Below are positions 1 to 64,000 of a DNA stretch of 64,000 nucleotides, piece after piece. Both the position numbers and the translations under genes were made by a program. Source of the stretch: Thermasporomyces composti (lineage in GTDB: Bacteria > Actinomycetota > Actinomycetes > Propionibacteriales > Actinopolymorphaceae); the NCBI RefSeq assembly GCF_003386795.1, contig NZ_QTUC01000001.1:4092001-4156000 (forward strand), written 5' to 3'. The notes beneath the pieces are model-generated. The model was not told the DNA's origin. It ran no database searches and saw only the letters and a list, made by a program, of their open reading frames with translations. Numbering within the stretch: position 1 is the stretch's first letter; every line of letters starts with the position of its first letter.

Positions 1-1133
1 CCTCGGCTGGGCGCGACGTGCCCGGTCGGCACCGCGTCGCTCACGGTGATGAGCGTCGGCCACCCGTCGGCGCCGACGACGATGTGCGACGGGTCGAGGT
101 CCCGGAGCACGTACCCCGCCCGGTGCACTGAGGCCAGCAAGGACATCAACCGTCGAGCCACCAGCAGGGCCGCTGGCGCGGGCACGCCGCCCTCGCTCCC
201 GGCATGCTGCTGAACCCACTGCCGCAAAGGTGTGGCTGGCCGGCTCTCACAGACCACGAACAGGTCGCCGGCGTTGGCGAACGCCTTGAGCGGACGAGGT
301 ACGGGCACCCTCCGTGCCAGGTGGTGGAGGGTGTGAACCTCTCGGAGCAGTCGAGCGCGGGCGTCGGTGCCGTCAGCGTCGACGTCGGTGTGGGCGCGAG
401 CGTGCTTGAGCACGACGTCGGTCGACCTGGGTTCTGCAGCCAGGTCGGTGGCGAGGTACACGCCACCTGTCGTAGTGACCCGCAGAGCGGAGGTGACGAG
501 GTATCGACCGTGCAGGAGTATCGGACTCCTGGAGCGGTCGTGATCGTCGGCGCGATCGACGTGGAGCGGCGGGCGCTCGGCGCCGAGGCGGAGGTAGGGC
601 CTGCGCTCGGAGACCTCGCACGCCACGACGGTCGCGGACGCAGCTCGTGCCGTCGTGAGGTCCACGTCGCCGTCACCGTCACTGATGTGGACGATGCCGC
701 CGATCCGGTAGGGCCGAGCCTGCGGGATGCGTGGTCCGGGCAGTCCTCGGGTCGCCGTGTAGAGGTGCCTGGCCAGGTCGAGCAGGTGGGCGTCGTCGCC
801 GTCCTCGGGCGAGGTGCTCAGGAAGATCCCGAATTCGCTGGCGGCGCATGTTTGACTGCCGAGGTGACGGACATGCTCGACCGTGGGAGCGAACGCGAAC
901 GGCAGAGCTCGCTGGGCAAGGAGGGGAACCACCACCTGAAGGATCGTCAGGGCCGAGTGCGGCGCTGCCGACAGGTGCAAGCGCCACGGCCTCCCGGTTC
1001 TGCCGGTGGAGGGCACGGCGACGTACCAGGGTGTTCCAGGGACGATCCGCCACGACCCCGGGTCGAAGTCGTCGAGCAGACGCGCGACCTCGTCAGCCAA
1101 GGTACGTTCCTGTGATGCCCCTGGCAGCGCCAC
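1..1133 (-). CDS. Class III lanthionine synthetase (LanKC)-like protein, N-terminal part, runs off the window
   Basis: The open frame runs from a GTG at 1133 to the left edge without a stop; 377 residues are visible. The upstream sequence GAGGGGGCGAGAGATCA gives a purine-rich ribosome site. The protein has the LanKC plan: an N-terminal lyase-like region with WRLHLSA (residues 50-56, matching the family W-K-[IL]-H-[VL]-S-A box), then a protein-kinase region with TGGVYLATD (222-230), VVLKHARAH (lysine 243), RLLREVHTL and the catalytic-loop-like VLRDLDPSHIVV (342-353). In family enzymes the kinase phosphorylates Ser/Thr of a precursor peptide, the lyase eliminates the phosphate and a C-terminal cyclase closes the ring; that cyclase would lie outside the window. 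Oddities: the loop Asn is His350, the DFG/DFE-like site reads LITVS with Thr363 in place of Asp, and the family SGKF-type lysine box of the lyase reads SEFGIF. The protein may therefore be a degenerate or regulatory member. Family assignment is fairly secure; activity is not. Confidence 0.72.
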   Translation of the reverse strand, partial: MALPGASQERTLADEVARLLDDFDPGSWRIVPGTPWYVAVPSTGRTGRPWRLHLSAAPHSALTILQVVVPLLAQRALPFAFAPTVEHVRHLGSQTCAASEFGIFLSTSPEDGDDAHLLDLARHLYTATRGLPGPRIPQARPYRIGGIVHISDGDGDVDLTTARAASATVVACEVSERRPYLRLGAERPPLHVDRADDHDRSRSPILLHGRYLVTSALRVTTTGGVYLATDLAAEPRSTDVVLKHARAHTDVDADGTDARARLLREVHTLHHLARRVPVPRPLKAFANAGDLFVVCESRPATPLRQWVQQHAGSEGGVPAPAALLVARRLMSLLASVHRAGYVLRDLDPSHIVVGADGWPTLITVSDAVPTGHVAPSR

Positions 1134-1438
1134 TGATCTCTCGCCCCCTCGGTGTCGTGTCCGCCACCCCGCCGGGGCGTTCCCGAGCAGTCGCCGACCA
1201 CCGTGCCGCGCAGAGACCGGTCAGTCGCGCGGATGCCACCCACAGACGCCCCTTCTGTCGGTGCTCCGCAACTATGCGTGCACATACGACTACCAACTGG
1301 TGTTACGGGGCGCAATGACTTCGGCGAAGAAAAGTCGCGGAGTCAGGTCACGATCCGAGCACGACGTTCCACAATCGCCCGAGGTGCCCGTCGGAGGTGC
1401 CGGTCGTCTGTCGGGGCGTCGACCACCCGGACGCGCAC
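1134..1438. other. Intergenic region between the LanKC-like gene and the beta-lactamase-like gene
   Basis: About 305 bp upstream of the LanKC-like gene. The section 1255-1375 is richer in A and T than its surroundings, which suits a promoter for the leftward gene. I see no convincing lanthipeptide precursor: the short minus-strand frames here lack a leader with an LxLL-type motif followed by a Ser/Thr/Cys-rich core, and they overlap the synthetase start. Confidence 0.4.
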
Positions 1439-2317
1439 TCAGGAGCCCGCGACCAGGCGTCGATCACTCCAGCTCGCCGCCGCGACCCGCGCCACCAGGT
1501 CGCACGCCTCCTCGTCTCCCAGTGGCGCGCTCACACAGGTCACGAGAACGTAGGCGGGCGCGTCCGGTGGAAGGACCACAGCGGCGCTGTGGCGGATGCC
1601 ATCGACCCACCCGTTCTTGTGCGCGACGGCTGTGCCGGGTGGCAGGCCTCGCACCACGTCGTCGGTGACCTCCTGGGCGAGGAGGTTTGACAGCATCTCC
1701 TCGCACGCCTCCGGCGAGGCCAGGGCGCGGTCACCGTGAGCCGACCGTCGGGCGCCGAGGTAGACCGCGGCGAGGAGGGCGGCGAGGTCGCTGGCGGTCA
1801 CGACGTTCGACAGCCCTGCGTCCTCCGCGGCATAGTCCTGGATGCCGCGCGCCACGGTGGAGCGTCGGGCACCGACCGCAGCCCAGACCTCGGCGACCGC
1901 GGCCATCCCGACCCGCTCCAAGACCAGGTTGGTGGCGAGGTTGCTCGACCGCACGATCATTCGCCGGACCAGCCAGCGCAGCCGGGCGGTTCGGCCGAGC
2001 CTCTCCCACGGCTGCGGGTCATTGTCGTAGTCAGCCGTCGACCGGTACGTCGTGCCATCGCCGAGGGCGGAGGGGAACTCGTCGTGCACCAGGACCTCGG
2101 CGTCCAGGTCGAGCCGCCCCGCCTCGGCGAGCCGGTAGGCCGCGGCCATGACGGCGACCTTCATCGTGCTGGCCGCGTAGTGGGGCTCGTCCGGCAGCCG
2201 CGCATAGACCGGAGGGCGTCCCGGCGGGCCGCACCACACCGACACGGTGCCGGGCACCGCGTCCAACGTGGGCTGCAACCGGGCGAGGGTCGGCGGGGTC
2301 GACGAAACCGCGGTCAC
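1439..2317 (-). CDS. Class A beta-lactamase-like serine hydrolase
   Basis: 292 residues with the three active-site elements of the penicillin-interactive serine hydrolases: STMK (Ser50 nucleophile, Lys53), SSN (124-126, the SDN position) and KNG (234-236, the KTG position, in HKNGW). Known members hydrolyse beta-lactams or act as D,D-peptidase-type or esterase enzymes. The N-terminus has no signal peptide or lipobox, which is unusual for a secreted beta-lactamase, so either the product is cytoplasmic or it is not a drug-resistance enzyme. SSN and KNG instead of SDN and KTG also argue for a divergent substrate. It lies 48 bp downstream of the membrane protein gene, probably in one transcript, and upstream of the LanKC-like gene. 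Confidence 0.85.
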   Translation of the reverse strand: MTAVSSTPPTLARLQPTLDAVPGTVSVWCGPPGRPPVYARLPDEPHYAASTMKVAVMAAAYRLAEAGRLDLDAEVLVHDEFPSALGDGTTYRSTADYDNDPQPWERLGRTARLRWLVRRMIVRSSNLATNLVLERVGMAAVAEVWAAVGARRSTVARGIQDYAAEDAGLSNVVTASDLAALLAAVYLGARRSAHGDRALASPEACEEMLSNLLAQEVTDDVVRGLPPGTAVAHKNGWVDGIRHSAAVVLPPDAPAYVLVTCVSAPLGDEEACDLVARVAAASWSDRRLVAGS

Positions 2318-2365
2318 CCACCCAGTGTGCCGGGCGCGGCCCGCGCGACGGATCGCGGCGTCGGC

Positions 2366-3346
2366 TCAACCGCTCCTTTCGCCACGCCGCCACAGCGCGG
2401 GGTGGACGAGGACGGCCACGCACAGCGCACACCCGGTCAGCACGGGCGCGAGGAACGAGTCCAAGATCTGGTGGACGGGTGGCAGCCAGCCGGGCAGGGC
2501 GGGGAAGTCCCAGGCCAGAGCAGGAGGCAACGCGCGCTCGACCCACACGTCCAAGCGAGGCATGACGATGACGGTGAGCCGACGGAGAGCGGCGATGGTG
2601 AGGAGTGCGCAGGCCAGCGCTCCGGTGCCGAGGGCGACGCGTGCGGTTCGCAGGCGCAAGACCGCATCGAGCGAGTCGTCGGGCTCCGGATACCTGAACA
2701 GGCTGAGCCACACCGCGGCCGTCGTCGCCGCCGCGACCGCGACGAGCAGGGTGAGAACCAGCCAGAGACGTGCGAATCCCTGCGGTGGCGTGGCGACGGC
2801 CCCGATCAGGTCGGCGCGCTGGGAGTACCAGGTGACCACGTGATGCGCCCACCGCTGGGCGGCGAAGCCCACCACCGCGGCGAGGAGACCGCAGACGAAC
2901 AGGGCGAGAGTGACGACGATGGCCGCGAGGTGGAATGGGTCGAGCGACCGCAGGACACGACACGGCCGCCGGCGCAGGCGCCCGGTGCTCTGCCGTCGCG
3001 ACGTGCTCCGCGAGACCTCGGCCACCACCAACGTGAGGAGCGCTCCCCCGACCAGACCGCCCGCCAGGCCCCAGATCAGGCTCGCCTCGCCCTCTCCGAC
3101 CAGTGCCGTGAGGCCGGTAAGACCCGGTACCAGGAGGACGACCAGGACCAGGAAGATCTGGCGATGCTGGCGGAGATAGGTGGCGGCCCGCTCGCACTCC
3201 TCCGGCGTCGGCGCCGCCACACCGCAGCACTGCAGGAACGCCTCGCCACGCCGTGGGGTCGGTGACGAGAACCGCAGCCCCAGGCCCGCGGCGGCGGCCC
3301 CGGCGAGGCCGAGCCCCAGCAGCTCCGCAGGTGTCGGTGTCGGCAT
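2366..3346 (-). CDS. Polytopic membrane protein of unknown function
   Basis: 326 residues starting at an ATG (3346) with GAGGGG six bases upstream; the open frame extends further upstream but lacks a better ribosome site. About seven hydrophobic segments are visible: near the N-terminus (AELLGLGLAGAAAAGLGL), around IFLVLVVLLVPGLTGL, LIWGLAGGLVGGALLTLVV, AAIVVTLALFVCGLLAAVV, LWLVLTLLVAVAAATTAAV, ALGTGALACALLTIAAL, and a C-terminal one. A basic loop rich in Ser/Arg lies between segments three and four. I do not recognise the family. It precedes the beta-lactamase-like gene by 48 bp and is probably cotranscribed with it. Confidence 0.75.
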   Translation of the reverse strand: MPTPTPAELLGLGLAGAAAAGLGLRFSSPTPRRGEAFLQCCGVAAPTPEECERAATYLRQHRQIFLVLVVLLVPGLTGLTALVGEGEASLIWGLAGGLVGGALLTLVVAEVSRSTSRRQSTGRLRRRPCRVLRSLDPFHLAAIVVTLALFVCGLLAAVVGFAAQRWAHHVVTWYSQRADLIGAVATPPQGFARLWLVLTLLVAVAAATTAAVWLSLFRYPEPDDSLDAVLRLRTARVALGTGALACALLTIAALRRLTVIVMPRLDVWVERALPPALAWDFPALPGWLPPVHQILDSFLAPVLTGCALCVAVLVHPALWRRGERSG

Positions 3347-3520
3347 CGTCGCCCCTCGTCCGCGCCGACCCGACCCATCCGCGTGGCCGACGCACAAGTC
3401 CTCGCGCATGAGGTGTCGTGCCCACGAATCGCGGAGCTCATGCGTCAAGGCGCGACATGCCGCCCACCCGCCGCGGCGGGCCTGCTCACCGTGAGCCGTT
3501 GCGCAGCGGACGAGCGCCGC

Positions 3521-4522
3521 TCAGGGAACGACCTGGATCTTCCGGCCGATGCCGGCTTTGAACCTCTCGAGCGCGGTGGCGTAGTCGTCGAGCGGGAAGC
3601 GGTCGCTGATCAAGACGTCCGGACGCAACACGCCGTTGACGAACAGGTCGCCCGCTCGCTCGAAGCTGTGGAGCACCGCCATCGAGCCGGTGATGGTGAT
3701 CTCCTGGTTGTAGATCCGGTACGGCTCGATCTCCACGCGGGCGTCGTACGACGAGACGCCGAACTGCAGGAACGTACCCCCGCGACCCACCCGGGCGAGC
3801 CCGTCCTGGATGGCCGCCGCCACCCCGGTGCAGTCGATGACGACGTCCCAGCCGCGCGGGAAGTCATCCGCGAGCTCGTCCGCGTTCGTCGCCGCACCGG
3901 AGCAGCCGAGCTCGCGCGCCGTCTCCAGGCGAGCCGGGTTGAGGTCGACGACACTGACGCTGCCCGCGCCGGCCCGCTTCGCCAGCTCGAGCATCATCAA
4001 GCCCATGGTGCCCGCGCCGTAGATGAGGTAGTGGTCGCCGAGCACGCGGGGGAGGACGTCGAACCCGCGCACCGCGCACGACAGCGGCTCGATGAGCGCC
4101 GCGTCGGCTGTGGACACCCCCTCCGGGAGGCGGTAGCAGTTGCGCACGGGTGCCACGGCGTACTCGGCGGCGCCGCCGGCGGTCGTCACACCGATCGCCG
4201 CCCAGTTCTCGCAAAGGTTGCCTCGCGCTCGCCGGCAGTAGTGGCACTCCCCGCAGTGAAGGGAGGGATCGACCGCCACTTGGTCGCCGACGCGGACCTC
4301 GGTGACGTCCTTGCCTACCGCCACGACCTCACCCGCGAACTCGTGCCCGGGCACGACGGGGAGGGTCGGGGCGAACTCGCCCTCCAGAATGTGCAGGTCG
4401 GTGCCGCAGAGCCCGCACGCGGCGACCCGGACCACGACGTCCCGAGGGCCAGGGGAGGGGTCGGGCACCGTCTCGACGCTGACCTGTCCCGGAGCGCAGA
4501 TGACCGCGGCCTTCAAGGGCAT
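3521..4522 (-). CDS. Zinc-dependent medium-chain dehydrogenase (sugar/polyol or alcohol)
   Basis: 333 residues from ATG 4522 with GGAAGGA just upstream. The catalytic zinc site is shown by CGLCGTDLH and GHEFAGEV, the structural zinc site by the four cysteines in CGECHYCRRARGNLC, and the nucleotide-binding fold by YGAGTMGLMMLELAKRAG. Family members oxidise a secondary alcohol of a sugar or polyol with NAD(P)+. It sits 64 bp downstream of a second, sorbitol-dehydrogenase-like gene; the gap is a tandem repeat. The pairing of two paralogous dehydrogenases facing a kinase operon suggests two successive oxidations of one sugar alcohol. The exact substrate cannot be read from sequence; L-threonine or 2-deoxy-scyllo-inosamine dehydrogenase-like activities are alternatives. 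Confidence 0.88.
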   Translation of the reverse strand: MPLKAAVICAPGQVSVETVPDPSPGPRDVVVRVAACGLCGTDLHILEGEFAPTLPVVPGHEFAGEVVAVGKDVTEVRVGDQVAVDPSLHCGECHYCRRARGNLCENWAAIGVTTAGGAAEYAVAPVRNCYRLPEGVSTADAALIEPLSCAVRGFDVLPRVLGDHYLIYGAGTMGLMMLELAKRAGAGSVSVVDLNPARLETARELGCSGAATNADELADDFPRGWDVVIDCTGVAAAIQDGLARVGRGGTFLQFGVSSYDARVEIEPYRIYNQEITITGSMAVLHSFERAGDLFVNGVLRPDVLISDRFPLDDYATALERFKAGIGRKIQVVP

Positions 4523-4527
4523 GTCCT

Positions 4528-4587
4528 TCCAGTCGTAGGGGAGAGACCAGTCGTCGTGGAGAGACCGGTCGCAGTGGAGAGAGCTGT
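4528..4587. repeat. 18-bp imperfect tandem repeat between the two dehydrogenase genes
   Basis: Three and a third units with an 18-bp period: TCCAGTCGTAGGGGAGAG (4528-4545), ACCAGTCGTCGTGGAGAG (4546-4563), ACCGGTCGCAGTGGAGAG (4564-4581) and a partial unit running into the stop codon of the upstream gene. The array fills almost the whole intergenic gap and its first unit overlaps the ribosome site of the downstream gene. Confidence 0.85.
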
Positions 4588-5624
4588 CATTCCTGGGGAC
4601 GCACCACCGGCTTGAGGGCCGTCTCGTCCTCCGCCGTGATGGTGAGTGCCCGCTCGGTGTCGGCCAGACCCATGTGGTGGGTGACCAGGCGGTCGAGGTT
4701 GACCGCACCGGACGCGGCGAGGGCGATCGCCGCCGGCCAGGTGTTGGCATACCGGAAGGTACCGGTCACCTCGATCTCGTGGCGCTGCACGTGCGCCAGC
4801 GGGAGGGAGATCTCGTCGCCGCCCATGCCGACGAGGACCACCCGCCCGCCAGGGCGCACGCGTCGGATCGCCGGACCGATCGCCGCGGGCGCGCCGGAGC
4901 ACTCGAGGAGCACATCCGCCTCGACCTCGGCGTCCGCGAGGGACGTCGTGGTCACGTCGACGGTCATGGTGGCGCCGAGCTCGGCGGCCACGGCCAGCCG
5001 CTGAGCCCGGACGTCGGTGACCACGACCTCGGGCGCGCCGAGGGCGCGCGCCACCTGCAGCGCGACCAGTCCGATCGGGCCCGCGCCTGTGACGAGGACG
5101 CGAGTGTCCGGACCGACGCGGGCCTTGCGAGCGCTCCAGACGCCCACGGAGAGAGGCTCCAGGAGGGCGGCGGCGTCGTCGGACAGGCTGTCGGGGACCG
5201 GGTGGGCGAACTCCTCGTGCAGGACCACGTACTCGCAGAAGGCGCCGTCGACCGGAGGTGTCGCGAAGAACCGCATGTCGGGGCAGAGGTTGTAGCGCCC
5301 CAGACGGCACTCCACGCACGTGAAGCACGGCACGCCGGGTTCGAGAGAGACCCGCTGACCCGGGGAGAGCCGGGTGACGTCCGCGCCGCAGGCAACGACC
5401 ACGCCGCTGGGCTCGTGCCCGAGGATGAGCGGCGCACGGACCACGAAGTCGCCGATGCGACCGTGCTCGTAGTAGTGGACGTCGGAGCCGCAGATGCCCA
5501 CCGCCCGGACCTGGATGAGGACTTCGCGAGGCCCAGGCACGGGCACCGGACGCTCCTCGAGGACAAGCTCGCCAACCCGACGAAGCACTGCGGCTCGCAT
5601 CGTCTTCGGCACCGTGTCAGTCAT
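4587..5624 (-). CDS. Sorbitol/xylitol dehydrogenase-like zinc dehydrogenase
   Basis: 345 residues from ATG 5624, preceded by GGAG at a good distance; a GTG four codons further upstream (5636) is the alternative. The CGSDVHYYEHGRIGDF and GHEPSG signatures place it in the polyol dehydrogenase group of the medium-chain family, which oxidises sorbitol, xylitol or related alditols to ketoses with NAD+. The structural zinc cysteines are in CFTCVECRLGRYNLC, and the cofactor fold is GAGPIGLVALQVARALG. It is the promoter-proximal gene of the leftward pair and lies back to back with the kinase operon at 5948. Confidence 0.9.
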   Translation of the reverse strand: MTDTVPKTMRAAVLRRVGELVLEERPVPVPGPREVLIQVRAVGICGSDVHYYEHGRIGDFVVRAPLILGHEPSGVVVACGADVTRLSPGQRVSLEPGVPCFTCVECRLGRYNLCPDMRFFATPPVDGAFCEYVVLHEEFAHPVPDSLSDDAAALLEPLSVGVWSARKARVGPDTRVLVTGAGPIGLVALQVARALGAPEVVVTDVRAQRLAVAAELGATMTVDVTTTSLADAEVEADVLLECSGAPAAIGPAIRRVRPGGRVVLVGMGGDEISLPLAHVQRHEIEVTGTFRYANTWPAAIALAASGAVNLDRLVTHHMGLADTERALTITAEDETALKPVVRPQE

Positions 5625-5947
5625 GGTCAGCTCCACGCTCCCGAGTCGGTCGAAGCCCGCCAGGCGGTGGTTCAGTGGTCGTTCCGCGCCGAGCTTCCCG
5701 AGGAGGTCGGACAGCCGTCAAGGGTGGGCGGACGGATCCGGTCAGGTCGCTCGACCCTAGGCAGCGTCCCTGGGCAGCGTCGTCGCTCCCTGGAGGTCAC
5801 AGCTGCTGGGTCCGCTGATGACCCGGCCTAGAATCCGGCCGGCTACGAGGCAGGCCACGCTCGGGTGGCCGGTAGGCGGAGGACAGGAGGCGTGATGGAC
5901 TCCGGCACCTCGCGGAGCGACCCACCCGTGTCCCAGGTGGTGGGCCC
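5625..5947. promoter_or_regulatory. Divergent control region of the polyol locus
   Basis: 323 bp separating the leftward dehydrogenases from the rightward PfkB operon, so promoters for both sides must lie here. A TAGAAT hexamer at 5829-5834 is a fair -10 for the rightward genes but its -35 is poor. On the minus strand a TTGACG occurs near 5716-5721 without a good -10. No gene is convincing here; the long minus-strand frame crossing it is the shadow of the PfkB gene. Confidence 0.4.
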
Positions 5948-6946
5948 GTGATCGTCACGGTCACGCCGAACCCGTCGCTCGACAGGACCCTCGATGTGCC
6001 CGATCTCGTCGTCGGCGGCGTGAACCGGGCCGCCGGGCGGCACGTCGAGCCGAGCGGCAAGGGTGTCAACGTCACCCGAGCCTTGGCGATCAATGGCGTG
6101 GAGTCCGTCGCCGTGCTGCCCTCCGGCGGTCCGGAGGGCGAGCAGGTGTTGCGCCTGCTCGAGGCCGAATCCGTGCGTTACGTCGCGGTCCCGATCCGCG
6201 AGCCGGTGCGGGTCAACATCACCGTCGCCACCGTGAGCGGCGTCGCCACGAAGATCAACGAGCCCGGCCCCACGCTGACCGACAGCGAGGTGGCGGCTCT
6301 CATCGATGCGGTCCTGCGGACGAGCCGTCACGGCGACTGGGTCGTCGCCTCGGGCAGCCTCCCTCCTGGGGTCGCCGCCGACTTCTACGCCGACCTGGGA
6401 TCCCGCCTCCGCGCCGAGGGACGCCGCTTCGCGCTCGACACCAGTGGCGAGGCCCTGCGGCACGGACTCGCCGGCCGCCCGGAGATCCTCAAGCCCAACC
6501 TCGAGGAGCTCGCCGAGGTCGCGCATCGTCCACTGCGCACGCTCGGTGACGTGGTGGCCGCGGCAGAGGACGTCCAGCAGACCACGGGCGGTGCGGTCCT
6601 GGTCAGTCTCGGTGCGGCCGGTGCCGTCCTCGTCGACGGTGAGCCACCCCTGCACGCCCAGGCGCGGGTCGGCGAGATCCGCAGTGCCGTCGGCGCCGGG
6701 GACAACGCGCTGGCCGGTTTCCTCGCCGCGATCGACGCCGGTCGCGACCGGACGGCCGCGCTCAGGGAAGCCGTGGCCTGGGGGTCGGCCGCTGTCCGCG
6801 CCCCGGGGAGCCTCGCCCCGCCCGTGACCGACGTCGACCGCCAGGCTGTGCGCCTCCAGCCACGGCTCGACCTCGACCGAGTGGTGTCCGATCCTCGACA
6901 CGCTGGCACCCCGTTCCGGCCCGACACCTCAGCTCAGGAGGACTGA
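5948..6946 (+). CDS. PfkB-family sugar kinase, 1-phosphofructokinase/tagatose-6-phosphate kinase type
   Basis: 332 residues from GTG 5948 behind AGGTGG; the product begins exactly at the family start, TVTPNPSLDRT. The substrate-binding PSGKGVNVTRAL, GSLPPG and the C-terminal anion-hole motif are present. The latter reads GAGDN (249-253) instead of GAGDS/T; its aspartate, the catalytic base, is kept. Family members phosphorylate a ketohexose phosphate, such as fructose 1-phosphate or tagatose 6-phosphate, at the free terminal hydroxyl. It is the first gene of a three-gene operon with a dehydrogenase (3 bp gap) and an FGGY kinase (6 bp gap), so it probably makes a bisphosphate from the product of those partners; no aldolase is in the window. 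Confidence 0.9.
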   Translation: MIVTVTPNPSLDRTLDVPDLVVGGVNRAAGRHVEPSGKGVNVTRALAINGVESVAVLPSGGPEGEQVLRLLEAESVRYVAVPIREPVRVNITVATVSGVATKINEPGPTLTDSEVAALIDAVLRTSRHGDWVVASGSLPPGVAADFYADLGSRLRAEGRRFALDTSGEALRHGLAGRPEILKPNLEELAEVAHRPLRTLGDVVAAAEDVQQTTGGAVLVSLGAAGAVLVDGEPPLHAQARVGEIRSAVGAGDNALAGFLAAIDAGRDRTAALREAVAWGSAAVRAPGSLAPPVTDVDRQAVRLQPRLDLDRVVSDPRHAGTPFRPDTSAQED

Positions 6947-6949
6947 ACG

Positions 6950-7987
6950 ATGCGGATCCTCGCCGTCGGCGACCACTTCATCCCAGCCTCGGCGTATGTC
7001 GAGGCGCTCGCCGAGGACGTCAACGTCGACGTCCGGACTGTCGAGTGGTCGGGGGACAAGGCACAGCAGCACGCGGCGCAACAGCTGATGGAACGTCACG
7101 GTCCCGACGCGGTCGCGGTGCCCACCGAGGTGGTCGAGGCGGTCGCTGACGCGGAGGCGCTCGTCCTGCACTTCGCGCCGGTGCCGGTCGCCGTGCTGGA
7201 CGCCGGCCCGAAGCTGCGGGCGATCGTCGTCGCTCGGAGCGGGCTGCAGAACGTCGACATCGCGGCGGCGACCGCCCGAGGAGTGGCGGTCGTCCCGGTG
7301 CACGGCCGCAATGCCACCGCGGTCGCCGAGCTGGCGATCGGCCTGATGCTGAGCGAGGCCCGGGCCATCGCACGGGCGGACGCGTCGGTGAAGTCCGGCG
7401 GCTGGCGCAAGGACTTCGGCGGCCCTGGCCGCGAGGTGGGCGGAAGCACGGTGGGTCTGGTCGGCTTCGGACACGTCGGCCGGGCGCTCGCCCGACGTCT
7501 GCGAGGCTTCGACGTCCGCCTCCTGGTCAGTGACCCCTACGTCGAGGCCAGGGTGCTCGACGAGTACGGGGCGGTCGCGGTCGACTTGGACACCCTCTTC
7601 CGTGAGTCGGACTTCGTGCACGTTCTCGCCCGACTGACCCCGGAGACCGAACGCCTCATCCGGGCGGAGCACTTCGCACTGATGAAGCCGACGGCGTACT
7701 TCATCAACACCGCTCGGAGTCGCGTCGTCGACTACGACGCTCTCTACCAGGCGCTGGCGGAGGGACGCATCGCGGGCGCCGGTCTCGACGTCTTCGACGA
7801 GGAGCCGCTCCCCGTCGACAGCCCGTGGCGCCGGCTCGACAATGTGACCATCACCACCCATTTCGGTGGGGACACCACCACCACCGTCAGCCGATCCGCC
7901 GAGCTGGTGGCTCAGGCGGTTCGGGAGCTGGTGCAGACCGGACGGATCTCGTCCGCGGTGAACGCCCGCGACCTGGGGTGGAGCTGA
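6950..7987 (+). CDS. D-isomer-specific 2-hydroxyacid dehydrogenase
   Basis: 345 residues. AGGAGGAC inside the end of the PfkB gene provides the ribosome site, so the two are coupled. The NAD-binding domain is marked by GLVGFGHVGRALARRL, and the catalytic Arg, Glu and His are expected in NTARSRVVDYD, DVFDEEPLP and TTHFGG. Family members (phosphoglycerate, formate, glycerate and lactate dehydrogenases) interconvert 2-hydroxy and 2-oxo acids. Length and domain order match the SerA-like catalytic half without ACT domain. Its place between two sugar kinases suggests a role on a sugar acid or aldonate branch of the same pathway. Confidence 0.9.
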   Translation: MRILAVGDHFIPASAYVEALAEDVNVDVRTVEWSGDKAQQHAAQQLMERHGPDAVAVPTEVVEAVADAEALVLHFAPVPVAVLDAGPKLRAIVVARSGLQNVDIAAATARGVAVVPVHGRNATAVAELAIGLMLSEARAIARADASVKSGGWRKDFGGPGREVGGSTVGLVGFGHVGRALARRLRGFDVRLLVSDPYVEARVLDEYGAVAVDLDTLFRESDFVHVLARLTPETERLIRAEHFALMKPTAYFINTARSRVVDYDALYQALAEGRIAGAGLDVFDEEPLPVDSPWRRLDNVTITTHFGGDTTTTVSRSAELVAQAVRELVQTGRISSAVNARDLGWS

Positions 7988-7993
7988 CGAACC

Positions 7994-9481
7994 ATGACGG
8001 CTGACCTGTTGCTCGGCGTGGACGCCGGCCAGACCGTCACCAAGGCGTGCGTGTTCGATCGGTCCGGCCGTGAGCTCGGCGGTGGTAGCGCGCGGGTCGA
8101 GGTCCACAGCCCACGTCCCAGGTGGGTCGAACGCGACATGGAGGAGGTGTGGCAGGCGACCGGCGTGGCCATCCGGAACGCCTTGGCGGACGCGGGTGTG
8201 ACTGGGGACCGGATCGGCGCGGTGGGCATCGTGGGGCACAACGACGGGCTCTACCTGGTCGACGAGAACGGTGCGCCAGTCCGTCCCGCTGTGACCGCGA
8301 TGGACACCCGCGCTCACGAGGTGCTGGAGGAGTGGCGATCCGGCTCGGTCTGGACGCGCGCCCTCGAGCTCACCGGTCAGGTACCGTTCGCGGGCTCGCC
8401 CTCGGCGCTGCTGGCGTGGTTCGCGCGACATGACCGTGGAGCGCTCGAGCGCGCTCGATGGGTGCTGTTCTGCAAGGACTGGCTCAGGTACCGCCTGACC
8501 GGGCGCGTCGCGACTGACCCGAGCGAGGCGAGCGCCGCGTTCACCAACGTCCACACCCAGCGGTACGCGGACGAGGTGCTCGCGCTGTATGGCCTCGGCT
8601 GGCTCGCTGACCGGTTGCCACCCCTCCTGCGGAGCGAGGAGATCGCGGGGGAGGTGAGCGACGCGGGCGCGGCCGCGACCGGGCTCGCGGCCGGCACCCC
8701 CGTCGTCACCGGGGCGCACGACGTCGACGGCACAGCGGTGGGCTGTGGAGCGGTACGCCCAGGGATGCTGAGCCTGGTCGCCGGGACCTTCAGCATCAAC
8801 CAGGTGGTGAGCAAGGAGCCGATCGTCGACGAGCGGTGGCAGGCACGCACCTTCGTCCGGCCGGGGGAGTGGCTCACCATGGCGACGTCTCCCTCGTCGG
8901 CCACGAATCTGGAGTGGTGGCGGGGCGTGTTCGGCCTGAGCGCCGACGGGGAGGCGTACGCCACCCTGGAACGTGAGGCGAGCGCCGTCCTCGACGGCCC
9001 GAGCCGGCTCCTCTACCACCCCTTCCTCTACGGCTCCCCGTACGGGGAGCTCGCGAGCGCGGCCCTGCTCGGTCTGCGCGGCTGGCATCGCCGCGGTGAC
9101 CTCGCGCGCGCGATCATGGAGGGCGTTGTCCTCGGGCACCGCGTCCACGTCGACGCGCTGCGAGAGCGGTTCAGTCTGGAGGGACCCGCCCGGCTCTCCG
9201 GCGGCGCAGCACGCAGCGCCGTGTGGTCGCAGATGTTCGCCGACGCCCTCGGCATGGAGATTGAAGTCCCGGCGTGTGAGGAGGCCGGGGCCCGCGGTGC
9301 CGCTCTCCTCGCCGCGCTCGGCATCGGGGTGTACGCGAGCCTCGACGAGGCCGCGGCGACGGTGCCGATCGCGCGCCGACACGCCCCGGACCAGCGGCGT
9401 CGGGCCGTTCTGCAGGAGGCCTACGACGCGTTCGTCGCCGCCGCGTCGGCGTTGCGCGACGTGTGGGCTCGCTGGGGCTGA
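7994..9481 (+). CDS. FGGY-family carbohydrate kinase
   Basis: 495 residues, the usual length. The N-terminal ATPase-fold loop is GVDAGQTVTKACVFD, the second half carries VVTGAHDVDGTAVGCGA and the C-terminal LSGGAARSAVWSQMFADAL adenosine-binding signature. FGGY kinases phosphorylate pentuloses, polyols or ketoses at a terminal hydroxyl; the sequence resembles the xylulose/L-xylulose/erythritol-type kinases rather than glycerol kinase, but the substrate is not decided. It is the last gene of the operon and its 3' end overlaps the convergent hydrolase gene by 61 bp. Confidence 0.92.
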   Translation: MTADLLLGVDAGQTVTKACVFDRSGRELGGGSARVEVHSPRPRWVERDMEEVWQATGVAIRNALADAGVTGDRIGAVGIVGHNDGLYLVDENGAPVRPAVTAMDTRAHEVLEEWRSGSVWTRALELTGQVPFAGSPSALLAWFARHDRGALERARWVLFCKDWLRYRLTGRVATDPSEASAAFTNVHTQRYADEVLALYGLGWLADRLPPLLRSEEIAGEVSDAGAAATGLAAGTPVVTGAHDVDGTAVGCGAVRPGMLSLVAGTFSINQVVSKEPIVDERWQARTFVRPGEWLTMATSPSSATNLEWWRGVFGLSADGEAYATLEREASAVLDGPSRLLYHPFLYGSPYGELASAALLGLRGWHRRGDLARAIMEGVVLGHRVHVDALRERFSLEGPARLSGGAARSAVWSQMFADALGMEIEVPACEEAGARGAALLAALGIGVYASLDEAAATVPIARRHAPDQRRRAVLQEAYDAFVAAASALRDVWARWG

Positions 9482-10290
9482 CGGCCGTCGGGGACTTCGC
9501 TGGGCCGCGCGGTCGAGATGATCGCCGCCGCGATGGCCTCCGCATAGCCCGTGGGGTTGTCGTAGGCCATGGTGTGGCCGGCGTCAGGAACGACGTGGAC
9601 GGTGACCCCCGCGGCGGCCAGGTCGGTGGCGTCCACGTCGCCGGACCGCTCGCCGACCAGGTAGGCACGGGGCATGGGCGCGGCGAGCAGCTGGGCGCGG
9701 AAGGTCGGGTCGCGCTCGGCCAGCAGCGAGACGGCCGCGCGGTACATCGCGAGCGGGGACCAGCGTCCTGTCGTCGCGTAGAACAGCGATTGGCCAGCCG
9801 CCCGTTCCTCTCGCTCGACGCTCGCTCGCAAGACGTCGTATCCCCGCATGACGAAACGGGTCTCAGGCTGGTCGGCGATGTGCCGGCTCAGCCTCCCCAC
9901 GCCGGGGTCGAGGTTGGGCTCGCTGGTGACGAGCTGGCCCACCAGGTCAGGTCTGGTGTGAGCCAACGTGATCGCCACCGAGCCACCGAGGCTGTGGCCC
10001 ACCACCACGCAGCGGTGGAGTCCGAGGCCGTCCAACAGCGCGGCGACCGTTGCCGCGTGCTCCTCGATCGTGTGTCCGAACCACCCTGGTCCGGGGTCAC
10101 TCCATCCGGTGCCGAGGAGGTCGACCAGGAGGGACCTGCGACCGCGCAGCGCGGGATGGGTCACGATCTCGGGAAACTCCGCGGTGGCGGCGGAACCCAG
10201 CCCGGCAAGGTAGACGTGAGCTGGACCATCGCCGGGCAGGTCGAGATAGCGAATCCAGGCGTCGTACGCGGAGAGCCGATGTGCACGCAT
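9421..10290 (-). CDS. Alpha/beta-fold hydrolase
   Basis: 289 residues. The nucleophile elbow is VVGHSLGGS (Ser100), the oxyanion region is near YLAGLGSAATAEFP, and the catalytic histidine is in VPDAGHTMAYDN; the acid lies in the SGDVDATD region. Such enzymes cleave esters, lactones or similar bonds; the substrate is unknown. The last 20 residues (RPSEVPDGRQPQRAHTSRNA and beyond) are an extension encoded on the opposite strand of the FGGY kinase 3' end. No ribosome site precedes the ATG; a TAAACT hexamer six bases before it suggests a leaderless transcript. Confidence 0.9.
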   Translation of the reverse strand: MRAHRLSAYDAWIRYLDLPGDGPAHVYLAGLGSAATAEFPEIVTHPALRGRRSLLVDLLGTGWSDPGPGWFGHTIEEHAATVAALLDGLGLHRCVVVGHSLGGSVAITLAHTRPDLVGQLVTSEPNLDPGVGRLSRHIADQPETRFVMRGYDVLRASVEREERAAGQSLFYATTGRWSPLAMYRAAVSLLAERDPTFRAQLLAAPMPRAYLVGERSGDVDATDLAAAGVTVHVVPDAGHTMAYDNPTGYAEAIAAAIISTARPSEVPDGRQPQRAHTSRNADAAATNAS

Positions 10291-10296
10291 TGGCGT

Positions 10297-10302
10297 AGTT
10301 TA
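10297..10302 (-). promoter_or_regulatory. Candidate -10 element of a leaderless promoter for the alpha/beta hydrolase
   Basis: On the minus strand TAAACT is followed by six bases and then the ATG at 10290. This fits the TANNNT consensus and the spacing of leaderless actinobacterial promoters, and no Shine-Dalgarno sequence is present. The -35 region is poor. Confidence 0.45.
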
Positions 10303-10365
10303 GGCGGCTTCGTCCGTCTACGTCTTCGCTCGCGTACGTCTCGTCACCGGTGATCGGCAACCTTC

Positions 10366-10857
10366 TCAGTCCCGCCGGTCGCCGATCGCCGCGGTGATCG
10401 CGGCTGTCAGCTCGATCAAGGTCGCCGGAGATGCCTCGATCTGTAGTCCGCGGCGGCCGGCGGAGAAGTAGATGGTCTCGAAGTCGAGGGCAGATATGTC
10501 GACGACGGTGGGCAGCCGCTTGCGTTGGCCGAGTGGGCTGATCCCGCCTACCACGTAGCCCGTCGCGCGCTCCGCCTGGACCGGGTCGGCGAGTGTCGCA
10601 CGCTTGCTGGTGAGCGCAGCGGCGCAGGCCTTCAGGTCGAGCCGTACGGCCACCGGGACCACCGCCACGGCGAGTCCACGGTCGGTCTCGACCACCAGTG
10701 TCTTGAAGACCCGCTCGTACGGCACGCCGAGCGCGTCGGCCGCCTCCTCGCCATACGACTGGGCGCCGGGTGCGTGCTGGTAGGAGTGGAGGACGAAATC
10801 CGCGCCCGCCTGCGTCAGGGCGACGGTCGCTGGCGTCGCGTTCCTGACCTTCCGCAC
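10366..10857 (-). CDS. ybaK: Cys-tRNA(Pro)/Cys-tRNA(Cys) deacylase, YbaK/EbsC family
   Basis: 163 residues from a GTG. The family signatures are VFKTLVVE, the basic VPVAVRLDLKACAAAL stretch with its lysine, KRATLADP and the GGISPLGQRKRLP loop. YbaK hydrolyses Cys wrongly attached to tRNA-Pro in trans and so guards translation fidelity in the cytoplasm. Length is typical. The gene stands alone between the hydrolase and a small uncharacterised frame, and its ribosome site is weak. Confidence 0.93.
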   Translation of the reverse strand: MRKVRNATPATVALTQAGADFVLHSYQHAPGAQSYGEEAADALGVPYERVFKTLVVETDRGLAVAVVPVAVRLDLKACAAALTSKRATLADPVQAERATGYVVGGISPLGQRKRLPTVVDISALDFETIYFSAGRRGLQIEASPATLIELTAAITAAIGDRRD

Positions 10858-10866
10858 GCGTGCAGC

Positions 10867-11265
10867 CTACTGGTCCGATTGCGCAGGGTCCGTGCCGCCC
10901 GAGAAGCCGAGCCCGAGGCCCGGACGAACGAAGGCCCTGAGCGAGTCGGCGGCGAGGCGGCGCACGGCTGCTTGCCCCACCCGAAGGTCTCGGCAGTTCG
11001 TCCGGTAGACCCCACCGACGTAGCCGTCGACGTATGCCGGGTCACCGGAGTCGACGGTTACCACGAGCTTGACTCGAGCGGGGCAGCGAATGCCCGGCGA
11101 GGGAGGGGACCACGTCGAGTCGCCGACGGCGAGCGGTACCTGCTCGTCGGCCAGGTCGTCCGCCCACTGTCTGTGCCGGTGCGGTCGCCTCAGGCCGCGG
11201 TCGCTGTCGTCGACGCTGTTTGTGGACCGAGGCCGGGGGTAGGTCGCGGAATGATGGTGGGCCAC
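10867..11265 (-). CDS. Uncertain small hypothetical protein
   Basis: An open frame of 132 codons that ends nine bases before the ybaK start. The second half (KLVVTVDSGDPAYVDGYVGG to the end) has codon usage with strong G/C at third positions and looks protein-like. The first half is rich in His and Arg and may be non-coding, so the true start may be internal. No domain is recognised. It is divergent from the DNA ligase gene at 11283. The frame could also be chance in this GC-rich DNA. Confidence 0.35.
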   Translation of the reverse strand: MAHHHSATYPRPRSTNSVDDSDRGLRRPHRHRQWADDLADEQVPLAVGDSTWSPPSPGIRCPARVKLVVTVDSGDPAYVDGYVGGVYRTNCRDLRVGQAAVRRLAADSLRAFVRPGLGLGFSGGTDPAQSDQ

Positions 11266-11282
11266 GGTGATGGCACGCGGAC

Positions 11283-12281
11283 ATGACGAACCCGTTGGAT
11301 CTTCTCGACGAAGGGCAGCGGCGTCTCCTGCGCCCGTCCTCTCGTGTCGAGTGGCGTCAACCTATGCTTGCCACACTGACAGACAAGCCCTTCTCTCACC
11401 ACGATTGGGTCTTCGAAGCCAAGCTCGACGGCGTCCGAGCGATCGTGGTACGGACAGGCGGCGACGTCTCGCTGTGGTCGCGCAACCGCAAGGACATGTC
11501 CGCGAGCTATCCCGAGCTCGTGGACGCCTTCGCCCAGCAGGTGGCGGACAATTTCGTCGCCGACGGGGAGATCGTCGCGTTCGACGGCGACCTCACCAGC
11601 TTCGCCAAGCTCCAGGCGCGGATTCACCTCACCGACCCGAGACGAATCGCCGCTACCGGCGTCGACGTCTGCATCTACCTGTTCGACTTGCTGGTCTACG
11701 ACCGCGTCGACCTGACCGGCCTGCCGCTCATCGCGCGCAAACGCGTCTTGCGCGCGGCGTTCGACTACCACGGTCGTCTGCGGTACTCGTCGCACCGGGC
11801 CACCTACGGCGAGGAGTACTACCGACAGGCGTGTGCCCACGGATGGGAGGGTCTGATCGCGAAGCGGGCGAGCTCTCGGTACCAGGAGGGACGCCGCTCC
11901 CGCGACTGGCTGAAGCTCAAGTGCGTTCGCGACCAGGAGTTCGTCATCGGCGGCTTCACCGACCCGAGCGGCTCTCGACAAGGGTTCGGCGCTCTCCTCG
12001 TCGGCTACTACGACAAGGGCCGGTTGCGCTACGCCGGCAAGGTCGGCACCGGCTACAGCGACCAGCTGCTTCGTGACTTGCGGGCCCGGCTGGACCGGAT
12101 CGTCCAGCCATCCTCACCGTTCTCCGAGCCAGTTCGGGAACCCGGTGCCCACTGGGTGCGTCCCGAGCTGGTCGCTCAGGTCGGCTTCACCGAGTGGACC
12201 AGTGACGGGAAGCTGCGTCACCCCCGTTTCCTCGGGCAGCGTCTCGACAAAGACCCGACCGAGGTGGTGCGGGAGACCTAG
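11283..12281 (+). CDS. ATP-dependent DNA ligase, LigD ligase-domain type
   Basis: 332 residues. The adenylation motif I is EAKLDGVRA with Lys47 as the nucleotide acceptor; further motifs are VADGEIVAFD, YLFDLLVYD, EGLIAKRASSRY and WLKLKC. An OB-fold follows (FVIGGFTDPSGSRQGFGALL) and the typical VGFTEWTSDGKLRHPRFLG end. This is the ligase module of the bacterial Ku/LigD end-joining system, or a stand-alone LigC-like paralogue: the polymerase and nuclease domains of full LigD are absent and no Ku gene is in the window. It probably seals nicks in repair or stationary-phase end joining. Confidence 0.93.
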   Translation: MTNPLDLLDEGQRRLLRPSSRVEWRQPMLATLTDKPFSHHDWVFEAKLDGVRAIVVRTGGDVSLWSRNRKDMSASYPELVDAFAQQVADNFVADGEIVAFDGDLTSFAKLQARIHLTDPRRIAATGVDVCIYLFDLLVYDRVDLTGLPLIARKRVLRAAFDYHGRLRYSSHRATYGEEYYRQACAHGWEGLIAKRASSRYQEGRRSRDWLKLKCVRDQEFVIGGFTDPSGSRQGFGALLVGYYDKGRLRYAGKVGTGYSDQLLRDLRARLDRIVQPSSPFSEPVREPGAHWVRPELVAQVGFTEWTSDGKLRHPRFLGQRLDKDPTEVVRET

Positions 12282-12428
12282 CCGGCGCGCGGCGGAGCGC
12301 CAGCGACGGTCACCGCCCGTGCGCAGTTTCCGAGATGGGCCCCCTCGTGGAGTGTCTGCCTCATCACCGTCGACGTGGCCGACCGCACGCCCACGGCGCC
12401 GTGGCCGTTCGACGTGACGGTCGGAACG

Positions 12429-12737
12429 TCACGAGCGAAGGACCTTCGTGCGACGGCGCTGCTCCCGGGCCGCGTTCACGGTGGCGACACAGAATCCGAT
12501 GGCGATCAGTCCACCGATTGTGCCCACGATGATGCTCCACCGTTTCTGCATCGCCGCCTGCTCCTCGTACGACCTGGCCTCCTCGTCATGCCCGATCGTG
12601 ATGCAGGTGTCGTTCTCCCCCATGGACACACCGTCACACGTCACAGGGCCGTCGTACCTGATGACTGCCACTGCGCAGAGGAGCAGACCGAAGAGGACGC
12701 CAAGAAGCCCTTTGGCGATCACTTTCACAGGAGCCAC
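12429..12737 (-). CDS. Small two-segment membrane protein with a paired-cysteine external loop
   Basis: 102 residues with two transmembrane segments (about 8-26 and 68-88). The loop between them contains TCDGVSMGENDTCITIG, a Cys-containing box of a kind common in small actinobacterial membrane proteins, probably outside the cell and able to form a disulphide. The C-terminus is basic (REQRRRTKVLRS). Function is unknown. A GGAG-type site precedes the start. It converges on the DNA ligase gene. Confidence 0.75.
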   Translation of the reverse strand: MAPVKVIAKGLLGVLFGLLLCAVAVIRYDGPVTCDGVSMGENDTCITIGHDEEARSYEEQAAMQKRWSIIVGTIGGLIAIGFCVATVNAAREQRRRTKVLRS

Positions 12738-13096
12738 CTCGTGAGGGACCGTCGGATCGGAACGCAGAAGGTTCTAGTGACCTCGCGCACGGGGTGACGA
12801 GCTCTTTCGATGCTGATCGAACGAGGTGGCAAGCGGCTGATCGAACGAGGCGGCAGGCGCCGAAAGGAACGGATGCCGACGGCTTCGGCGACACCGTGTC
12901 GGCGCACGACGTGCGCTGCGTCCTCGCCGTGGCGGTCGAAGCCGTGGCGACGATCACACAGCCGCCAGGGAGCTCCCCGGCGGTGACGTCGGCCGCGTCG
13001 CCGATCCGGACGCCGGAGATCACCCCGGCTCCACGTCGGGGCCCCGGCCGCGTGCTCGCGGTGCCCGACGTCGACGCGTCCGGAGCCGCCGGGCGC
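12738..13096. other. Intergenic region without a convincing gene
   Basis: 359 bp between the small membrane protein and the metallo-hydrolase. It contains a 24-bp tandem duplication. Frames on both strands are open by GC bias, but none has a recognisable domain, a ribosome site or consistent codon pattern. It should carry the promoter of the small membrane protein and the 3' end of the metallo-hydrolase transcript. Confidence 0.5.
12812..12859. repeat. 24-bp tandem duplication
   Basis: Two adjacent 24-bp units starting GCTGATCGAACGAGG at 12812 and 12836; 22 of 24 bases agree. It lies upstream of the leftward small membrane protein gene. Confidence 0.9.
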
Positions 13097-13753
13097 TCAC
13101 CAGCCCCGGGCGCGCCACTCACCGAGGTGAGGACGCTCGGTGCCGAGGGTGGTGTCAGCTCCGTGTCCGGGGTAGACCCAGGTCTCGTCCGGCAGCCTGT
13201 CGAACAGCTTGCGCTCGACGTCGTTGATGAGGCTCTCGAAGTTCTCCCTCGACCCGTGGGTGTTGCCGACGCCGCCGGGGAAGAGGCTGTCGCCGGTGAA
13301 CAGGTGAGGCCGGCCGCCGGGCTCGTCGTACAACAAGGCGATCGACCCGGGCGTGTGCCCGACGAGGTGGATCACCTCGAGCTCCGCCGCGCCCACCCGC
13401 ACGTGATCGCCGTCGTGAAGCGGCACGTCGGTCGGCACCGGGATGCCGGGCGCGTCGTCGACGTGGGCTGCCGTGCGGGCACTGGTGGCCTTCACCACCT
13501 CCGCGAGCGCCTGCCAGTGATCTCGGTGCCGATGCGTGGTCACGACCAACGTCAAGGGTCCGGGGCCGAGCAGGCCGAGGAGGGTCGGCGCTTCGGCCGC
13601 CGCGTCGATCAGGAGCTGCTCGCCGGTCTTGACGCACCGCAACAGGTAGGCGTTGTTGTCCATGGGGCCGACCGCGACCTTGGTGAGCACCAGACCAGCC
13701 AGCTCACGGACCGCGGGCGGCCCGCCAACCGTCACATTCCCGTCGTACGCCAC
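13097..13753 (-). CDS. MBL-fold metallo-hydrolase, glyoxalase II-like
   Basis: 218 residues from GTG 13753; the frame stays open further upstream but would run into argS. The zinc ligands are visible: THRHRDHW (HxHxDH), VGHTPGS, TGDSLF and PGHG. The GDSLFPGGVGN and NFESLIND parts resemble the glyoxalase II / hydroxyacylglutathione hydrolase branch, which cleaves thioesters, but actinobacterial members act on varied substrates. It is divergent from argS with about 73 bp between starts. Confidence 0.88.
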   Translation of the reverse strand: MAYDGNVTVGGPPAVRELAGLVLTKVAVGPMDNNAYLLRCVKTGEQLLIDAAAEAPTLLGLLGPGPLTLVVTTHRHRDHWQALAEVVKATSARTAAHVDDAPGIPVPTDVPLHDGDHVRVGAAELEVIHLVGHTPGSIALLYDEPGGRPHLFTGDSLFPGGVGNTHGSRENFESLINDVERKLFDRLPDETWVYPGHGADTTLGTERPHLGEWRARGW

Positions 13754-13826
13754 GAGCCGACACGCTAGCGCACGGGAGACCCGCCAGGCCTCCGGCCGGT
13801 TGAGCGCCCGTGAGAGCATGCATACC

Positions 13827-15557
13827 GTGACCGACCTTCCCCAGCTGCTCACTGAACGCCTGGCCCGCGCGTTCACCGAGGTCGCGGGCGAGCCCACCGA
13901 CCCCGCGGTCCGGCGCTCCGAGCGTGCCGACTACCAGGCCGACGGTGCGCTGCCGCTGGCGAAGACGTTGCGTCGCCCGCCGCGGGACATCGCCACCGAG
14001 GTGCTGAACCGAGCGGATCTCGGCGACCTGGTCGCCCACGCGGAGGTGGCGGGCCCAGGGTTCATCAACCTCACCTTGGCCGATACCGCCCTCGCCGGCC
14101 TGGTCGAGCAGATGGCGTCCGACGAGCGCCTCGGCGTGGCGAAGGTCAGCGAGCCCGAGCGGGTGCTGGTCGACTACTCCGGCCCCAACGTCGCCAAGGA
14201 GATGCACGTCGGCCACCTGCGTTCCACCATCATCGGCGACGCGCTCGTCAGACTCCTCGGTCACCTGGGGCACGAGGTTGTCCGCCGCAACCACATCGGT
14301 GACTGGGGCACGCCGTTCGGCATGCTCATCGAGCATCTGCTCGACATCGGCGCCGACGAGGCGGCGACCGAGCTGTCGGTGGGCGACCTCGGCCGCTTCT
14401 ACCAGGAGGCGCGGAAGAAGTTCGACGCCGACGAGAACTTCGCCGAGCGCGCCCGGCGTCGGGTCGTCGCCCTGCAGAGCGGCGATCCCGAGACGCTGCG
14501 GCTGTGGCGGTTGCTCGTCGACGAGTCCGCCCGCTACTTCCAGCAGGTCTACGAGCGGCTGGACGTCCTGCTCGAGCCGTCGGACATCGCCGGTGAGTCG
14601 AGCTACAACGACCAGCTCGGGCCGGTGGTCGAGGAGTTGGTCCAGCTGGGCCTGGCGGTGGAGAGCGAGGGGGCGCTGTGCGCCTTCCCGAAAGGCTTCA
14701 CCGGACGCGACGGCAAGCCGATCCCGCTGATCCTGCGCAAGAGCGACGGCGGCTACGGGTACGACACCACCGACCTGGCGGCGCTGCGGCATCGCGTGCG
14801 CGACCTGAAGGCCCGGCGGATCATCTACATCACCGACCTGGGGCAGCGGCTGCACTTCGAGATGCTGTTCGAGGTCGGCCGGGAGGCGGGATGGCTCGGC
14901 CCGCACGCGACCGCGGAGTTCCACGGCTTTGGCGTCGTCCTCGGCTCGGACCGGAAGCGGCTGAGAACTCGGGCCGGTGAGTCGATCAAGCTGATCGACC
15001 TGATCGACGAGGCGGTGCGGCGGGCCGCGAGCATCGTCGCGGAGAAGGCGCCACACCTGAGCGCTGAGGAGCAGCAGGACGTGGCCCAGGTCGTGGGCGT
15101 CGGCGCGTTGAAGTACGCCGACCTGTCCAACGACCGGGTGAAGGACTACGTCTTCGACTGGGACCGGATGCTGTCCTTCGACGGGAACACCGCGCCGTAC
15201 CTGCAGTACGCTCACGCCCGGATCCGGTCCGTCTTCCGTCGCGGTGAGATCGATCCCGCCACGCTGCGCGGCGCGTCGGTGGTCATCGCGGATCCGACCG
15301 AGCGGGCGCTGGCGATGCGGCTCGCTGAGTTCGAGGGTGTGCTGTACAAGGCCGCGGAGACGGTCGAGCTGCACCGGATCTGCGGCTACCTCTACGACGT
15401 GGCGACCGCGTTCACGGCGTTCTACGAGCGGTGCCCCGTGCTGCGAGCCGAGGACGAGCGGACCCGGACGAGCCGTCTCGTGCTGTGCGATGTCACGGCC
15501 CGGGTGTTGGCGACGGGCCTGGCGACGCTCGGGATCACCGCACCCGACCGGATGTAG
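13827..15557 (+). CDS. argS: Arginyl-tRNA synthetase
   Basis: 576 residues from GTG 13827 (TDLPQLLTERL); an ATG three codons upstream is possible but too close to its purine box. The class I HIGH motif is HVGH (127-130) in PNVAKEMHVGHLRSTIIGD, and the KMSK region is GSDRKRLRTRAGESIKL, the degenerate form usual for ArgRS. The N-terminal Add-1 domain, the catalytic Rossmann core and the C-terminal anticodon-binding helical domain ending CDVTARVLATGLATLGITAP are all present. It charges tRNA-Arg with arginine in the cytosol. Confidence 0.98.
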   Translation: MTDLPQLLTERLARAFTEVAGEPTDPAVRRSERADYQADGALPLAKTLRRPPRDIATEVLNRADLGDLVAHAEVAGPGFINLTLADTALAGLVEQMASDERLGVAKVSEPERVLVDYSGPNVAKEMHVGHLRSTIIGDALVRLLGHLGHEVVRRNHIGDWGTPFGMLIEHLLDIGADEAATELSVGDLGRFYQEARKKFDADENFAERARRRVVALQSGDPETLRLWRLLVDESARYFQQVYERLDVLLEPSDIAGESSYNDQLGPVVEELVQLGLAVESEGALCAFPKGFTGRDGKPIPLILRKSDGGYGYDTTDLAALRHRVRDLKARRIIYITDLGQRLHFEMLFEVGREAGWLGPHATAEFHGFGVVLGSDRKRLRTRAGESIKLIDLIDEAVRRAASIVAEKAPHLSAEEQQDVAQVVGVGALKYADLSNDRVKDYVFDWDRMLSFDGNTAPYLQYAHARIRSVFRRGEIDPATLRGASVVIADPTERALAMRLAEFEGVLYKAAETVELHRICGYLYDVATAFTAFYERCPVLRAEDERTRTSRLVLCDVTARVLATGLATLGITAPDRM

Positions 15558-15629
15558 TGGTCCTCCGGCCCGACGCACACCGGGTCGGGTGGTGTCGCTC
15601 TGTCTGCACGGCGTGGAAAGATGATTGCC

Positions 15630-16220
15630 ATGAGTGAGTCCGCGAGTGCGGCACACGAGCTCCGCGCGGCGATCGATCGCAGTGGGTACTACCCCGACGT
15701 CGTCGCCGACGCGCTGGAGACCTGCCTGGCGGGCGAGCGGGTGGTCTCGTTCTTCGTCCACCACGAGCCGACGTTCTCCCGCGACGAGGTCACCCGGCAC
15801 GTCACGGTCTTGGTGCTCACACCGACTCGGCTCATCACGGGTCACACCGACGAGCACCCCGCTGACGACACGATGCCGATGCCCTACGCCACGGCGTCGA
15901 CCGAGGCCATTCCCCTCGATCGGGTGAACTCCGTCGTGGTCAACCGCGTGGTGGCCAACCCGGCTGGCTACGAGCCCGGAGGGCCGGTGCACGAGGCCAT
16001 CCTGACCATCGGCTGGGGCGGGATGCATCGCGTCGACTTGGAGCCGGCCGGGTGTGCCGACCCCAACTGCGACGCCGACCACGGGTACACCGGCACGATC
16101 TCCTCCGACGACGTCACCGTGCGGGTCAGCTCCGCCGCCGAGGGCGGCGAGGCGGTCGGTCGGTTGCTCGGCTTCGCCCAGGAGCTGTGCACCCTCGCTC
16201 GGCGGCCACCGGTGCGATGA
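15630..16220 (+). CDS. DUF5998 family protein
   Basis: 196 residues from ATG 15630 with GGAAAG nine bases upstream, preferred over the ATG at 15621, which sits directly on that site. An actinobacterial family of unknown function with conserved VVSFFVHHEPTFSRDEVTRH, LTPTRLI and a cysteine pair in AGCADPNCDADHGYTG that could bind metal. No signal peptide or membrane segment. Its stop overlaps the start of the phosphodiesterase gene (ATGA), so the two are translationally coupled, as in other actinobacteria. Confidence 0.85.
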   Translation: MSESASAAHELRAAIDRSGYYPDVVADALETCLAGERVVSFFVHHEPTFSRDEVTRHVTVLVLTPTRLITGHTDEHPADDTMPMPYATASTEAIPLDRVNSVVVNRVVANPAGYEPGGPVHEAILTIGWGGMHRVDLEPAGCADPNCDADHGYTGTISSDDVTVRVSSAAEGGEAVGRLLGFAQELCTLARRPPVR

Positions 16221-17374
16221 GCTCGCTCCCAGCGGCGTACGCAGCGGCGGTGTCCGCGGGCACGGTGGTCCCACCTCGCTACGGGGAGGCGTCCTTGACC
16301 GACGTCATCCCGTCGGTGCTGGCCGCGCTCGGGGTCGAGGCCATGACGAACGTGCTGGGTCTGCCATCGGCGCACCGCTACGTCGTCTTGCTCATCGACG
16401 GCCTCGGGTGGAACCTCCTCCACCGCTACGCCGACGAGGCTCCGTACCTGGCAGCTTTGGCCGCGGATGGGCGGACGGTCACCGCGTCCGTTCCAGCCAC
16501 GACCTCGACGAGCCTGGTGACGCTGGGCACGGGCGTGCCCCCGGGGGTTCACGGCGTGGTCGGGTACACCATGGCGGTGCCCGGTACCGACCAGCTCCTC
16601 AACACGCTCCGCTGGGACACCACCGTGGAGCCGCTGGCGTGGCAGCCCCACACCACCGCCTTCGAGCGCGCGGAAGAGGCCGGCGTCGCGGTGACGACGG
16701 TGTCCCGCAAGGCCTTCCAGGGCACGGGATTGACCGTGGCTGGTCTCCGCGGTGGCGACTACGTGCCGGCCGACAGCGCGGGCCAGCGCATCGACCGGGC
16801 CGTCGTCGCCAGCGAGCGAGGCACCCGGAGTCTGGTCTACCTGTACGAGGGAGACCTGGACTGGACGGCGCACCGCGACGGGGCCCACTCCGCCGCGTGG
16901 CGGCATCAACTCGCCACGATCGACGCGTTCGTCGCCCGGCTGCGCAAGGCCCTGCCGGCCGACGCCGTGTTGGTCATCACCGCTGACCACGGCATGGTGG
17001 ACGTGCCCTTCGACCGGCGAGTCGACGTCGACAGCGACCCAGCGCTCCGGCGTGGTGTCTACCTCGTCGGTGGCGATCCTCGGATGCGTTACCTCTACAC
17101 CGAGGCCGGCGCCACCGACGAGGTGGTGGCGGCCTGGCGGAGCAGACTCGGCCCGGACGCCTTGGTGCTCACCCGTGGCGAAGCGGTGGACGCCGGCTGG
17201 TTTGGTCCGGTGGAGGACCGGGTGCTGCCCCGTCTGGGTGACGTCCTCATCGCCTCTCTCGGCGACACGGCCGTCGAGTGCCGGAACGCGTTCCCGACGG
17301 AGCCCACGCTGCTCGGCCTGCACGGCTCGCTGACCCCTGACGAGATGATCGTTCCGCTCTTGATCGCGGTCTGA
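16217..17374 (+). CDS. Alkaline phosphatase-superfamily nucleotide pyrophosphatase/phosphodiesterase
   Basis: 385 residues from ATG 16217, overlapping the upstream stop by four bases. The metal and nucleophile sites of the superfamily are visible: VVLLIDGLGWNLL (first metal Asp), SVPATTSTSLVTLGTG (Thr nucleophile), the DLDWTAHRDG stretch and TADHGMVD (Asp-His). Family members hydrolyse phosphodiester or phosphonate bonds in nucleotides or lipids. No signal peptide, so it is probably cytoplasmic. It forms an operon with the DUF5998 gene. Confidence 0.9.
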   Translation: MSSLPAAYAAAVSAGTVVPPRYGEASLTDVIPSVLAALGVEAMTNVLGLPSAHRYVVLLIDGLGWNLLHRYADEAPYLAALAADGRTVTASVPATTSTSLVTLGTGVPPGVHGVVGYTMAVPGTDQLLNTLRWDTTVEPLAWQPHTTAFERAEEAGVAVTTVSRKAFQGTGLTVAGLRGGDYVPADSAGQRIDRAVVASERGTRSLVYLYEGDLDWTAHRDGAHSAAWRHQLATIDAFVARLRKALPADAVLVITADHGMVDVPFDRRVDVDSDPALRRGVYLVGGDPRMRYLYTEAGATDEVVAAWRSRLGPDALVLTRGEAVDAGWFGPVEDRVLPRLGDVLIASLGDTAVECRNAFPTEPTLLGLHGSLTPDEMIVPLLIAV

Positions 17375-17478
17375 CGACTCGGCGTGCGGTCGCGGCCGAG
17401 GGAGCGTGGCGCTTCGGAGGTCTCGACGCGATCGACCCGCTCGCGTCCGTTCCTCCCGATGCGCAAGGATGAGGGCCC

Positions 17479-18126
17479 GTGGCCGAACTCGTCTTCTTCA
17501 CGGGAACGATGGACTGCGGCAAGTCGACCCTTGCCCTGCAGATGGACCACAACGCGCGGCAGCGCGGCTTGAGCGGGAAGATCTTCACGTCCCGGGACCG
17601 CGCTGGAAAGGGCACCCTCTCGAGCCGGCTCGGATTGGCGGTCCCCGCGATCGAGGTCACCCACGACCTCAACTTCCAGCAGCTCGTCGTGTCCGAGATG
17701 ACGGCCGGAGCCCGGATCGACTACCTCATCTGCGACGAGGCCCAGTTCTACACCGCCGAGCAGATCGAGCAGCTCGCCAGAGTGGTCGACGATCTCGGAG
17801 TGGACGTCTACGCGTTCGGCATCCTGACCGACTTCCGTACCCGGTTGTTCGAGGGCAGCCAGCGGCTGGTCGAGCTGGCCGACCGGGTCGAGACCCTGCA
17901 GGTGCAGACGCTGTGCTGGTGCGGGCGGCGGGGCACGCACAACGCCCGCACCGTCGGCGGTGTCATGGTCACCGAAGGAGAGCAGGTCGTCGTCGGCGAT
18001 ACCGAGGAGGAGCGCGCTCTCGACCTCGGGTACGAGGTGCTGTGCCGACGCCACCACCGGCGTGGGGTAACCGCCAAGGTCGGGGGCGCCGCCCGGCCGG
18101 AGGTGCTGCCATTCGACAGGAGCTGA
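17479..18126 (+). CDS. tdk: Thymidine kinase
   Basis: 215 residues from GTG 17479 behind GAGGG. The P-loop is GTMDCGKST (8-16), Walker B is ICDEAQFY, and the lasso and zinc-binding part has cysteines in TLCWCGRRGTHNAR and the C-terminal VLCRRHH. The enzyme phosphorylates thymidine to dTMP with ATP in the salvage pathway. This is the type II (human TK1-like) family. It follows the phosphodiesterase gene after about 100 bp and converges with the M20 peptidase. Confidence 0.96.
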   Translation: MAELVFFTGTMDCGKSTLALQMDHNARQRGLSGKIFTSRDRAGKGTLSSRLGLAVPAIEVTHDLNFQQLVVSEMTAGARIDYLICDEAQFYTAEQIEQLARVVDDLGVDVYAFGILTDFRTRLFEGSQRLVELADRVETLQVQTLCWCGRRGTHNARTVGGVMVTEGEQVVVGDTEEERALDLGYEVLCRRHHRRGVTAKVGGAARPEVLPFDRS

Positions 18127-18154
18127 CGGAGGGGTCGGCGATCGCCGCCCGAGG

Positions 18155-19507
18155 TCAGACGGTCAGCAGGAAGCGGTCGAGCACCCGCGCCCCGAACCGC
18201 AACCCGTCGACGGGCACGCGCTCGTCGACGCCGTGTGCCATCCCGCTGAGCGGGTAGTCCTTCGGCAGCCGAAGCGGGGAGAAACCGTAGCCGGCGATAC
18301 CCAGCTTGGCGAAGGCCTTGGCATCGGTGCCACCGCCCATGCAGTACGGCACGACCACCGCGTCCGGGTCCTCCGACCGCAACGCCTCCGCCATCGCCTC
18401 GAACCAGGGAGAGTCGATGGGCGCGGACACCGCCTCGGTGTAGTCCAGGATCTCCCGCTCGACGCCTTCCCCGAGCAGGGAGTCGATCGTGTCCAGGAAC
18501 TCCTTCTCCTGCCCGGGAAGGGCTCGCCCGTCGAGCTTGGCGTGGGCGGTACCAGGGATCACGTTGATCTTGTACCCCGCGTCGAGCATGGTGGGCGCGA
18601 CGGTGTTGCGCAGGGCTCGCGCGGCGAGCTGGCCTGCTCGGCCGAGCCGGCGGACGGTCCCGTCCACATCGTCGAGGTCGACCGGAACACCGAGCGCCGT
18701 GCCCACCCGCTCCAGGTACGCGCGCACGGTGGGGGTGAGCCGCGCCGGCCACTGGTGGGCGGCGATGCGTGCGACCGCGTTGGCCAACTTGACCACGGCG
18801 TTGTCGTCGGTCGGCCGCGAACCGTGTCCGGCCGTGCCCCGGGCAGTGAGGCGAAGGTGGATCGTGCCGCGCTCGGCGGTCGCCACGGGGTAGAAGCGGA
18901 CGCCGTCCACTTCGTAGGTGTGCCCGCCTGACTCGCCGATCCCCACCACGCACCCGCGGAAGAGCTCCGGGTGCTTGTCGACGAGCCATGCGGCGCCATA
19001 GTCACCGTGGGCCTCCTCGTCCGCCACGAAGGCCAGGACGACGTCCCGTCGGGGACGCAGGCCTCGGGTGGGCCAGGAGCACACCGCCGACAGCACCATC
19101 GCGCACATGTTCTTCATGTCGATGGCGCCGCGCCCCCAGACGTAGCCGTCCTTGACCTCGCCGGAGAACGGGTGCACCGACCACTCGTGCGGGTCCGCGG
19201 GCACGACATCGAGGTGCGCGTGCACCAGCACCGCGGGCAGCTCCGCGTCCTGCCCCGGGATCCTGGTCACGACATTGGTGCGACGAGGCGCCGATTCCAG
19301 GATTCTCGGATCGAAGCCAGCTGTCGCGAGGGTGGCGGCCACGAACTCCGCGGCCTCCCGTTCGCCGACCGAGTCGCCGGGCCCGCGGTTGGTGGTGTCA
19401 AAGCTGATCAGCTTGGAGCACAGGGCAACGGCGGCGGTGTCAGGGCTGGTGGGATTCTCGGCGCTGGTGTCTGAGTCCACGGTGGTGTCTGAGTCCACGA
19501 GTCCCAT
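18155..19507 (-). CDS. M20-family metallopeptidase
   Basis: 450 residues. Metal-binding residues are in VLVHAHLDVVP (first His and bridging Asp), WGRGAIDMK, VADEEAHGD (catalytic Glu pair) and the late MGGGTDAKAF/GMAHGVDE. The lid/dimerisation domain lies in the middle (TARGTAGHGSRP). Members remove an acyl or amino-acid group from small peptides or N-acyl amino acids (ArgE, DapE, carboxypeptidase G2, aminoacylase). Substrate is not clear. The N-terminal 22 residues come from an 18-bp repeat and may not be part of the fold; the first recognisable domain residues are near CSKLISFDTTN. Confidence 0.92.
   Translation of the reverse strand: MGLVDSDTTVDSDTSAENPTSPDTAAVALCSKLISFDTTNRGPGDSVGEREAAEFVAATLATAGFDPRILESAPRRTNVVTRIPGQDAELPAVLVHAHLDVVPADPHEWSVHPFSGEVKDGYVWGRGAIDMKNMCAMVLSAVCSWPTRGLRPRRDVVLAFVADEEAHGDYGAAWLVDKHPELFRGCVVGIGESGGHTYEVDGVRFYPVATAERGTIHLRLTARGTAGHGSRPTDDNAVVKLANAVARIAAHQWPARLTPTVRAYLERVGTALGVPVDLDDVDGTVRRLGRAGQLAARALRNTVAPTMLDAGYKINVIPGTAHAKLDGRALPGQEKEFLDTIDSLLGEGVEREILDYTEAVSAPIDSPWFEAMAEALRSEDPDAVVVPYCMGGGTDAKAFAKLGIAGYGFSPLRLPKDYPLSGMAHGVDERVPVDGLRFGARVLDRFLLTV
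19466..19501. repeat. 18-bp direct repeat in the first codons of the M20 peptidase gene
   Basis: Two adjacent copies of GGTGTCTGAGTCCACG plus two variable bases, at 19466-19483 and 19484-19501. On the minus strand they encode VDSDTT and VDSDTS, so they add six residues per copy in frame. Confidence 0.85.
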
Positions 19508-19594
19508 GCTTTCGTGTCGTGTGCTGGTCAGTCGTGGGCGGTCCGCGGATCGGTCAGCGGGGCGCCGATGACCCGCCGAGCGGACCCGCCTGTC

Positions 19595-20566
19595 CTACTG
19601 GAGAGCGGCCTCGGCGAGGGAAAGATGAGCCACCGGGGGCTCGGCGACCAGCTCGACCTCCGTGCCGAGGGGGATCGCGAGCTGGCCCTCGCAGTGGCCG
19701 AAGCCGAGTTCCCAGATGATGGGGATGCCGAGGTCGCCCAGGCGATCGACGAGCACCTGGCGGACCGTCGAGATGTCGCCGCAGTCGACCCAGGAACCGA
19801 GGGCGATGCCGCCGAGGCCGTCGAACCAGCCGGCCCGGCGAAGGTGGGTGAGGTACCGGTCGAGCCGGTAGGGCTCTTCGGTGACGTCTTCGAGCAGGGC
19901 GATCGCTCCCGCCGGCGGTCGCTCGGCGTCGGGCGTGCCGAGCCCACTGGCCACGAGGCTGAGGTTGCCGCCGACCGTTCGCCCACGTGCCCGTCCGGGC
20001 ACCAGCGGCTCGGCCCCCGGTCCGGTGAGCACCGTGCCCGCGTCAGGCTGGAACAGCATCCGGCGGAGGTTTGCCTGCGCGACCGGGTCGTCGACGAACG
20101 CCGAGGTCGCCACCATCGCGCCGAACACCGTCGGGATCCCCAGGTGTCGGGCGAACGCCTGGTGGAGCGCGGTGATGTCGCTGGAGCCGGCGAAGACCTT
20201 CGGCGGTGCGGCCGCCATCGCGTCCCAGTCGAGCAAGTCGAGGAGGCGCATGGCGCCGTAACCGCCCCGAGCGCACAGGACCGCCTTGGTGCGTGGATCG
20301 CACCAGGCCGCCATGAGGTCGTGGGCCCGGTCGGCGTCGTCACCGGCGAGGTAGTCGAGGGTGGGATGCCGGTCGCGAACGTGGTCGCCGGTGCAAACCT
20401 CCAGGCCCCACGACTCCAGAATCGCCAGACCTTTGTCGAGCACTGCCGACGGGACCGGGCCAGCGGGAGCGATGACGCAGACCCGATCGCCCGGGCGTAG
20501 CCGGCGCGGCTTGGTCAATCGGTCTGATGATCGCTCGTCCGCCTGACCAGACTCCGGCGTCGACAT
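19595..20566 (-). CDS. LD-carboxypeptidase, peptidase S66 family
   Basis: 323 residues from ATG 20566 with GAGGGGTGGG upstream; the longer frame to 20713 has no ribosome site. The catalytic serine lies in AGSSDITALHQ (Ser129), the Glu/His of the Ser-Glu-His triad in WVDCGD/LGFGHCEGQLAIPLG. The N-terminal RPGDRVCVIAPAGPV and the CARGGYGAMRLL loop are typical. S66 enzymes cut the L-Lys-D-Ala or similar bond of murein tetrapeptides in the cytoplasm for cell-wall recycling, or confer immunity to microcin C. Standard recycling is more likely here. It is divergent from the sulfurtransferase gene. Confidence 0.93.
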   Translation of the reverse strand: MSTPESGQADERSSDRLTKPRRLRPGDRVCVIAPAGPVPSAVLDKGLAILESWGLEVCTGDHVRDRHPTLDYLAGDDADRAHDLMAAWCDPRTKAVLCARGGYGAMRLLDLLDWDAMAAAPPKVFAGSSDITALHQAFARHLGIPTVFGAMVATSAFVDDPVAQANLRRMLFQPDAGTVLTGPGAEPLVPGRARGRTVGGNLSLVASGLGTPDAERPPAGAIALLEDVTEEPYRLDRYLTHLRRAGWFDGLGGIALGSWVDCGDISTVRQVLVDRLGDLGIPIIWELGFGHCEGQLAIPLGTEVELVAEPPVAHLSLAEAALQ

Positions 20567-20703
20567 CGCCCACCCCTCCCATGCATGTCGCGCTCGCGGG
20601 TTGCTCGGGCACCACGGTAAACCCCGCACCATCGTGGGGCCTGGTGACACCGGACGCGCGGGTCCTGTCCGGTGGAGGCCGTGCGATTTGTCACACTGCC
20701 GTC

Positions 20704-21594
20704 GTGAGCGCACTGATCACCGCGAACGAACTTGCCGACGCTCTGCGGTCCGACCACCCGCCCGTCGTGCTCGACGTCCGGTGGTCGCTGACCGGACCAC
20801 CGGGTCGTGAGCGGTACGACGCTGGCCACATCCCGGGCGCTGGCTTCGTCGATCTCGACCAGGACCTCTCCGCCCCACCTCGACCGGATCGCCACGGGGG
20901 CCGTCATCCTCTTCCGGATCCAGCTACGTTCGGGGAGGCCATGAGACGGCTCGGGGTGAGCGCGGGCCGGCCGGTCGTGGTCTACGGCGACCCGGACGGG
21001 TGGGGCGCCGCTCGGGCGTGGTGGTGTCTGCGCTACTTCGGGCACCCCGACGTACGGTTCCTGGACGGCGGGTACGACGCGTGGGTCCGCGCCGGCCTTC
21101 CGGTCGAGACAGCGGAACCGACGTTGACGCCGGGGGACTTCCAGCCGCGTCCTGGAGGGATGCCCGTGCTGGACGCCGCGGCTGCGGCGCGGCTCGCTGA
21201 GCAGGGCGTCCTTCTCGATGCCCGGGCGGCTGCCCGCTACCGCGGCGAGGAGGAGCCGGTCGACCCGGTCGCCGGCCACATCCCGGGTGCGGTCAACGCT
21301 CCCACGACCGACAACCTCGACGCATCCGGCCGCTTCCTGTCGTCCGAGGACCTCCGCCGCAGGTTCGAGGAGGTGGGCGTCGACGGCTCGGTGCCCGTCG
21401 GTGTCTACTGCGGCTCGGGTGTCTCCGCAGCGCACGAGGTCCTCGCGCTCGACGTCGCCGGCCTCTCGGCCGCTTTGTACGTGGGCTCGTGGTCCGACTG
21501 GGTCAGCGATCCGTCCCGGCCGGTGGCCACCGGTCCGGAGCCGGGCGGGAGTACCTCCGACCCCGGGCCGGGTGGCGCGACGGCCACCCTGTGA
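20704..21594 (+). CDS. sseA: Thiosulfate/3-mercaptopyruvate sulfurtransferase
   Basis: 296 residues from GTG 20704. Two rhodanese domains: an inactive N-terminal one (VVLDVRWSLTGPPGRERYD, GHIPGAGFVDLD) and a catalytic C-terminal one with the loop VYCGSGVSAAHEV (Cys236), which is the CG-[ST]-GV-[TS]-A type of mercaptopyruvate sulfurtransferases. It transfers sulfur from mercaptopyruvate or thiosulfate to cyanide or thiols. No Shine-Dalgarno site is visible. The last 20 residues are a Gly/Pro/Ser tail. Confidence 0.94.
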   Translation: MSALITANELADALRSDHPPVVLDVRWSLTGPPGRERYDAGHIPGAGFVDLDQDLSAPPRPDRHGGRHPLPDPATFGEAMRRLGVSAGRPVVVYGDPDGWGAARAWWCLRYFGHPDVRFLDGGYDAWVRAGLPVETAEPTLTPGDFQPRPGGMPVLDAAAAARLAEQGVLLDARAAARYRGEEEPVDPVAGHIPGAVNAPTTDNLDASGRFLSSEDLRRRFEEVGVDGSVPVGVYCGSGVSAAHEVLALDVAGLSAALYVGSWSDWVSDPSRPVATGPEPGGSTSDPGPGGATATL

Positions 21595-21649
21595 CCGCGG
21601 TCACGACGTGGGTTGTCGGGCCACCCGATGCGACGTTCCTGGGCTGAGG

Positions 21650-22117
21650 TCACGGGCTCGGCAGGGGAGCCCTCGGAGCAGCCGACGATGGAGCTGCTCG
21701 CACGGTCGTCCCCTCCGGCTGGGTGGCGGTGAGCGCTGGGAGGAGAGCGTCGAGCAGCACAGCGGCCTCCTCGACGCGCAGGAGCCCCGCCTCATAGCCC
21801 GACCAGCCACGCTCGACCGCTCCGTCGTAAACGGCGGTCGCGATCGGCCGGGCTCCCGGGCGGACGGCGACCCGGGGCGGTGTCATCGGCGCCGGCAAGT
21901 GGCGTCCGCACCCGCACGCGCACCACGCCTCGGGCACGACCAGCAGGACATCAGCCTCCGCGTAGCGCTCGAGCGTGACTCGGGTACCTCGGCAGCGGAA
22001 CTCCAGGAGCCCACCATCGGGCGGCAGGATCGAGAGACGGACGGGCACCGGATGGCTGGGCGGAACGACGTCGAGTCCGCGGTCAGAGAGCGATCTGGTC
22101 CAGGTGGCGAAGTCCAT
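21650..22117 (-). CDS. Conserved-looking hypothetical protein with a CxCxC motif
   Basis: 155 residues, ATG with GAGGA upstream. A compact protein with no membrane segment; it has WCACGCGRHLP, three cysteines spaced by one residue each, which could hold a metal. The end is Ala/Pro/Thr-rich. It sits between sseA and sepH, a usual place for small uncharacterised genes in this phylum. I do not recognise the family. Confidence 0.7.
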   Translation of the reverse strand: MDFATWTRSLSDRGLDVVPPSHPVPVRLSILPPDGGLLEFRCRGTRVTLERYAEADVLLVVPEAWCACGCGRHLPAPMTPPRVAVRPGARPIATAVYDGAVERGWSGYEAGLLRVEEAAVLLDALLPALTATQPEGTTVRAAPSSAAPRAPLPSP

Positions 22118-22345
22118 CGAGGGTCCTCAGGGCTGTGTCGCTGGAAGGCGCGGCGCGGCGGCCGCTCGGCCGAATCAGCTCAGCGGCGACAACAGCAACA
22201 CAGCGGGTGCGGACCCACGGGGGACATTCTGCCATCGGTGTCTGGAGCCCAAACCACCGGGGTCACTCACCGTGGTCGGGTGGCCGTGAGCCGTCAACGC
22301 CTCACGACACCCCAGAGGACGCGGGTCCGCGGAGCCCTGCGCACG

Positions 22346-23404
22346 TCAGGCGTCGTTCCGTCCGCGGCCCCCGCCGAAGAGGATGTCGTCCCAGCTCGGG
22401 ACGTTTCCGCGACGTCCGCTCGACCTCACGCGCCTCCGGCGGGCGTCAGCGGAGCGACGGCGAGCGGCGGTCTTGGCGTCGTCCTCGTCCGTCCGCGCGT
22501 CCACGCTCGCCTGCGCCGCGGACGCCTGGCCTGGCTCGTCCACGGCGGACGTCGCGTTGGCCGGCCAGGGCGACGAGGCGGCACGGTCGGACGCCCATCG
22601 CTGTTCTGGCGGCGCCTGCCTGGTCTGCCGCAGGGTGTGGGAGAGATCGACGGTCTCCTCGGTCTCCGGATCCTGGACGCTGGCCGGCCGCGAGGTGTCG
22701 TCGTCGAGGTCGTCCTGCTGCGGCGACGGTACGGGCGCGAGCCTGAGGTAGTGCGTGCCGTCCCGGTGCCGACCATCCGATGCCTGCTCGCTCGACTCCT
22801 CCGGCGCGGGCTCCGGCGACAGACCCGGGTAGGTGCCCTCGCCGACCAGCGCGCGAGCCTTGTCGTCAGCGGTCGTGACGACTCGGCCGACCGGGTCGTA
22901 GTGGAACGTCGCCTGGATCTCGGTGCCGTTGAGGCTGAAGTTCACGGCGACGACCCAGCGGCCCTCGGGATTGCGCCACGCGTCCCAGTGCGCCGTGCTG
23001 AGGGCACCGAGCTCCTCCAGGCGCTTGTTGACCGCCTCCTCGAGGATCTGTCCGGGGCCCTCCCGCCCGGTGCGCCGGAGGGCGCATCGGCGCCCCTGCT
23101 CGGCCATGTACTCGCGCTCGGCGAGCACCGGCCCGGCGTAGCGCAGCACCCGCTCGAGCGGGACGCCGGCCGCGGCGGCGATGGACTCGGACGACTCGCC
23201 GGCACGCAGGCGAGCCTGGATCTCCTTCGGCCGTAGCCGGCTCTGCCTCTCGCGGGGAAGCGAACCTTGACGGGCCCGATCGCTCACAACTGCCCCCCGT
23301 AGTCGGTCGTCAACGCGAAGCGCGAAGTCCTCGCCAGTGCCCTCGTGAGTAAGGACCAGATGAGTGCCGTCGTCGCTGAGTCGCACCAGCTTGACGTCGC
23401 GCAT
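22346..23404 (-). CDS. sepH: Septation protein SepH
   Basis: 352 residues, ATG with GGGGAGG upstream. The N-terminal DUF3071 domain starts MRDVKLVRLSDDGTHLVL and contains the RPKEIQARLRAGESSESIAAAAG helix-turn-helix-like part. It is followed by a long acidic, Pro/Ser/Thr-rich disordered linker and a basic end with the conserved SWDDILFG motif. In Streptomyces and mycobacteria SepH binds FtsZ and stimulates Z-ring assembly. Length and domain order match. Confidence 0.95.
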   Translation of the reverse strand: MRDVKLVRLSDDGTHLVLTHEGTGEDFALRVDDRLRGAVVSDRARQGSLPRERQSRLRPKEIQARLRAGESSESIAAAAGVPLERVLRYAGPVLAEREYMAEQGRRCALRRTGREGPGQILEEAVNKRLEELGALSTAHWDAWRNPEGRWVVAVNFSLNGTEIQATFHYDPVGRVVTTADDKARALVGEGTYPGLSPEPAPEESSEQASDGRHRDGTHYLRLAPVPSPQQDDLDDDTSRPASVQDPETEETVDLSHTLRQTRQAPPEQRWASDRAASSPWPANATSAVDEPGQASAAQASVDARTDEDDAKTAARRRSADARRRRVRSSGRRGNVPSWDDILFGGGRGRNDA

Positions 23405-23610
23405 CGTCTACGCCTCCCCACATCTCGAGCCCGCCTAGTGTCTCCCGGCATGGGAGGGCGATGCCAGTCAGCACGCCGATAACTGTGCAGGTCGTTCGAA
23501 AGGTCGCGGCTCTAGCGCGCGGATCCTCTCAGACCCAGGGGTCGAACCGGGCCGATGCGGTCAGGCTACCCCGAGGCGCCGGAGAGAGGCGCGACCCGCC
23601 GGTGGCGGCC

Positions 23611-24951
23611 TCACCGCTGTGGCGTCGGCTCCTCTCCCGCGGGAGAGCCGACGGCGGTCTCCGCCCGCCGACGCGAGACCTGCAGCGGCACCCCCGGGAC
23701 CTGGTCACCCGCGAGCGCCTCGGCGTTCGGTGCTCCGGGCTCGGTGGACGTGGTGGTCAGGACGACCGGCTGGTCAGCCCGCCCGCGTCGCCCGGCGGCC
23801 GTGACCACCGCGGTCAGGATCCCGGCGCTCACCGTCACGAAGAAGCCGGCGTGACCGCCCGCGGCGTCGATCACCTGACCGGCGAGGGCGGCGCCGGCCG
23901 CGACACCGGCGGACATCCCGGTGGAGGTCCACGCCATGCCCTCGGTGAGCCGGGCGGGCGGGACGGTGCGCTCCACCACCGCGGTCACCGCGACCAGGGT
24001 GGGGGAGGTGGCGAAGCCGGCGAGGAACACCGCGACCGCCAGGAGCCCGAGATGGTCGATGAAGGGAAGTGGGAGCGTCGTCGCCGCCAACGCGGTTGCC
24101 CCGAGCCGCAGCCGGGTCAGCGGATGGCTGCGCGGCCGGAGCATCCCGAGCACGAGGGCGGCGAGCATGCTGCCGGTCGCCCATCCCGCGATCAGGAGAC
24201 CCGCGGCGGCTCGCTGCCCGGCCTCCGACGCGACCGCCACGACGACGACGTCCGCGCTCCCGAACAGCGTGCCGAGGCCGAAGCACGCCACGACGAGGGG
24301 GACCAGACCCGCCCAGCCCAGCCTGGGCTTGTCGCGGTTCCCACGGCGGACCGGGTGCGCGGGCGGCTCGGTGGCGCGCTGCGCCGCCAGCAGCAGCGTG
24401 CCGAGCACCCCGGCGGCGACGGCGACCACGAGGCCGGCGACAGGGCTCACCCCGGTGGCGAGGAAGGTCACCAACGGTGGGCCCACCATGAACACGACCT
24501 CGTCGAGGAGCGCCTCCAGGGCGTACGCGGTGTGCAGCTCTCCTCGGCCCTCCAGTAGGTGGGTCCAGCGGGCCCGGACGTAGGAGCCGATGAGCGGGCC
24601 CACGGCACCGGTCGTGGCGGCGAGCAGCTGGGGGACCGGCGATGGCGCGCCGCCACGCACGGCGACGATCAGAGCTCCCATGGCCACCGCGTTGAGGCCG
24701 GCGAGGACGGGCAGTACGCGGTGCTGACCGTGGCGGTCGACGACTCGTGCCTGCACAGGGGCGAACAAGGCACCGGCGATGACGTACGCCGCGGAGACGG
24801 AGCCGGCCAGGCCGTACGAGCCCGTCGAGGAGGAGACGAGGAGCACCAGGCCGAGGCCGACCATCGAGATCGGAAGCCGGGCGACCCATCCGGTGGCCGA
24901 GAAGGCCAGGGCCCCGGGCAGGCTCAAGATCGTGCGATAGGGCGTCGGCAT
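23611..24951 (-). CDS. Major facilitator superfamily transporter
   Basis: 446 residues from ATG 24951 (MPTPYRTILSLPGALAF); the frame extends to 25119 but that part reads as Pro/Arg-rich non-coding sequence. About twelve hydrophobic segments are visible with the usual central loop (QRATEPPAHPVRRGNRDKPR). The PVQARVVDRHGQHRVLPVLAG part is the cytoplasmic motif A region. It resembles the drug/sugar efflux-like actinobacterial MFS group; substrate is unknown. The C-terminal 45 residues are a soluble tail. It is divergent from the ferrochelatase gene. Confidence 0.88.
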   Translation of the reverse strand: MPTPYRTILSLPGALAFSATGWVARLPISMVGLGLVLLVSSSTGSYGLAGSVSAAYVIAGALFAPVQARVVDRHGQHRVLPVLAGLNAVAMGALIVAVRGGAPSPVPQLLAATTGAVGPLIGSYVRARWTHLLEGRGELHTAYALEALLDEVVFMVGPPLVTFLATGVSPVAGLVVAVAAGVLGTLLLAAQRATEPPAHPVRRGNRDKPRLGWAGLVPLVVACFGLGTLFGSADVVVVAVASEAGQRAAAGLLIAGWATGSMLAALVLGMLRPRSHPLTRLRLGATALAATTLPLPFIDHLGLLAVAVFLAGFATSPTLVAVTAVVERTVPPARLTEGMAWTSTGMSAGVAAGAALAGQVIDAAGGHAGFFVTVSAGILTAVVTAAGRRGRADQPVVLTTTSTEPGAPNAEALAGDQVPGVPLQVSRRRAETAVGSPAGEEPTPQR

Positions 24952-25163
24952 GGACAGCACTCGCTCCGTGGACGGGACGACGGTGGGGACAGTGGGCAGG
25001 CAGGTACGCGGGTCGGCTGACCCGTTGAGGCTGGACGGAGGTGGCCGAACCGGCCGGTGTTCGTCGCCGCGCCCGGAGACCGGAGGGACGGGCGGTTGGT
25101 CGGCGGTCGACCAGTGCACACCCTAGCGGGCCATGGCAAACGACCGCCTGGGAATATCGGGCC

Positions 25164-26252
25164 ATGGCGGTTGGACAAGTCGACGCGCTTCTCCTCGTCT
25201 CCTTCGGCGGCCCTGAGGGGCCCGACGACGTGGTGCCGTTCCTCGAGAACGTCACCCGAGGTCGGGGCATTCCTCGCGAACGGCTGGAGGAGGTGGGCGA
25301 GCACTACTTCCGCTTCGGCGGGCGAAGCCCCATCAACGACCAGTGCCGCGGATTGATCCGGGCGATCGAGGCGGACTTCGTCGCCCACGGGATCGATCTG
25401 CCGGTCTACTGGGGTAACCGCAACTGGCACCCCTACCTCCCGGATGCGCTGCGACGGATGCGCGAGGACGGAGTGCGTCGGGCGCTGTGCCTGTTCACCA
25501 GCGCGTACGCGTCCTACTCCGGCTGCCGGCAGTACCGCGAGAACCTCGCCGCGGCGCTGGAGGAGGTGGGGAAGGAGGGTAGTGAGGAGCTGCCCGACCT
25601 CCACCGACTGCCGCACTACTTCAACCGGGCGGGGTTCCTCGAGCCGTTCGTCGACGGAGTCCTCGCCGCGCTGGAGGAGTTGCCCGACGGCGCGCGCGTG
25701 GTTTTCGTCACCCACTCGATCCCCACGGCGATGAACGACGCGAGCGGCCCGGACGGCGGCCGCTACGTCGCCGAGCATCTCGACGCGGCGGCGAGCGTCG
25801 CCGGCCGGGTCAAGGACCGTCGGGGCGCCGCCGTGGAGTGGGATCTCGCCTACTGCAGCCGCTCGGGTCCGCCGAGCCAGCCGTGGCTTGAGCCGGACAT
25901 CAACGATCACCTCGAGGAGCTCGCAGGCCAGGGCGTACCGGGTGTGGTGGTCGTTCCGATCGGCTTCGTCTCCGACCACATGGAGGTTCTGTACGACCTG
26001 GACACCGAGGCGCGGGAGACCGCGGAGCGACTTGGCCTCGCGTTCGCTCGAGTGCCGACGCCTGGGACGGCGCCCGACGCCCGGTTCGTCGCGATGGTCC
26101 GGGACCTGGTGCTCGAATATGCCGCGCAGCCCCCGCAGGAGCCGCCGGCCGAGCGACTCCTCGGCGCGTTGGGCCCGGTCTGGGGCGATTGCCCGGGGGG
26201 TTGCTGCGCCAACACCCGCGGATACCGACCGGCGTGCTGCGGCGCTGACTGA
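25164..26252 (+). CDS. hemH: Coproporphyrin/protoporphyrin ferrochelatase with Fe-S cluster cysteines
   Basis: 362 residues from ATG 25164 with GGGAA ten bases upstream. Hallmarks: [19 protein letters not shown], the metal-site histidine in [27 protein letters not shown] and [17 protein letters not shown] with the catalytic glutamate. The C-terminus [20 protein letters not shown] carries cysteines 343, 347, 348, 358 and 359, which fits the [2Fe-2S] cluster of actinobacterial ferrochelatases. These Gram-positive enzymes insert iron into coproporphyrin III (the gene is then also called cpfC). It ends in a strong hairpin shared with the convergent receptor gene. Confidence 0.96.
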
Positions 26253-26258
26253 TCGCCC

Positions 26259-26289
26259 GGACCCTGCCTGGTGTCGGGAGGCAGGGTCC
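26259..26289. terminator. Bidirectional hairpin terminator between hemH and the binding-protein gene
   Basis: GGACCCTGCCT (26259-26269) and AGGCAGGGTCC (26279-26289) form a perfect 11-bp stem with a nine-base loop. It fills the 37-bp gap between the two convergent stop codons. Confidence 0.85.
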
Positions 26290-28242
26290 TCAGTGGCGCT
26301 CCGGGTGTCGGTAGAAGAGCTGCTCCGGCCACGTCACGCCCTCGTGGCCGGTGCGGTAGCTGCCGACCGCCTCCTCCTTGACGTTGACCAGGTCGTCGGC
26401 GACGACCACGGGCTGGAACGGTGCGGACACCGTCCCGATGATCCAGACGTTCTCGTCGTGCATGGCGAGGATCTCTCGGCCGAGCCGGAGGCGGGTCTCG
26501 TCGTCCGGTGCTCGGGTGAGCTGGTCGTACAGCTCTTGGAGTCGACGCAGGAGTGGGGGAGGCTCCTCGCCGCTCCGACCACCGGACGCGTACCACTCGC
26601 CGAACAGCGGAGCCCAGTACGTCGACACGTCGGTGGGGACGAACCACCCGGGATTGATGTCCCACATGTAGCCGGCGACGATGTAGCCCGCGATGTCGAA
26701 CTGGTTACGGGTGATCCGGGTCGACCACAACGAGCGGTCCATGTTGTCGACGTGGGTACGGATCCCCACCGCTTCCCAGCCCCGCTTGACGAGCATGTAG
26801 ACGTCGACCGGCTCGATGCCGCTCTCGAAGGTGAAGGTCGAGATCGTGAGCCGGAGCGGCTTCCCGTCCGGGCGGAGGCGGAAGCCGTCGTCGTCCCGCT
26901 CAGTGAGGCCGACACGATCGAGGAGGCGGTCGGCGGTGTCCGGGTCGTACTCGAGGAACCGCTGACCGGACCCCGGGACGTAATAGGGGTCCTCCGGGAT
27001 GGCGACCGGGTGCCCGGGCGTGCCGGCACCGTTGTAGAGGACCTGGTTGATCTCGTCGCGGTTGATGGCGTGGGAGAGCGCCGCCCGGAAGTCGAGGCTT
27101 TGCATGAGGCGCCGGATCACTGGGTCGGCGTGGGACTGGTTGGTGTAGAGGTCCACGCCGGGCGCGTCGTACTTCCAGCGGAGCACTCGGTAGCCAGCAG
27201 ACTCCGCGCTGCGAGCGAGGACGGGCATGTTGCTCGTCCCCAGGTAGGAGTACTGGAAGTCGATCTCTCCGCCGGAGGCGCGCAGCACGACCACGTTCTC
27301 GTCCATGGCGGTGATCTCGAGCCGATCGATGTACGGAAGCTGTCGACCCTCGGTGTCGACTTTCCAGTAGTAGGGGTTGCGCTCCATCACCGCCCGGGTG
27401 CCGCCGGAAGGGGGTCGGCTCACCTTCCACGCGCCGAGCACCGGCCGGTCCGGGTTGTGCCACGCGTCGGCGCGGTTCGAGAAGTAGGCCATCCAGTTCT
27501 CGAAGCCGGCTTCCTCGACGAGCTTGTCGAGCTCGGTCGTCTGGGTGTGCTCGGGGTGGAAGCGTCGCAGGTAGTGGGCCGGCAGCAGGATGGACAGCCC
27601 GTTCGGTGGATACGCGAGGTAGCGGAGGAACAACGAGTTCGGCTCGGCGAACCGGAACTCCACGCTGTGGTCGTCGAGCTTGACGAGCTCGACCGGCTCC
27701 GACCCGCTCCGCAGCCAGCCGGGCACCACCGGCGTCAACTCTTCGTTGCGCAGGACGGACTCGTACCAGAACACCAGGTCGTCGGCGGTGAAGAGGGCGC
27801 CGTCGGACCAGCGGACGCCTTTGCGGAGCTGGAAGCGGTAGACCCGCTGGTCGGGGCTGACCTCCCAGGAGCGGGCGAGGGCGGGAACCGGCTCGACCTT
27901 CTCGAGGCCCCACTCGACCAGCGAGGCACGCGCGAAGACGACGATGTTGCGCCCTGTCTCCAGCGACAGCTCGCCGCGTCGGATGGCTCCGCCGTAGCGA
28001 CCAACCTCCTGCACGGGCGTGACGACCAGCGGCTCCTCGGGGAGCCGTTCCTCCAGTGGTGGGAGAGCGCCGTCGGCGACCAGGCGCGCCAACTCAGGCG
28101 CCTCCTTGGTGTCGGTCGATGCCGGTGGGCTGGGTTCGGTCGACGGCTCGGTGGACAGGAACTCGCATCCGGTCAGTGACGCGCCGAGGACGGCGACTCC
28201 GGTCAAGCCGAGCAGATCCCGTCGAGCCATCCCGCGTGTCAT
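26290..28242 (-). CDS. Opp/Dpp-type ABC transporter substrate-binding lipoprotein
   Basis: 650 residues from ATG 28242, chosen because GGAGG lies seven bases upstream; a GTG/ATG five codons earlier is less good. The leader RRDLLGLTGVAVLGASLTGC has a twin-arginine and a lipobox, with Cys26 as the lipidated residue. The mature part has the SBP_bac_5 signatures RKGVRWSDGALFTADDLVFW and DFRAALSHAINRDEINQVLY. It captures an oligopeptide or oligosaccharide outside the membrane. It faces away from the permease operon at 28855 and could serve the same transporter as a second receptor. Confidence 0.93.
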   Translation of the reverse strand: MTRGMARRDLLGLTGVAVLGASLTGCEFLSTEPSTEPSPPASTDTKEAPELARLVADGALPPLEERLPEEPLVVTPVQEVGRYGGAIRRGELSLETGRNIVVFARASLVEWGLEKVEPVPALARSWEVSPDQRVYRFQLRKGVRWSDGALFTADDLVFWYESVLRNEELTPVVPGWLRSGSEPVELVKLDDHSVEFRFAEPNSLFLRYLAYPPNGLSILLPAHYLRRFHPEHTQTTELDKLVEEAGFENWMAYFSNRADAWHNPDRPVLGAWKVSRPPSGGTRAVMERNPYYWKVDTEGRQLPYIDRLEITAMDENVVVLRASGGEIDFQYSYLGTSNMPVLARSAESAGYRVLRWKYDAPGVDLYTNQSHADPVIRRLMQSLDFRAALSHAINRDEINQVLYNGAGTPGHPVAIPEDPYYVPGSGQRFLEYDPDTADRLLDRVGLTERDDDGFRLRPDGKPLRLTISTFTFESGIEPVDVYMLVKRGWEAVGIRTHVDNMDRSLWSTRITRNQFDIAGYIVAGYMWDINPGWFVPTDVSTYWAPLFGEWYASGGRSGEEPPPLLRRLQELYDQLTRAPDDETRLRLGREILAMHDENVWIIGTVSAPFQPVVVADDLVNVKEEAVGSYRTGHEGVTWPEQLFYRHPERH

Positions 28243-28276
28243 CGGCTGCCTCCGCACTCCGCCGGCGAGTCACCTT

Positions 28277-28305
28277 TGTGTACGTGGACAGCCACGGAGC
28301 GTCAA
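28277..28305 (-). promoter_or_regulatory. Sigma-70-type promoter of the substrate-binding protein gene
   Basis: On the minus strand TTGACG (28305-28300) and TACACA (28282-28277) are separated by exactly 17 bp. The predicted start of transcription leaves about 28 bases before the ATG, enough for the GGAGG ribosome site. Confidence 0.6.
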
Positions 28306-28741
28306 GATGTTGACTCGAGGCGGACAGCGACTCCGGCGGGAAATCAGTTCGCACTCGGGCACGAGTGAGGGCGCCAGTGATGTGCGTCGGTGCCAGAGAA
28401 GTATTCCCTGTCGACTACGAACAGTGGAAATAAGGCAACGGATTGCGATCGTCACACAGATGAATCCATGGCGAGTGAGGTGTGACCATCCGCATTGGTG
28501 TGGTCCGCGGCCGTGATCATCCTCTCATCTCGCCGTGCACCCACGCGTGCCTCTTCGTGAGCGAGCCAGACTAGGATAAATCGGACGAAGAGGACAAGAT
28601 AGGGACGTAACCTGCGCGAAACCGGCCACACGATGCCCTCAACGAGCACTTTTCGACAACAAATCGGGCTACAACTTGCTCCGCATGGTTCCATTCAGGG
28701 CACCCGACGGTATAGCTTCCGGGCAGTAAATCTTCCTCGCG

Positions 28742-28753
28742 TCGAGCGCTCGA
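28742..28753. promoter_or_regulatory. LacI-family-type operator palindrome
   Basis: TCGAGCGCTCGA is a perfect 12-bp palindrome with the central CG typical of LacI/GalR operators; its GAGCGCTC core equals the core of the Streptomyces CebR operator (TGGGAGCGCTCCCA). It lies about 100 bp before the permease start. No LacI-type gene is in the window. Confidence 0.5.
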
Positions 28754-28854
28754 GAGGAAGTGGGCCGAACCAGCGTGCGCTCCTGTATGGAGAGTTCCAG
28801 TCCGATCGCGTTCAGTAATTGACGCATCAGGTTGGGAGTGTGTGGGAGGTGAAG

Positions 28855-29934
28855 GTGGCTGCGACACAAGGCCTGGACGAGCCGGTCGACGCACCCTCGC
28901 GACCGGCAAGGCGAAGATCGACCGCGAGGTACGTCGTCGGGCGCGTCCTCAAGGCCCTCTTCACCGTCTACGTCGTGGCCACCGCGACCTTCTTCCTGGT
29001 CCGCTTGCTGCCCGGGAACCCGGTCGACGTCTACATCAACCAGCAGATCGCGCTCTACGGTCTGAGCTACCAGGAGGCCGCCAACCAGGCCGCGGGTCTG
29101 TTCGCCTTCGACCCCAACGAGAGCAAGCTCAAGCAGTACCTCGACTACCTGGCCGGTCTGCTGCGCGGTGACCTGGGGACGTCCCTGCTGTCACCGGGTA
29201 CGTCGGTGGCCGACCAGATCGGCGCCTACCTGCCCTGGACGTTGTTCAGCGTCGGCATCGCCCTCGTCATCAGCTTCATCTTGGGCATCGGCATCGGCAT
29301 GGCCATGGCGTACCGGCGTGGCAAGGTGTTCGACCACGCCATGACGCTGTTCGGGTCGGTCACGCACTCGATCCCGAACTTCCTGCTGGCGATGATGATC
29401 ATTGTCTTCTTCGGTGTCCAGCTGAGCATCCTGCCGATCGCGGACATGCGCGGGGCCTACTCGCCAGGGGTGACCCCCGCGTTCAGTCTCGAGTTCATCC
29501 TGGACGCCGCCTACCACGCCGCGCTGCCGATGTTCGTCTACGTGCTCACCTCGCTGGGCGGCTGGATGCTGGTGATGAAGTCCTCGACGATCGAGGTCCT
29601 GGGCGAGGACTACGTGACCGTGGCGCGAGCGCGTGGTCTCACCGACCGACGGATCCAGGTCCAGTACGTCGGTCGCAACGCGATGCTGCCGTTGTTCACC
29701 AGCTTCGTGCTCTCCCTCGGCTTCGTCGTCGGTGGCTCGATCCTCGTCGAGCAGGTGACCCAGTACCAGGGCATCGGCTTCCTGCTCTACGAGGCGGTGC
29801 AACGCCGCGACTATCCCGTCCTGCAAGGAATCCTGCTGATCGTGACGGTCTCGGTGGTCCTGGCAAACCTCGTGGCCGACCTGCTCTACAGCCGGGTCGA
29901 CCCACGTGTGCGGATCGCGGGCGAGGAGGCGTAG
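28855..29934 (+). CDS. Opp/Dpp-type ABC transporter permease (DppB-like)
   Basis: 359 residues from GTG 28855 behind GGGAGGTGAAG; the TTG further upstream is not supported. The typical N-terminal segment with FFLVRLLPGNPVDVYI, about six transmembrane segments and the EAA-like loop VLGEDYVTVARARGLTDRRI are present. With the next gene it forms the membrane channel of an ABC importer. First gene of a six-gene operon (28855-34702). Confidence 0.94.
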   Translation: MAATQGLDEPVDAPSRPARRRSTARYVVGRVLKALFTVYVVATATFFLVRLLPGNPVDVYINQQIALYGLSYQEAANQAAGLFAFDPNESKLKQYLDYLAGLLRGDLGTSLLSPGTSVADQIGAYLPWTLFSVGIALVISFILGIGIGMAMAYRRGKVFDHAMTLFGSVTHSIPNFLLAMMIIVFFGVQLSILPIADMRGAYSPGVTPAFSLEFILDAAYHAALPMFVYVLTSLGGWMLVMKSSTIEVLGEDYVTVARARGLTDRRIQVQYVGRNAMLPLFTSFVLSLGFVVGGSILVEQVTQYQGIGFLLYEAVQRRDYPVLQGILLIVTVSVVLANLVADLLYSRVDPRVRIAGEEA

Positions 29935-29937
29935 GTC

Positions 29938-30858
29938 ATGGCATCCATCGTTGACGCCGGCTCGACCAACCTCCAGGCGCCACCGCCTCCCGAGCAGGGC
30001 AAGGAGGCCGGGGCGTTCCGGCTCGCGCTGCGCGCCCTCATGCGGAGCCGGACGGGCTTCGTCGGGTTCCTGGTCTTCACCGGCATCGTCCTGGTCTGCT
30101 TCATCGGGCCGTTCTTCACGCCCGACAACCTCCCGTCGGACACCAGCAAGATCTACGGACCGGCCAGCTGGTCGCACCCGTTCGGCTTCGACTCCGAGGG
30201 CCGCGACGTCTTCGTCCAGGTCGTCGACGGCGGTCGGACAGTCATCCTGGTCGGCTTCCTCGCGGCCGCCATCTCGACCACGATCGCCGTCGTCTTCGGC
30301 GCACTCGCGGCGTACCTCGGCGGTCGGGTCGACTCGATCATCGTCACCGCCACCGACATCGTCCTCACCGTGCCGAGCATCGTCCTGCTCGCGGTGCTCG
30401 CGGCGTTCTACCGGGTCGGCAGCGCCTGGGCGCTCGCGGTGATCCTCGGTGTCCTCGGCTGGCCCGGCTTGCTGCGGGCGGTGCGGGCGCAGGTGTTCTC
30501 GTTGAAAGAGCGGGAGTACGTCGAGGCGGCTCGTCTGCTCGACCTTGGCACGCCGCGGATCGTCCTGCGGGAGATCCTCCCGAACATGTCGAGCTTCATC
30601 CTGATGAACTTCGTCATCGGGATGACGAACGCGATCTACGCGATGGCCGGCCTCTACCTGCTCGGTCTGGCTCCCATGGAGGGCTCCAACTGGGGGATCA
30701 TGATCAACTTCGCCTGGACCCGAGGAGCCATCTTCTTCGAGGGAAGCCTCGGCTACATCCTCGGCCCGGTGTTGGCGATCTGCATCCTCCAGCTGTCCCT
30801 CGTCACCATGGCGAGGTCCTTCGAGGAGATCCTCAACCCGCGGCTGCGGAACAACTAG
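29938..30858 (+). CDS. Opp/Dpp-type ABC transporter permease (DppC-like)
   Basis: 306 residues, three bases after the previous stop, with GGAGG overlapping that stop. The N-terminal cytoplasmic part is followed by a transmembrane segment (GFLVFTGIVLVCFIGPFFTP), HPFGFDSEGRDVF, and five more segments with the EAA loop KEREYVEAARLLDLGTPRI. It pairs with the DppB-like subunit. It has the DppC N-terminal extension and ordinary length. Confidence 0.94.
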   Translation: MASIVDAGSTNLQAPPPPEQGKEAGAFRLALRALMRSRTGFVGFLVFTGIVLVCFIGPFFTPDNLPSDTSKIYGPASWSHPFGFDSEGRDVFVQVVDGGRTVILVGFLAAAISTTIAVVFGALAAYLGGRVDSIIVTATDIVLTVPSIVLLAVLAAFYRVGSAWALAVILGVLGWPGLLRAVRAQVFSLKEREYVEAARLLDLGTPRIVLREILPNMSSFILMNFVIGMTNAIYAMAGLYLLGLAPMEGSNWGIMINFAWTRGAIFFEGSLGYILGPVLAICILQLSLVTMARSFEEILNPRLRNN

Positions 30859-30867
30859 GAGGACGCT

Positions 30868-31743
30868 GTGGACGACAGGAAGCAACCCTCGGGCGCTCCT
30901 GAGCCGGTGCTGTCCGTGCGGGACCTGGTGGTGGAGTACCGCACCGGGCAGCGTCCCAGCGATCCGGTGCACCGCGCCGTCGACGGGGTGAGCTTCGATC
31001 TCTATCCGGGCGAGAGCATCGCCTTGATCGGGGAGAGCGGTTGCGGCAAGACCACGCTGGGTCTCGCGCTTCTCCGGCTGCTGCCGAGGCTGGGTCGGAT
31101 CGCTTCGGGTTCGATCACCTATCGCAAGCGGGACGGCTCGACCGTGGACGTCCTCGCGCTCAACGAGAGTCGGCTCCGACAGTTCCGTTGGTCGGAGGCG
31201 GCCATGGTGTTCCAGGGCGCGATGAACTCCTTCAACCCCGTCTTGCGCATCTGGGACCAGATGCTCGACACCATCCGCGCCCACGACCGTTCGATGAGCA
31301 AGAAGGAAGCCTGGGAGCGGAGCGCGGAGGTCCTGCGAGAGGTCGAGCTCGAGCCCGAGCGCGTGCTGAAGTCCTACCCGCACGAGCTGTCGGGGGGCAT
31401 GCGGCAGCGGGTGCTCATCGCCATGAGCATGCTGCTTCGACCGCAGATGCTCATCCTGGACGAGCCGACCACCGCCCTGGACATCCTCACCCAGCGGGCG
31501 ATCGTCGACCTCATCCACGATCTGCACGACCGGCTGGACTTCGCGATGATCTTCGTCTCGCACGACCTCGCGGTCGCCGCCGAGCTCGCGACACGGGTCG
31601 CGACCATGTACGACGGCAAGATCGTCGAGATGGGCGACGTCCGCGACATCTTCTACCGGCCCCAGCACGAGTACACCCGCAGCCTCATCAACGCCGTCCC
31701 GACGGTGACCGAGGACCGCAAGGAGGTGCCGTCGCATGGCTGA
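30868..31743 (+). CDS. ABC transporter ATP-binding protein (DppD/OppD-like)
   Basis: 291 residues from GTG 30868 with AGGAGG upstream. Walker A is GESGCGKTTLG, signature LSGGMRQRV, Walker B LILDEPTTALD, and the H-loop FVSHDLAVAAELA. The C-terminal oligopeptide-transporter extension is short (YRPQHEYTRSLINAVP) and lacks the full cysteine box of Fe-S-bearing homologues. It powers import together with the next ATPase, whose start lies eight bases before this stop. Confidence 0.95.
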   Translation: MDDRKQPSGAPEPVLSVRDLVVEYRTGQRPSDPVHRAVDGVSFDLYPGESIALIGESGCGKTTLGLALLRLLPRLGRIASGSITYRKRDGSTVDVLALNESRLRQFRWSEAAMVFQGAMNSFNPVLRIWDQMLDTIRAHDRSMSKKEAWERSAEVLREVELEPERVLKSYPHELSGGMRQRVLIAMSMLLRPQMLILDEPTTALDILTQRAIVDLIHDLHDRLDFAMIFVSHDLAVAAELATRVATMYDGKIVEMGDVRDIFYRPQHEYTRSLINAVPTVTEDRKEVPSHG

Positions 31744-32620
31744 CGAGCCTTCGACCGGCTCCGCTCTGGAGCTCGACCACATCACGCAGGTGTTCCATAC
31801 CCGCCGCGGCGAGGTGCGCGCCGTCGACGACGTCTCCTTGCGGCTCGGCAGAGGCGAGGTGCTGTGCCTGGTCGGGCAGAGCGGCTCAGGGAAGAGCACC
31901 ACTGCCAAGATCGCGTCCGGTCTGCTCCACCCCACCGCGGGTGACGTTCGCTTCGACGGGTACAGCATCCTCTCGCGCGGGCGGGAGAGTAAGAAGCGGT
32001 TCAAGGAGTTCCGCCGCGCAGTGCAGTACGTCCACCAGGACCCGTACGCATCGCTCAACCCGACCCAGGACGTGTTCTCGATCCTGTCGGCGCCGTTGCG
32101 TCGCCACCGTCTGGTCTCCAGTCGGTCCGAGGCGAAGGAACGGGTCGCCGAGCTGCTCAGCCAGGTGGGCCTCACACCGCCGGAGACCTTCCTGCCGAAG
32201 TTCCCGCACCAGATGTCGGGAGGTCAGCGCCAACGCATCGCGGTAGCCCGGGCGCTGACCGTTCAGCCGCGGCTCATCATCGCCGACGAGGCGACGTCGA
32301 TGCTCGACGTCTCGATCCGAATCGGACTGCTGAGCATGCTGACCGAGCTGCGCAAGAACCTCGGGGTCGGGTTCCTCTACATCACCCACGACCTGGCGAT
32401 GGCCAAGTACTTCGGTCGTGAGGGGAACATCGCGGTGATGCACCACGGGCGGATCGTGGAGTACGGGCCGACCCTGGAGGTCATCGCCAACCCGCAGGAC
32501 GACTACACCAAGGCGCTGCTCGAAGCGGTTCCCGAACCCGACCCGGACCTGGCGAGGCGGAAGCGGGAAGCGCGGCTGGCCGCGCGGGCAGCGCAGCAAA
32601 GTGGGGTGCCCGCCGCATGA
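31736..32620 (+). CDS. ABC transporter ATP-binding protein (OppF/DppF-like)
   Basis: 294 residues, start overlapping the previous gene by eight bases. Walker A GQSGSGKSTT, signature MSGGQRQRI, Walker B LIIADEATSMLD and the H-loop YITHDLAMAKYF are complete. The Q-loop region reads QYVHQDPYASLNP, typical of OppF. Its stop overlaps the start of the 61-residue membrane protein (ATGA). It makes the second nucleotide-binding half of the importer. Confidence 0.95.
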   Translation: MADEPSTGSALELDHITQVFHTRRGEVRAVDDVSLRLGRGEVLCLVGQSGSGKSTTAKIASGLLHPTAGDVRFDGYSILSRGRESKKRFKEFRRAVQYVHQDPYASLNPTQDVFSILSAPLRRHRLVSSRSEAKERVAELLSQVGLTPPETFLPKFPHQMSGGQRQRIAVARALTVQPRLIIADEATSMLDVSIRIGLLSMLTELRKNLGVGFLYITHDLAMAKYFGREGNIAVMHHGRIVEYGPTLEVIANPQDDYTKALLEAVPEPDPDLARRKREARLAARAAQQSGVPAA

Positions 32621-32802
32621 TCAGCCCAGGCGTTGGACAGGTGGCGTTCCGGTGGGCGGTCTTCCTGATCGTCTTCTCCGGGATCCTGCTGCTGTTCGTT
32701 CAGCCTGGGACCGCCTCGTTCGTCATCACCGTCTTCATGCTGGTGGTGGGCCTTCTGTTCGCGGCGTTGGTCTTCGTCCTGGTACGCATCGACAAACGCT
32801 GA
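32617..32802 (+). CDS. 61-residue two-segment membrane protein coupled to the ABC transporter
   Basis: The ATG overlaps the OppF-like stop by four bases. The 61 residues form two hydrophobic segments, about 10-28 (FRWAVFLIVFSGILLLFVQ) and 33-56 (ASFVITVFMLVVGLLFAALV), with a short PGT turn and a basic end VRIDKR. It lies between the ATPase and the receptor of the transporter, with about 50 bp to the latter. I do not recognise the family. Position and coupling suggest an accessory subunit or stabiliser of the importer; this is inference. Confidence 0.8.
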   Translation: MISPGVGQVAFRWAVFLIVFSGILLLFVQPGTASFVITVFMLVVGLLFAALVFVLVRIDKR

Positions 32803-32851
32803 GGAGATGTCTCCTCGTGCCGCATAGACCTTTCGTTGGGGAGGAACGACG

Positions 32852-34702
32852 ATGAACACAACACCAGGCTCGCTCGGTCGCGAGCTGTCGCGCCGACGAG
32901 TTCTTGAGATCCTCGGGCTCGGTGCCGCGGGGGCGACCCTGCTGTCCGCCTGTGGTGGCGACGGCGGTTCCGGCGGGAGCGGGGGTGGCCAGGGCGGCGG
33001 TGGCGGCGGTGTGGCCGAGTTCCACGGTGCGTACCCGTACCAGGTCCCGCCGAAGGGCCACTTCAACTTCATGAGCGGCGTCACCGACGCGATCCTGGCG
33101 GGCACGCCGTACCAGGACCTCATCCTTATTCCCGGCGGCATGTGGCTGTGGGCCGAGAAGAAGTGGGTCCCCATGCTCGCCGAGAAGTGGGCGTTCGACG
33201 AGGCCGCCAAGACCTTCACCTACACCGTCCGGCAGGGCATCACCTGGAGCGACGGGAAGCCGGTCACGGCCAAGGACGTGGTCACCACGTTCTGGTGCCG
33301 TCGCGTGATGCGCCAGGTGGAGTGGCAGTTCCTCGAGAACGTCGAGGCGACGGACGACTACACCGTCGTCTTCACCATGAAGAAGCCGTCGACGGTCATC
33401 GAGCGGTACGCGCTGCGGCAGGGCATCTTCAGCGACGCGACCTACGGCGAGTTCGCCCGTCGGGCGCAGGAGCTCTTCCAGCAGGGCAAGGACCTCGACA
33501 GCCCGGAGGGCAAGAAGCTCAACGAGGAGCTGCAGGCGTACCGGCCGAAGGACCTCGAGAACGAGGTCATCACCAACGGCCCGTACCGCTGGGACTTCAA
33601 CAGCATCACCAACGCGCAGTTGACGCTGGTGAAGAACGAGAAGGGTTACCTCGCCGACACCGTGCAGTTCGACAAGATCGTGCTGTACAACGGCGAGGTT
33701 CCCACGGTCACCCCGCTCGTGCTCAGTGGTGAGGTCGACTACGCAACCCACGGCTTCCCGGTGGCGACGGAGAAGCAGCTCATCCAGAAGGGTGTCCGCA
33801 TCATCCGCCCGCCGATCTACTCCGGACCGGCGCTGTTCTTCAACATGGACAAGATCCCGGAGTTCCGGGACGTGCGGGTCCGCCGGGCCTTCGCCCACGC
33901 GATCAACCGCGATGACAACGGCACCTTCGCGCTCGGCGAATCCGGTGTGGGCGTGAAGTTCATGGCCGGCTTCTCCGACAACCAGGTGCCGGACTGGCTG
34001 AGCCCAGAGGACCAGGAGAAGCTCAACAAGTACGAGTACGACCTGGAGAAGGCCGCCGTGCTGCTCGCCGAGGCAGGCTGGCGGAAGCAGGGCGACAGCT
34101 GGATCAAGCCCGACGGCAAGCCGGCCGCGTACGAGCTGATCTACCCGGCCGAGTTCGCCGACTGGTCGGCTGCCGGCGAGAACCTCGCGAAGCAGCTCAC
34201 CGCGTTCGGCATCAAGGTGACCGGTCGTGGTGTCACCCACACCCAGCAGCCGATCGACGTCGACAAGGGCGCGTTCCAGCTGGCCATCCAGGCCTGGGGC
34301 TCGTCGAGCCAGCCGCACCCGCACTTCTCGTTCGTGACAGACCTGTTCACCCACAACATCCCGATCGCCGCCAACCAGGGTGGCAAGGGCATGGGCTTCG
34401 AGCTGAAGCAGCAGACCGAGGCGTTCGGCGAGGTCGACCTCGAGGCGGTCGTCACGGCGGCGGGCGAGGGCCTGGACGAGGAGATCCAGAAGAAGAACGT
34501 CACCACCGCGGCGATCGCGTTCAACGAGCTACTGCCGATCGTGCCGCTCTTCGAGCGCTACGGGAACAACCCAGCGCTGGAAGGCACGCGGGTCGAGGCG
34601 TGGCCGGACGACAGCGATCCGATCCTGAAGAACTCGCCGTACGCGGACAACTTCACCATCATGCTGATCCTCGACGGTCGGTTGAAGCCGGCGAAGAAGT
34701 AG
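32852..34702 (+). CDS. Opp/Dpp-type substrate-binding lipoprotein
   Basis: 616 residues, ATG after GGGGAGGAACGACG. The leader contains a twin-arginine SRRRVLEILG and lipobox LLSAC (Cys34), followed by a Gly/Ser-rich tether (GGSGGSGGGQGGGGGG). The SBP_bac_5 fold is marked by RQGITWSDGKPVTAKDVVTT and DVRVRRAFAHAINRDD. It is the receptor of the operon and is distinct from the divergent receptor at 26290. The Tat-type leader suggests export in a folded state. Opp-type receptors in related organisms bind oligosaccharides as well as peptides; the ligand is unknown. Confidence 0.94.
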   Translation: MNTTPGSLGRELSRRRVLEILGLGAAGATLLSACGGDGGSGGSGGGQGGGGGGVAEFHGAYPYQVPPKGHFNFMSGVTDAILAGTPYQDLILIPGGMWLWAEKKWVPMLAEKWAFDEAAKTFTYTVRQGITWSDGKPVTAKDVVTTFWCRRVMRQVEWQFLENVEATDDYTVVFTMKKPSTVIERYALRQGIFSDATYGEFARRAQELFQQGKDLDSPEGKKLNEELQAYRPKDLENEVITNGPYRWDFNSITNAQLTLVKNEKGYLADTVQFDKIVLYNGEVPTVTPLVLSGEVDYATHGFPVATEKQLIQKGVRIIRPPIYSGPALFFNMDKIPEFRDVRVRRAFAHAINRDDNGTFALGESGVGVKFMAGFSDNQVPDWLSPEDQEKLNKYEYDLEKAAVLLAEAGWRKQGDSWIKPDGKPAAYELIYPAEFADWSAAGENLAKQLTAFGIKVTGRGVTHTQQPIDVDKGAFQLAIQAWGSSSQPHPHFSFVTDLFTHNIPIAANQGGKGMGFELKQQTEAFGEVDLEAVVTAAGEGLDEEIQKKNVTTAAIAFNELLPIVPLFERYGNNPALEGTRVEAWPDDSDPILKNSPYADNFTIMLILDGRLKPAKK

Positions 34703-34725
34703 CGCAGGCGACGTTCACGATGCGG

Positions 34726-34755
34726 GGTCCCCGGGACCGCGTGGTCCTGGGGACC
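34726..34755 (+). terminator. Hairpin terminator after the ABC transporter operon
   Basis: GGTCCCCGGGACC (34726-34738) pairs with GGTCCTGGGGACC (34743-34755) over 13 bp with one G-U pair and a four-base loop, 24 bp after the stop codon. It is followed by TTCG, not a T-run, as is common in actinobacteria. Confidence 0.8.
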
Positions 34756-34825
34756 TTCGCTGTCCCGGTCGCGCGCGGCGTGGCGGTCACGGCGACATCC
34801 GAGTCTCGAGGACGGTTCGAGGCCG

Positions 34826-36019
34826 CTACACCAGCGCGCACAGGAGCTTGGCGTATTCCTCGCCCAGACTGGACTCCTGGGCGCGCAGACGCGCGTTCTC
34901 TCCGAGGGTCCGCCGCAGCCCATGGTCGTGGAGGAGGCGGCGTACCGCGTCGGTCAGAGCCGAGACGTCGACTCGAGTCCCGTCCGCGCTCGACCGGACC
35001 GGGACCAGCAAGCCGTTGTGACCGTCGCCGACCCGTCCGGTGAAGGGCTCGATCTCGGTGGCGACCACCGGGAGGCCAGCTTGCAGCCCTTCCTGGAGCA
35101 CGAGACCGTAGCTCTCGGCGGCCGACGGGACCAGGAGAGCGTCGACCTCTGTGTACAGCTGCAGGACTTCCTCGTGTGGGCGGTGCCCCAACCAACGCAC
35201 GGGGAGCCGATGGCGGTCGGCGAAGGCGCGAAGCTCGTCCTTCTGGACGCCCCAGCCGACGACCCACAGTTCGATCGCCTCGTCCGAGAGCAGACGCACG
35301 GCTTCGAACAGCTCCCGCACGCCCTTGTACGGGATCAGCCTGCCCACGTACAGCAGCCGGAACGGCTGGTGGGGGCGGTAGTCACGCTTCTCCGGAGCGC
35401 TGTCGGGCCGCGGGTGCGGGAGGATGTGGACGCGTTCGGCACACTCGGGGTAGTCGGCGCGGATCGCGTCGGCGACGGCGACGGTGGGTGCGACGATCGC
35501 CTCGGAACGCTTCAGTCCCTCCGCCTCCAGCAAGCGAACGACGTGCCGGTCGGTCGACCGAGGGCGCGACCGACGCTGGGCCCGCTCCAGCATGCTGTCC
35601 TGGACGTGCACCGTCGAGATGAGCGGAACTCCCCACAGCTCCGCGAGTTCGATGGCCAAGGGCGTCGTCGCGTAGCTGTGGTTGTGGACCACGTCGACGC
35701 GCAGGTCGGCGCGGAGAAGCCGTTCGTACATCGCTCGGCAGAACGCCAACTGTCCCGCGAGAAGGCCGATCGAATGGTGTTGTCGACCCTCCCGGAGGAC
35801 CTCCCGGTCGAAGTCGGCGTCGCAGCGCAGGACTCGCAGCCGCGGCGCGTCGTAGGTGTCGACGTCGAGGTCGGCGTTGTTGCGGGTGGTGACGGTGACG
35901 TCGCAGCCGAGGGACGCGAGGGCGTGCGCGACGGCGGTGACGTGGGTGCCCATGCCGTAGAGCGGCCGCGGACCGTAGTCGTACGACAGCTCGAGAAACG
36001 CCGGCAGGTCGCTGCTCAT
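34826..36019 (-). CDS. Family 4 glycosyltransferase
   Basis: 397 residues, GT-B fold. The donor-binding half shows LLYVGRLIPYKGVRELFEAV and PSAAESYGLVLQEGLQAGLPVVAT, the E-x7-E motif of GT4 enzymes; the acceptor half begins YDYGPRPLYGMGTHVTAVA, the Gly-rich loop. Retaining enzymes of this type transfer a sugar from NDP-sugar to a lipid, glycan or small molecule. No signal or membrane segment. It stands alone, converging on the ABC operon, and its product is not evident from the neighbours. An alternative is a glycogen-synthase-like or mannosyltransferase activity. Confidence 0.92.
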   Translation of the reverse strand: MSSDLPAFLELSYDYGPRPLYGMGTHVTAVAHALASLGCDVTVTTRNNADLDVDTYDAPRLRVLRCDADFDREVLREGRQHHSIGLLAGQLAFCRAMYERLLRADLRVDVVHNHSYATTPLAIELAELWGVPLISTVHVQDSMLERAQRRSRPRSTDRHVVRLLEAEGLKRSEAIVAPTVAVADAIRADYPECAERVHILPHPRPDSAPEKRDYRPHQPFRLLYVGRLIPYKGVRELFEAVRLLSDEAIELWVVGWGVQKDELRAFADRHRLPVRWLGHRPHEEVLQLYTEVDALLVPSAAESYGLVLQEGLQAGLPVVATEIEPFTGRVGDGHNGLLVPVRSSADGTRVDVSALTDAVRRLLHDHGLRRTLGENARLRAQESSLGEEYAKLLCALV

Positions 36020-36104
36020 GCCCGTGACTTCTTACCAGCGCCACGAAAGTGGTGGAAGTTTTTGACCGTCGCTGGTCAGAGGCGCCCGCCCGTCGCTCAC
36101 TGAC

Positions 36105-36923
36105 TCAGTGGCCGGTGCTCTGGTAGTGACGCGCCTGACGATCCCACACCCACCAGGCCACTCCGAACCACACGACACCAACGGGGAAGGTGACGTACGC
36201 CAGTTCGGCGGGGACCGCGAGTCCGCCGGTGTGGTCGAGCAGGAGGCTGGCTGGGAGATAGGCGACGAAGGCGAGCGGCAGGACGAACGTCATCAGCCAC
36301 TGCCAAGCGCCCCGGAAGATGCTCAGCGGATAGTTCCCGAACGTGTTGAAGACCGTGTCGGTCGCGACCTGCAGCGGGCGCGTCGACAGGATCCGGAAGG
36401 TGAACGAGGAGATGAGGAGCTGGACGGCGGACTCCACCAGCGCACCTCCGACGAGCGCCAGCAGCAGGTACACCACCGTGACGGGTGACCAGTGGACGTC
36501 GACGAGGGTGAGCGCGACGCCGAGGATGGTGACCCCGCCGATGATGTCCCCGAACGATCCCAGCCAGAAGCGGCTGGTGAGCAGCTGCAGGAGTGGGTGC
36601 AGCGGGCGGATGAGGTAGCGGTCGAACTCTCCTTGGCGCACTGTGATGTCGAGCTCGAGGAGTCGGTTGAAGGGGACCACCCACAAGCCATGGGCGGTCA
36701 ACCGGAGCCCATAGAGGAAGGCCACCTCGGCGGTGCTCCAGCCGGCGATCGTCTCGAAGCGGTCGAGCACGACCCAGATGAAGGCGAACCCGGAGCCCTG
36801 ATAGACCAGACCGACGCAGACCACGAACAGATTCGCGCGGTACTGCAGCTCGGCGCGCAGCGCAGCTCGCAAGAGCGCCCCGGTCACCTTGACCGTACGA
36901 ACGAGACGTCGCAGCCTACCCAC
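36105..36923 (-). CDS. ABC-2 family exporter permease (DUF990-like), second subunit
   Basis: 272 residues from GTG 36923, overlapping the previous stop by eight bases (GTGGGTAG). Six hydrophobic segments in the ABC2_membrane_6 pattern; conserved-looking VRQGEFDRYLIRPLHPLLQLL lies after segment two, as in this family. Paired permeases of this type normally work with an ATPase encoded just upstream; here the ATPase is absent from the pair. The cargo is unknown. Confidence 0.85.
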   Translation of the reverse strand: MGRLRRLVRTVKVTGALLRAALRAELQYRANLFVVCVGLVYQGSGFAFIWVVLDRFETIAGWSTAEVAFLYGLRLTAHGLWVVPFNRLLELDITVRQGEFDRYLIRPLHPLLQLLTSRFWLGSFGDIIGGVTILGVALTLVDVHWSPVTVVYLLLALVGGALVESAVQLLISSFTFRILSTRPLQVATDTVFNTFGNYPLSIFRGAWQWLMTFVLPLAFVAYLPASLLLDHTGGLAVPAELAYVTFPVGVVWFGVAWWVWDRQARHYQSTGH

Positions 36924-37716
36924 CTTGGATGACCACCTTGCGGAGAGCGCCGCGCCACACGATCCGCCCGACGACGTAGAGCAGGATCACCCACATGGCC
37001 TGGAGAGCGATCGCGCGGACCGCCGAGTCCGAGCTCAGGCGCCCGAGGTAGATGGACACCGGCGTGGCGGCGACCGCTTGGAAGGGGAGCATCTCCGCGA
37101 GCAGGCGTAGCCAGTCGGGCATGAACCACAACGGCACCAAGGCTCCCGAGAGGAACTGGCTGATGTGCCGGTAGACGAACAAGATGCCCCGTACTTCAAG
37201 TGTCCAGAACGCGATGAGTCCCAGGATCGCGCCGATGAGCAGGGCGATCGCGATCGCGAGGACCAAGCTGACGAGGTACCCGACGCCGGCGGCGAGCGAG
37301 GCGGGTGGCCGCATGTCGCCGACGATCAGGGCGAGTGGCAGGACCATGGCCGCCAACGGGAGCATCACGCACGCGCGCCCGAGCTGGCCGGCGAACGTCT
37401 GCTCCAGCAGGCCGATCGGCCGAAGGAGGTCAGCGGCGATCTTCCCCTCGCGGACCCGCTCCGGCACCATGCTGGTCGAGGACTGCATCAGGAACCACAT
37501 CTGCAGGCTCGATAGCGTCACGTAGGCGACCATGGTCGACAGCTCGACGCCATCGACCTCATCACGACCTGCGTAGACCGCGGTCCAGACGACCTTCAGC
37601 AGCAGGATCTGCAGCAGCGCTCCGATGATGCTGGTCACGTAGTTGGCGCGATAGACCAGCACAGTCCGCGCCGAGGCAGCGGCGAGGTGACGATAAGCGT
37701 CGAGCCGTCGTCGCAC
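36916..37716 (-). CDS. ABC-2 family exporter permease (DUF990-like), first subunit
   Basis: 266 residues from GTG 37716, chosen for GGGGGAGCAG just upstream; the earlier GTG at 37785 lies at the edge of a 13-bp hairpin and is unlikely. Six hydrophobic segments with VREGKIAADLLRPIGLLEQTF after the second, the same position as the matching motif in its partner. Forms a heterodimeric channel with the next gene. No ATPase precedes it: the gene upstream on this strand is a NatB-like permease that belongs to another module and is separated by a strong hairpin. Confidence 0.86.
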   Translation of the reverse strand: MRRRLDAYRHLAAASARTVLVYRANYVTSIIGALLQILLLKVVWTAVYAGRDEVDGVELSTMVAYVTLSSLQMWFLMQSSTSMVPERVREGKIAADLLRPIGLLEQTFAGQLGRACVMLPLAAMVLPLALIVGDMRPPASLAAGVGYLVSLVLAIAIALLIGAILGLIAFWTLEVRGILFVYRHISQFLSGALVPLWFMPDWLRLLAEMLPFQAVAATPVSIYLGRLSSDSAVRAIALQAMWVILLYVVGRIVWRGALRKVVIQGG

Positions 37717-37756
37717 CTGCTCCCCCGAGGTTGCCGAGCGTCCGCCACTGGGGCCT

Positions 37757-37785
37757 GTGGGGTGTGCGTTCGACGCACACCCCAC
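37757..37785 (-). terminator. Perfect 13-bp hairpin between the NatB-like gene and the ABC-2 pair
   Basis: GTGGGGTGTGCGT (37757-37769) and ACGCACACCCCAC (37773-37785) with a TCG loop; all 13 pairs match. It lies about 87 bp after the NatB-like stop and 41 bp before the next start on the minus strand, so it probably ends the NatAB transcript. No T-run follows. A protein-binding palindrome is the other reading. Confidence 0.75.
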
Positions 37786-37871
37786 GCAAACCGGCGCATC
37801 CTAACCGGGAGGCGCAGCCGAACGCCACGTCGTCGATGCCGACAGTGCCGAAGCGGCCAACGCCGCTCGTG

Positions 37872-39086
37872 TCAGCCGGCCCGTCCGGACACCTCGGGGG
37901 CAGCGCGCCGGCCGCTGAGCCAGGCCTCCTTGAGGGACACCTTCGCGCCCATCCGCAGGATGGCTCCGTCGTAGATGCGCGCGCCCAGGACGACGAGCGC
38001 GGCGATCGCGGCCGCCATCAGGCCGACGGCGAGACCGGTCTCCCACCACGGCACGAGCCCACCCGCCATCCGGACCGGAGCGCAGAGCGCGGAGAACGGC
38101 GGGACCACGGCCAGCAGTCGGGAGATCAGGCCGTCGGGGTTGGAGCTGACGTAGAACGTCGCGAAGAACGACACCATCAGCAGCATGGTCATCGGGCCCA
38201 CAACGTTCTGCAGCTCCTCCTGGCGGGAGACGCGCGCCGCGGCGGCGGCGAACACCGCGCTGTAGAAGGCGTAGCCGAGGACGAACCAGACCAGCACGAA
38301 CGCCACTGGCGTGAGCAGGTCCGAGGTCACCTCGACCATTCCGGTGACGTTGCCGACCCCCAGGCCGAACACGGCGATGAGCACGAGCTGGAGGAGTCCG
38401 AGCAGCCCGATGCCGAGGATCTTCCCGGCCAGCAACGCGCGAGTGGGGATGGCCGACAGGATCAGCTCGACGACGCGGCTCGACTTCTCCTCGACGATCC
38501 CGAAGGCGACCCACATGCAGTAGCCGATGATCTGGGCGTAGAGCAGCAGGCTGCCGATGAAGGCGACCTGACTGCGACGGTCGGCCTCGGGGTCCACCGG
38601 CTGCTGGGCCTCCACCGCGAGCGGCGGCACGTTCCGGGCCCTCTCCACCACCGCCGGGTCGAGTCCTTCGGCGCGCAACCGTTGGGCCGCCGTCACCTGC
38701 TGGTGCGCGGTCTGCAGGGCAGCGCCGAGCTGGTTGTCCAGCTCCTCGTGCACGAGGATGCGGTCGCTGGTGACGTAGGCGTCGAGGTCGCCCGCCTCGA
38801 GCGCCCGCGCGGCGGCGTCGCCGGACAGGTCCGCTTCCTCGATCGTCACGTCGAGCTGGTCCGCCGCGGCCTGAGCGGCGGCGGCGAGGCCGGGGCTGGT
38901 GTCCGGACCGTAGGCGACTCGGTAGCTCCGGTCGTCGTCGAACAGGGTGGGCAGCAACAAGACGACGGCCAAGATCACCAGGGTGACCAGCGTCGAGATC
39001 CAGAAGGACTTGTCTCGCCAGCGCTCGGTCAGCTCCCGGGCCGCCACCGTCCGGGTGGCTTGGGTGAAGGAGAGGGGCGCGCTCAT
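37872..39086 (-). CDS. ABC-2 type permease, NatB-like
   Basis: 404 residues. One N-terminal transmembrane segment (SFWISTLVTLVILAVVLLLP) is followed by a large external domain (about residues 50-180, rich in Ala, Asp and Gln) and then five or six segments. GIVEEKSSRVVELILSAIP is the cytoplasmic signature of the NatB/YhaP group. Start overlaps the ATPase stop by four bases. NatAB pairs of Bacillus extrude sodium; other homologues export drugs or lantibiotics. Substrate unknown. Confidence 0.9.
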   Translation of the reverse strand: MSAPLSFTQATRTVAARELTERWRDKSFWISTLVTLVILAVVLLLPTLFDDDRSYRVAYGPDTSPGLAAAAQAAADQLDVTIEEADLSGDAAARALEAGDLDAYVTSDRILVHEELDNQLGAALQTAHQQVTAAQRLRAEGLDPAVVERARNVPPLAVEAQQPVDPEADRRSQVAFIGSLLLYAQIIGYCMWVAFGIVEEKSSRVVELILSAIPTRALLAGKILGIGLLGLLQLVLIAVFGLGVGNVTGMVEVTSDLLTPVAFVLVWFVLGYAFYSAVFAAAAARVSRQEELQNVVGPMTMLLMVSFFATFYVSSNPDGLISRLLAVVPPFSALCAPVRMAGGLVPWWETGLAVGLMAAAIAALVVLGARIYDGAILRMGAKVSLKEAWLSGRRAAPEVSGRAG

Positions 39087-40075
39087 GCGTGAACCTCCGA
39101 GGGCGTGACGGTGGCGGGGGAGGACGGCTGGGACACGGCCTCGCGGAAGAGCTCAGTGAGGGTGGGTGTCACCCGGCGGAACTCGCGGACTGGTCCCGCC
39201 GTGCGAGCCGCGTCCAGGACGAGCTGGTCGTCGACGCCGTCGGCCAGCTCCAGGATCGTCACCGTCGTCCACGGGTCACCCGACCGCAGGGCTCCCGCCC
39301 CATCCAGGCGGGCGACGTCGCCGTTCTCGGTCTCGTCGCGCACCACGCGAACCCCGGTCAACCCGGCGGCCCAGCCCGGCCGCGCGCCGACGACGACGCG
39401 GTACGTGCGGGGCCGGCCCCTGCTGCGAAGGTCCTCGACCGAGCCCGAGGCGATGATCTTGCCAGCTCGGATGATCCCGACGGCGTCGCAGAGTCGTTCG
39501 ACCAGGTCCAGCTGGTGGCTGGAGAAGAGCACACCCACCCCACGCCGAACCCGCTCCTGCAGGCTGTGGGCCAGCGCGTCGACTCCGACCGGGTCGAGAC
39601 CGGAGAACGGCTCATCGAGGACGAGGAAGGTGGGGTCGTGGACCAAAGCCGCAGCCAGCTGGACCCGTTGCTGGTTCCCGAGGGACAGCTCGTCCACCCG
39701 GTCGCGGGCCCGCTCGGCGAGCCCGAACTCGGCGAGCAGGCGATCAGCGGAGGCGGCGGCCTCGGCCGCGGGCACGCCTCGCAGCCGAGCCAGGTAGACC
39801 AGTTGATCCTTGACCCGCATCTTGGGATAGAGCCCACGCTCCTCGGGCATGTAGCCGAAGCGACGCCGGTCCGCGGGTCCCGCGGGTCGGCCCTCCCACA
39901 AGACGACCCCGGCATCCTGCTGGAGGACGCCCATGAGGATCCGCATGGTGGTGGTCTTGCCGGCTCCGTTGGTACCCACAAAGCCGAACATCTGCCCTGG
40001 TCGGACAGACATGGACAGGTTGTCGACGGCGACCCGATCGCCATAGCGCTTGGTGACACCGCGTAGTTCGAGCAC
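39083..40075 (-). CDS. ABC transporter ATP-binding protein, NatA-like
   Basis: 330 residues from GTG 40075. Walker A GTNGAGKTTTM, signature LSLGNQQRVQLA (LSLGN in place of LSGG, usual for this group), Walker B FLVLDEPFSGLDP and H-loop LFSSHQLDLVERL. The C-terminal 100 residues form the accessory DUF4162-like domain. It energises the NatB-like permease with which it overlaps by four bases (ATGA). It may also serve the permease pair further along the strand, but the hairpin at 37757 separates them. Confidence 0.94.
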   Translation of the reverse strand: MLELRGVTKRYGDRVAVDNLSMSVRPGQMFGFVGTNGAGKTTTMRILMGVLQQDAGVVLWEGRPAGPADRRRFGYMPEERGLYPKMRVKDQLVYLARLRGVPAAEAAASADRLLAEFGLAERARDRVDELSLGNQQRVQLAAALVHDPTFLVLDEPFSGLDPVGVDALAHSLQERVRRGVGVLFSSHQLDLVERLCDAVGIIRAGKIIASGSVEDLRSRGRPRTYRVVVGARPGWAAGLTGVRVVRDETENGDVARLDGAGALRSGDPWTTVTILELADGVDDQLVLDAARTAGPVREFRRVTPTLTELFREAVSQPSSPATVTPSEVHA

Positions 40076-40419
40076 GGCTCAAAGCCTGGCAGGCGCTTCT
40101 CTCGGGTCTCGTCATCCTCATGGACCGTTCCGCCTCAGCCCGGGGTAGGATCCGGGCGCCGCGTGAGACGGCGTGAAGGGGGAGAGATACATTCCGTGAT
40201 CGCTTCGCGACACACGGGGTTCGTCCGTCGGGACCGGTTCTCGATGCGACAGAATCTGCGCCCCGATCGGGCACAACTCCGGGCTGTCGAGCGTTACGTG
40301 CACGACGAGCACGACGGGGTTCCATCGCCGTGAATCACGTCAGGCGAGGGGGTCAAGTAGGACAACGCGCACAAGGACGTGCGCATCGCATCACCCGCTG
40401 AACTTGGGGGAAGAGGGAC
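40076..40419. other. Intergenic region with divergent promoters before the NatA-like and DUF4193 genes
   Basis: 344 bp. It holds a hairpin GCGCAC-aaggac-GTGCGC (40367-40384) about 35 bp before the DUF4193 start and a CAGAAT hexamer near 40250 that could be a -10. No convincing gene: the short frames on both strands have no domain or ribosome site. Confidence 0.45.
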
Positions 40420-40719
40420 ATGGCCACCGATTACGACGCGCCTCGGAAGACCGACGACGAGCTCTCCGAGGACAGCATCGAAGAGCTCAAGGCGCGGCGC
40501 TTGGACAAGAACTCCGGAAAGGTCGACGTCGACGAGGCCGAAGTGGCCGAGACGTTCGAGCTGCCCGGTGCCGACTTGTCCAACGAGGAGCTCTCGGTCC
40601 GGGTTCTCCCGCGCCAGGCCGATGAGTTCACCTGCTCCAGCTGCTTCCTGGTCCACCACCGCAGCCAGCTCGCGTTCGAGAAGGGCGGCCAGCCCGTCTG
40701 CCGCGACTGTGCCGCGTAG
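40420..40719 (+). CDS. DUF4193 family protein
   Basis: 99 residues, ATG with GGAAGAGGGAC upstream. An acidic N-terminal half (ATDYDAPRKTDDELSEDSIE) with a conserved RRLDKNSGKVDVDEAE stretch, and a C-terminal zinc-ribbon-like part with CSSC and CRDC. The family is restricted to actinobacteria, has no established function, and is nearly always close to dut, as here. Highly expressed homologues suggest a small regulatory or RNA-polymerase-associated protein, but that is only a guess. Confidence 0.92.
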   Translation: MATDYDAPRKTDDELSEDSIEELKARRLDKNSGKVDVDEAEVAETFELPGADLSNEELSVRVLPRQADEFTCSSCFLVHHRSQLAFEKGGQPVCRDCAA

Positions 40720-40892
40720 CAGGAAGGACCGCGGAGAGCTGTCGACGCTGTGCCGATGAGAAGCCCAGCCGATGAGCAGCCGTGCCGCTGAGGACCTCCG
40801 AGCTCCTCGGCGAGCGTGCTGGCGGTGAGCTCGCGTGCGCTCCGCATGCGACGGCGCTCATCGGGCGGAAGCACAGGGAGAAGCACAGGGAA

Positions 40893-40937
40893 GCGTCCGG
40901 AGATGCCGACCGCGGGACGCGGCGCGTCTCCGGACGC
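40893..40937. terminator. Inverted repeat between the convergent DUF4193 and DUF4235 genes
   Basis: GCGTCCGGAGA (40893-40903) and TCTCCGGACGC (40927-40937) are perfect 11-bp arms with a 23-base GC-rich spacer. The location, 30 bp before the DUF4235 stop and downstream of DUF4193, suits a bidirectional terminator. Confidence 0.6.
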
Positions 40938-40966
40938 GGTCGTCCACGCCTTGTCGATCGCGGCGG

Positions 40967-41251
40967 TCACGAGGACGACCGCATGCCTGGAGGTAGCTCG
41001 CCGGTCCACTTACGCCACATCCGGGCGGCTTGCCGGGTGGCCAGCAGACGCGCCACGGCGATCCCGACACCACTGGCGAGCGCCCAGCTCAGGGCTTCCT
41101 TCCAGGTGAGATCCGGGTCGTCCGGATCGCTGGGTGGCTCCTTCCCGGTGACCACCCGCCATCCCGTGTCGACCACCTTCTTCGTCAACGCGACGGCGGC
41201 GAAGGTGCTGAGCCCGCGAATCACCGACCACCCGAGTTTGGACCCTGCCAC
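40967..41251 (-). CDS. DUF4235 family membrane protein
   Basis: 94 residues from GTG 41251, chosen for the GGAGG six bases upstream rather than the longer frame. Family features: an N-terminal [28 protein letters not shown] segment, [20 protein letters not shown], a second hydrophobic stretch ([19 protein letters not shown]) and [10 protein letters not shown]. Two membrane segments, cytoplasmic basic end. Function is unknown; widely kept near dut in actinobacteria. Confidence 0.88.
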
Positions 41252-41388
41252 GGCATACCTCCGTTCCCGTCCAGAGTCTCGCACGCGTGGCGGCCGGCCG
41301 CAGTGCTTGCGCTGGGACGGGGCTGACGCGCCCGGTCTCCGCCACGCTCCTAGGTCGCTCGGCGAGGAGCCGAGTAGGGTCGATCACC

Positions 41389-41874
41389 GTGACTGACGCC
41401 GACGACATACCCGTCCTTATCCGGCGGCTCGACCCGGAGGTGCCCCTCCCTACGTACGCCCATGCCGGCGACGCGGGCGCTGACCTGGTCACGACCGTCG
41501 ACGTCACGTTGAAGCCGGGGGAGCGTGCCCTCGTCCCCACGGGGATCGCGGTGGCGTTGCCCGAGGGCTACGCCGCGTTCGTGCACCCCCGGTCCGGGCT
41601 CGCCGCGAAGTGTGGGCTGTCGATCGTGAACACGCCGGGCACGATCGACTCCGGGTACCGCGGCGAGATCCGGGTCGTCTTGGTCAACCTCGACACCCAC
41701 GCCCCGATCGAGCTGCGTCGCGGGGATCGGATCGCCCAACTAGTGATCCAAAAGGTCGAGCGGGCGCGCTTCGTGGAGGTCGACAGCCTCCCTGCGTCGT
41801 CGCGCGGCGAGGGTGGCTACGGGTCGACCGGTGGCTTCAGCCAGGCTGACACGACTTCACTGGAGGGGACCTGA
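41389..41874 (+). CDS. dut: dUTP diphosphatase
   Basis: 161 residues from GTG 41389 ([20 protein letters not shown]). The five trimeric dUTPase motifs are present: [47 protein letters not shown] and the C-terminal [12 protein letters not shown] arm. It cleaves dUTP to dUMP and PPi, preventing uracil incorporation and feeding dTMP synthesis. One base separates its stop from the next gene. Confidence 0.97.
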
Positions 41875-41875
41875 C

Positions 41876-42586
41876 GTGATCTTCCGGAAGCGGAAGCGCG
41901 ACCGCGGCGACGACCAGGGCGATCGCCGCCTTCGGCGTCGGGATCGAGAGACCGACCAGGTGGAGACGAACCCGACCCAAGACGACGAGGAGACACGGCC
42001 GGCTCCTCAACGCCGCCACGGCCCCTACGACGCCGCCGAGGTGGAGATGCCGGACGACCCGGCCAGCGTCGGCCGAGTCGATCTCGGAGGACTCCAGATC
42101 CCAGCGATGGAGGGCATCGAGCTGCGTCTGCAGATCGACCAGGCCTCCCAGACGGTTGTGGCCGCGCTGCTGGTCCGCGGCGACTCCGCCCTCGAGCTGC
42201 GGGCGTTCGCGGCTCCGCGCAGCACCGGTATCTGGGACGAGATCCGCAAGGAGATCGCCGTGGAGACGACGCGGCGTGGTGGTGTCGCGACCGAGGCCAT
42301 CGGCCCGTTCGGGCCGGAGATCAAAGTCGTGCTGCCGACGCGGACACCGGATGGTCGGCAGGTGACCCAAACCTCGCGCATCGTGGGTGTCGACGGGCCG
42401 CGGTGGTTCCTGCGAGGCACGCTCATCGGTCGGGCCGCCACCGATCCCGCCGTGGCCGGGCCTCTCCTGCACGCGATGTCGCACGTGGTCGTCGTGCGGG
42501 GTAAGGCGCCGATGGCGCCGCGCGACATGATCCCGCTGCGCATCCCGGAGGCGGCCCGGGCGCAGGTGCTCCAGCAGCGCGCCTGA
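41876..42586 (+). CDS. DUF3710 family protein
   Basis: 236 residues from GTG 41876; GGAGGGG inside the end of dut gives the ribosome site, so the genes are coupled. The N-terminal 60 residues are highly charged and probably disordered (RKRKRDRGDDQGDRRLRRRD). The conserved domain follows with VDLGGLQIPAMEGIELRLQ, AFAAPRSTGIWDEIRKEI and GPRWFLRGTLIGRAATDP. Function unknown, but the dut-DUF3710-OB order is kept across actinobacteria. Confidence 0.92.
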   Translation: MIFRKRKRDRGDDQGDRRLRRRDRETDQVETNPTQDDEETRPAPQRRHGPYDAAEVEMPDDPASVGRVDLGGLQIPAMEGIELRLQIDQASQTVVAALLVRGDSALELRAFAAPRSTGIWDEIRKEIAVETTRRGGVATEAIGPFGPEIKVVLPTRTPDGRQVTQTSRIVGVDGPRWFLRGTLIGRAATDPAVAGPLLHAMSHVVVVRGKAPMAPRDMIPLRIPEAARAQVLQQRA

Positions 42587-42652
42587 GTCGGCTTCCAGGC
42601 CCTTCCTCGCCCCACGCGACCCATGAACCCGTCGGCGAGTACGCTGCCTCAC

Positions 42653-43054
42653 ATGAGCGATCGCAAGGGCGCGACGCGACGCGGTGGTGTCCTACGGCGC
42701 GCCCTCTCCCGGCTCACCAGCAGCGAGGACGCCTTGGAGGCGGAGGAGCTGCAGGACGAGGTGCGGGAATCCGGCTACCGATCGATCGCGCAGTGCGCGG
42801 ACCGCGAGCGGGTTCGCGTCTGCGGGGAGGTTCGGTGCATCACCCTGCGGCCCCGGGCTGGTGTTCCGGCGCTTGAGGCCGACCTGTACGACGGCTCCGG
42901 CACGATCGTCCTGGTCTGGCTAGGTCGGCGACGGATCGCCGGAATCGAACCCGGACGCCGGCTGGTCGCTGAAGGACGGGTGTCGATCCACCAGCAGCGG
43001 TGGGTGATGTACAACCCGAAGTACCAACTCAAGCCGCTGGGAGACGACGAGTGA
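42653..43054 (+). CDS. OB-fold nucleic acid-binding protein
   Basis: 133 residues from ATG 42653 (SDRKGATRRGGVLRRAL), the usual family start. The OB-fold is visible as VRVCGEVRCITLRP, ALEADLYDGSGTIVLVWLG and VAEGRVSIHQQRWVMYNPKY. Homologous to the tRNA-anticodon-type OB domain protein encoded beside DUF3159 in mycobacteria and streptomycetes; the partner nucleic acid is unknown. Its stop overlaps the next start (GTGA). Confidence 0.92.
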   Translation: MSDRKGATRRGGVLRRALSRLTSSEDALEAEELQDEVRESGYRSIAQCADRERVRVCGEVRCITLRPRAGVPALEADLYDGSGTIVLVWLGRRRIAGIEPGRRLVAEGRVSIHQQRWVMYNPKYQLKPLGDDE

Positions 43055-43812
43055 GCTTGTCCGAGGAGAGCCCAGCCTCCGATGCGGCACAGCCGTCGAC
43101 CACCTCCGGTCCGGCTGGATCGTCGGTGCAGGGCAACCAGGTCGCCACGGCGCCGAGCGAGGAGGGGTTCTCCCTCATCCGGGCTTTCGGCGGTTGGGGC
43201 GGTCTCCTCGACGCCGGCTTGCCTGGCCTCGCCTTCGTCGTCACCTACACGGCGTTCGGCCACAACCTCCGCCTCTCTCTCGTCGTGGCGCTCACGCTCG
43301 GCGGCCTGATCGCGGTCATTCGGCTCGTGCGGCGGGATCCGCTGCAGAACGTGGTCGGCGGGTTCGTCGGCGTCGCGATCGCCGCCCTCCTCAGTAACGC
43401 GACGGGCAAGGCGGAGGACTTCTACCTGCCTGGGCTCTTCATCAACGCCGCCTACGGCACGGCATACCTGGTCGCCAACCTGCTCCGCTGGCCGCTCATC
43501 GGCGTCTTGGTGGGTCTCGCGGCCGGATGGGGCATGCTCTGGCGGCGGGACCCCGTGCTCCTGCGAGCTTTTCAGCGCGCCGGATGGCTCTGGGTGGGCT
43601 TCTTCGCCGCCAAGCTGGTCGTGCAGCTGCCGCTCTACCTCGCCGGCGAGGTGGTCGCCCTCGGGGTGGCCAGGGTGGCGATGGGTTGGCCGCTCTGGCT
43701 GCTCGTGATGGGCCTCACCTATGTCGTCGTCAAGGGGTCGGTGCCGCCCGAGCGATGGGGTGAGCTGAGGGCGGCGGTCGAGCAGGTCGCAAGGGCACGC
43801 GGCCCGTCCTGA
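43051..43812 (+). CDS. DUF3159 family membrane protein
   Basis: 253 residues from GTG 43051, four-base overlap with the OB-fold gene. A 45-residue polar N-terminus is followed by about six transmembrane segments; conserved family stretches are AFGGWGGLLDAGLPGLAFV, RRDPLQNVVGGFVGVAIAALL and GKAEDFYLPGLFINAAYG. Actinobacteria-specific and of unknown function. Its position next to the TrkA pair suggests a possible link with ion uptake. Confidence 0.92.
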   Translation: MSLSEESPASDAAQPSTTSGPAGSSVQGNQVATAPSEEGFSLIRAFGGWGGLLDAGLPGLAFVVTYTAFGHNLRLSLVVALTLGGLIAVIRLVRRDPLQNVVGGFVGVAIAALLSNATGKAEDFYLPGLFINAAYGTAYLVANLLRWPLIGVLVGLAAGWGMLWRRDPVLLRAFQRAGWLWVGFFAAKLVVQLPLYLAGEVVALGVARVAMGWPLWLLVMGLTYVVVKGSVPPERWGELRAAVEQVARARGPS

Positions 43813-43924
43813 GCGTGTCGGTTCCCGCGGGGCGTGGCGCGCCCTCCGCGGTCGTGCCACACCAGTCTCCGCCACGTGCGGGTCGCGCTCGGCCGCCCCG
43901 GATGGACGACGGTCCGCCGGAACC

Positions 43925-44590
43925 CTAGGTGGCGTGCGGAGCGAGCAGTTCCTGAAGGTCCTTCTCTCGCTCGGGAAGGGCGACGAAGAGCAGCTCGTCG
44001 TGCCCCTCGAGGGGGGTATCGGGCGTCGGGGTGAGCACGCGACCGTTGCGCACGATGGTGACCAAGGAGGTGTCCGGTGGCCAGGAGACGTCCTGGACAC
44101 GACGGCCGATCACCCGCGAGTCCTGAGGGAGGGTGAGCTCGACGAGGTTGGCCTCGCCCTGCTGGAACGTGAAGAGCCGTACGAGGTCGCCGACGCTCAC
44201 CGCCTCCTCGACCAAGGCCGCCATGATGCGCGGCGTCGACACCGCGACGTCGACGCCCCAGGACTCGTTGAACAGCCACTCGTTCTTGGGGTGGTTGACC
44301 CGGGCGACGACACGCGGAACCCCGAACTCGGTCTTCGCCAACAGGGAGACGACCAGGTTGACCTTGTCGTCGCCGGTGGCGGCGATCACCACGTCGCACC
44401 GGTGCAGCGCCGCCTCGTCCAGGGTGGACAGCTCACAGGCGTCGGCGAGCAGCCACTCGGCGTTGGGCACGGTTTCCGCCTTCGCCGCACGCGGATCGCG
44501 GTCGATGAGCAGGACCTCGTGACGATTCTCGACCAGCTCGCTGGCGATCGAGCGGCCGACATTGCCGGCTCCGGCGATGACCACGCGCAT
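43925..44590 (-). CDS. TrkA-family potassium uptake regulatory protein (second of pair)
   Basis: 221 residues. RCK N-domain with a Rossmann motif VVIAGAGNVGRSIASEL, acidic LLIDRD and ATGDDKVN, followed by a TrkA-C domain (EANLVELTLPQDSRVIGRRV). Binds NAD/ATP and gates a Trk/Ktr potassium channel. It corresponds to CeoC of mycobacteria. The ATG overlaps the upstream TrkA stop by one base (TGATG). The channel subunit is not in the window. Confidence 0.94.
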   Translation of the reverse strand: MRVVIAGAGNVGRSIASELVENRHEVLLIDRDPRAAKAETVPNAEWLLADACELSTLDEAALHRCDVVIAATGDDKVNLVVSLLAKTEFGVPRVVARVNHPKNEWLFNESWGVDVAVSTPRIMAALVEEAVSVGDLVRLFTFQQGEANLVELTLPQDSRVIGRRVQDVSWPPDTSLVTIVRNGRVLTPTPDTPLEGHDELLFVALPEREKDLQELLAPHAT

Positions 44591-45252
44591 CAGACTTCCT
44601 CCGGACCCGAGGCGAAGACGTTCTCGACCTTCTCGATCGTGCCCTCGCGAACGATGACGTGGACGAGGTCCCCGTCCTGCAGAACGGTGTCGTTGTCGGG
44701 GAGGATGCCCTCACCGAGCCGGGTGAGGAACGCGATGCGCGCGCCTGAGGCGCGTTCGAGCTCGGTCACCCGATGCCCCACCCACGCGGGGTCGACGTGG
44801 ACCTCGGCAAGCCGGATCGTGCCGGTCGGGTCGCGCCACTCGGGCTCGGCACCCTCGGGGAGGAGTCGCCGAATGATCTGGTCCGCCGTCCACGGGATCG
44901 TCGCGACTGTCGGGATACCGAGCCGCTGGTACACCTCCGCCCGACCAGGGTCGTAGATCCGGGCGACGACGTTCTCCACCCCGAAGACCTCGCGAGCGAT
45001 CCGAGCCGACAGCACGTTGGAGTTGTCACCGCTCGAGACCGCCGCGAAGGCGGACGCCTCCTCGATCCCGGCTTCGATGAGGACGTCCCGGTCGAACCCC
45101 ATGCCGGTCACCTTCCGCCCGCCAAAACTCGGCCCGAGCCGGCGGAAGGCCTCGGGAGCACGATCAATGATGGCGACGCTGTGGCCGCGGTCCTCCAGGC
45201 TGTGAGCGAGCGTCGACCCCACTCGCCCGCAACCCATGATCACGATGTGCAC
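44590..45252 (-). CDS. TrkA-family potassium uptake regulatory protein (first of pair)
   Basis: 220 residues from GTG 45252 with AAGGA five bases upstream. RCK domain VHIVIMGCGRVGSTLAHSL with AIIDRAPEAF and VSSGDNSN; the C-terminal half is a TrkA-C domain (IRLAEVHVDPAWVGHRVTEL). Corresponds to CeoB. With its partner it forms the cytosolic regulatory ring of a potassium transporter. Divergent from the APC permease gene. Confidence 0.94.
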   Translation of the reverse strand: MHIVIMGCGRVGSTLAHSLEDRGHSVAIIDRAPEAFRRLGPSFGGRKVTGMGFDRDVLIEAGIEEASAFAAVSSGDNSNVLSARIAREVFGVENVVARIYDPGRAEVYQRLGIPTVATIPWTADQIIRRLLPEGAEPEWRDPTGTIRLAEVHVDPAWVGHRVTELERASGARIAFLTRLGEGILPDNDTVLQDGDLVHVIVREGTIEKVENVFASGPEEV

Positions 45253-45445
45253 GGTGTCCTTCTTCGCACAGTTCTCCGGCGTAGGAATGTTCCGTCCGCC
45301 CGGTGCTTGTCCAGACGGTTTGGCCTCTCCATCGAGGGGCCGAATCTCGGACGCTACACCGCCTCGACGAACCACCGTCGCTCGGCATCACCTCCAGTCT
45401 TCAACATTCTGCCGCCGCGTCAGCGGCGTCACCACGTCGCACCTC

Positions 45446-45451
45446 TAGCAT
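45446..45451 (+). promoter_or_regulatory. Candidate -10 element of a leaderless promoter for the APC permease
   Basis: TAGCAT fits TANNNT and lies seven bases before the GTG at 45459. No Shine-Dalgarno sequence is present, so transcription probably starts at or next to the GTG. The -35 region is GC-rich and poor. Confidence 0.5.
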
Positions 45452-45458
45452 CCTTGCC

Positions 45459-47519
45459 GTGGGACTCGGCGATCTGGGCAAGCGGCTGCTGGTCGGCCGC
45501 AAGCTCCGCAGCACCCAGCTACACCAGACGTTGCTGCCCAAGCGGATCGCTCTGCCGATCTTCGCGAGCGACGCGCTGTCGTCCGTGGCCTACGCGCCTG
45601 ACGAGATCTTCATCGTCTTGTCGTACGCCGGGATCGCCGCCTACACCTTCTCGTGGAAGATCGGCATCGCGGTCGCCGCCGTGATGCTGGTGGTCGTCGC
45701 CTCCTACCGACAGAACGTCCGCGCGTACCAGTCCGGCGGCGGCGCCTACGAGGTGGCGACCGTCAACCTGGGTCAGTCAGCCGGACTCGTCGCCGCCAGT
45801 GCCTTGCTCGTGGACTACACCCTCACGGTGGCGGTGTCGATCTCCTCCGCGGCGCAGTACGCCGCGACCGCGATCGAGCCGCTGCAGGGTCACCAGGCGA
45901 CGGCCGCGGTCCTCGCCACGCTCTTCCTCATGATCATGAACCTGCGTGGGGTCCGCGAGTCGGGAACCGTCTTCGCCATCCCCACCTACCTCTTCATGGC
46001 CGCCATCCTCGGCACGGCCGCGCTGGGATTCGTGCGGTACGCCCTGGGCGATCTGCCGCAGGCGACGACCGCGGAGCTGCGCCTGGTGCCCTCGGCGGAG
46101 TTCGAGCACGGCCTGACCAGTCTGGCTGGGGCGATGCTGCTCCTGCGCGCGTTCGCCTCCGGGTCCGCCGCGCTGACCGGCGTCGAAGCGATCAGCAACG
46201 GTGTCCCGGCGTTCCGCAAGCCCAAGGGAGCCAACGCCGCGACGACCCTGCTCATGCTCGGGGCCATCGCGGTCACCATGGGACTCAGCGTCATCGTGCT
46301 GGCCAACCTCATGGGCGTGCGGATGGCGGAGAACCCGGCGACCCAGCTCGTCCGGCCGGACGGGACGTCGGTGGGCCCGAGCTATCACCAGCAGCCGGTC
46401 ATCAGCCAGTTGGCCGCCGGCGTCTTCGACCACGTCCCCGTCGGCTTCTACATCGTGTCGGCCGTGACGGGCCTGATCCTCATGCTCGCCGCCAACACCG
46501 CGTTCAACGGCTTCCCTGTGCTGGGCTCGATCCTCGGCCGCGACGGCTTCCTGCCCCGCCAGCTGCACACGCGCGGCGACCGGCTGGCCTTCTCCAACGG
46601 CATCGTCGCGCTGGCCGGGTTCGCGATCATTCTGATCCTCGCGTTCGACGCCGAGGTGACCCGGCTCATCCAGCTGTACATCGTCGGCGTCTTCACCTCG
46701 TTCACCCTGGGTCAGGCCGGCATGGTCCGGCACTGGAACCGCCTGCTCTCCGACGAGCCGGACCCAGCGACCCGCCGGCGGATGATGCGCAGCCGGGCGA
46801 TCAACGCGGTGGGGTTCGTCGTGACCGCGGTCGTCCTCGCCGTCGTGCTCGTCACGAAGTTCGTCCACGGCGCGTGGATCACGGTCGTGGCGATGGCGGT
46901 TCTCTACGCGATGATGCGGGGGATTCGCCGCCACTACGACACGGTCGCGGCGGAGCTGGCGGTCGACCCGAGCGAGGAGCTCACGCTGCCCTCGAAGGTG
47001 CACGCGATCGTGCTCGTCTCGAAGATGCACAAGCCCACGTTGCGCGCGCTCGCGTTCGCCCGCGCCGCGCGGCCCGATGTGCTCGAGGCGATCACGGTCG
47101 ACGTCGATCCACCGGCGACGCGCGAGCTGCTCGAGGAGTGGGACCGGCGACGCATCCCGGTCCCGCTCAGGGTCCTCGCCTCTCCCTACCGTGAGATCAC
47201 CCGGCCAGTCGTGGACTACGTTCGACACATCCGGCGGTCCAGCCCGCGCGACGTGGTCACCGTCTACATCCCCGAGTACGTCTTGGGCCGCTGGTGGGAG
47301 CAGCTCCTGCACAACCAGAGCGCGCTCCGCCTGAAGGGACGGCTGCTGTTCACGCCCGGCGTCATGGTGACGAGCGTTCCGTACCAGCTCAGGTCCTCCG
47401 AGGCCGCCAACCGCCGGGAGGAACGCCACAGCAGCATCGTGGGGGACGTCCGTCGCGGCGCCTCCTACGGACCGGCGACGGGCACCACGCGGCCTCGCCG
47501 ACCAGGAGAGCGCCGCTGA
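45459..47519 (+). CDS. APC-family amino acid permease with C-terminal cytoplasmic domain
   Basis: 686 residues from GTG 45459. Twelve hydrophobic segments with ALPIFASDALSSVAYAPDEI near the start, typical of the KUP-like/APC amino acid permeases next to ceoBC (Rv2690c type). After the last segment comes a soluble domain of about 200 residues (from KVHAIVLVSKMHKPTLRAL to the end) resembling a universal-stress-like or regulatory module. Substrate is unknown; the TrkA neighbours hint at potassium or osmotic balance. The end is Arg/Gly-rich. Confidence 0.92.
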   Translation: MGLGDLGKRLLVGRKLRSTQLHQTLLPKRIALPIFASDALSSVAYAPDEIFIVLSYAGIAAYTFSWKIGIAVAAVMLVVVASYRQNVRAYQSGGGAYEVATVNLGQSAGLVAASALLVDYTLTVAVSISSAAQYAATAIEPLQGHQATAAVLATLFLMIMNLRGVRESGTVFAIPTYLFMAAILGTAALGFVRYALGDLPQATTAELRLVPSAEFEHGLTSLAGAMLLLRAFASGSAALTGVEAISNGVPAFRKPKGANAATTLLMLGAIAVTMGLSVIVLANLMGVRMAENPATQLVRPDGTSVGPSYHQQPVISQLAAGVFDHVPVGFYIVSAVTGLILMLAANTAFNGFPVLGSILGRDGFLPRQLHTRGDRLAFSNGIVALAGFAIILILAFDAEVTRLIQLYIVGVFTSFTLGQAGMVRHWNRLLSDEPDPATRRRMMRSRAINAVGFVVTAVVLAVVLVTKFVHGAWITVVAMAVLYAMMRGIRRHYDTVAAELAVDPSEELTLPSKVHAIVLVSKMHKPTLRALAFARAARPDVLEAITVDVDPPATRELLEEWDRRRIPVPLRVLASPYREITRPVVDYVRHIRRSSPRDVVTVYIPEYVLGRWWEQLLHNQSALRLKGRLLFTPGVMVTSVPYQLRSSEAANRREERHSSIVGDVRRGASYGPATGTTRPRRPGERR

Positions 47520-47571
47520 CGTCGACACCACGTGGCCGTGCCCACGGCCCGGTCGGGCAGGATGGCCCGTC

Positions 47572-48504
47572 ATGGAGCTGCGCATCTTCACCGAGCCACA
47601 GCAGGGCGCGTCGTACGACACGCTGCTCCGCGTCGCCCGTGCCGCGGAGGACTGCGGGTATGACGCGTTCTTCCGCTCCGACCACTACCTGGCCATGGGG
47701 GACGTCGACGGACTGCCCGGTCCGACCGACGCGTGGACCCAGCTCGCCGGGCTCGCACGAGAGACCTCGCGCATCCGCTTGGGCACGCTGGTCAGCCCCG
47801 TGACGTTCCGGCTTCCGGGGGTCCTGGCGATCCAGGTCGCCCAGGTCGACCAGATGTCTGGCGGACGGGTGGAGCTCGGGCTCGGCGCGGGATGGTACGA
47901 GGCCGAGCACCGTGCCTACGGCATTCCGTTCCCAGCGAAACGATTCGACCTGCTGGAGGAGCAGCTCGCGATCATCACCGGCCTGTGGACCACACCGGTG
48001 GGCGAGCGCTTCAGCTTTTCCGGCGCGCACTACACCGTGGAGGACTCGCCGGCCCTCCCCAAGCCGGTGCAGACGCCGCACCCGCCGATCATCATCGGCG
48101 GTGGTGGCCCGCGTCGCACACCCACCTTGGCGGCGAGGTACGCAGCCGAGTTCAACCAGGGCTTCGCCGCGCCGGAGGCCATGCGGGCGGGCTTCGAGCG
48201 GGTCCGTCGGATCTGTGCCGAATCGGGGCGCGACCCAGACACCCTCATCCTCTCGGCGGCCTTGGCGGTCTGCTGCGGAAAGGACGAGGGCGAGGTGCGG
48301 GCGCGGGCTGACGCGATCCGGCGGGATGTCGACGAGCTGCGTCAGAACGCCCTCGCCGGTACACCCGCGCAGCTGGTCGACCGCCTCGGCCACTACGCCG
48401 AGCTCGGTGTGTCACGCGTCTACCTGCAGGTGCTCGATCTGGACGACATCGACCACATCGAGTTGGTCGCCGCCGAGGTCCTCCCGCAGGTGCGCGGTCT
48501 TTGA
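47572..48504 (+). CDS. LLM-class F420-dependent oxidoreductase
   Basis: 310 residues, luciferase-like TIM-barrel. Signatures: FTEPQQGASYDTLLRVARAAE, FFRSDHYLAM, LGTLVSPVTFRLPGVLAIQVAQVDQMSGGR and VELGLGAGWYEAEHRAYG, followed by PPIIIGGGGPRRTPTLAARYA. These fit the F420-binding group of the family rather than FMN monooxygenases. It would carry out a two-electron reduction or oxidation with coenzyme F420, present in actinobacteria. Substrate is unknown. Single gene, ended by a hairpin pair. Confidence 0.92.
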   Translation: MELRIFTEPQQGASYDTLLRVARAAEDCGYDAFFRSDHYLAMGDVDGLPGPTDAWTQLAGLARETSRIRLGTLVSPVTFRLPGVLAIQVAQVDQMSGGRVELGLGAGWYEAEHRAYGIPFPAKRFDLLEEQLAIITGLWTTPVGERFSFSGAHYTVEDSPALPKPVQTPHPPIIIGGGGPRRTPTLAARYAAEFNQGFAAPEAMRAGFERVRRICAESGRDPDTLILSAALAVCCGKDEGEVRARADAIRRDVDELRQNALAGTPAQLVDRLGHYAELGVSRVYLQVLDLDDIDHIELVAAEVLPQVRGL

Positions 48505-48541
48505 GCCGTGTCGCCACGACCGGCGAGGTGAGGAGACAGCG

Positions 48542-48601
48542 GGGGAGCGTGGCGGTGGCCTTGACCACGCTCCCCACCGTTGTCACGCCCCGCGACAACG
48601 G
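48542..48601 (+). terminator. Two adjacent hairpins after the LLM oxidoreductase gene
   Basis: GGGGAGCGTGG (48542-48552) with CCACGCTCCCC (48565-48575), a perfect 11-bp stem; then CCGTTGTC (48577-48584) with GACAACGG (48594-48601), a perfect 8-bp stem. First stem begins 38 bp after the stop codon. Confidence 0.75.
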
Positions 48602-48749
48602 GATGTGAGCGCGCACCTAGACTGCTGGTCGAGGTCGTCGCGGCAAGCCGTCGTTGCGGACGGTACGGGCCCCAACACCTGGGCCTGGACACCGGAACCG
48701 GCCGTGGCTGCCGGCGAGGGCTGGACGGACCACGAGGACCGAGGAACAG

Positions 48750-49310
48750 ATGGGCAATCCGGGCGCTGGACTACTCCGTGCCGGGCGAGGTGTCACGCTC
48801 GCGGTCTGCTGCGGCGCGCTCGCCCTGCTCGGTCACGTCTCCGGCGGCGCCCCCGCTCCGCCGCTCTCGGCGTTCCTCACGGTCACCGCGCTCCTTGGAG
48901 CCGCCTTCGCGGTGCTGGCCGGACGACGTCGACAGTTCCGCCACATTCTCGCCGTCGCGCTCGGCGCGCAGGTGGCGTTTCACCTCGCGTTCCAGCTCAC
49001 CGCGGCACACTCCGCTGATCACCTCGGAGTGACGGGAGCGGTGGGACCACTCGCCTTCTGGGATCCACTCACCGCAGCGGGGCACGCGGCTGCCGCCGTG
49101 GTGATGTCCGCTCTCGTCGCGCGCGGTGAGGACGTGGTCTGGGCGCTCTACCACCTCCTGGGCCTGGTCCGGCTGCCCTCGCCGGTGGCGCCGGAGGCGT
49201 GGCCGCTCGTGCGTCCACTGCCGGTCCGTGTGGAGGAGCCTCGCCCCGAGGAGTGGCTCTGGGCCCGGGTGCACCCTCGCCGGGGACCACCGGGTGGCTG
49301 CGCGGGCTGA
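48750..49310 (+). CDS. Membrane protein upstream of the copper operon
   Basis: 186 residues from ATG 48750 with GAGGA upstream. Four hydrophobic segments (residues about 15-30, 33-55, 62-82 and 105-128) with histidines HILA, AFHL, AHSADHLG and AAGHAAA inside or beside them, and a soluble, Pro-rich end. Small membrane proteins of this kind often precede ycnI in actinobacteria. The histidine pattern would suit metal binding, but the function is not known. A gap of 137 bp separates it from ycnI. Confidence 0.75.
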   Translation: MGNPGAGLLRAGRGVTLAVCCGALALLGHVSGGAPAPPLSAFLTVTALLGAAFAVLAGRRRQFRHILAVALGAQVAFHLAFQLTAAHSADHLGVTGAVGPLAFWDPLTAAGHAAAAVVMSALVARGEDVVWALYHLLGLVRLPSPVAPEAWPLVRPLPVRVEEPRPEEWLWARVHPRRGPPGGCAG

Positions 49311-49447
49311 CCGTCGGGGCGGGTCGCGCTGACCATCGCGAGACCCGCGGTCGTCCGCGTCCTCCGGCCACCACGTCGTCCCGGCACGTCGCCTCCCGTC
49401 GCCTCGGCATCGCGGTGGGCCGACGTCGCCTGTCACCAGGAGGTTCC

Positions 49448-50206
49448 ATGCTTCCCAGCTCACTGCTTTCCAGCTCACTGCGACGGTGTGCCCAGGTGGG
49501 AGCCACGGCCACGGCCGCGGTCGTGGCGCTGGCTGGTCCGGCCGGCGCCCACGTGACCGTCAATCCGGACGAAGCCGCACGGGGCGGTTACGCGAAGCTC
49601 GCGTTCAGAGTTCCCAACGAGTCCGACAGGGCCTCGACCGTCAAGCTCACTGTGTCGTTCCCCGAGGAGACGCCGCTGGCGTCGGTACGGGTCCGGCCCC
49701 ATCCGGGCTGGCAGGCGACCGTGCAGAAGACCACGTTCCCGGAACCGGTCGAGGTCGGCGACCTGGTGCTCGAGGAGGCCGTCACCTCGGTGACGTGGAC
49801 CGCGGACGAAGGTGGAGGGATCGCGCCGGGGGAGTTCGATGAGTTCGAGGTCTCCGTTGGGCCGCTGCCAGACGAGGACTCCTTGGCGTTCACTGCGGTG
49901 CAGACGTACGACGACGGGGAGGTGGTGGCGTGGGACCAGCCGGTGACCGACGGCCCCGAGCCGGAGCGCCCCGCGCCTACCCTCCGTCTCGTCGACAGCG
50001 CCGATGACCACGGACACGGTCAAGCCTCCGACAGGACCGCTCAGGCCGCCGCCACGGGCGACGCGACGACCTCCGAGGCCACGTCCGGCGCCGGGCCAGC
50101 GGACCCGACCGCGCGGACGCTCGGGGTCACTGGCCTCGTCGCCGGCCTCCTGGGCCTCGTGGTGGCGGTGTGGGGACGCCTCGCGGGCAGGCGAGGTGAG
50201 ACGTGA
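49448..50206 (+). CDS. YcnI family protein (DUF1775), copper-binding
   Basis: 252 residues from ATG 49448 with AGGAGG upstream. A signal peptide ends in GPAGA and would leave histidine as the first mature residue (HVTVNPDEAARGGYAKL), which in YcnI coordinates copper. Domain DUF1775 covers about 45-185 with VPNESDRASTVKLTV and FDEFEVSVGPLPD. A Thr/Ala/Ser-rich linker and a C-terminal membrane anchor (GVTGLVAGLLGLVVAVWGRL) follow. Faces outward on the membrane and probably passes copper to CopC/CopD. Its stop overlaps the CopC start (GTGA). The first codons contain a 12-bp direct repeat with 15-bp period (49455 and 49470). Confidence 0.93.
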   Translation: MLPSSLLSSSLRRCAQVGATATAAVVALAGPAGAHVTVNPDEAARGGYAKLAFRVPNESDRASTVKLTVSFPEETPLASVRVRPHPGWQATVQKTTFPEPVEVGDLVLEEAVTSVTWTADEGGGIAPGEFDEFEVSVGPLPDEDSLAFTAVQTYDDGEVVAWDQPVTDGPEPERPAPTLRLVDSADDHGHGQASDRTAQAAATGDATTSEATSGAGPADPTARTLGVTGLVAGLLGLVVAVWGRLAGRRGET

Positions 50207-50943
50207 CCGTGGCCGCGGCAGTGTCCAGACGAGCAATGTCCAGGCGAGCAGTCTCCAGGCGAGCAATAGCCAGGGGAGCGATAGTCAGGGGAGCGATAGT
50301 CAGGGGAGATGGTCGGGTTCGGCGGAGAGGGCACCCGGCGGCTGGAGCTCTCGTCGTCGCCCTCATCCTGGTGGGATGCGTCCTCCTGCAGGTGGCCCGA
50401 CCGGCTCCGGCGGCCGCGCACAACTACCTGGTGTCGAGCACCCCGTCCGACGGCGCGGTGCTCGACACCGCTCCCTCCGAGGTGACGTTGGAGTTCAACG
50501 GGCCGGTCGGACAGAAGTTCGCCACCGTCGTCGTCGCTGGGGCCGACGGCACGACCTTCCAGTCCGGCGCGCCACGGGTGGTCGGTGGCACGGTGACCCA
50601 GCGGCTGCGTCCGATCGCGGAGGCCGGCACCTACCGGGTCGCCTGGCGGGTCGTCTCATCCGACGGGCATCCGATCTCCGGCACGTTCGAGTTTCGGCTC
50701 CGCACCGGCGACGCCACGGCGGGCGACGGCACGCCGAGCCCGGAGTCTGCGACCTCGCCCTCCGGCACGGTCTCGGCACCGTCCACGGCGCCCTCGGGGG
50801 CCACGTCGGCGCGGCAAGCCGCCGAGCGCCGGTCCGACGGTGCCGGTGCAGGGTGGCTGCTGGCGGGTGGCGCCGCAGTGGCCGTGCTCGCGGCCGGCGC
50901 GGTGGTCGTCGTTCGACGGCGGTCCGGGACGCGTGATGTCTGA
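50203..50943 (+). CDS. copC: CopC-domain copper resistance protein with repeat-encoded N-terminus
   Basis: 246 residues from GTG 50203, overlapping ycnI by four bases. The unusual first 37 residues are SRRAM, SRRAV, SRRAI, ARGAI, VRGAI, each from a 15-bp repeat. They precede a signal peptide (GALVVALILVGCVLLQVARP) ending APAAA, giving mature HNYLVSSTPSDGAVLDTAP. CopC domain follows with histidine in SSDGHPISGTFEFRL, so the N-terminal and inner His could bind Cu(II). A Ser/Thr/Ala/Pro linker and a C-terminal membrane anchor follow. Real translation may begin at an ATG inside the repeat (50236). It works with CopD in copper uptake. Confidence 0.92.
   Translation: MTVAAAVSRRAMSRRAVSRRAIARGAIVRGAIVRGDGRVRRRGHPAAGALVVALILVGCVLLQVARPAPAAAHNYLVSSTPSDGAVLDTAPSEVTLEFNGPVGQKFATVVVAGADGTTFQSGAPRVVGGTVTQRLRPIAEAGTYRVAWRVVSSDGHPISGTFEFRLRTGDATAGDGTPSPESATSPSGTVSAPSTAPSGATSARQAAERRSDGAGAGWLLAGGAAVAVLAAGAVVVVRRRSGTRDV
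50224..50313 (+). repeat. 15-bp in-frame tandem repeat in the 5' end of copC
   Basis: Six units of 15 bp: TCCAGACGAGCAATG, TCCAGGCGAGCAGTC, TCCAGGCGAGCAATA, GCCAGGGGAGCGATA, GTCAGGGGAGCGATA and a diverging GTCAGGGGAGATGGT. Units 4 and 5 differ by one base. They keep frame and encode five residues each. Confidence 0.92.
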
Positions 50944-52987
50944 GCGGCGTAGCGTCGGGTCCCGTCCGCGCGCGGTGTGGCTGGTGCCGGCCGTGATAGC
51001 GGCGGGCGCCCTCGCCACGATGGTCGTGGCCCTTCTCGTCGGAGGTGGCGCGCCCCGACCGGCGCCGCCGGGACTGCCCGACCCCGGCCCGCTGACGGGG
51101 TGGGGTCTGCCGGTGTCCCGCCTGGCAATGGACGTCGCCGCCGTGGTGACCACCGGGGCGCTGCTGTTCGCGGTCTTCGCACCCGCCCGGAGGGACAGGC
51201 TCGCCGACCGCGCCATCCGAGCGGTCCGGGTTGCGTCGGGATGGGCGTGGGTGTGGGCCGCCGCGGCGGCGCTCACCCTGGTGTTCACGCTCTCGGACTT
51301 CCTCGGCCAGCCGGTCCACCGGGTTCAGCCGCAGGAGACGCTGGCAGGCTTCGTCTTCCAGGTCTCGCAAGGGCGGGCCCTGGTGGTCGTGGTCGTCGGG
51401 GCTGTCGTCCTGGCGGCCACGGCCCGGGAGGCTCGCACCCTCAACGGGGCGGCGCTCGCGCTGGTGCTGGCGATCGCGACGACGTTGCCGCCTCCACTGA
51501 CCGGGCACTCCGCTGACGCCGCCAACCACGACATCGCGACGTCGAGCCTCATCCTGCACGTCGTCGCGGTCACGCTGTGGGTCGGTGGCCTCATCGGGCT
51601 GGTCGCCTTCGACCGTTCGGCGCCGACCCTGCGGTCGATCGCGCCGCGGTTCAGCACCCTCGCCGTGTGGTGCTTCGCCGCCGCCGCGCTGTCGGGCGTG
51701 GTCAACGCACTCGTCCGGCTGGGCGGTCTGGCGGAGGCGGTCACGACCTCCTACGGCTGGCTCGTGCTCGGCAAGACAGCGGCCCTCACCGTCCTCGGTT
51801 GGTTCGGGTGGCGGCATCGTCGACGCACCCTGCCGGCGCTGGAGCGGGGGGACGCGAAGGCGTTCCGTCGGTTCGCCCTCACCGAAGTGGCGGTGATGGT
51901 GGCCACCATCGGCCTTGCGGTGGCACTGGCCCGCACCCCGACGCCCGTGCCGGAGGAGATCACGAGCGCCTCGCGAGTCGAGGCGATCCTCGGCTACCCT
52001 CTCCCGCCGTTCTCGGTGGGAAAACTGTTCACCGAGTGGCGGCCTGACGTGCTCGTTCTCGGGGCGGCCGGGTTCGGCGCCATCGCCTACCTGTGTGGCG
52101 TGCGCCGCCTGCGGCGGAGTGGGGTGGCGTGGTCACGCGGTCGGACCGTGGCCTGGCTCGCGGGGATCGTCGTCGCGGTGCTCGTGCTCTGTAGCGGCGC
52201 CGCGGCGTACGGACGGGCGATGTTCAGCGTGCACATGGCGCAGCACATGGCCCTGACCATGCTGATTCCGATCCTCCTGGCCATGGGAGCGCCGATGACT
52301 CTCGCGCTGCGGGCCTTGCCGACCCGCGGACGCGTCGCTCGTCGCCAGGGCGGCCGTTCACCCGAGGCCAGCTCGGCCGAGGACACCGACGTGCGGCCGT
52401 TGCGCGACTGGCTCCTCGCGGTCGTGCACAGCCGCGTGGCACGCGTCGCGACGCATCCGCTCGTCGCGCTCGCGTTCTACGTCATCAGCCTCTACTTCTT
52501 CTACTTCTCCTGGGCGTTCGAGCTCGCCCTGCGTTCCCACACCGGGCACCTGCTGATGGTGGCCCACTTCCTCCTTGCTGGGTACCTGTTCTTCTGGGTC
52601 GTCCTTGGGCTCGATCCCACGCCTCGGCGTCTCCCGCCGCTCGCGCGGTTGGGCGTGCTGTTCGCGTCCCTGCCGTTCCACGCCTTCTTCGGCGTGATCG
52701 TCATGACGAGCAGCACCTTGTTCGCGGCCGATTGGTACAACGCTCTGGCGCTGCCGTGGGTCGATCCCCTCGCTGACCAGAACGTCGGTGGCGGCATCGC
52801 GTGGGCCACCGCCGAGATCCCGACCTTGCTGGTGATCGGCGTCGTCGTCGCGGAGTGGGTACGCGCGGACGCCCGAGAGGCACGTCGGTTCGATCGCCGG
52901 GTCGACGCGGGCACCGACGAGGAGCTGGCGCGCTACAACGCGATGCTGTCCCAGCTCTCGGAGCGGGATCGCGGGCGGTCGCGCTGA
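50936..52987 (+). CDS. CopD-CtaG fusion: copper import membrane protein fused to cytochrome oxidase assembly protein
   Basis: 683 residues from ATG 50936, overlapping copC by eight bases. The N-terminal half is a CopD domain with segments carrying GHSADAANHDIATSSLILHVVAV and LWVGGLIGLVAF. The C-terminal half, after about residue 350, is a CtaG/Caa3_CtaG domain with YGRAMFSVHMAQHMALTML, HTGHLLMVAHFLLAGYLFFW and MTSSTLFAADWY, the histidines that bind copper for heme-copper oxidase maturation. Around 14 to 16 membrane segments in all. A fused CopD-CtaG is typical of actinobacteria and links copper uptake with respiratory oxidase assembly. Confidence 0.93.
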   Translation: MSERRSVGSRPRAVWLVPAVIAAGALATMVVALLVGGGAPRPAPPGLPDPGPLTGWGLPVSRLAMDVAAVVTTGALLFAVFAPARRDRLADRAIRAVRVASGWAWVWAAAAALTLVFTLSDFLGQPVHRVQPQETLAGFVFQVSQGRALVVVVVGAVVLAATAREARTLNGAALALVLAIATTLPPPLTGHSADAANHDIATSSLILHVVAVTLWVGGLIGLVAFDRSAPTLRSIAPRFSTLAVWCFAAAALSGVVNALVRLGGLAEAVTTSYGWLVLGKTAALTVLGWFGWRHRRRTLPALERGDAKAFRRFALTEVAVMVATIGLAVALARTPTPVPEEITSASRVEAILGYPLPPFSVGKLFTEWRPDVLVLGAAGFGAIAYLCGVRRLRRSGVAWSRGRTVAWLAGIVVAVLVLCSGAAAYGRAMFSVHMAQHMALTMLIPILLAMGAPMTLALRALPTRGRVARRQGGRSPEASSAEDTDVRPLRDWLLAVVHSRVARVATHPLVALAFYVISLYFFYFSWAFELALRSHTGHLLMVAHFLLAGYLFFWVVLGLDPTPRRLPPLARLGVLFASLPFHAFFGVIVMTSSTLFAADWYNALALPWVDPLADQNVGGGIAWATAEIPTLLVIGVVVAEWVRADAREARRFDRRVDAGTDEELARYNAMLSQLSERDRGRSR

Positions 52988-53050
52988 CGCCCACGGCGAG
53001 CCACCCACGCCGCCGACGCTGAGCGACGATCGACGACGAACGGCGCGACG

Positions 53051-53099
53051 GCCCCATTTGGGGCACGGTCCCGGGACCGTGTATCTTGATGTCGAGATA
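53051..53099. promoter_or_regulatory. Three adjoining palindromes in front of acnA
   Basis: GCCCCA-tt-TGGGGC (53051-53064), CACGGTCCCGGGACCGTG (53064-53081, perfect 18 bp) and TATCTTGATGTCGAGATA (53082-53099, 18 bp with two mismatching pairs) follow end to end, about 107 bp before the acnA ATG. The first two may end the CopD transcript. The third has the form of a dimeric regulator site and would overlap or adjoin the acnA promoter. Confidence 0.7.
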
Positions 53100-53205
53100 G
53101 TTTCGGGTCGCCACGGCCTACGGTGAGGTCACCCTTACCTGCGCCCGGCCGACATCGCGAGCGAGGATGGCGACGGGTCAACCGGTACGACGAGGGAGTT
53201 CTGTC

Positions 53206-56009
<2,804 letters not shown>

Positions 56010-56013
<4 letters not shown>

Positions 56014-56753
56014 GCGAGGCGCTGACGAGCCTCGACCCGCATGTCGTCCTCGTCACCGGCATCGCCGTCCTCGTCGGGGCGGTTGTGCAAGGTGCCGCGG
56101 GATTCGGCGTGTCGCTGGTCGCCGTGCCCGTCCTGACGCTGCTCGACCCGAGCCTCATGCCGGGTGCGCTTCTCGTCGTGGGCACCCTGCTTCCACTGTT
56201 CACGCTCGCCCGCGAGGGAGCGCACATCGACTGGCCGAAGGCCCGGCTGAGCCTGGCGGGACGACTCGTGGGCACGGCGGCCGGGGTCTGGGTCATCTCC
56301 GAGCTCTCGCCTCGGGCCCTCACCGCGGGCATCGGCCTTCTCGTCCTGCTCGGGGTGGCGCTGTCCTTGCGCGACCTCACCGTGCCGGTGACTGGTCGCT
56401 CGCTGTTCGGCGCTGGGGCGATGACGGGCATCACGGGGACGGCGAGCTCGATCAGCGGGCCGGTCATCGGGTTGGTGCTGCAACGGATGCCAGGGCCGAC
56501 GATGCGCGCGACGCTCGCGGTGTTCTTCTGCGCCGGCGCCTTCATGTCGCTGGTCGGCCTGGCGGTGGGCGGACAGCTCACCGCTAGGCAGGTCGCGTGC
56601 GGGCTGGCGCTGCTGCCGTTCCTCGTGGTGGGCTACCTGCTGTCGAACCCACTGCGGCGCTACCTAGACCAGGGCTGGACTCGCGCCGCGGTGCTGGTGG
56701 TGTCGACCTGCTCAGCTCTTGTCGTCCTTGTCAAGGCCGCTCTGTGGTCCTAG
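56010..56753 (+). CDS. TauE/SafE-family sulfite/organic anion exporter
   Basis: 247 residues from TTG 56010, overlapping the acnA stop by four bases (TTGA). Eight or so hydrophobic segments; the family repeat is visible as [20 protein letters not shown] and [20 protein letters not shown]. Members export sulfite, sulfoacetate or related anions, but the substrate is uncertain for most. Coupling to acnA suggests it might move a TCA-type anion or a by-product, which is inference. TTG start chosen because no ATG or GTG gives a full N-terminus. Confidence 0.88.
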
Positions 56754-56787
56754 CAGGCGAGGTCGATGCCGGCTCGCCCCGAGGCGC

Positions 56788-57282
56788 TCAGCTTGCCCAC
56801 GGGACGTCGTGGGGGACGTCCTCGTCCTCGTCTGCCTGCTCGGTCTCCTCTGCCTCCTCCTCGTCGCTCGCCCGTCGGCGAAGCGCGATCGTGGCGAGGA
56901 GCAAGAGCACGATGGCGCCGACGCTGATCCACGCGCCGAGTTGGACGTCGCCGATCGCGAACTCAGCCGGCTCCAGCTCAGCGAGCACGGTCGTGATCCA
57001 CAGGCCGACTGTCACCAGGCCAGCGAGGAATGACAAGACGAGCAGCGGACGCCAGCACAGCAGCGCACCCAAGGTCCCCACCGCACCCGCGACGGCAAGA
57101 GGCGCGGCCATCGACTCCCAGTACGACGGAAGCAGGGCCGTGCTTTCAGGCCGGAGGAACAGCTCGCGCAACGGCACCTGCCGAGGTGAGTCGTCGGCCA
57201 GCCAGGGGAAGTACGCGCTCGCGGCGAGGGCGAGCGCGGCGATGGTGGCGAGGACGGCCGCCCGGGGACGGACCTGTGTCAT
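56788..57282 (-). CDS. Four-segment membrane protein with acidic tail
   Basis: 164 residues. Segments near residues 7-24, 61-79, 80-100 and 116-134; the C-terminal 28 residues are strongly acidic (SDEEEAEETEQADEDED). Small actinobacterial membrane protein without recognised family. AGGAGG-like sequence (GAGGTTGGG) precedes the ATG. It converges on the TauE-like gene with 34 bp between stops. Confidence 0.7.
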   Translation of the reverse strand: MTQVRPRAAVLATIAALALAASAYFPWLADDSPRQVPLRELFLRPESTALLPSYWESMAAPLAVAGAVGTLGALLCWRPLLVLSFLAGLVTVGLWITTVLAELEPAEFAIGDVQLGAWISVGAIVLLLLATIALRRRASDEEEAEETEQADEDEDVPHDVPWAS

Positions 57283-57665
57283 GACCCAACCTCCTCGAGT
57301 CGACGCTGCGGTCCCCCGTGGGTGCCTGTCGTGCTGGAGCCCTCCCAGCGTGAGAGCCCGAGAGCCACGGACGTGGACTCAGGTTCGTCGCGGGTTCTCG
57401 ATGCGTTGTGACGCATTCGATACCCGACAGGCTCCGCCCGGCGCGCGGCGTCCGGTTTCGGACACGGTCGCTCGTGGCGCGCGACTCGTGGCGCCCACAC
57501 GCTCGTCTACCGCCTCGCGCATCGACCGCCTCGTGCCCGCGCGGGCCACGATCAGCCGCTTCTGGGCGCGTGCGGCGAAGCGACGAGGTCACAGACCGCG
57601 ACCGTCAGGTATCGGCCAGCTCGACGATGTCGTGAGGACTCGCCACCGCCATGTGCGCCAACGTG

Positions 57666-57790
57666 CAAGGACGGAGGGGCAAGAACGGAGGGGCCAAGAA
57701 TGAAGGGGCATGGCGTGGGGGAGTCCTGGGGGAAAGTCTGAGGGGATCTCGTGAGGGAGTCGTGAGGGCATGGTGTGAGGGAATGGTGTG
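57666..57790 (+). repeat. G-run array of 12-15 bp degenerate repeats upstream of dxs
   Basis: Three close units CAAGGACGGAGGGG (57666), CAAGAACGGAGGGGC (57680) and CAAGAATGAAGGGGC (57695), then about seven decayed units each ending in GGG to GGGGG (GTGGGGG, CTGGGGG, TGAGGGG, GTGAGGG, GTGAGGGC, GTGTGAGGG). Almost no cytosine runs occur on this strand. Confidence 0.75.
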
Positions 57791-57845
57791 GACGTGGTGC
57801 AGACCACGTTCGATCCGTCCCCAAACGCCGGTGGACCGTGCACTC

Positions 57846-57851
57846 TAGACT
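57846..57851 (+). promoter_or_regulatory. Candidate -10 element for dxs
   Basis: TAGACT fits TANNNT and leaves about 36 bases to the dxs ATG. The -35 is not recognisable. Confidence 0.4.
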
Positions 57852-57887
57852 CCAGTGAACGACGCGACGCGACGAGGAGGACCTGGC

Positions 57888-59813
57888 ATGAGCGTGCTCG
57901 AGACGATCCAGGGGCCAGCTGACCTCGCTGGGCTGTCCGAGCAGCAGCTCGCCGACCTCGCGCGGGAGATTCGGGAGTTCCTGGTCGCCAAGGTTTCCCG
58001 GACCGGTGGCCACCTCGGCCCCAACCTGGGCGTCGTGGAGATCACCCTCGCGATCCACCGCGTGTTCGACTCCCCGCGCGACCGCATCCTGTTCGACGTC
58101 GGACACCAGGCCTACGTCCACAAGATCCTCACCGGTCGGCAGGCCGGTTTCGACCAGTTGCGTCGTAAGGGCGGGTTGTCCGGTTATCCCAGCCGCCAGG
58201 AGTCGGTGCACGACGTCATCGAGAACTCCCACGCCTCGGCCGCTTTGTCCTACGCCGATGGGTTGGCCAAGGCCTACCAGCTGCGTGGTGAGGACCGGCA
58301 CGTCGTCGTCGTGGTCGGCGATGGCGCCCTGACCGGCGGGATGGCGTGGGAGGCGCTCAACAACATCGCCGCCGCCAAGGACCGTCGCATTGTGATCATC
58401 GTCAACGACAACGGGCGGTCCTACACCCCGACGGTGGGCGGTCTTGCCTCCTACCTCAACGCGCTGCGCACGAATCCTCGCTACGAGCAGGTGCTCGAGC
58501 TGGTCAAGCGGTCGCTGAACCGCACCCCGATCGTCGGCGCGCCGGTCTACGACGTCCTGCACGGCGTCAAGCGCGGTCTGAAGGACGTCCTGGTTCCGCA
58601 AGGGCTGTTCGAGGACCTGGGGCTGAAGTACGTCGGCCCGATCGACGGTCACGACCGAGCCGCCGTGGAGCATGCGCTGGAGCAGGCCAAGCGTTTCGGC
58701 GGACCTGTCCTCGTCCACTGCGTGACCCGCAAGGGCTACGGCTACCACATCGCCGAACAGGACGAGGCGGACTGCTTCCACAGCCCGCCCACGTTCGATC
58801 CGGCGACCGGCATCCCCCTCACCGGGTCAGAGCCGAAGTGGACCAGCATCTTCCGGGAGGAGCTGGTCGAGATCGGGCGCCAGCGCCCCGACGTCGTGGC
58901 GATCACCGCCGCGATGGAGCACCCAACCGGACTCGACGCCTTCGCGCGGGAGTTTCCGGATCGCTGCTTCGACGTGGGGATCGCCGAGCAGCACGCCGTC
59001 ACCTCCGCGGCCGGCCTCGCGATGGGCGGGATGCACCCCGTCGTGGCGATCTACTCCACCTTCTTCAACCGCGCCTTCGACCAGGTGCTCATGGACGTCG
59101 CCCTCCACCGGTGCCCCGTGACGTTCGTGCTGGACCGGTCGGGCGTGACCGGGGAGGACGGTCCCAGCCACCATGGCATGTGGGACCTGTCGATCCTCCA
59201 GGTCGTGCCAGGTCTGCGGATCGCCGCGCCGCGTGACGGCACCCGACTGCGCGAGCTGCTGTGGCAGGCCGTCGGCATCGACGACGGTCCGACCGTGCTG
59301 CGCTTCCCCAAGGGCGCCGTTCCGGACGACGTACCGGCCGTCGATCGCGTCGGCGGTTGCGACATCCTGGTCCGGACGGGTGAGCCGGACGTGCTCGTCG
59401 TCGCGGTGGGAGCGATGGCGACGACGTGCGTCGACGTGGCCAGCCGGCTGGCCGGCCACGGCATCGGGGTGACGGTGGTGGACCCCCGGTGGGTCAAGCC
59501 GGTCGACCCGGTGCTGATCGACCTGGCTCGCCAGCATCGACTGGTCGTCTCGGTCGAGGACAACGGTCGTGTCGGCGGTGTCGGTGCCGCGCTCGGTCTC
59601 GCCCTGGCCGACGCGGGGGTACCGACACCCCTGCACGTCGCGGGAATCGCCCAAGAGTTCCTGCAGCACGGAAGTCGCTCCGAGCTGCTGGCGGACCTCG
59701 GGCTCAGCGCCCAGGCTCTGGCCCGGGATATCGTGGAGCGCGTGGCCAGCCTGGAGGGCGCACCACTCGACGCCCTCGCTGGCGGTGAGCACGATCCTCT
59801 GCCGCGCGGCTGA
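57888..59813 (+). CDS. dxs: 1-deoxy-D-xylulose-5-phosphate synthase
   Basis: 641 residues from ATG 57888 with GAGGAGG upstream. Thiamine diphosphate motif [16 protein letters not shown] (GDG at 144-146), [17 protein letters not shown] near the N-terminus, [17 protein letters not shown] in the middle and the transketolase-type [17 protein letters not shown] and [15 protein letters not shown] in the second half. Makes DXP from pyruvate and glyceraldehyde 3-phosphate, the first step of the MEP isoprenoid route. Length matches the family. Confidence 0.97.
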
Positions 59814-59891
59814 GACGTACCCCTCCCGATGCCCGGCCCCGATGTGGGCCGATCCCGTTTCGCCGCGCCGTCGCCGGGACAGGACCAGCGC

Positions 59892-61391
59892 ATGGATCTT
59901 CTGCGGACCAAGACAGTCGAGGCGTCGATCGCTGACACGCTCGAACCGGAGCACCGGCTCAAGCGGGACCTGGGCGTCCTGGACCTCATCGTCTTCGGCG
60001 TCGGCGTGACGATCGGTGGCGGACTGTTCGTCCTCACCGGCACCGCGGCCGCCACCTACGCGGGTCCCGCCGTCGCGCTCTCCTTCGTGATCGCCGCTGT
60101 CGCCTGCGGTCTGGCTGCGCTCTGCTACGCGGAGTTCGCCTCGACCGTCCCCGTCGCCGGGTCGGCGTACGCGTACTCCTACGCCACGCTCGGTGAGCTG
60201 ATCGCCTGGATGATCGGCTGGGACCTCATCCTGGAGTTCTTCGTCGGCGCCGCGGCCGTCGCCTCCGGCTGGTCTGGTTACCTCGCGACAGCTCTGGAAG
60301 GGACGCCGATCGCGATTCCCTCCGCGGTCGCGAACACCTCGGTCGGCTTCATGAACCTTCCCGCCGGACTCCTCGTCCTCGCCCTGACGGCTGTCCTGGT
60401 CGCGGGGATCAAGCTGTCGAGCAGGATCAACCAGGCGGCGGTCGCGCTCAAGGTCGGGGTCGCGCTCGTGTTCGTGGTGGCGGGCGCCTTCTTCGTGCGC
60501 ACGAGCAACCTCGTGCCGTTCGTCCCGCCGCCGGAGCCCTCCGAGCGGGCCGGTGGTGTCGCCCAGCCACTCATCCAGGCTCTGTTCGGGGTGGAGCCCG
60601 CCGCGTTCGGCTGGGCCGGCGTGGTGAGCGGTGCGGCCGTGGTGTTCTTCGCCTTCATCGGCTTCGACGTGGTGGCCACGACCGCGGAGGAGACGCGGAA
60701 CCCGCAGCGAAGCATGCCACTCGGCATCATGGGCACTCTCGCCATCTGCACCCTGCTCTACGTCGCTGTGAGCTTGGTGCTCACCGGCATGCGGAGCTAC
60801 CGGCAGATCGACCCCAACGACGCGGCGCCGCTGGCCACGGCCATGGTGTCCGCTGGGCATCCGGTCATCGGCCGCCTCATCGCCGTGGGCGCGGCCGCCG
60901 GCATCACCGTCGTGGTGATGATCCTCCTGCTGGGTCAGACGCGGGTCGCGTTCGCGATGGCACGTGATGGCCTGCTGCCCGGCTTCCTGGCGCGGGTGCA
61001 TCCCCGCTTCCGCACGCCCTACGTCGTCACGATGATCGTGGGCGTCGCGGTCGCCGTGCTCGCCAGCTTCACCTCCATCAGCGTGCTCGCTGAGCTGGTC
61101 AACATCGGCACGCTGGCGGCGTTCATCCTGGTCAGCGTTGGGGTGCTGGTGTTGCGCCGAACCCGACCGGACCTCCCGCGCGCCTTCCGCACGCCGTGGG
61201 TCCCGGTGGTGCCCCTTCTGTCCGCGCTGGTGTGCGTCTACCTCATGCTCAACCTCGCCATCGAGACCTGGATCCGCTTCCTGGTCTGGATGGCGATCGG
61301 ACTGGTGATCTACGGGACGTACGGGCGTCTCCACTCGCGCCTGGCGAACCAGCAGGCCGAGCCACCGACGCAGACCTCCAGCCAAGGCTGA
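59892..61391 (+). CDS. Cationic amino acid transporter-type APC permease
   Basis: 499 residues from ATG 59892 (DLLRTKTVEASIADT), with AGGA nine bases upstream; the ATG at 59829 has no ribosome site. Twelve or more membrane segments; family marks are EHRLKRDLGVLDLIVFGVGV, GGGLFVLTG, CYAEFASTVPVAGSAYAY and GFDVVATTAEETRNPQRSMP. Resembles the YhdG/CAT group that imports amino acids. Converges on fadB. Confidence 0.93.
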   Translation: MDLLRTKTVEASIADTLEPEHRLKRDLGVLDLIVFGVGVTIGGGLFVLTGTAAATYAGPAVALSFVIAAVACGLAALCYAEFASTVPVAGSAYAYSYATLGELIAWMIGWDLILEFFVGAAAVASGWSGYLATALEGTPIAIPSAVANTSVGFMNLPAGLLVLALTAVLVAGIKLSSRINQAAVALKVGVALVFVVAGAFFVRTSNLVPFVPPPEPSERAGGVAQPLIQALFGVEPAAFGWAGVVSGAAVVFFAFIGFDVVATTAEETRNPQRSMPLGIMGTLAICTLLYVAVSLVLTGMRSYRQIDPNDAAPLATAMVSAGHPVIGRLIAVGAAAGITVVVMILLLGQTRVAFAMARDGLLPGFLARVHPRFRTPYVVTMIVGVAVAVLASFTSISVLAELVNIGTLAAFILVSVGVLVLRRTRPDLPRAFRTPWVPVVPLLSALVCVYLMLNLAIETWIRFLVWMAIGLVIYGTYGRLHSRLANQQAEPPTQTSSQG

Positions 61392-61451
61392 GGCACGGGG
61401 TGCGGCGAGCGTCGGCCCAGTGGACCACCCGACGACGGTCGCGGTCGGCGG

Positions 61452-63563
61452 TCAGCCGGGCAGGCTGGCCAGCCCGCGGGGAAGGAACCGCCGGCCGGTG
61501 ACCTTCTCGGACAGGCCACTGCGGTCCAGGTACGGCGTGACGCCACCCATGTGGAACGGCCAGCCAGCGCCGAGGATCATCGCGAGGTCGATGTCCTGAG
61601 GCTCGGCGACCACGCCGTCCTCCAGCATGCGGCGCGCCTCGTCCGCGACCGCGGCCATCGCGCGTTCGCGCACCTGCTCCTCGGTGGACGCGGAGCTGCC
61701 CTGCTCGAGCAGCGCCTTCGTCTCGTCGTCAAGGAACGGTTGCCCCTGCTCGTTCCACGACCACAGGCCGGGCTTGTTGGCGGCGACGAGGCGTTGCAGG
61801 TTCGGCGAGACGTAGAAGCGGTCGGGGAAGGCTTCGTGCAGCGTCTCGGCGACGTGCAGCGCGACGGCCGGGCCGACGAGCTGCAGCAGGACGAACGGTG
61901 GCATCGGCAGCCCGAGCGGGAGGACCGCCTTGTCGGCCACCTCGACCGGTGTCCCCTCGTCGACGCACCGCATCACCTCGCCCATGAACCGGGTGAGGAC
62001 ACGGTTGACGACGAACGCCGGCGCGTCCTTGACCAGGATGGCGTTCTTCTTCAGCGTCTTGGCCACCGCGAACGCCGTGGCGAGGGTGGCGTCGTCGGTG
62101 CGCTCCGCGCGCACCACCTCCACCAGGGGCATCACCGAGACCGGGTTGAAGAAGTGCAAGCCCACGACCCGCTCAGGATGCGCGAGCTTGGAGGCCATCG
62201 TCGTGACCGACAGAGACGAGGTGTTCGTGGCGAGCACGCACTCGTCGGACACGATGGTCTCGAGCTCGGCGAAGACCTGCTGCTTTACCTTCATCTCCTC
62301 GAAGACCGCCTCGAGGACCAGGTCGCAGCCTGCGTAGATGGACTTGTCGGTCGACCCGGTGACCAGGGACTTGACACGGTTCGCCTGGTCGGCGCTGAGC
62401 CGGCCCTTGGCCTGCAGCTTGTCGACTTCCGCGCGTACCCAGGCGAGGCCCTTGGCCACCCGCTCGTCGTCGATGTCGGTCAGCACGACCGGCACCAGCA
62501 GCCGACGGGCGAACAGCAGCGCGAGCTGGCTCGCCATGAGGCCCGCGCCCACGATGCCGACCTTCGTGACGGGGCGAGCGAGCGAGGCGTCGGGAGCGCC
62601 GACGGGTCTCTTGGCTCGCTTCTGGACCAGGTCGAAGGCGTAGAGGCTGGCCCGGAACTCCTCGGTCATGAGCAGGTCGGCGAGCGCCTCCTCCTCCAGC
62701 GCGAAGCCTTCCTGCTTGGAGCACGTCTTCGCCGCCTCGATGATGTCGAGCGCTCGCAAGGGCGCGGGAGCGGCTCCGTGCAGCTTGTTCTCGACGAACG
62801 CTCGTCCGCGCGCCACGGCCGCGTCCCACGCCTCGCCGCGGTCGATCGTCGGACGTCGCACCTCAACCTGGCCGGTCAGCACCCGCGCCGCCCAGTCCAG
62901 GGAGCGCTCGAGGAAGTCCACCCCGTCGAACGTCGCGTCGGCGAGACCGAGCGGCTCCAGCTGGGGACCTCGGAGCATTCGGTTGTTGTTGAGGGCGTTC
63001 TCGACGATGATCTGCACCGCGCCGTCGGCGCCGATGAGGTTGGGCAAGAGCCAGGTGCCACCCCAGCCAGGGAGGATCCCGAGGAAACACTCGCTGAACG
63101 CGACGGCGGGAGCTGAGGCGAGCACGGTGCGGTACGTGCAGTGGAGAGCGATCTCCAAGCCGCCGCCGATGGCCAACCCATTGATGAAGGCGAAGGTGGG
63201 CTTGCGGCCGTCACCCAGCTTGCCGAAGACCTCGTGGCCGTAGCGGGCGATCGCGCGTGCGTGCTCGCGCGTCGTGATCCGTGGCATCCCGGTGATGTCG
63301 GCGCCCGCCGCCAGGACGAACGGCTTGCCGATGATCCCCACCGCCGCGATGTCATCCCGATCCAGCACCTGGTCGAGGGCGGCGTCGAGTTCGGCCAAGC
63401 CCCGGGGACCGAATGTGTTCGGCCGGGTGTGGTCGTGTCCGTTGTCGAGCGTGATCAACGCCATCGTGCCGGCGGCGTGCGGCAGGGTCACCTCGCGCAC
63501 GTGGGCGTGGGTCACCACCTCGTCGGGGAAGATCTGGGCGAACTCCTCAGCCAGGCTGCTCAC
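61452..63563 (-). CDS. fadB: Fatty acid oxidation complex alpha subunit (enoyl-CoA hydratase/3-hydroxyacyl-CoA dehydrogenase)
   Basis: 703 residues from GTG 63563 with GAGGAGG upstream. An N-terminal crotonase domain (FINGLAIGGGLEIALHC, FLGILPGWGGTWLLPN) is followed by the NAD-binding dehydrogenase domain with VGIVGAGLMASQLALLFAR and HFFNPVSVMPLVEVV, and a C-terminal helical dehydrogenase domain. It hydrates enoyl-CoA and oxidises the 3-hydroxyacyl-CoA product. It lies 69 bp downstream of the thiolase gene, so the two form a fadAB operon. Confidence 0.96.
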   Translation of the reverse strand: MSSLAEEFAQIFPDEVVTHAHVREVTLPHAAGTMALITLDNGHDHTRPNTFGPRGLAELDAALDQVLDRDDIAAVGIIGKPFVLAAGADITGMPRITTREHARAIARYGHEVFGKLGDGRKPTFAFINGLAIGGGLEIALHCTYRTVLASAPAVAFSECFLGILPGWGGTWLLPNLIGADGAVQIIVENALNNNRMLRGPQLEPLGLADATFDGVDFLERSLDWAARVLTGQVEVRRPTIDRGEAWDAAVARGRAFVENKLHGAAPAPLRALDIIEAAKTCSKQEGFALEEEALADLLMTEEFRASLYAFDLVQKRAKRPVGAPDASLARPVTKVGIVGAGLMASQLALLFARRLLVPVVLTDIDDERVAKGLAWVRAEVDKLQAKGRLSADQANRVKSLVTGSTDKSIYAGCDLVLEAVFEEMKVKQQVFAELETIVSDECVLATNTSSLSVTTMASKLAHPERVVGLHFFNPVSVMPLVEVVRAERTDDATLATAFAVAKTLKKNAILVKDAPAFVVNRVLTRFMGEVMRCVDEGTPVEVADKAVLPLGLPMPPFVLLQLVGPAVALHVAETLHEAFPDRFYVSPNLQRLVAANKPGLWSWNEQGQPFLDDETKALLEQGSSASTEEQVRERAMAAVADEARRMLEDGVVAEPQDIDLAMILGAGWPFHMGGVTPYLDRSGLSEKVTGRRFLPRGLASLPG

Positions 63564-63632
63564 GGTGCCTCCTCATCGCTCGTCCGTCCGGCGAAGGCGT
63601 CCGGCGGTCGTCGGTCCCTCGACGTGTCGACG

Positions 63633-64000
63633 TCAGGTGGTGCCGTCCCAGTGGGGGTTCTCCCAGATCACGCTGCCGCCCATGCCGAGCCCCACGCACA
63701 GCGTTGTCAAGCCGTACCTGACGTCGGGCCGGTCGGCGAACTGCCGCGCCAGCTGAATCATGAGCCGAATGCCGCTCGCGGCGAGCGGGTGCCCGACCGC
63801 GATGGCACCGCCGTAGGCGTTGAGGCGGGGGTCGTCGTCGGCGAGACCGAAGTGGTCGCAGAAGGCCAGGACCTGGACGGCGAACGCCTCGTTGATCTCG
63901 ATGAGCCCGATGTCGTCGATGGTGAGACCGGTCTTGCGCAGGACCTTCTCGGTGGCCGGGATCGGACCGAGACCCATCAGCTCCGGCTCGACACCGACGA
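63633..64000 (-). CDS. fadA: Acetyl-CoA C-acyltransferase (thiolase), 3' part, runs off the window
   Basis: The frame is open past the right edge; the visible part reads VGVEPELMGLGPIPATEK and continues 122 residues. Thiolase C-terminal signatures are present: EINEAFAVQVLAF, NAYGGAIAVGHPLAASG (catalytic His) and LCVGLGMGGSVIWENP (catalytic Cys). The nucleophilic N-terminal Cys lies outside the window. The enzyme cleaves 3-ketoacyl-CoA to acetyl-CoA and shortened acyl-CoA. First gene of the fadAB operon. Confidence 0.95.
   Translation of the reverse strand, partial: VGVEPELMGLGPIPATEKVLRKTGLTIDDIGLIEINEAFAVQVLAFCDHFGLADDDPRLNAYGGAIAVGHPLAASGIRLMIQLARQFADRPDVRYGLTTLCVGLGMGGSVIWENPHWDGTT

Follow-up and report, generated by a model that had tools for sequence, protein, structure and literature searches.

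The left end of the window, by which we mean the whole 64,000-nucleotide stretch of the Thermasporomyces composti genome analysed here (G000; an assembly of one contig, 4.37 Mb), carries a gene on the minus strand whose reading frame is open across positions 3..1133, starts with GTG at 1133 and is cut by the left window edge. These positions hold the 376 N-terminal codons of a gene of 909 codons that contains no stop and spans C1:4090404-4093133 of the genome (L002:10404-13133, minus strand), reaching to about position -1596 in window coordinates. Pfam matched RamC_N and LANC_like in the 909-amino acid protein. The lyase-like (RamC_N) domain comprises residues 12–205 (window 519..1100, minus strand) and is followed by a kinase-like domain, of which residues 206–376 lie in the window (3..518, minus strand) and the remainder, to about residue 500, to its left. 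The initial annotation had called for the sequence to be extended leftwards in search of a cyclase domain, and this extension revealed a C-terminal cyclase (LanC) domain with the zinc ligands Cys763, Cys808 and His809, the one LanC domain found genome-wide. Further into the window, positions 3521-9481 appear to hold a sugar-use group, with two zinc dehydrogenases, a 1-phosphofructokinase-like kinase, a 2-hydroxyacid dehydrogenase and an FGGY-type kinase predicted.

The full-length protein scored 710.5 bits against the NCBIfam profile of class IV LanL synthetases (NF038150, curated cut-off 650 bits) and 256.6 bits against that of class III LanKC enzymes (NF038151), which is below the cut-off of 575. 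Both by sequence and by fold, its best solved structure was CuvL (8cav/8car), a trifunctional synthetase that it matched from end to end (Z 44.1 over 774 residues), followed in the fold comparison by full-length ThurKC (Z 38). Intact enzymes of this type phosphorylate a small peptide, remove the phosphate again and finally form a sulfur ring. Because of the LanL profile score, the zinc ligands and the match to CuvL, we assign the protein an origin from a class IV LanL and not from a class III LanKC. The class III, LanKC-like label that it had initially been given was therefore not borne out: LanKC enzymes have no zinc ligands in their LanC domain (PMC10604976; PMC9486802), and the presence of these ligands together with the 256.6-bit score rules out a LanKC identity. 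What did stand is the kinship, since class III enzymes such as ThurKC and CurKC share the lyase and kinase families with the G000 protein and the residues map onto each other. With the class IV enzymes (VenL, SgbL and the nearest in fold, CuvL) it has in common the lyase-kinase-LanC order, the Cys/Cys/His zinc ligands, the fold and a profile score above the cut-off, but unlike them it is without the kinase and lyase catalytic residues, lanA, lanP and the equivalent of the cyclase Asp141.

Catalytic residues were scored in an alignment with 25 zinc-type synthetases without lesion, all of them matches of the LanL profile, using the columns that are at least 95% conserved. In G000, 12 of the 28 lyase columns were changed, including K51R, K80A, K103I, D139A and R151S, as were 4 of the 19 kinase columns (R263L, N350H, D363T and T379A, the last just outside the window) and a single cyclase column out of 31 (D626G). 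Three intact controls from the family showed 0–1, 0–2 and 0–1 changes in the lyase, kinase and cyclase columns, respectively. His350 (codon at window 84..86, minus strand) replaces the invariant Asn of the catalytic loop and Thr363 (window 45..47, minus strand) the invariant metal-binding Asp of the DFG/DFE/DLE motif, so that the residue set of an active Ser/Thr kinase is incomplete; K243 (the ATP Lys), E265 and D345 (the loop Asp) are kept. The initial annotation had proposed these two substitutions, which the full-length alignment confirmed, and all the residues that it quoted were exact (R51 and H53 in WRLHLS, S99-F104 in SEFGIF, K243 in VVLK, D345 and H350 in RDLDPSH, and T363 in LITVS). 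Nor are the true DFG and loop Asn located at other positions, since the same alignment places N350 and D363 in these columns. The view of SEFGIF as an altered SGKF box was right with respect to residue 103, where the catalytic Lys of the lyase (ThurKC Lys94, SpvC Lys136) is truly lost to Ile (window 825..827, minus strand), but not with respect to the EFG, which is normal since intact LanLs of the family read AEFGK. The residue set of a phospho-Ser/Thr lyase (ThurKC Lys65, His67, Lys94, Asp152 and Arg163) is incomplete as well, with K51R, K103I, D139A and R151S falling on Lys65, Lys94, Asp152 and Arg163 of ThurKC and with H53 kept. In ThurKC, mutation of H67, K94, D152, R191, K257 or E279 impairs or abolishes normal processing; K94A yields unmodified peptide only, and D152A at most 5 dehydrations (PMC10604976). 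In the structure model of the G000 protein the kinase fold is well predicted, and residues 154–201 of the lyase-like domain are mostly predicted to be disordered. Judging from its residues, the protein has very probably lost both kinase and lyase catalysis, and we infer that it no longer phosphorylates or eliminates.

Orthologues occur at the equivalent chromosomal place in six genomes of Actinopolymorphaceae, a family of soil actinobacteria, and the lesion is common to all. The syntenic neighbourhood in the family consists of typA, an S49 peptidase, a TerC-like protein, NlpC/P60, endonuclease V, a pyridoxamine oxidase-like protein, a dipeptide epimerase, the LanL-derived gene, a beta-lactamase-like protein, GH2 and a dehydrogenase, some of which are missing from some of the genomes. 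The products of several neighbours resemble proteins of cell-wall peptide recycling (NlpC/P60 with SH3 domains, dipeptide epimerase and beta-lactamase-like serine hydrolase; L002:7389-10340 and window 1439-2317, both minus strand), and such recycling is a possible context for the retained protein. Four of the orthologues (G002, G003, G004 and G006) have had the kinase N-lobe deleted together with most of the lyase, and their loop reads GDLSPDR; an Actinopolymorpha protein was modelled with residues 1–100 disordered and the kinase C-lobe and cyclase folded. The syntenic copy of G005 reads RGLDPAS and TGLR, and that of G007 reads RDLHPSQ and ASA and has Arg in place of the ATP Lys. Between 5 and 23 lyase columns and between 5 and 10 kinase columns are changed in these sisters, and no cyclase column in any of them. 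Across the dead clade N350 is replaced by H, S, Q or R and D363 by T, G or S, and D345G and K243R are also found among the sisters. Because the sister residues at N350 and D363 are unrelated to each other, D345 and K243 are also replaced and the N-lobe is deleted in four species, the substitutions point to erosion and not to a new active site.

The outgroup genus (G001) carries an intact class IV LanL at the orthologous place (974 bits); after it come an S9 peptidase, a 42-amino acid VenA-like precursor (MAELTLDVAVLEELPETDSVELGGDCCGPVTCLCTCLLTLVL) and then the epimerase. LanL, peptidase and precursor make up a complete class IV cluster (L034:6782-6910, minus strand, with L034:6930-8680 and 8677-11640); about 2 kb past it lies a class III LanKC (L034:1737-4448). 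In the tree, the dead copies formed one branch (support 100/99) adjoining the intact family members. Since the dead copies form one branch and an intact LanL stands at the outgroup place, the simplest history would be a single loss of kinase and lyase function in an ancestor within Actinopolymorphaceae, followed by separate erosion in each lineage. A scan of named genomes found Actinopolymorpha rutila as the only relative, and a plasmid search returned distant LanLs only. The order-wide search found two further close LanLs, both in G440, which retain, in addition to the zinc ligands, the lyase K/H and Lys and the ATP Lys; with simple motif patterns, the Asp-Asn loop was matched in one copy and the metal Asp motif in the other copy only.

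Upstream of the gene, a conserved promoter-like element (TTGGTAGTCGTATGTGCAC) is located at window 1278..1296 (minus strand), the single place in G000 that fits the pattern exactly. All seven dead copies have the same first 14 bases of TTGGTAGTCGTATGNNCAC, and the intact G001 copy shares the first 13; in each genome searched the best match of the element is the one upstream of the LanL locus, with zero mismatches except one in G001. Weaker copies precede a second, intact LanL of G005 and a propeller gene at the lepA locus of G002, G006 and G007; this TTGGTAGTCGTATG element is thus common to the intact copies, the dead copies and the lepA locus. This conserved element probably acts as a promoter. 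At window 1241..1256 (minus strand), AGAAGGGG..GTG is in frame with the intact G001 LanL and out of frame here, and it is likely to be what is left of the ribosome-binding site and GTG start of the ancestral gene. No credible Rfam match to a structured RNA was obtained upstream of the gene.

With a lanA query, precursor genes were detected only in G001 and G005, which are also the only two of the genomes that have an intact LanL. The intact LanL of G005 lies near lepA (L041:7947-12172, plus strand) together with a hydrolase-less peptidase propeller and its own precursor (MNQLMLDVAALEQLPEVDSTGPPDYYCDPASCAASCLLSVTTR). Genome-wide searches of G000 with lanA and with a VenA profile returned no precursor, although a very diverged or unrelated one could escape them and the profile is weak, giving the G005 precursor itself an E value of 0.8. 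A small-ORF scan of the first 12 kb of L002 and of the whole window found no precursor in G000 either; the same filter found the lanA of G001 but missed that of G005, and the scan is thus not exhaustive. The S9 peptidase propeller partner is absent from G000 and present in the other seven genomes, and neither LanB nor a second lyase domain was found in the G000 genome. LanB with an adjoining LanC occurs in G004 and G007, and lyase-bearing synthetases are encoded elsewhere in the genomes of G006 and G007. Near lepA in G002 (L075), G006 and G007 (L066) there is a peptidase-propeller gene of about 330 amino acids without hydrolase, LanL or precursor (L074:7011-8103, plus strand). This orphan propeller is intact, with about 92% identity among close Actinopolymorpha species, and only it and the promoter-like element survive near lepA in these genomes.

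Selection was estimated as dN/dS by a simple counting method with bootstrap on GC-rich, partly saturated sites, and among four Actinopolymorpha species this gave an omega of 0.13 (0.09–0.18) for the cyclase and 0.38 (0.27–0.49) for the kinase remnant. The G000 branch gave values of 1.04 (0.68–1.68) for the lyase, 0.42 (0.30–0.58) for the kinase and 0.32 (0.23–0.46) for the cyclase, which indicates that G000 has a drifting lyase and a constrained cyclase, with the kinase intermediate between them. The cyclase domain, and not the kinase, is the part kept by selection; some function may lie in the kinase remnant because its omega is also below 1.

The cyclase of G000 is nonetheless not untouched by substitution. 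The equivalent of NisC Asp141, located through ThurKC Ser608, is Gly626 in G000 and Asp in every other zinc LanL surveyed, while the general acid His (NisC His212, here His703) is kept; the sisters keep both Asp and His. Residue 764, which adjoins the zinc ligand Cys763, is Asp in G000 and Ser, His, Asn, Gln or Arg in zinc-type relatives. It occupies the position of LanCL1 His277, and LanCL1 H277D shows a loss in kcat/Km of about 85-fold (from 3.2e4 to 3.7e2 per M per min), with peptide binding not observed (PMC9934072). The cyclase was modelled with a pLDDT of mostly 95–98. Because of D626G and of Asp764 beside the zinc Cys, cyclase activity in G000 appears doubtful, and the domain may be weakly active or binding-only. 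It is conceivable that the catalytic Asp has shifted from residue 626 to residue 764.

To account for these observations, we propose that an ancestral LanL within Actinopolymorphaceae would have lost dehydration (kinase and phospho-Ser/Thr lyase) once, and that the precursor and leader-peptidase genes would have gone from the locus with the dead LanL staying in place. The retained part would be the zinc-bearing LanC toroid, which could either activate a thiol so that it adds to a dehydroamino acid formed elsewhere, like free-standing LanC or eukaryotic LanCL proteins, or bind a thiol or a peptide; in G000, D626G and Asp764 make binding or slow decay likelier than efficient catalysis. On the whole, we consider it rather probable that the gene is a dehydration-dead LanL relic passed on vertically, which persists because of a role in zinc/thiol or peptide binding and may be decaying in G000. 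The initial annotation had suggested either a changed chemistry or a regulatory or binding protein. Our results agree that it has ceased to be a normal synthetase, and a binding or regulatory protein is possible; a changed kinase chemistry does not agree with them: neither the metal Asp nor the loop Asn is left, their replacements are inconsistent across the clade and the lyase residues were lost in parallel, so that a kinase still active through atypical metal-ATP binding is very improbable in spite of the retained D345, K243 and E265. A regulatory or scaffold pseudokinase, with the kinase-like domain binding peptide or nucleotide, would fit these same three residues, the well-predicted kinase fold and the kinase omega of 0.42. 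This seems improbable too, however, and nucleotide binding is not the conserved role of the clade, because the sisters lose Lys243, Asp345 or the entire N-lobe and yet keep the cyclase.

Total loss of function deserves more weight, though we still think it unlikely that the G000 gene is a decaying, functionless pseudogene of a lost lanthipeptide cluster. The lyase omega near 1 on the G000 branch, the displacement of the start codon from the ancestral start, the loss of precursor and peptidase and the additional cyclase lesions (D626G and Asp764) all speak for decay, but the 909 codons contain no stop, the cyclase omega is clearly below 1, the upstream element is unchanged, the cyclase is modelled with high pLDDT and all 31 near-invariant cyclase columns are intact in the sisters. 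If the relic is indeed retained, its cyclase could serve in trans another modified peptide of the cell, in keeping with the zinc ligands and His703, with the LanB and adjoining LanC of G004 and G007 and with the additional lyase-bearing synthetases of G006 and G007; G000 itself, however, has no LanB, no second lyase domain and no precursor found, and such a role is quite improbable. A bacterial LanCL counterpart in the making, derived from a class IV synthetase by shedding of dehydratase and precursor, in which the zinc LanC domain now performs intermolecular thiol chemistry such as the addition of mycothiol onto protein dehydroamino acids, is a long shot. The G000 toroid matches the eukaryotic LanCL proteins with Z 36–38 over about 350 residues and shares with LanCL1/2 a zinc-bearing LanC toroid, but this likeness is one of fold alone and in G000 the kinase-like domain is still fused. 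In a published tree, human LanC-like proteins fall inside the class IV clade (PMC7268733).

A precedent for a retained, dehydration-dead synthetase is provided by degenerate LanM-like proteins of clostridia such as CA_C0082 (PMC10301443), which likewise have lost dehydratase residues, have a shortened dehydratase and no precursor, and are retained. These proteins are of class II, have lost the zinc site and adjoin agr genes, whereas the G000 gene keeps the zinc site and lies among typA, epimerase and beta-lactamase genes, with no agr gene seen in its vicinity. What is new with respect to this precedent is that the clade keeps the cyclase and displays several stages of erosion at one place; in a literature search that lay outside most subscription journals, no report of a lanthipeptide-synthetase pseudokinase or of such a clade was found. 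For genome mining, the locus is a warning that a LanL or LanKC annotation need not mean a lanthipeptide product. For the family, intact, kinase-dead and N-lobe-deleted versions of LanL at one chromosomal place amount to a natural dissection of the enzyme, which makes testable what a LanC domain does without dehydratase and peptide and bears on the origin of free-standing LanC-like proteins.
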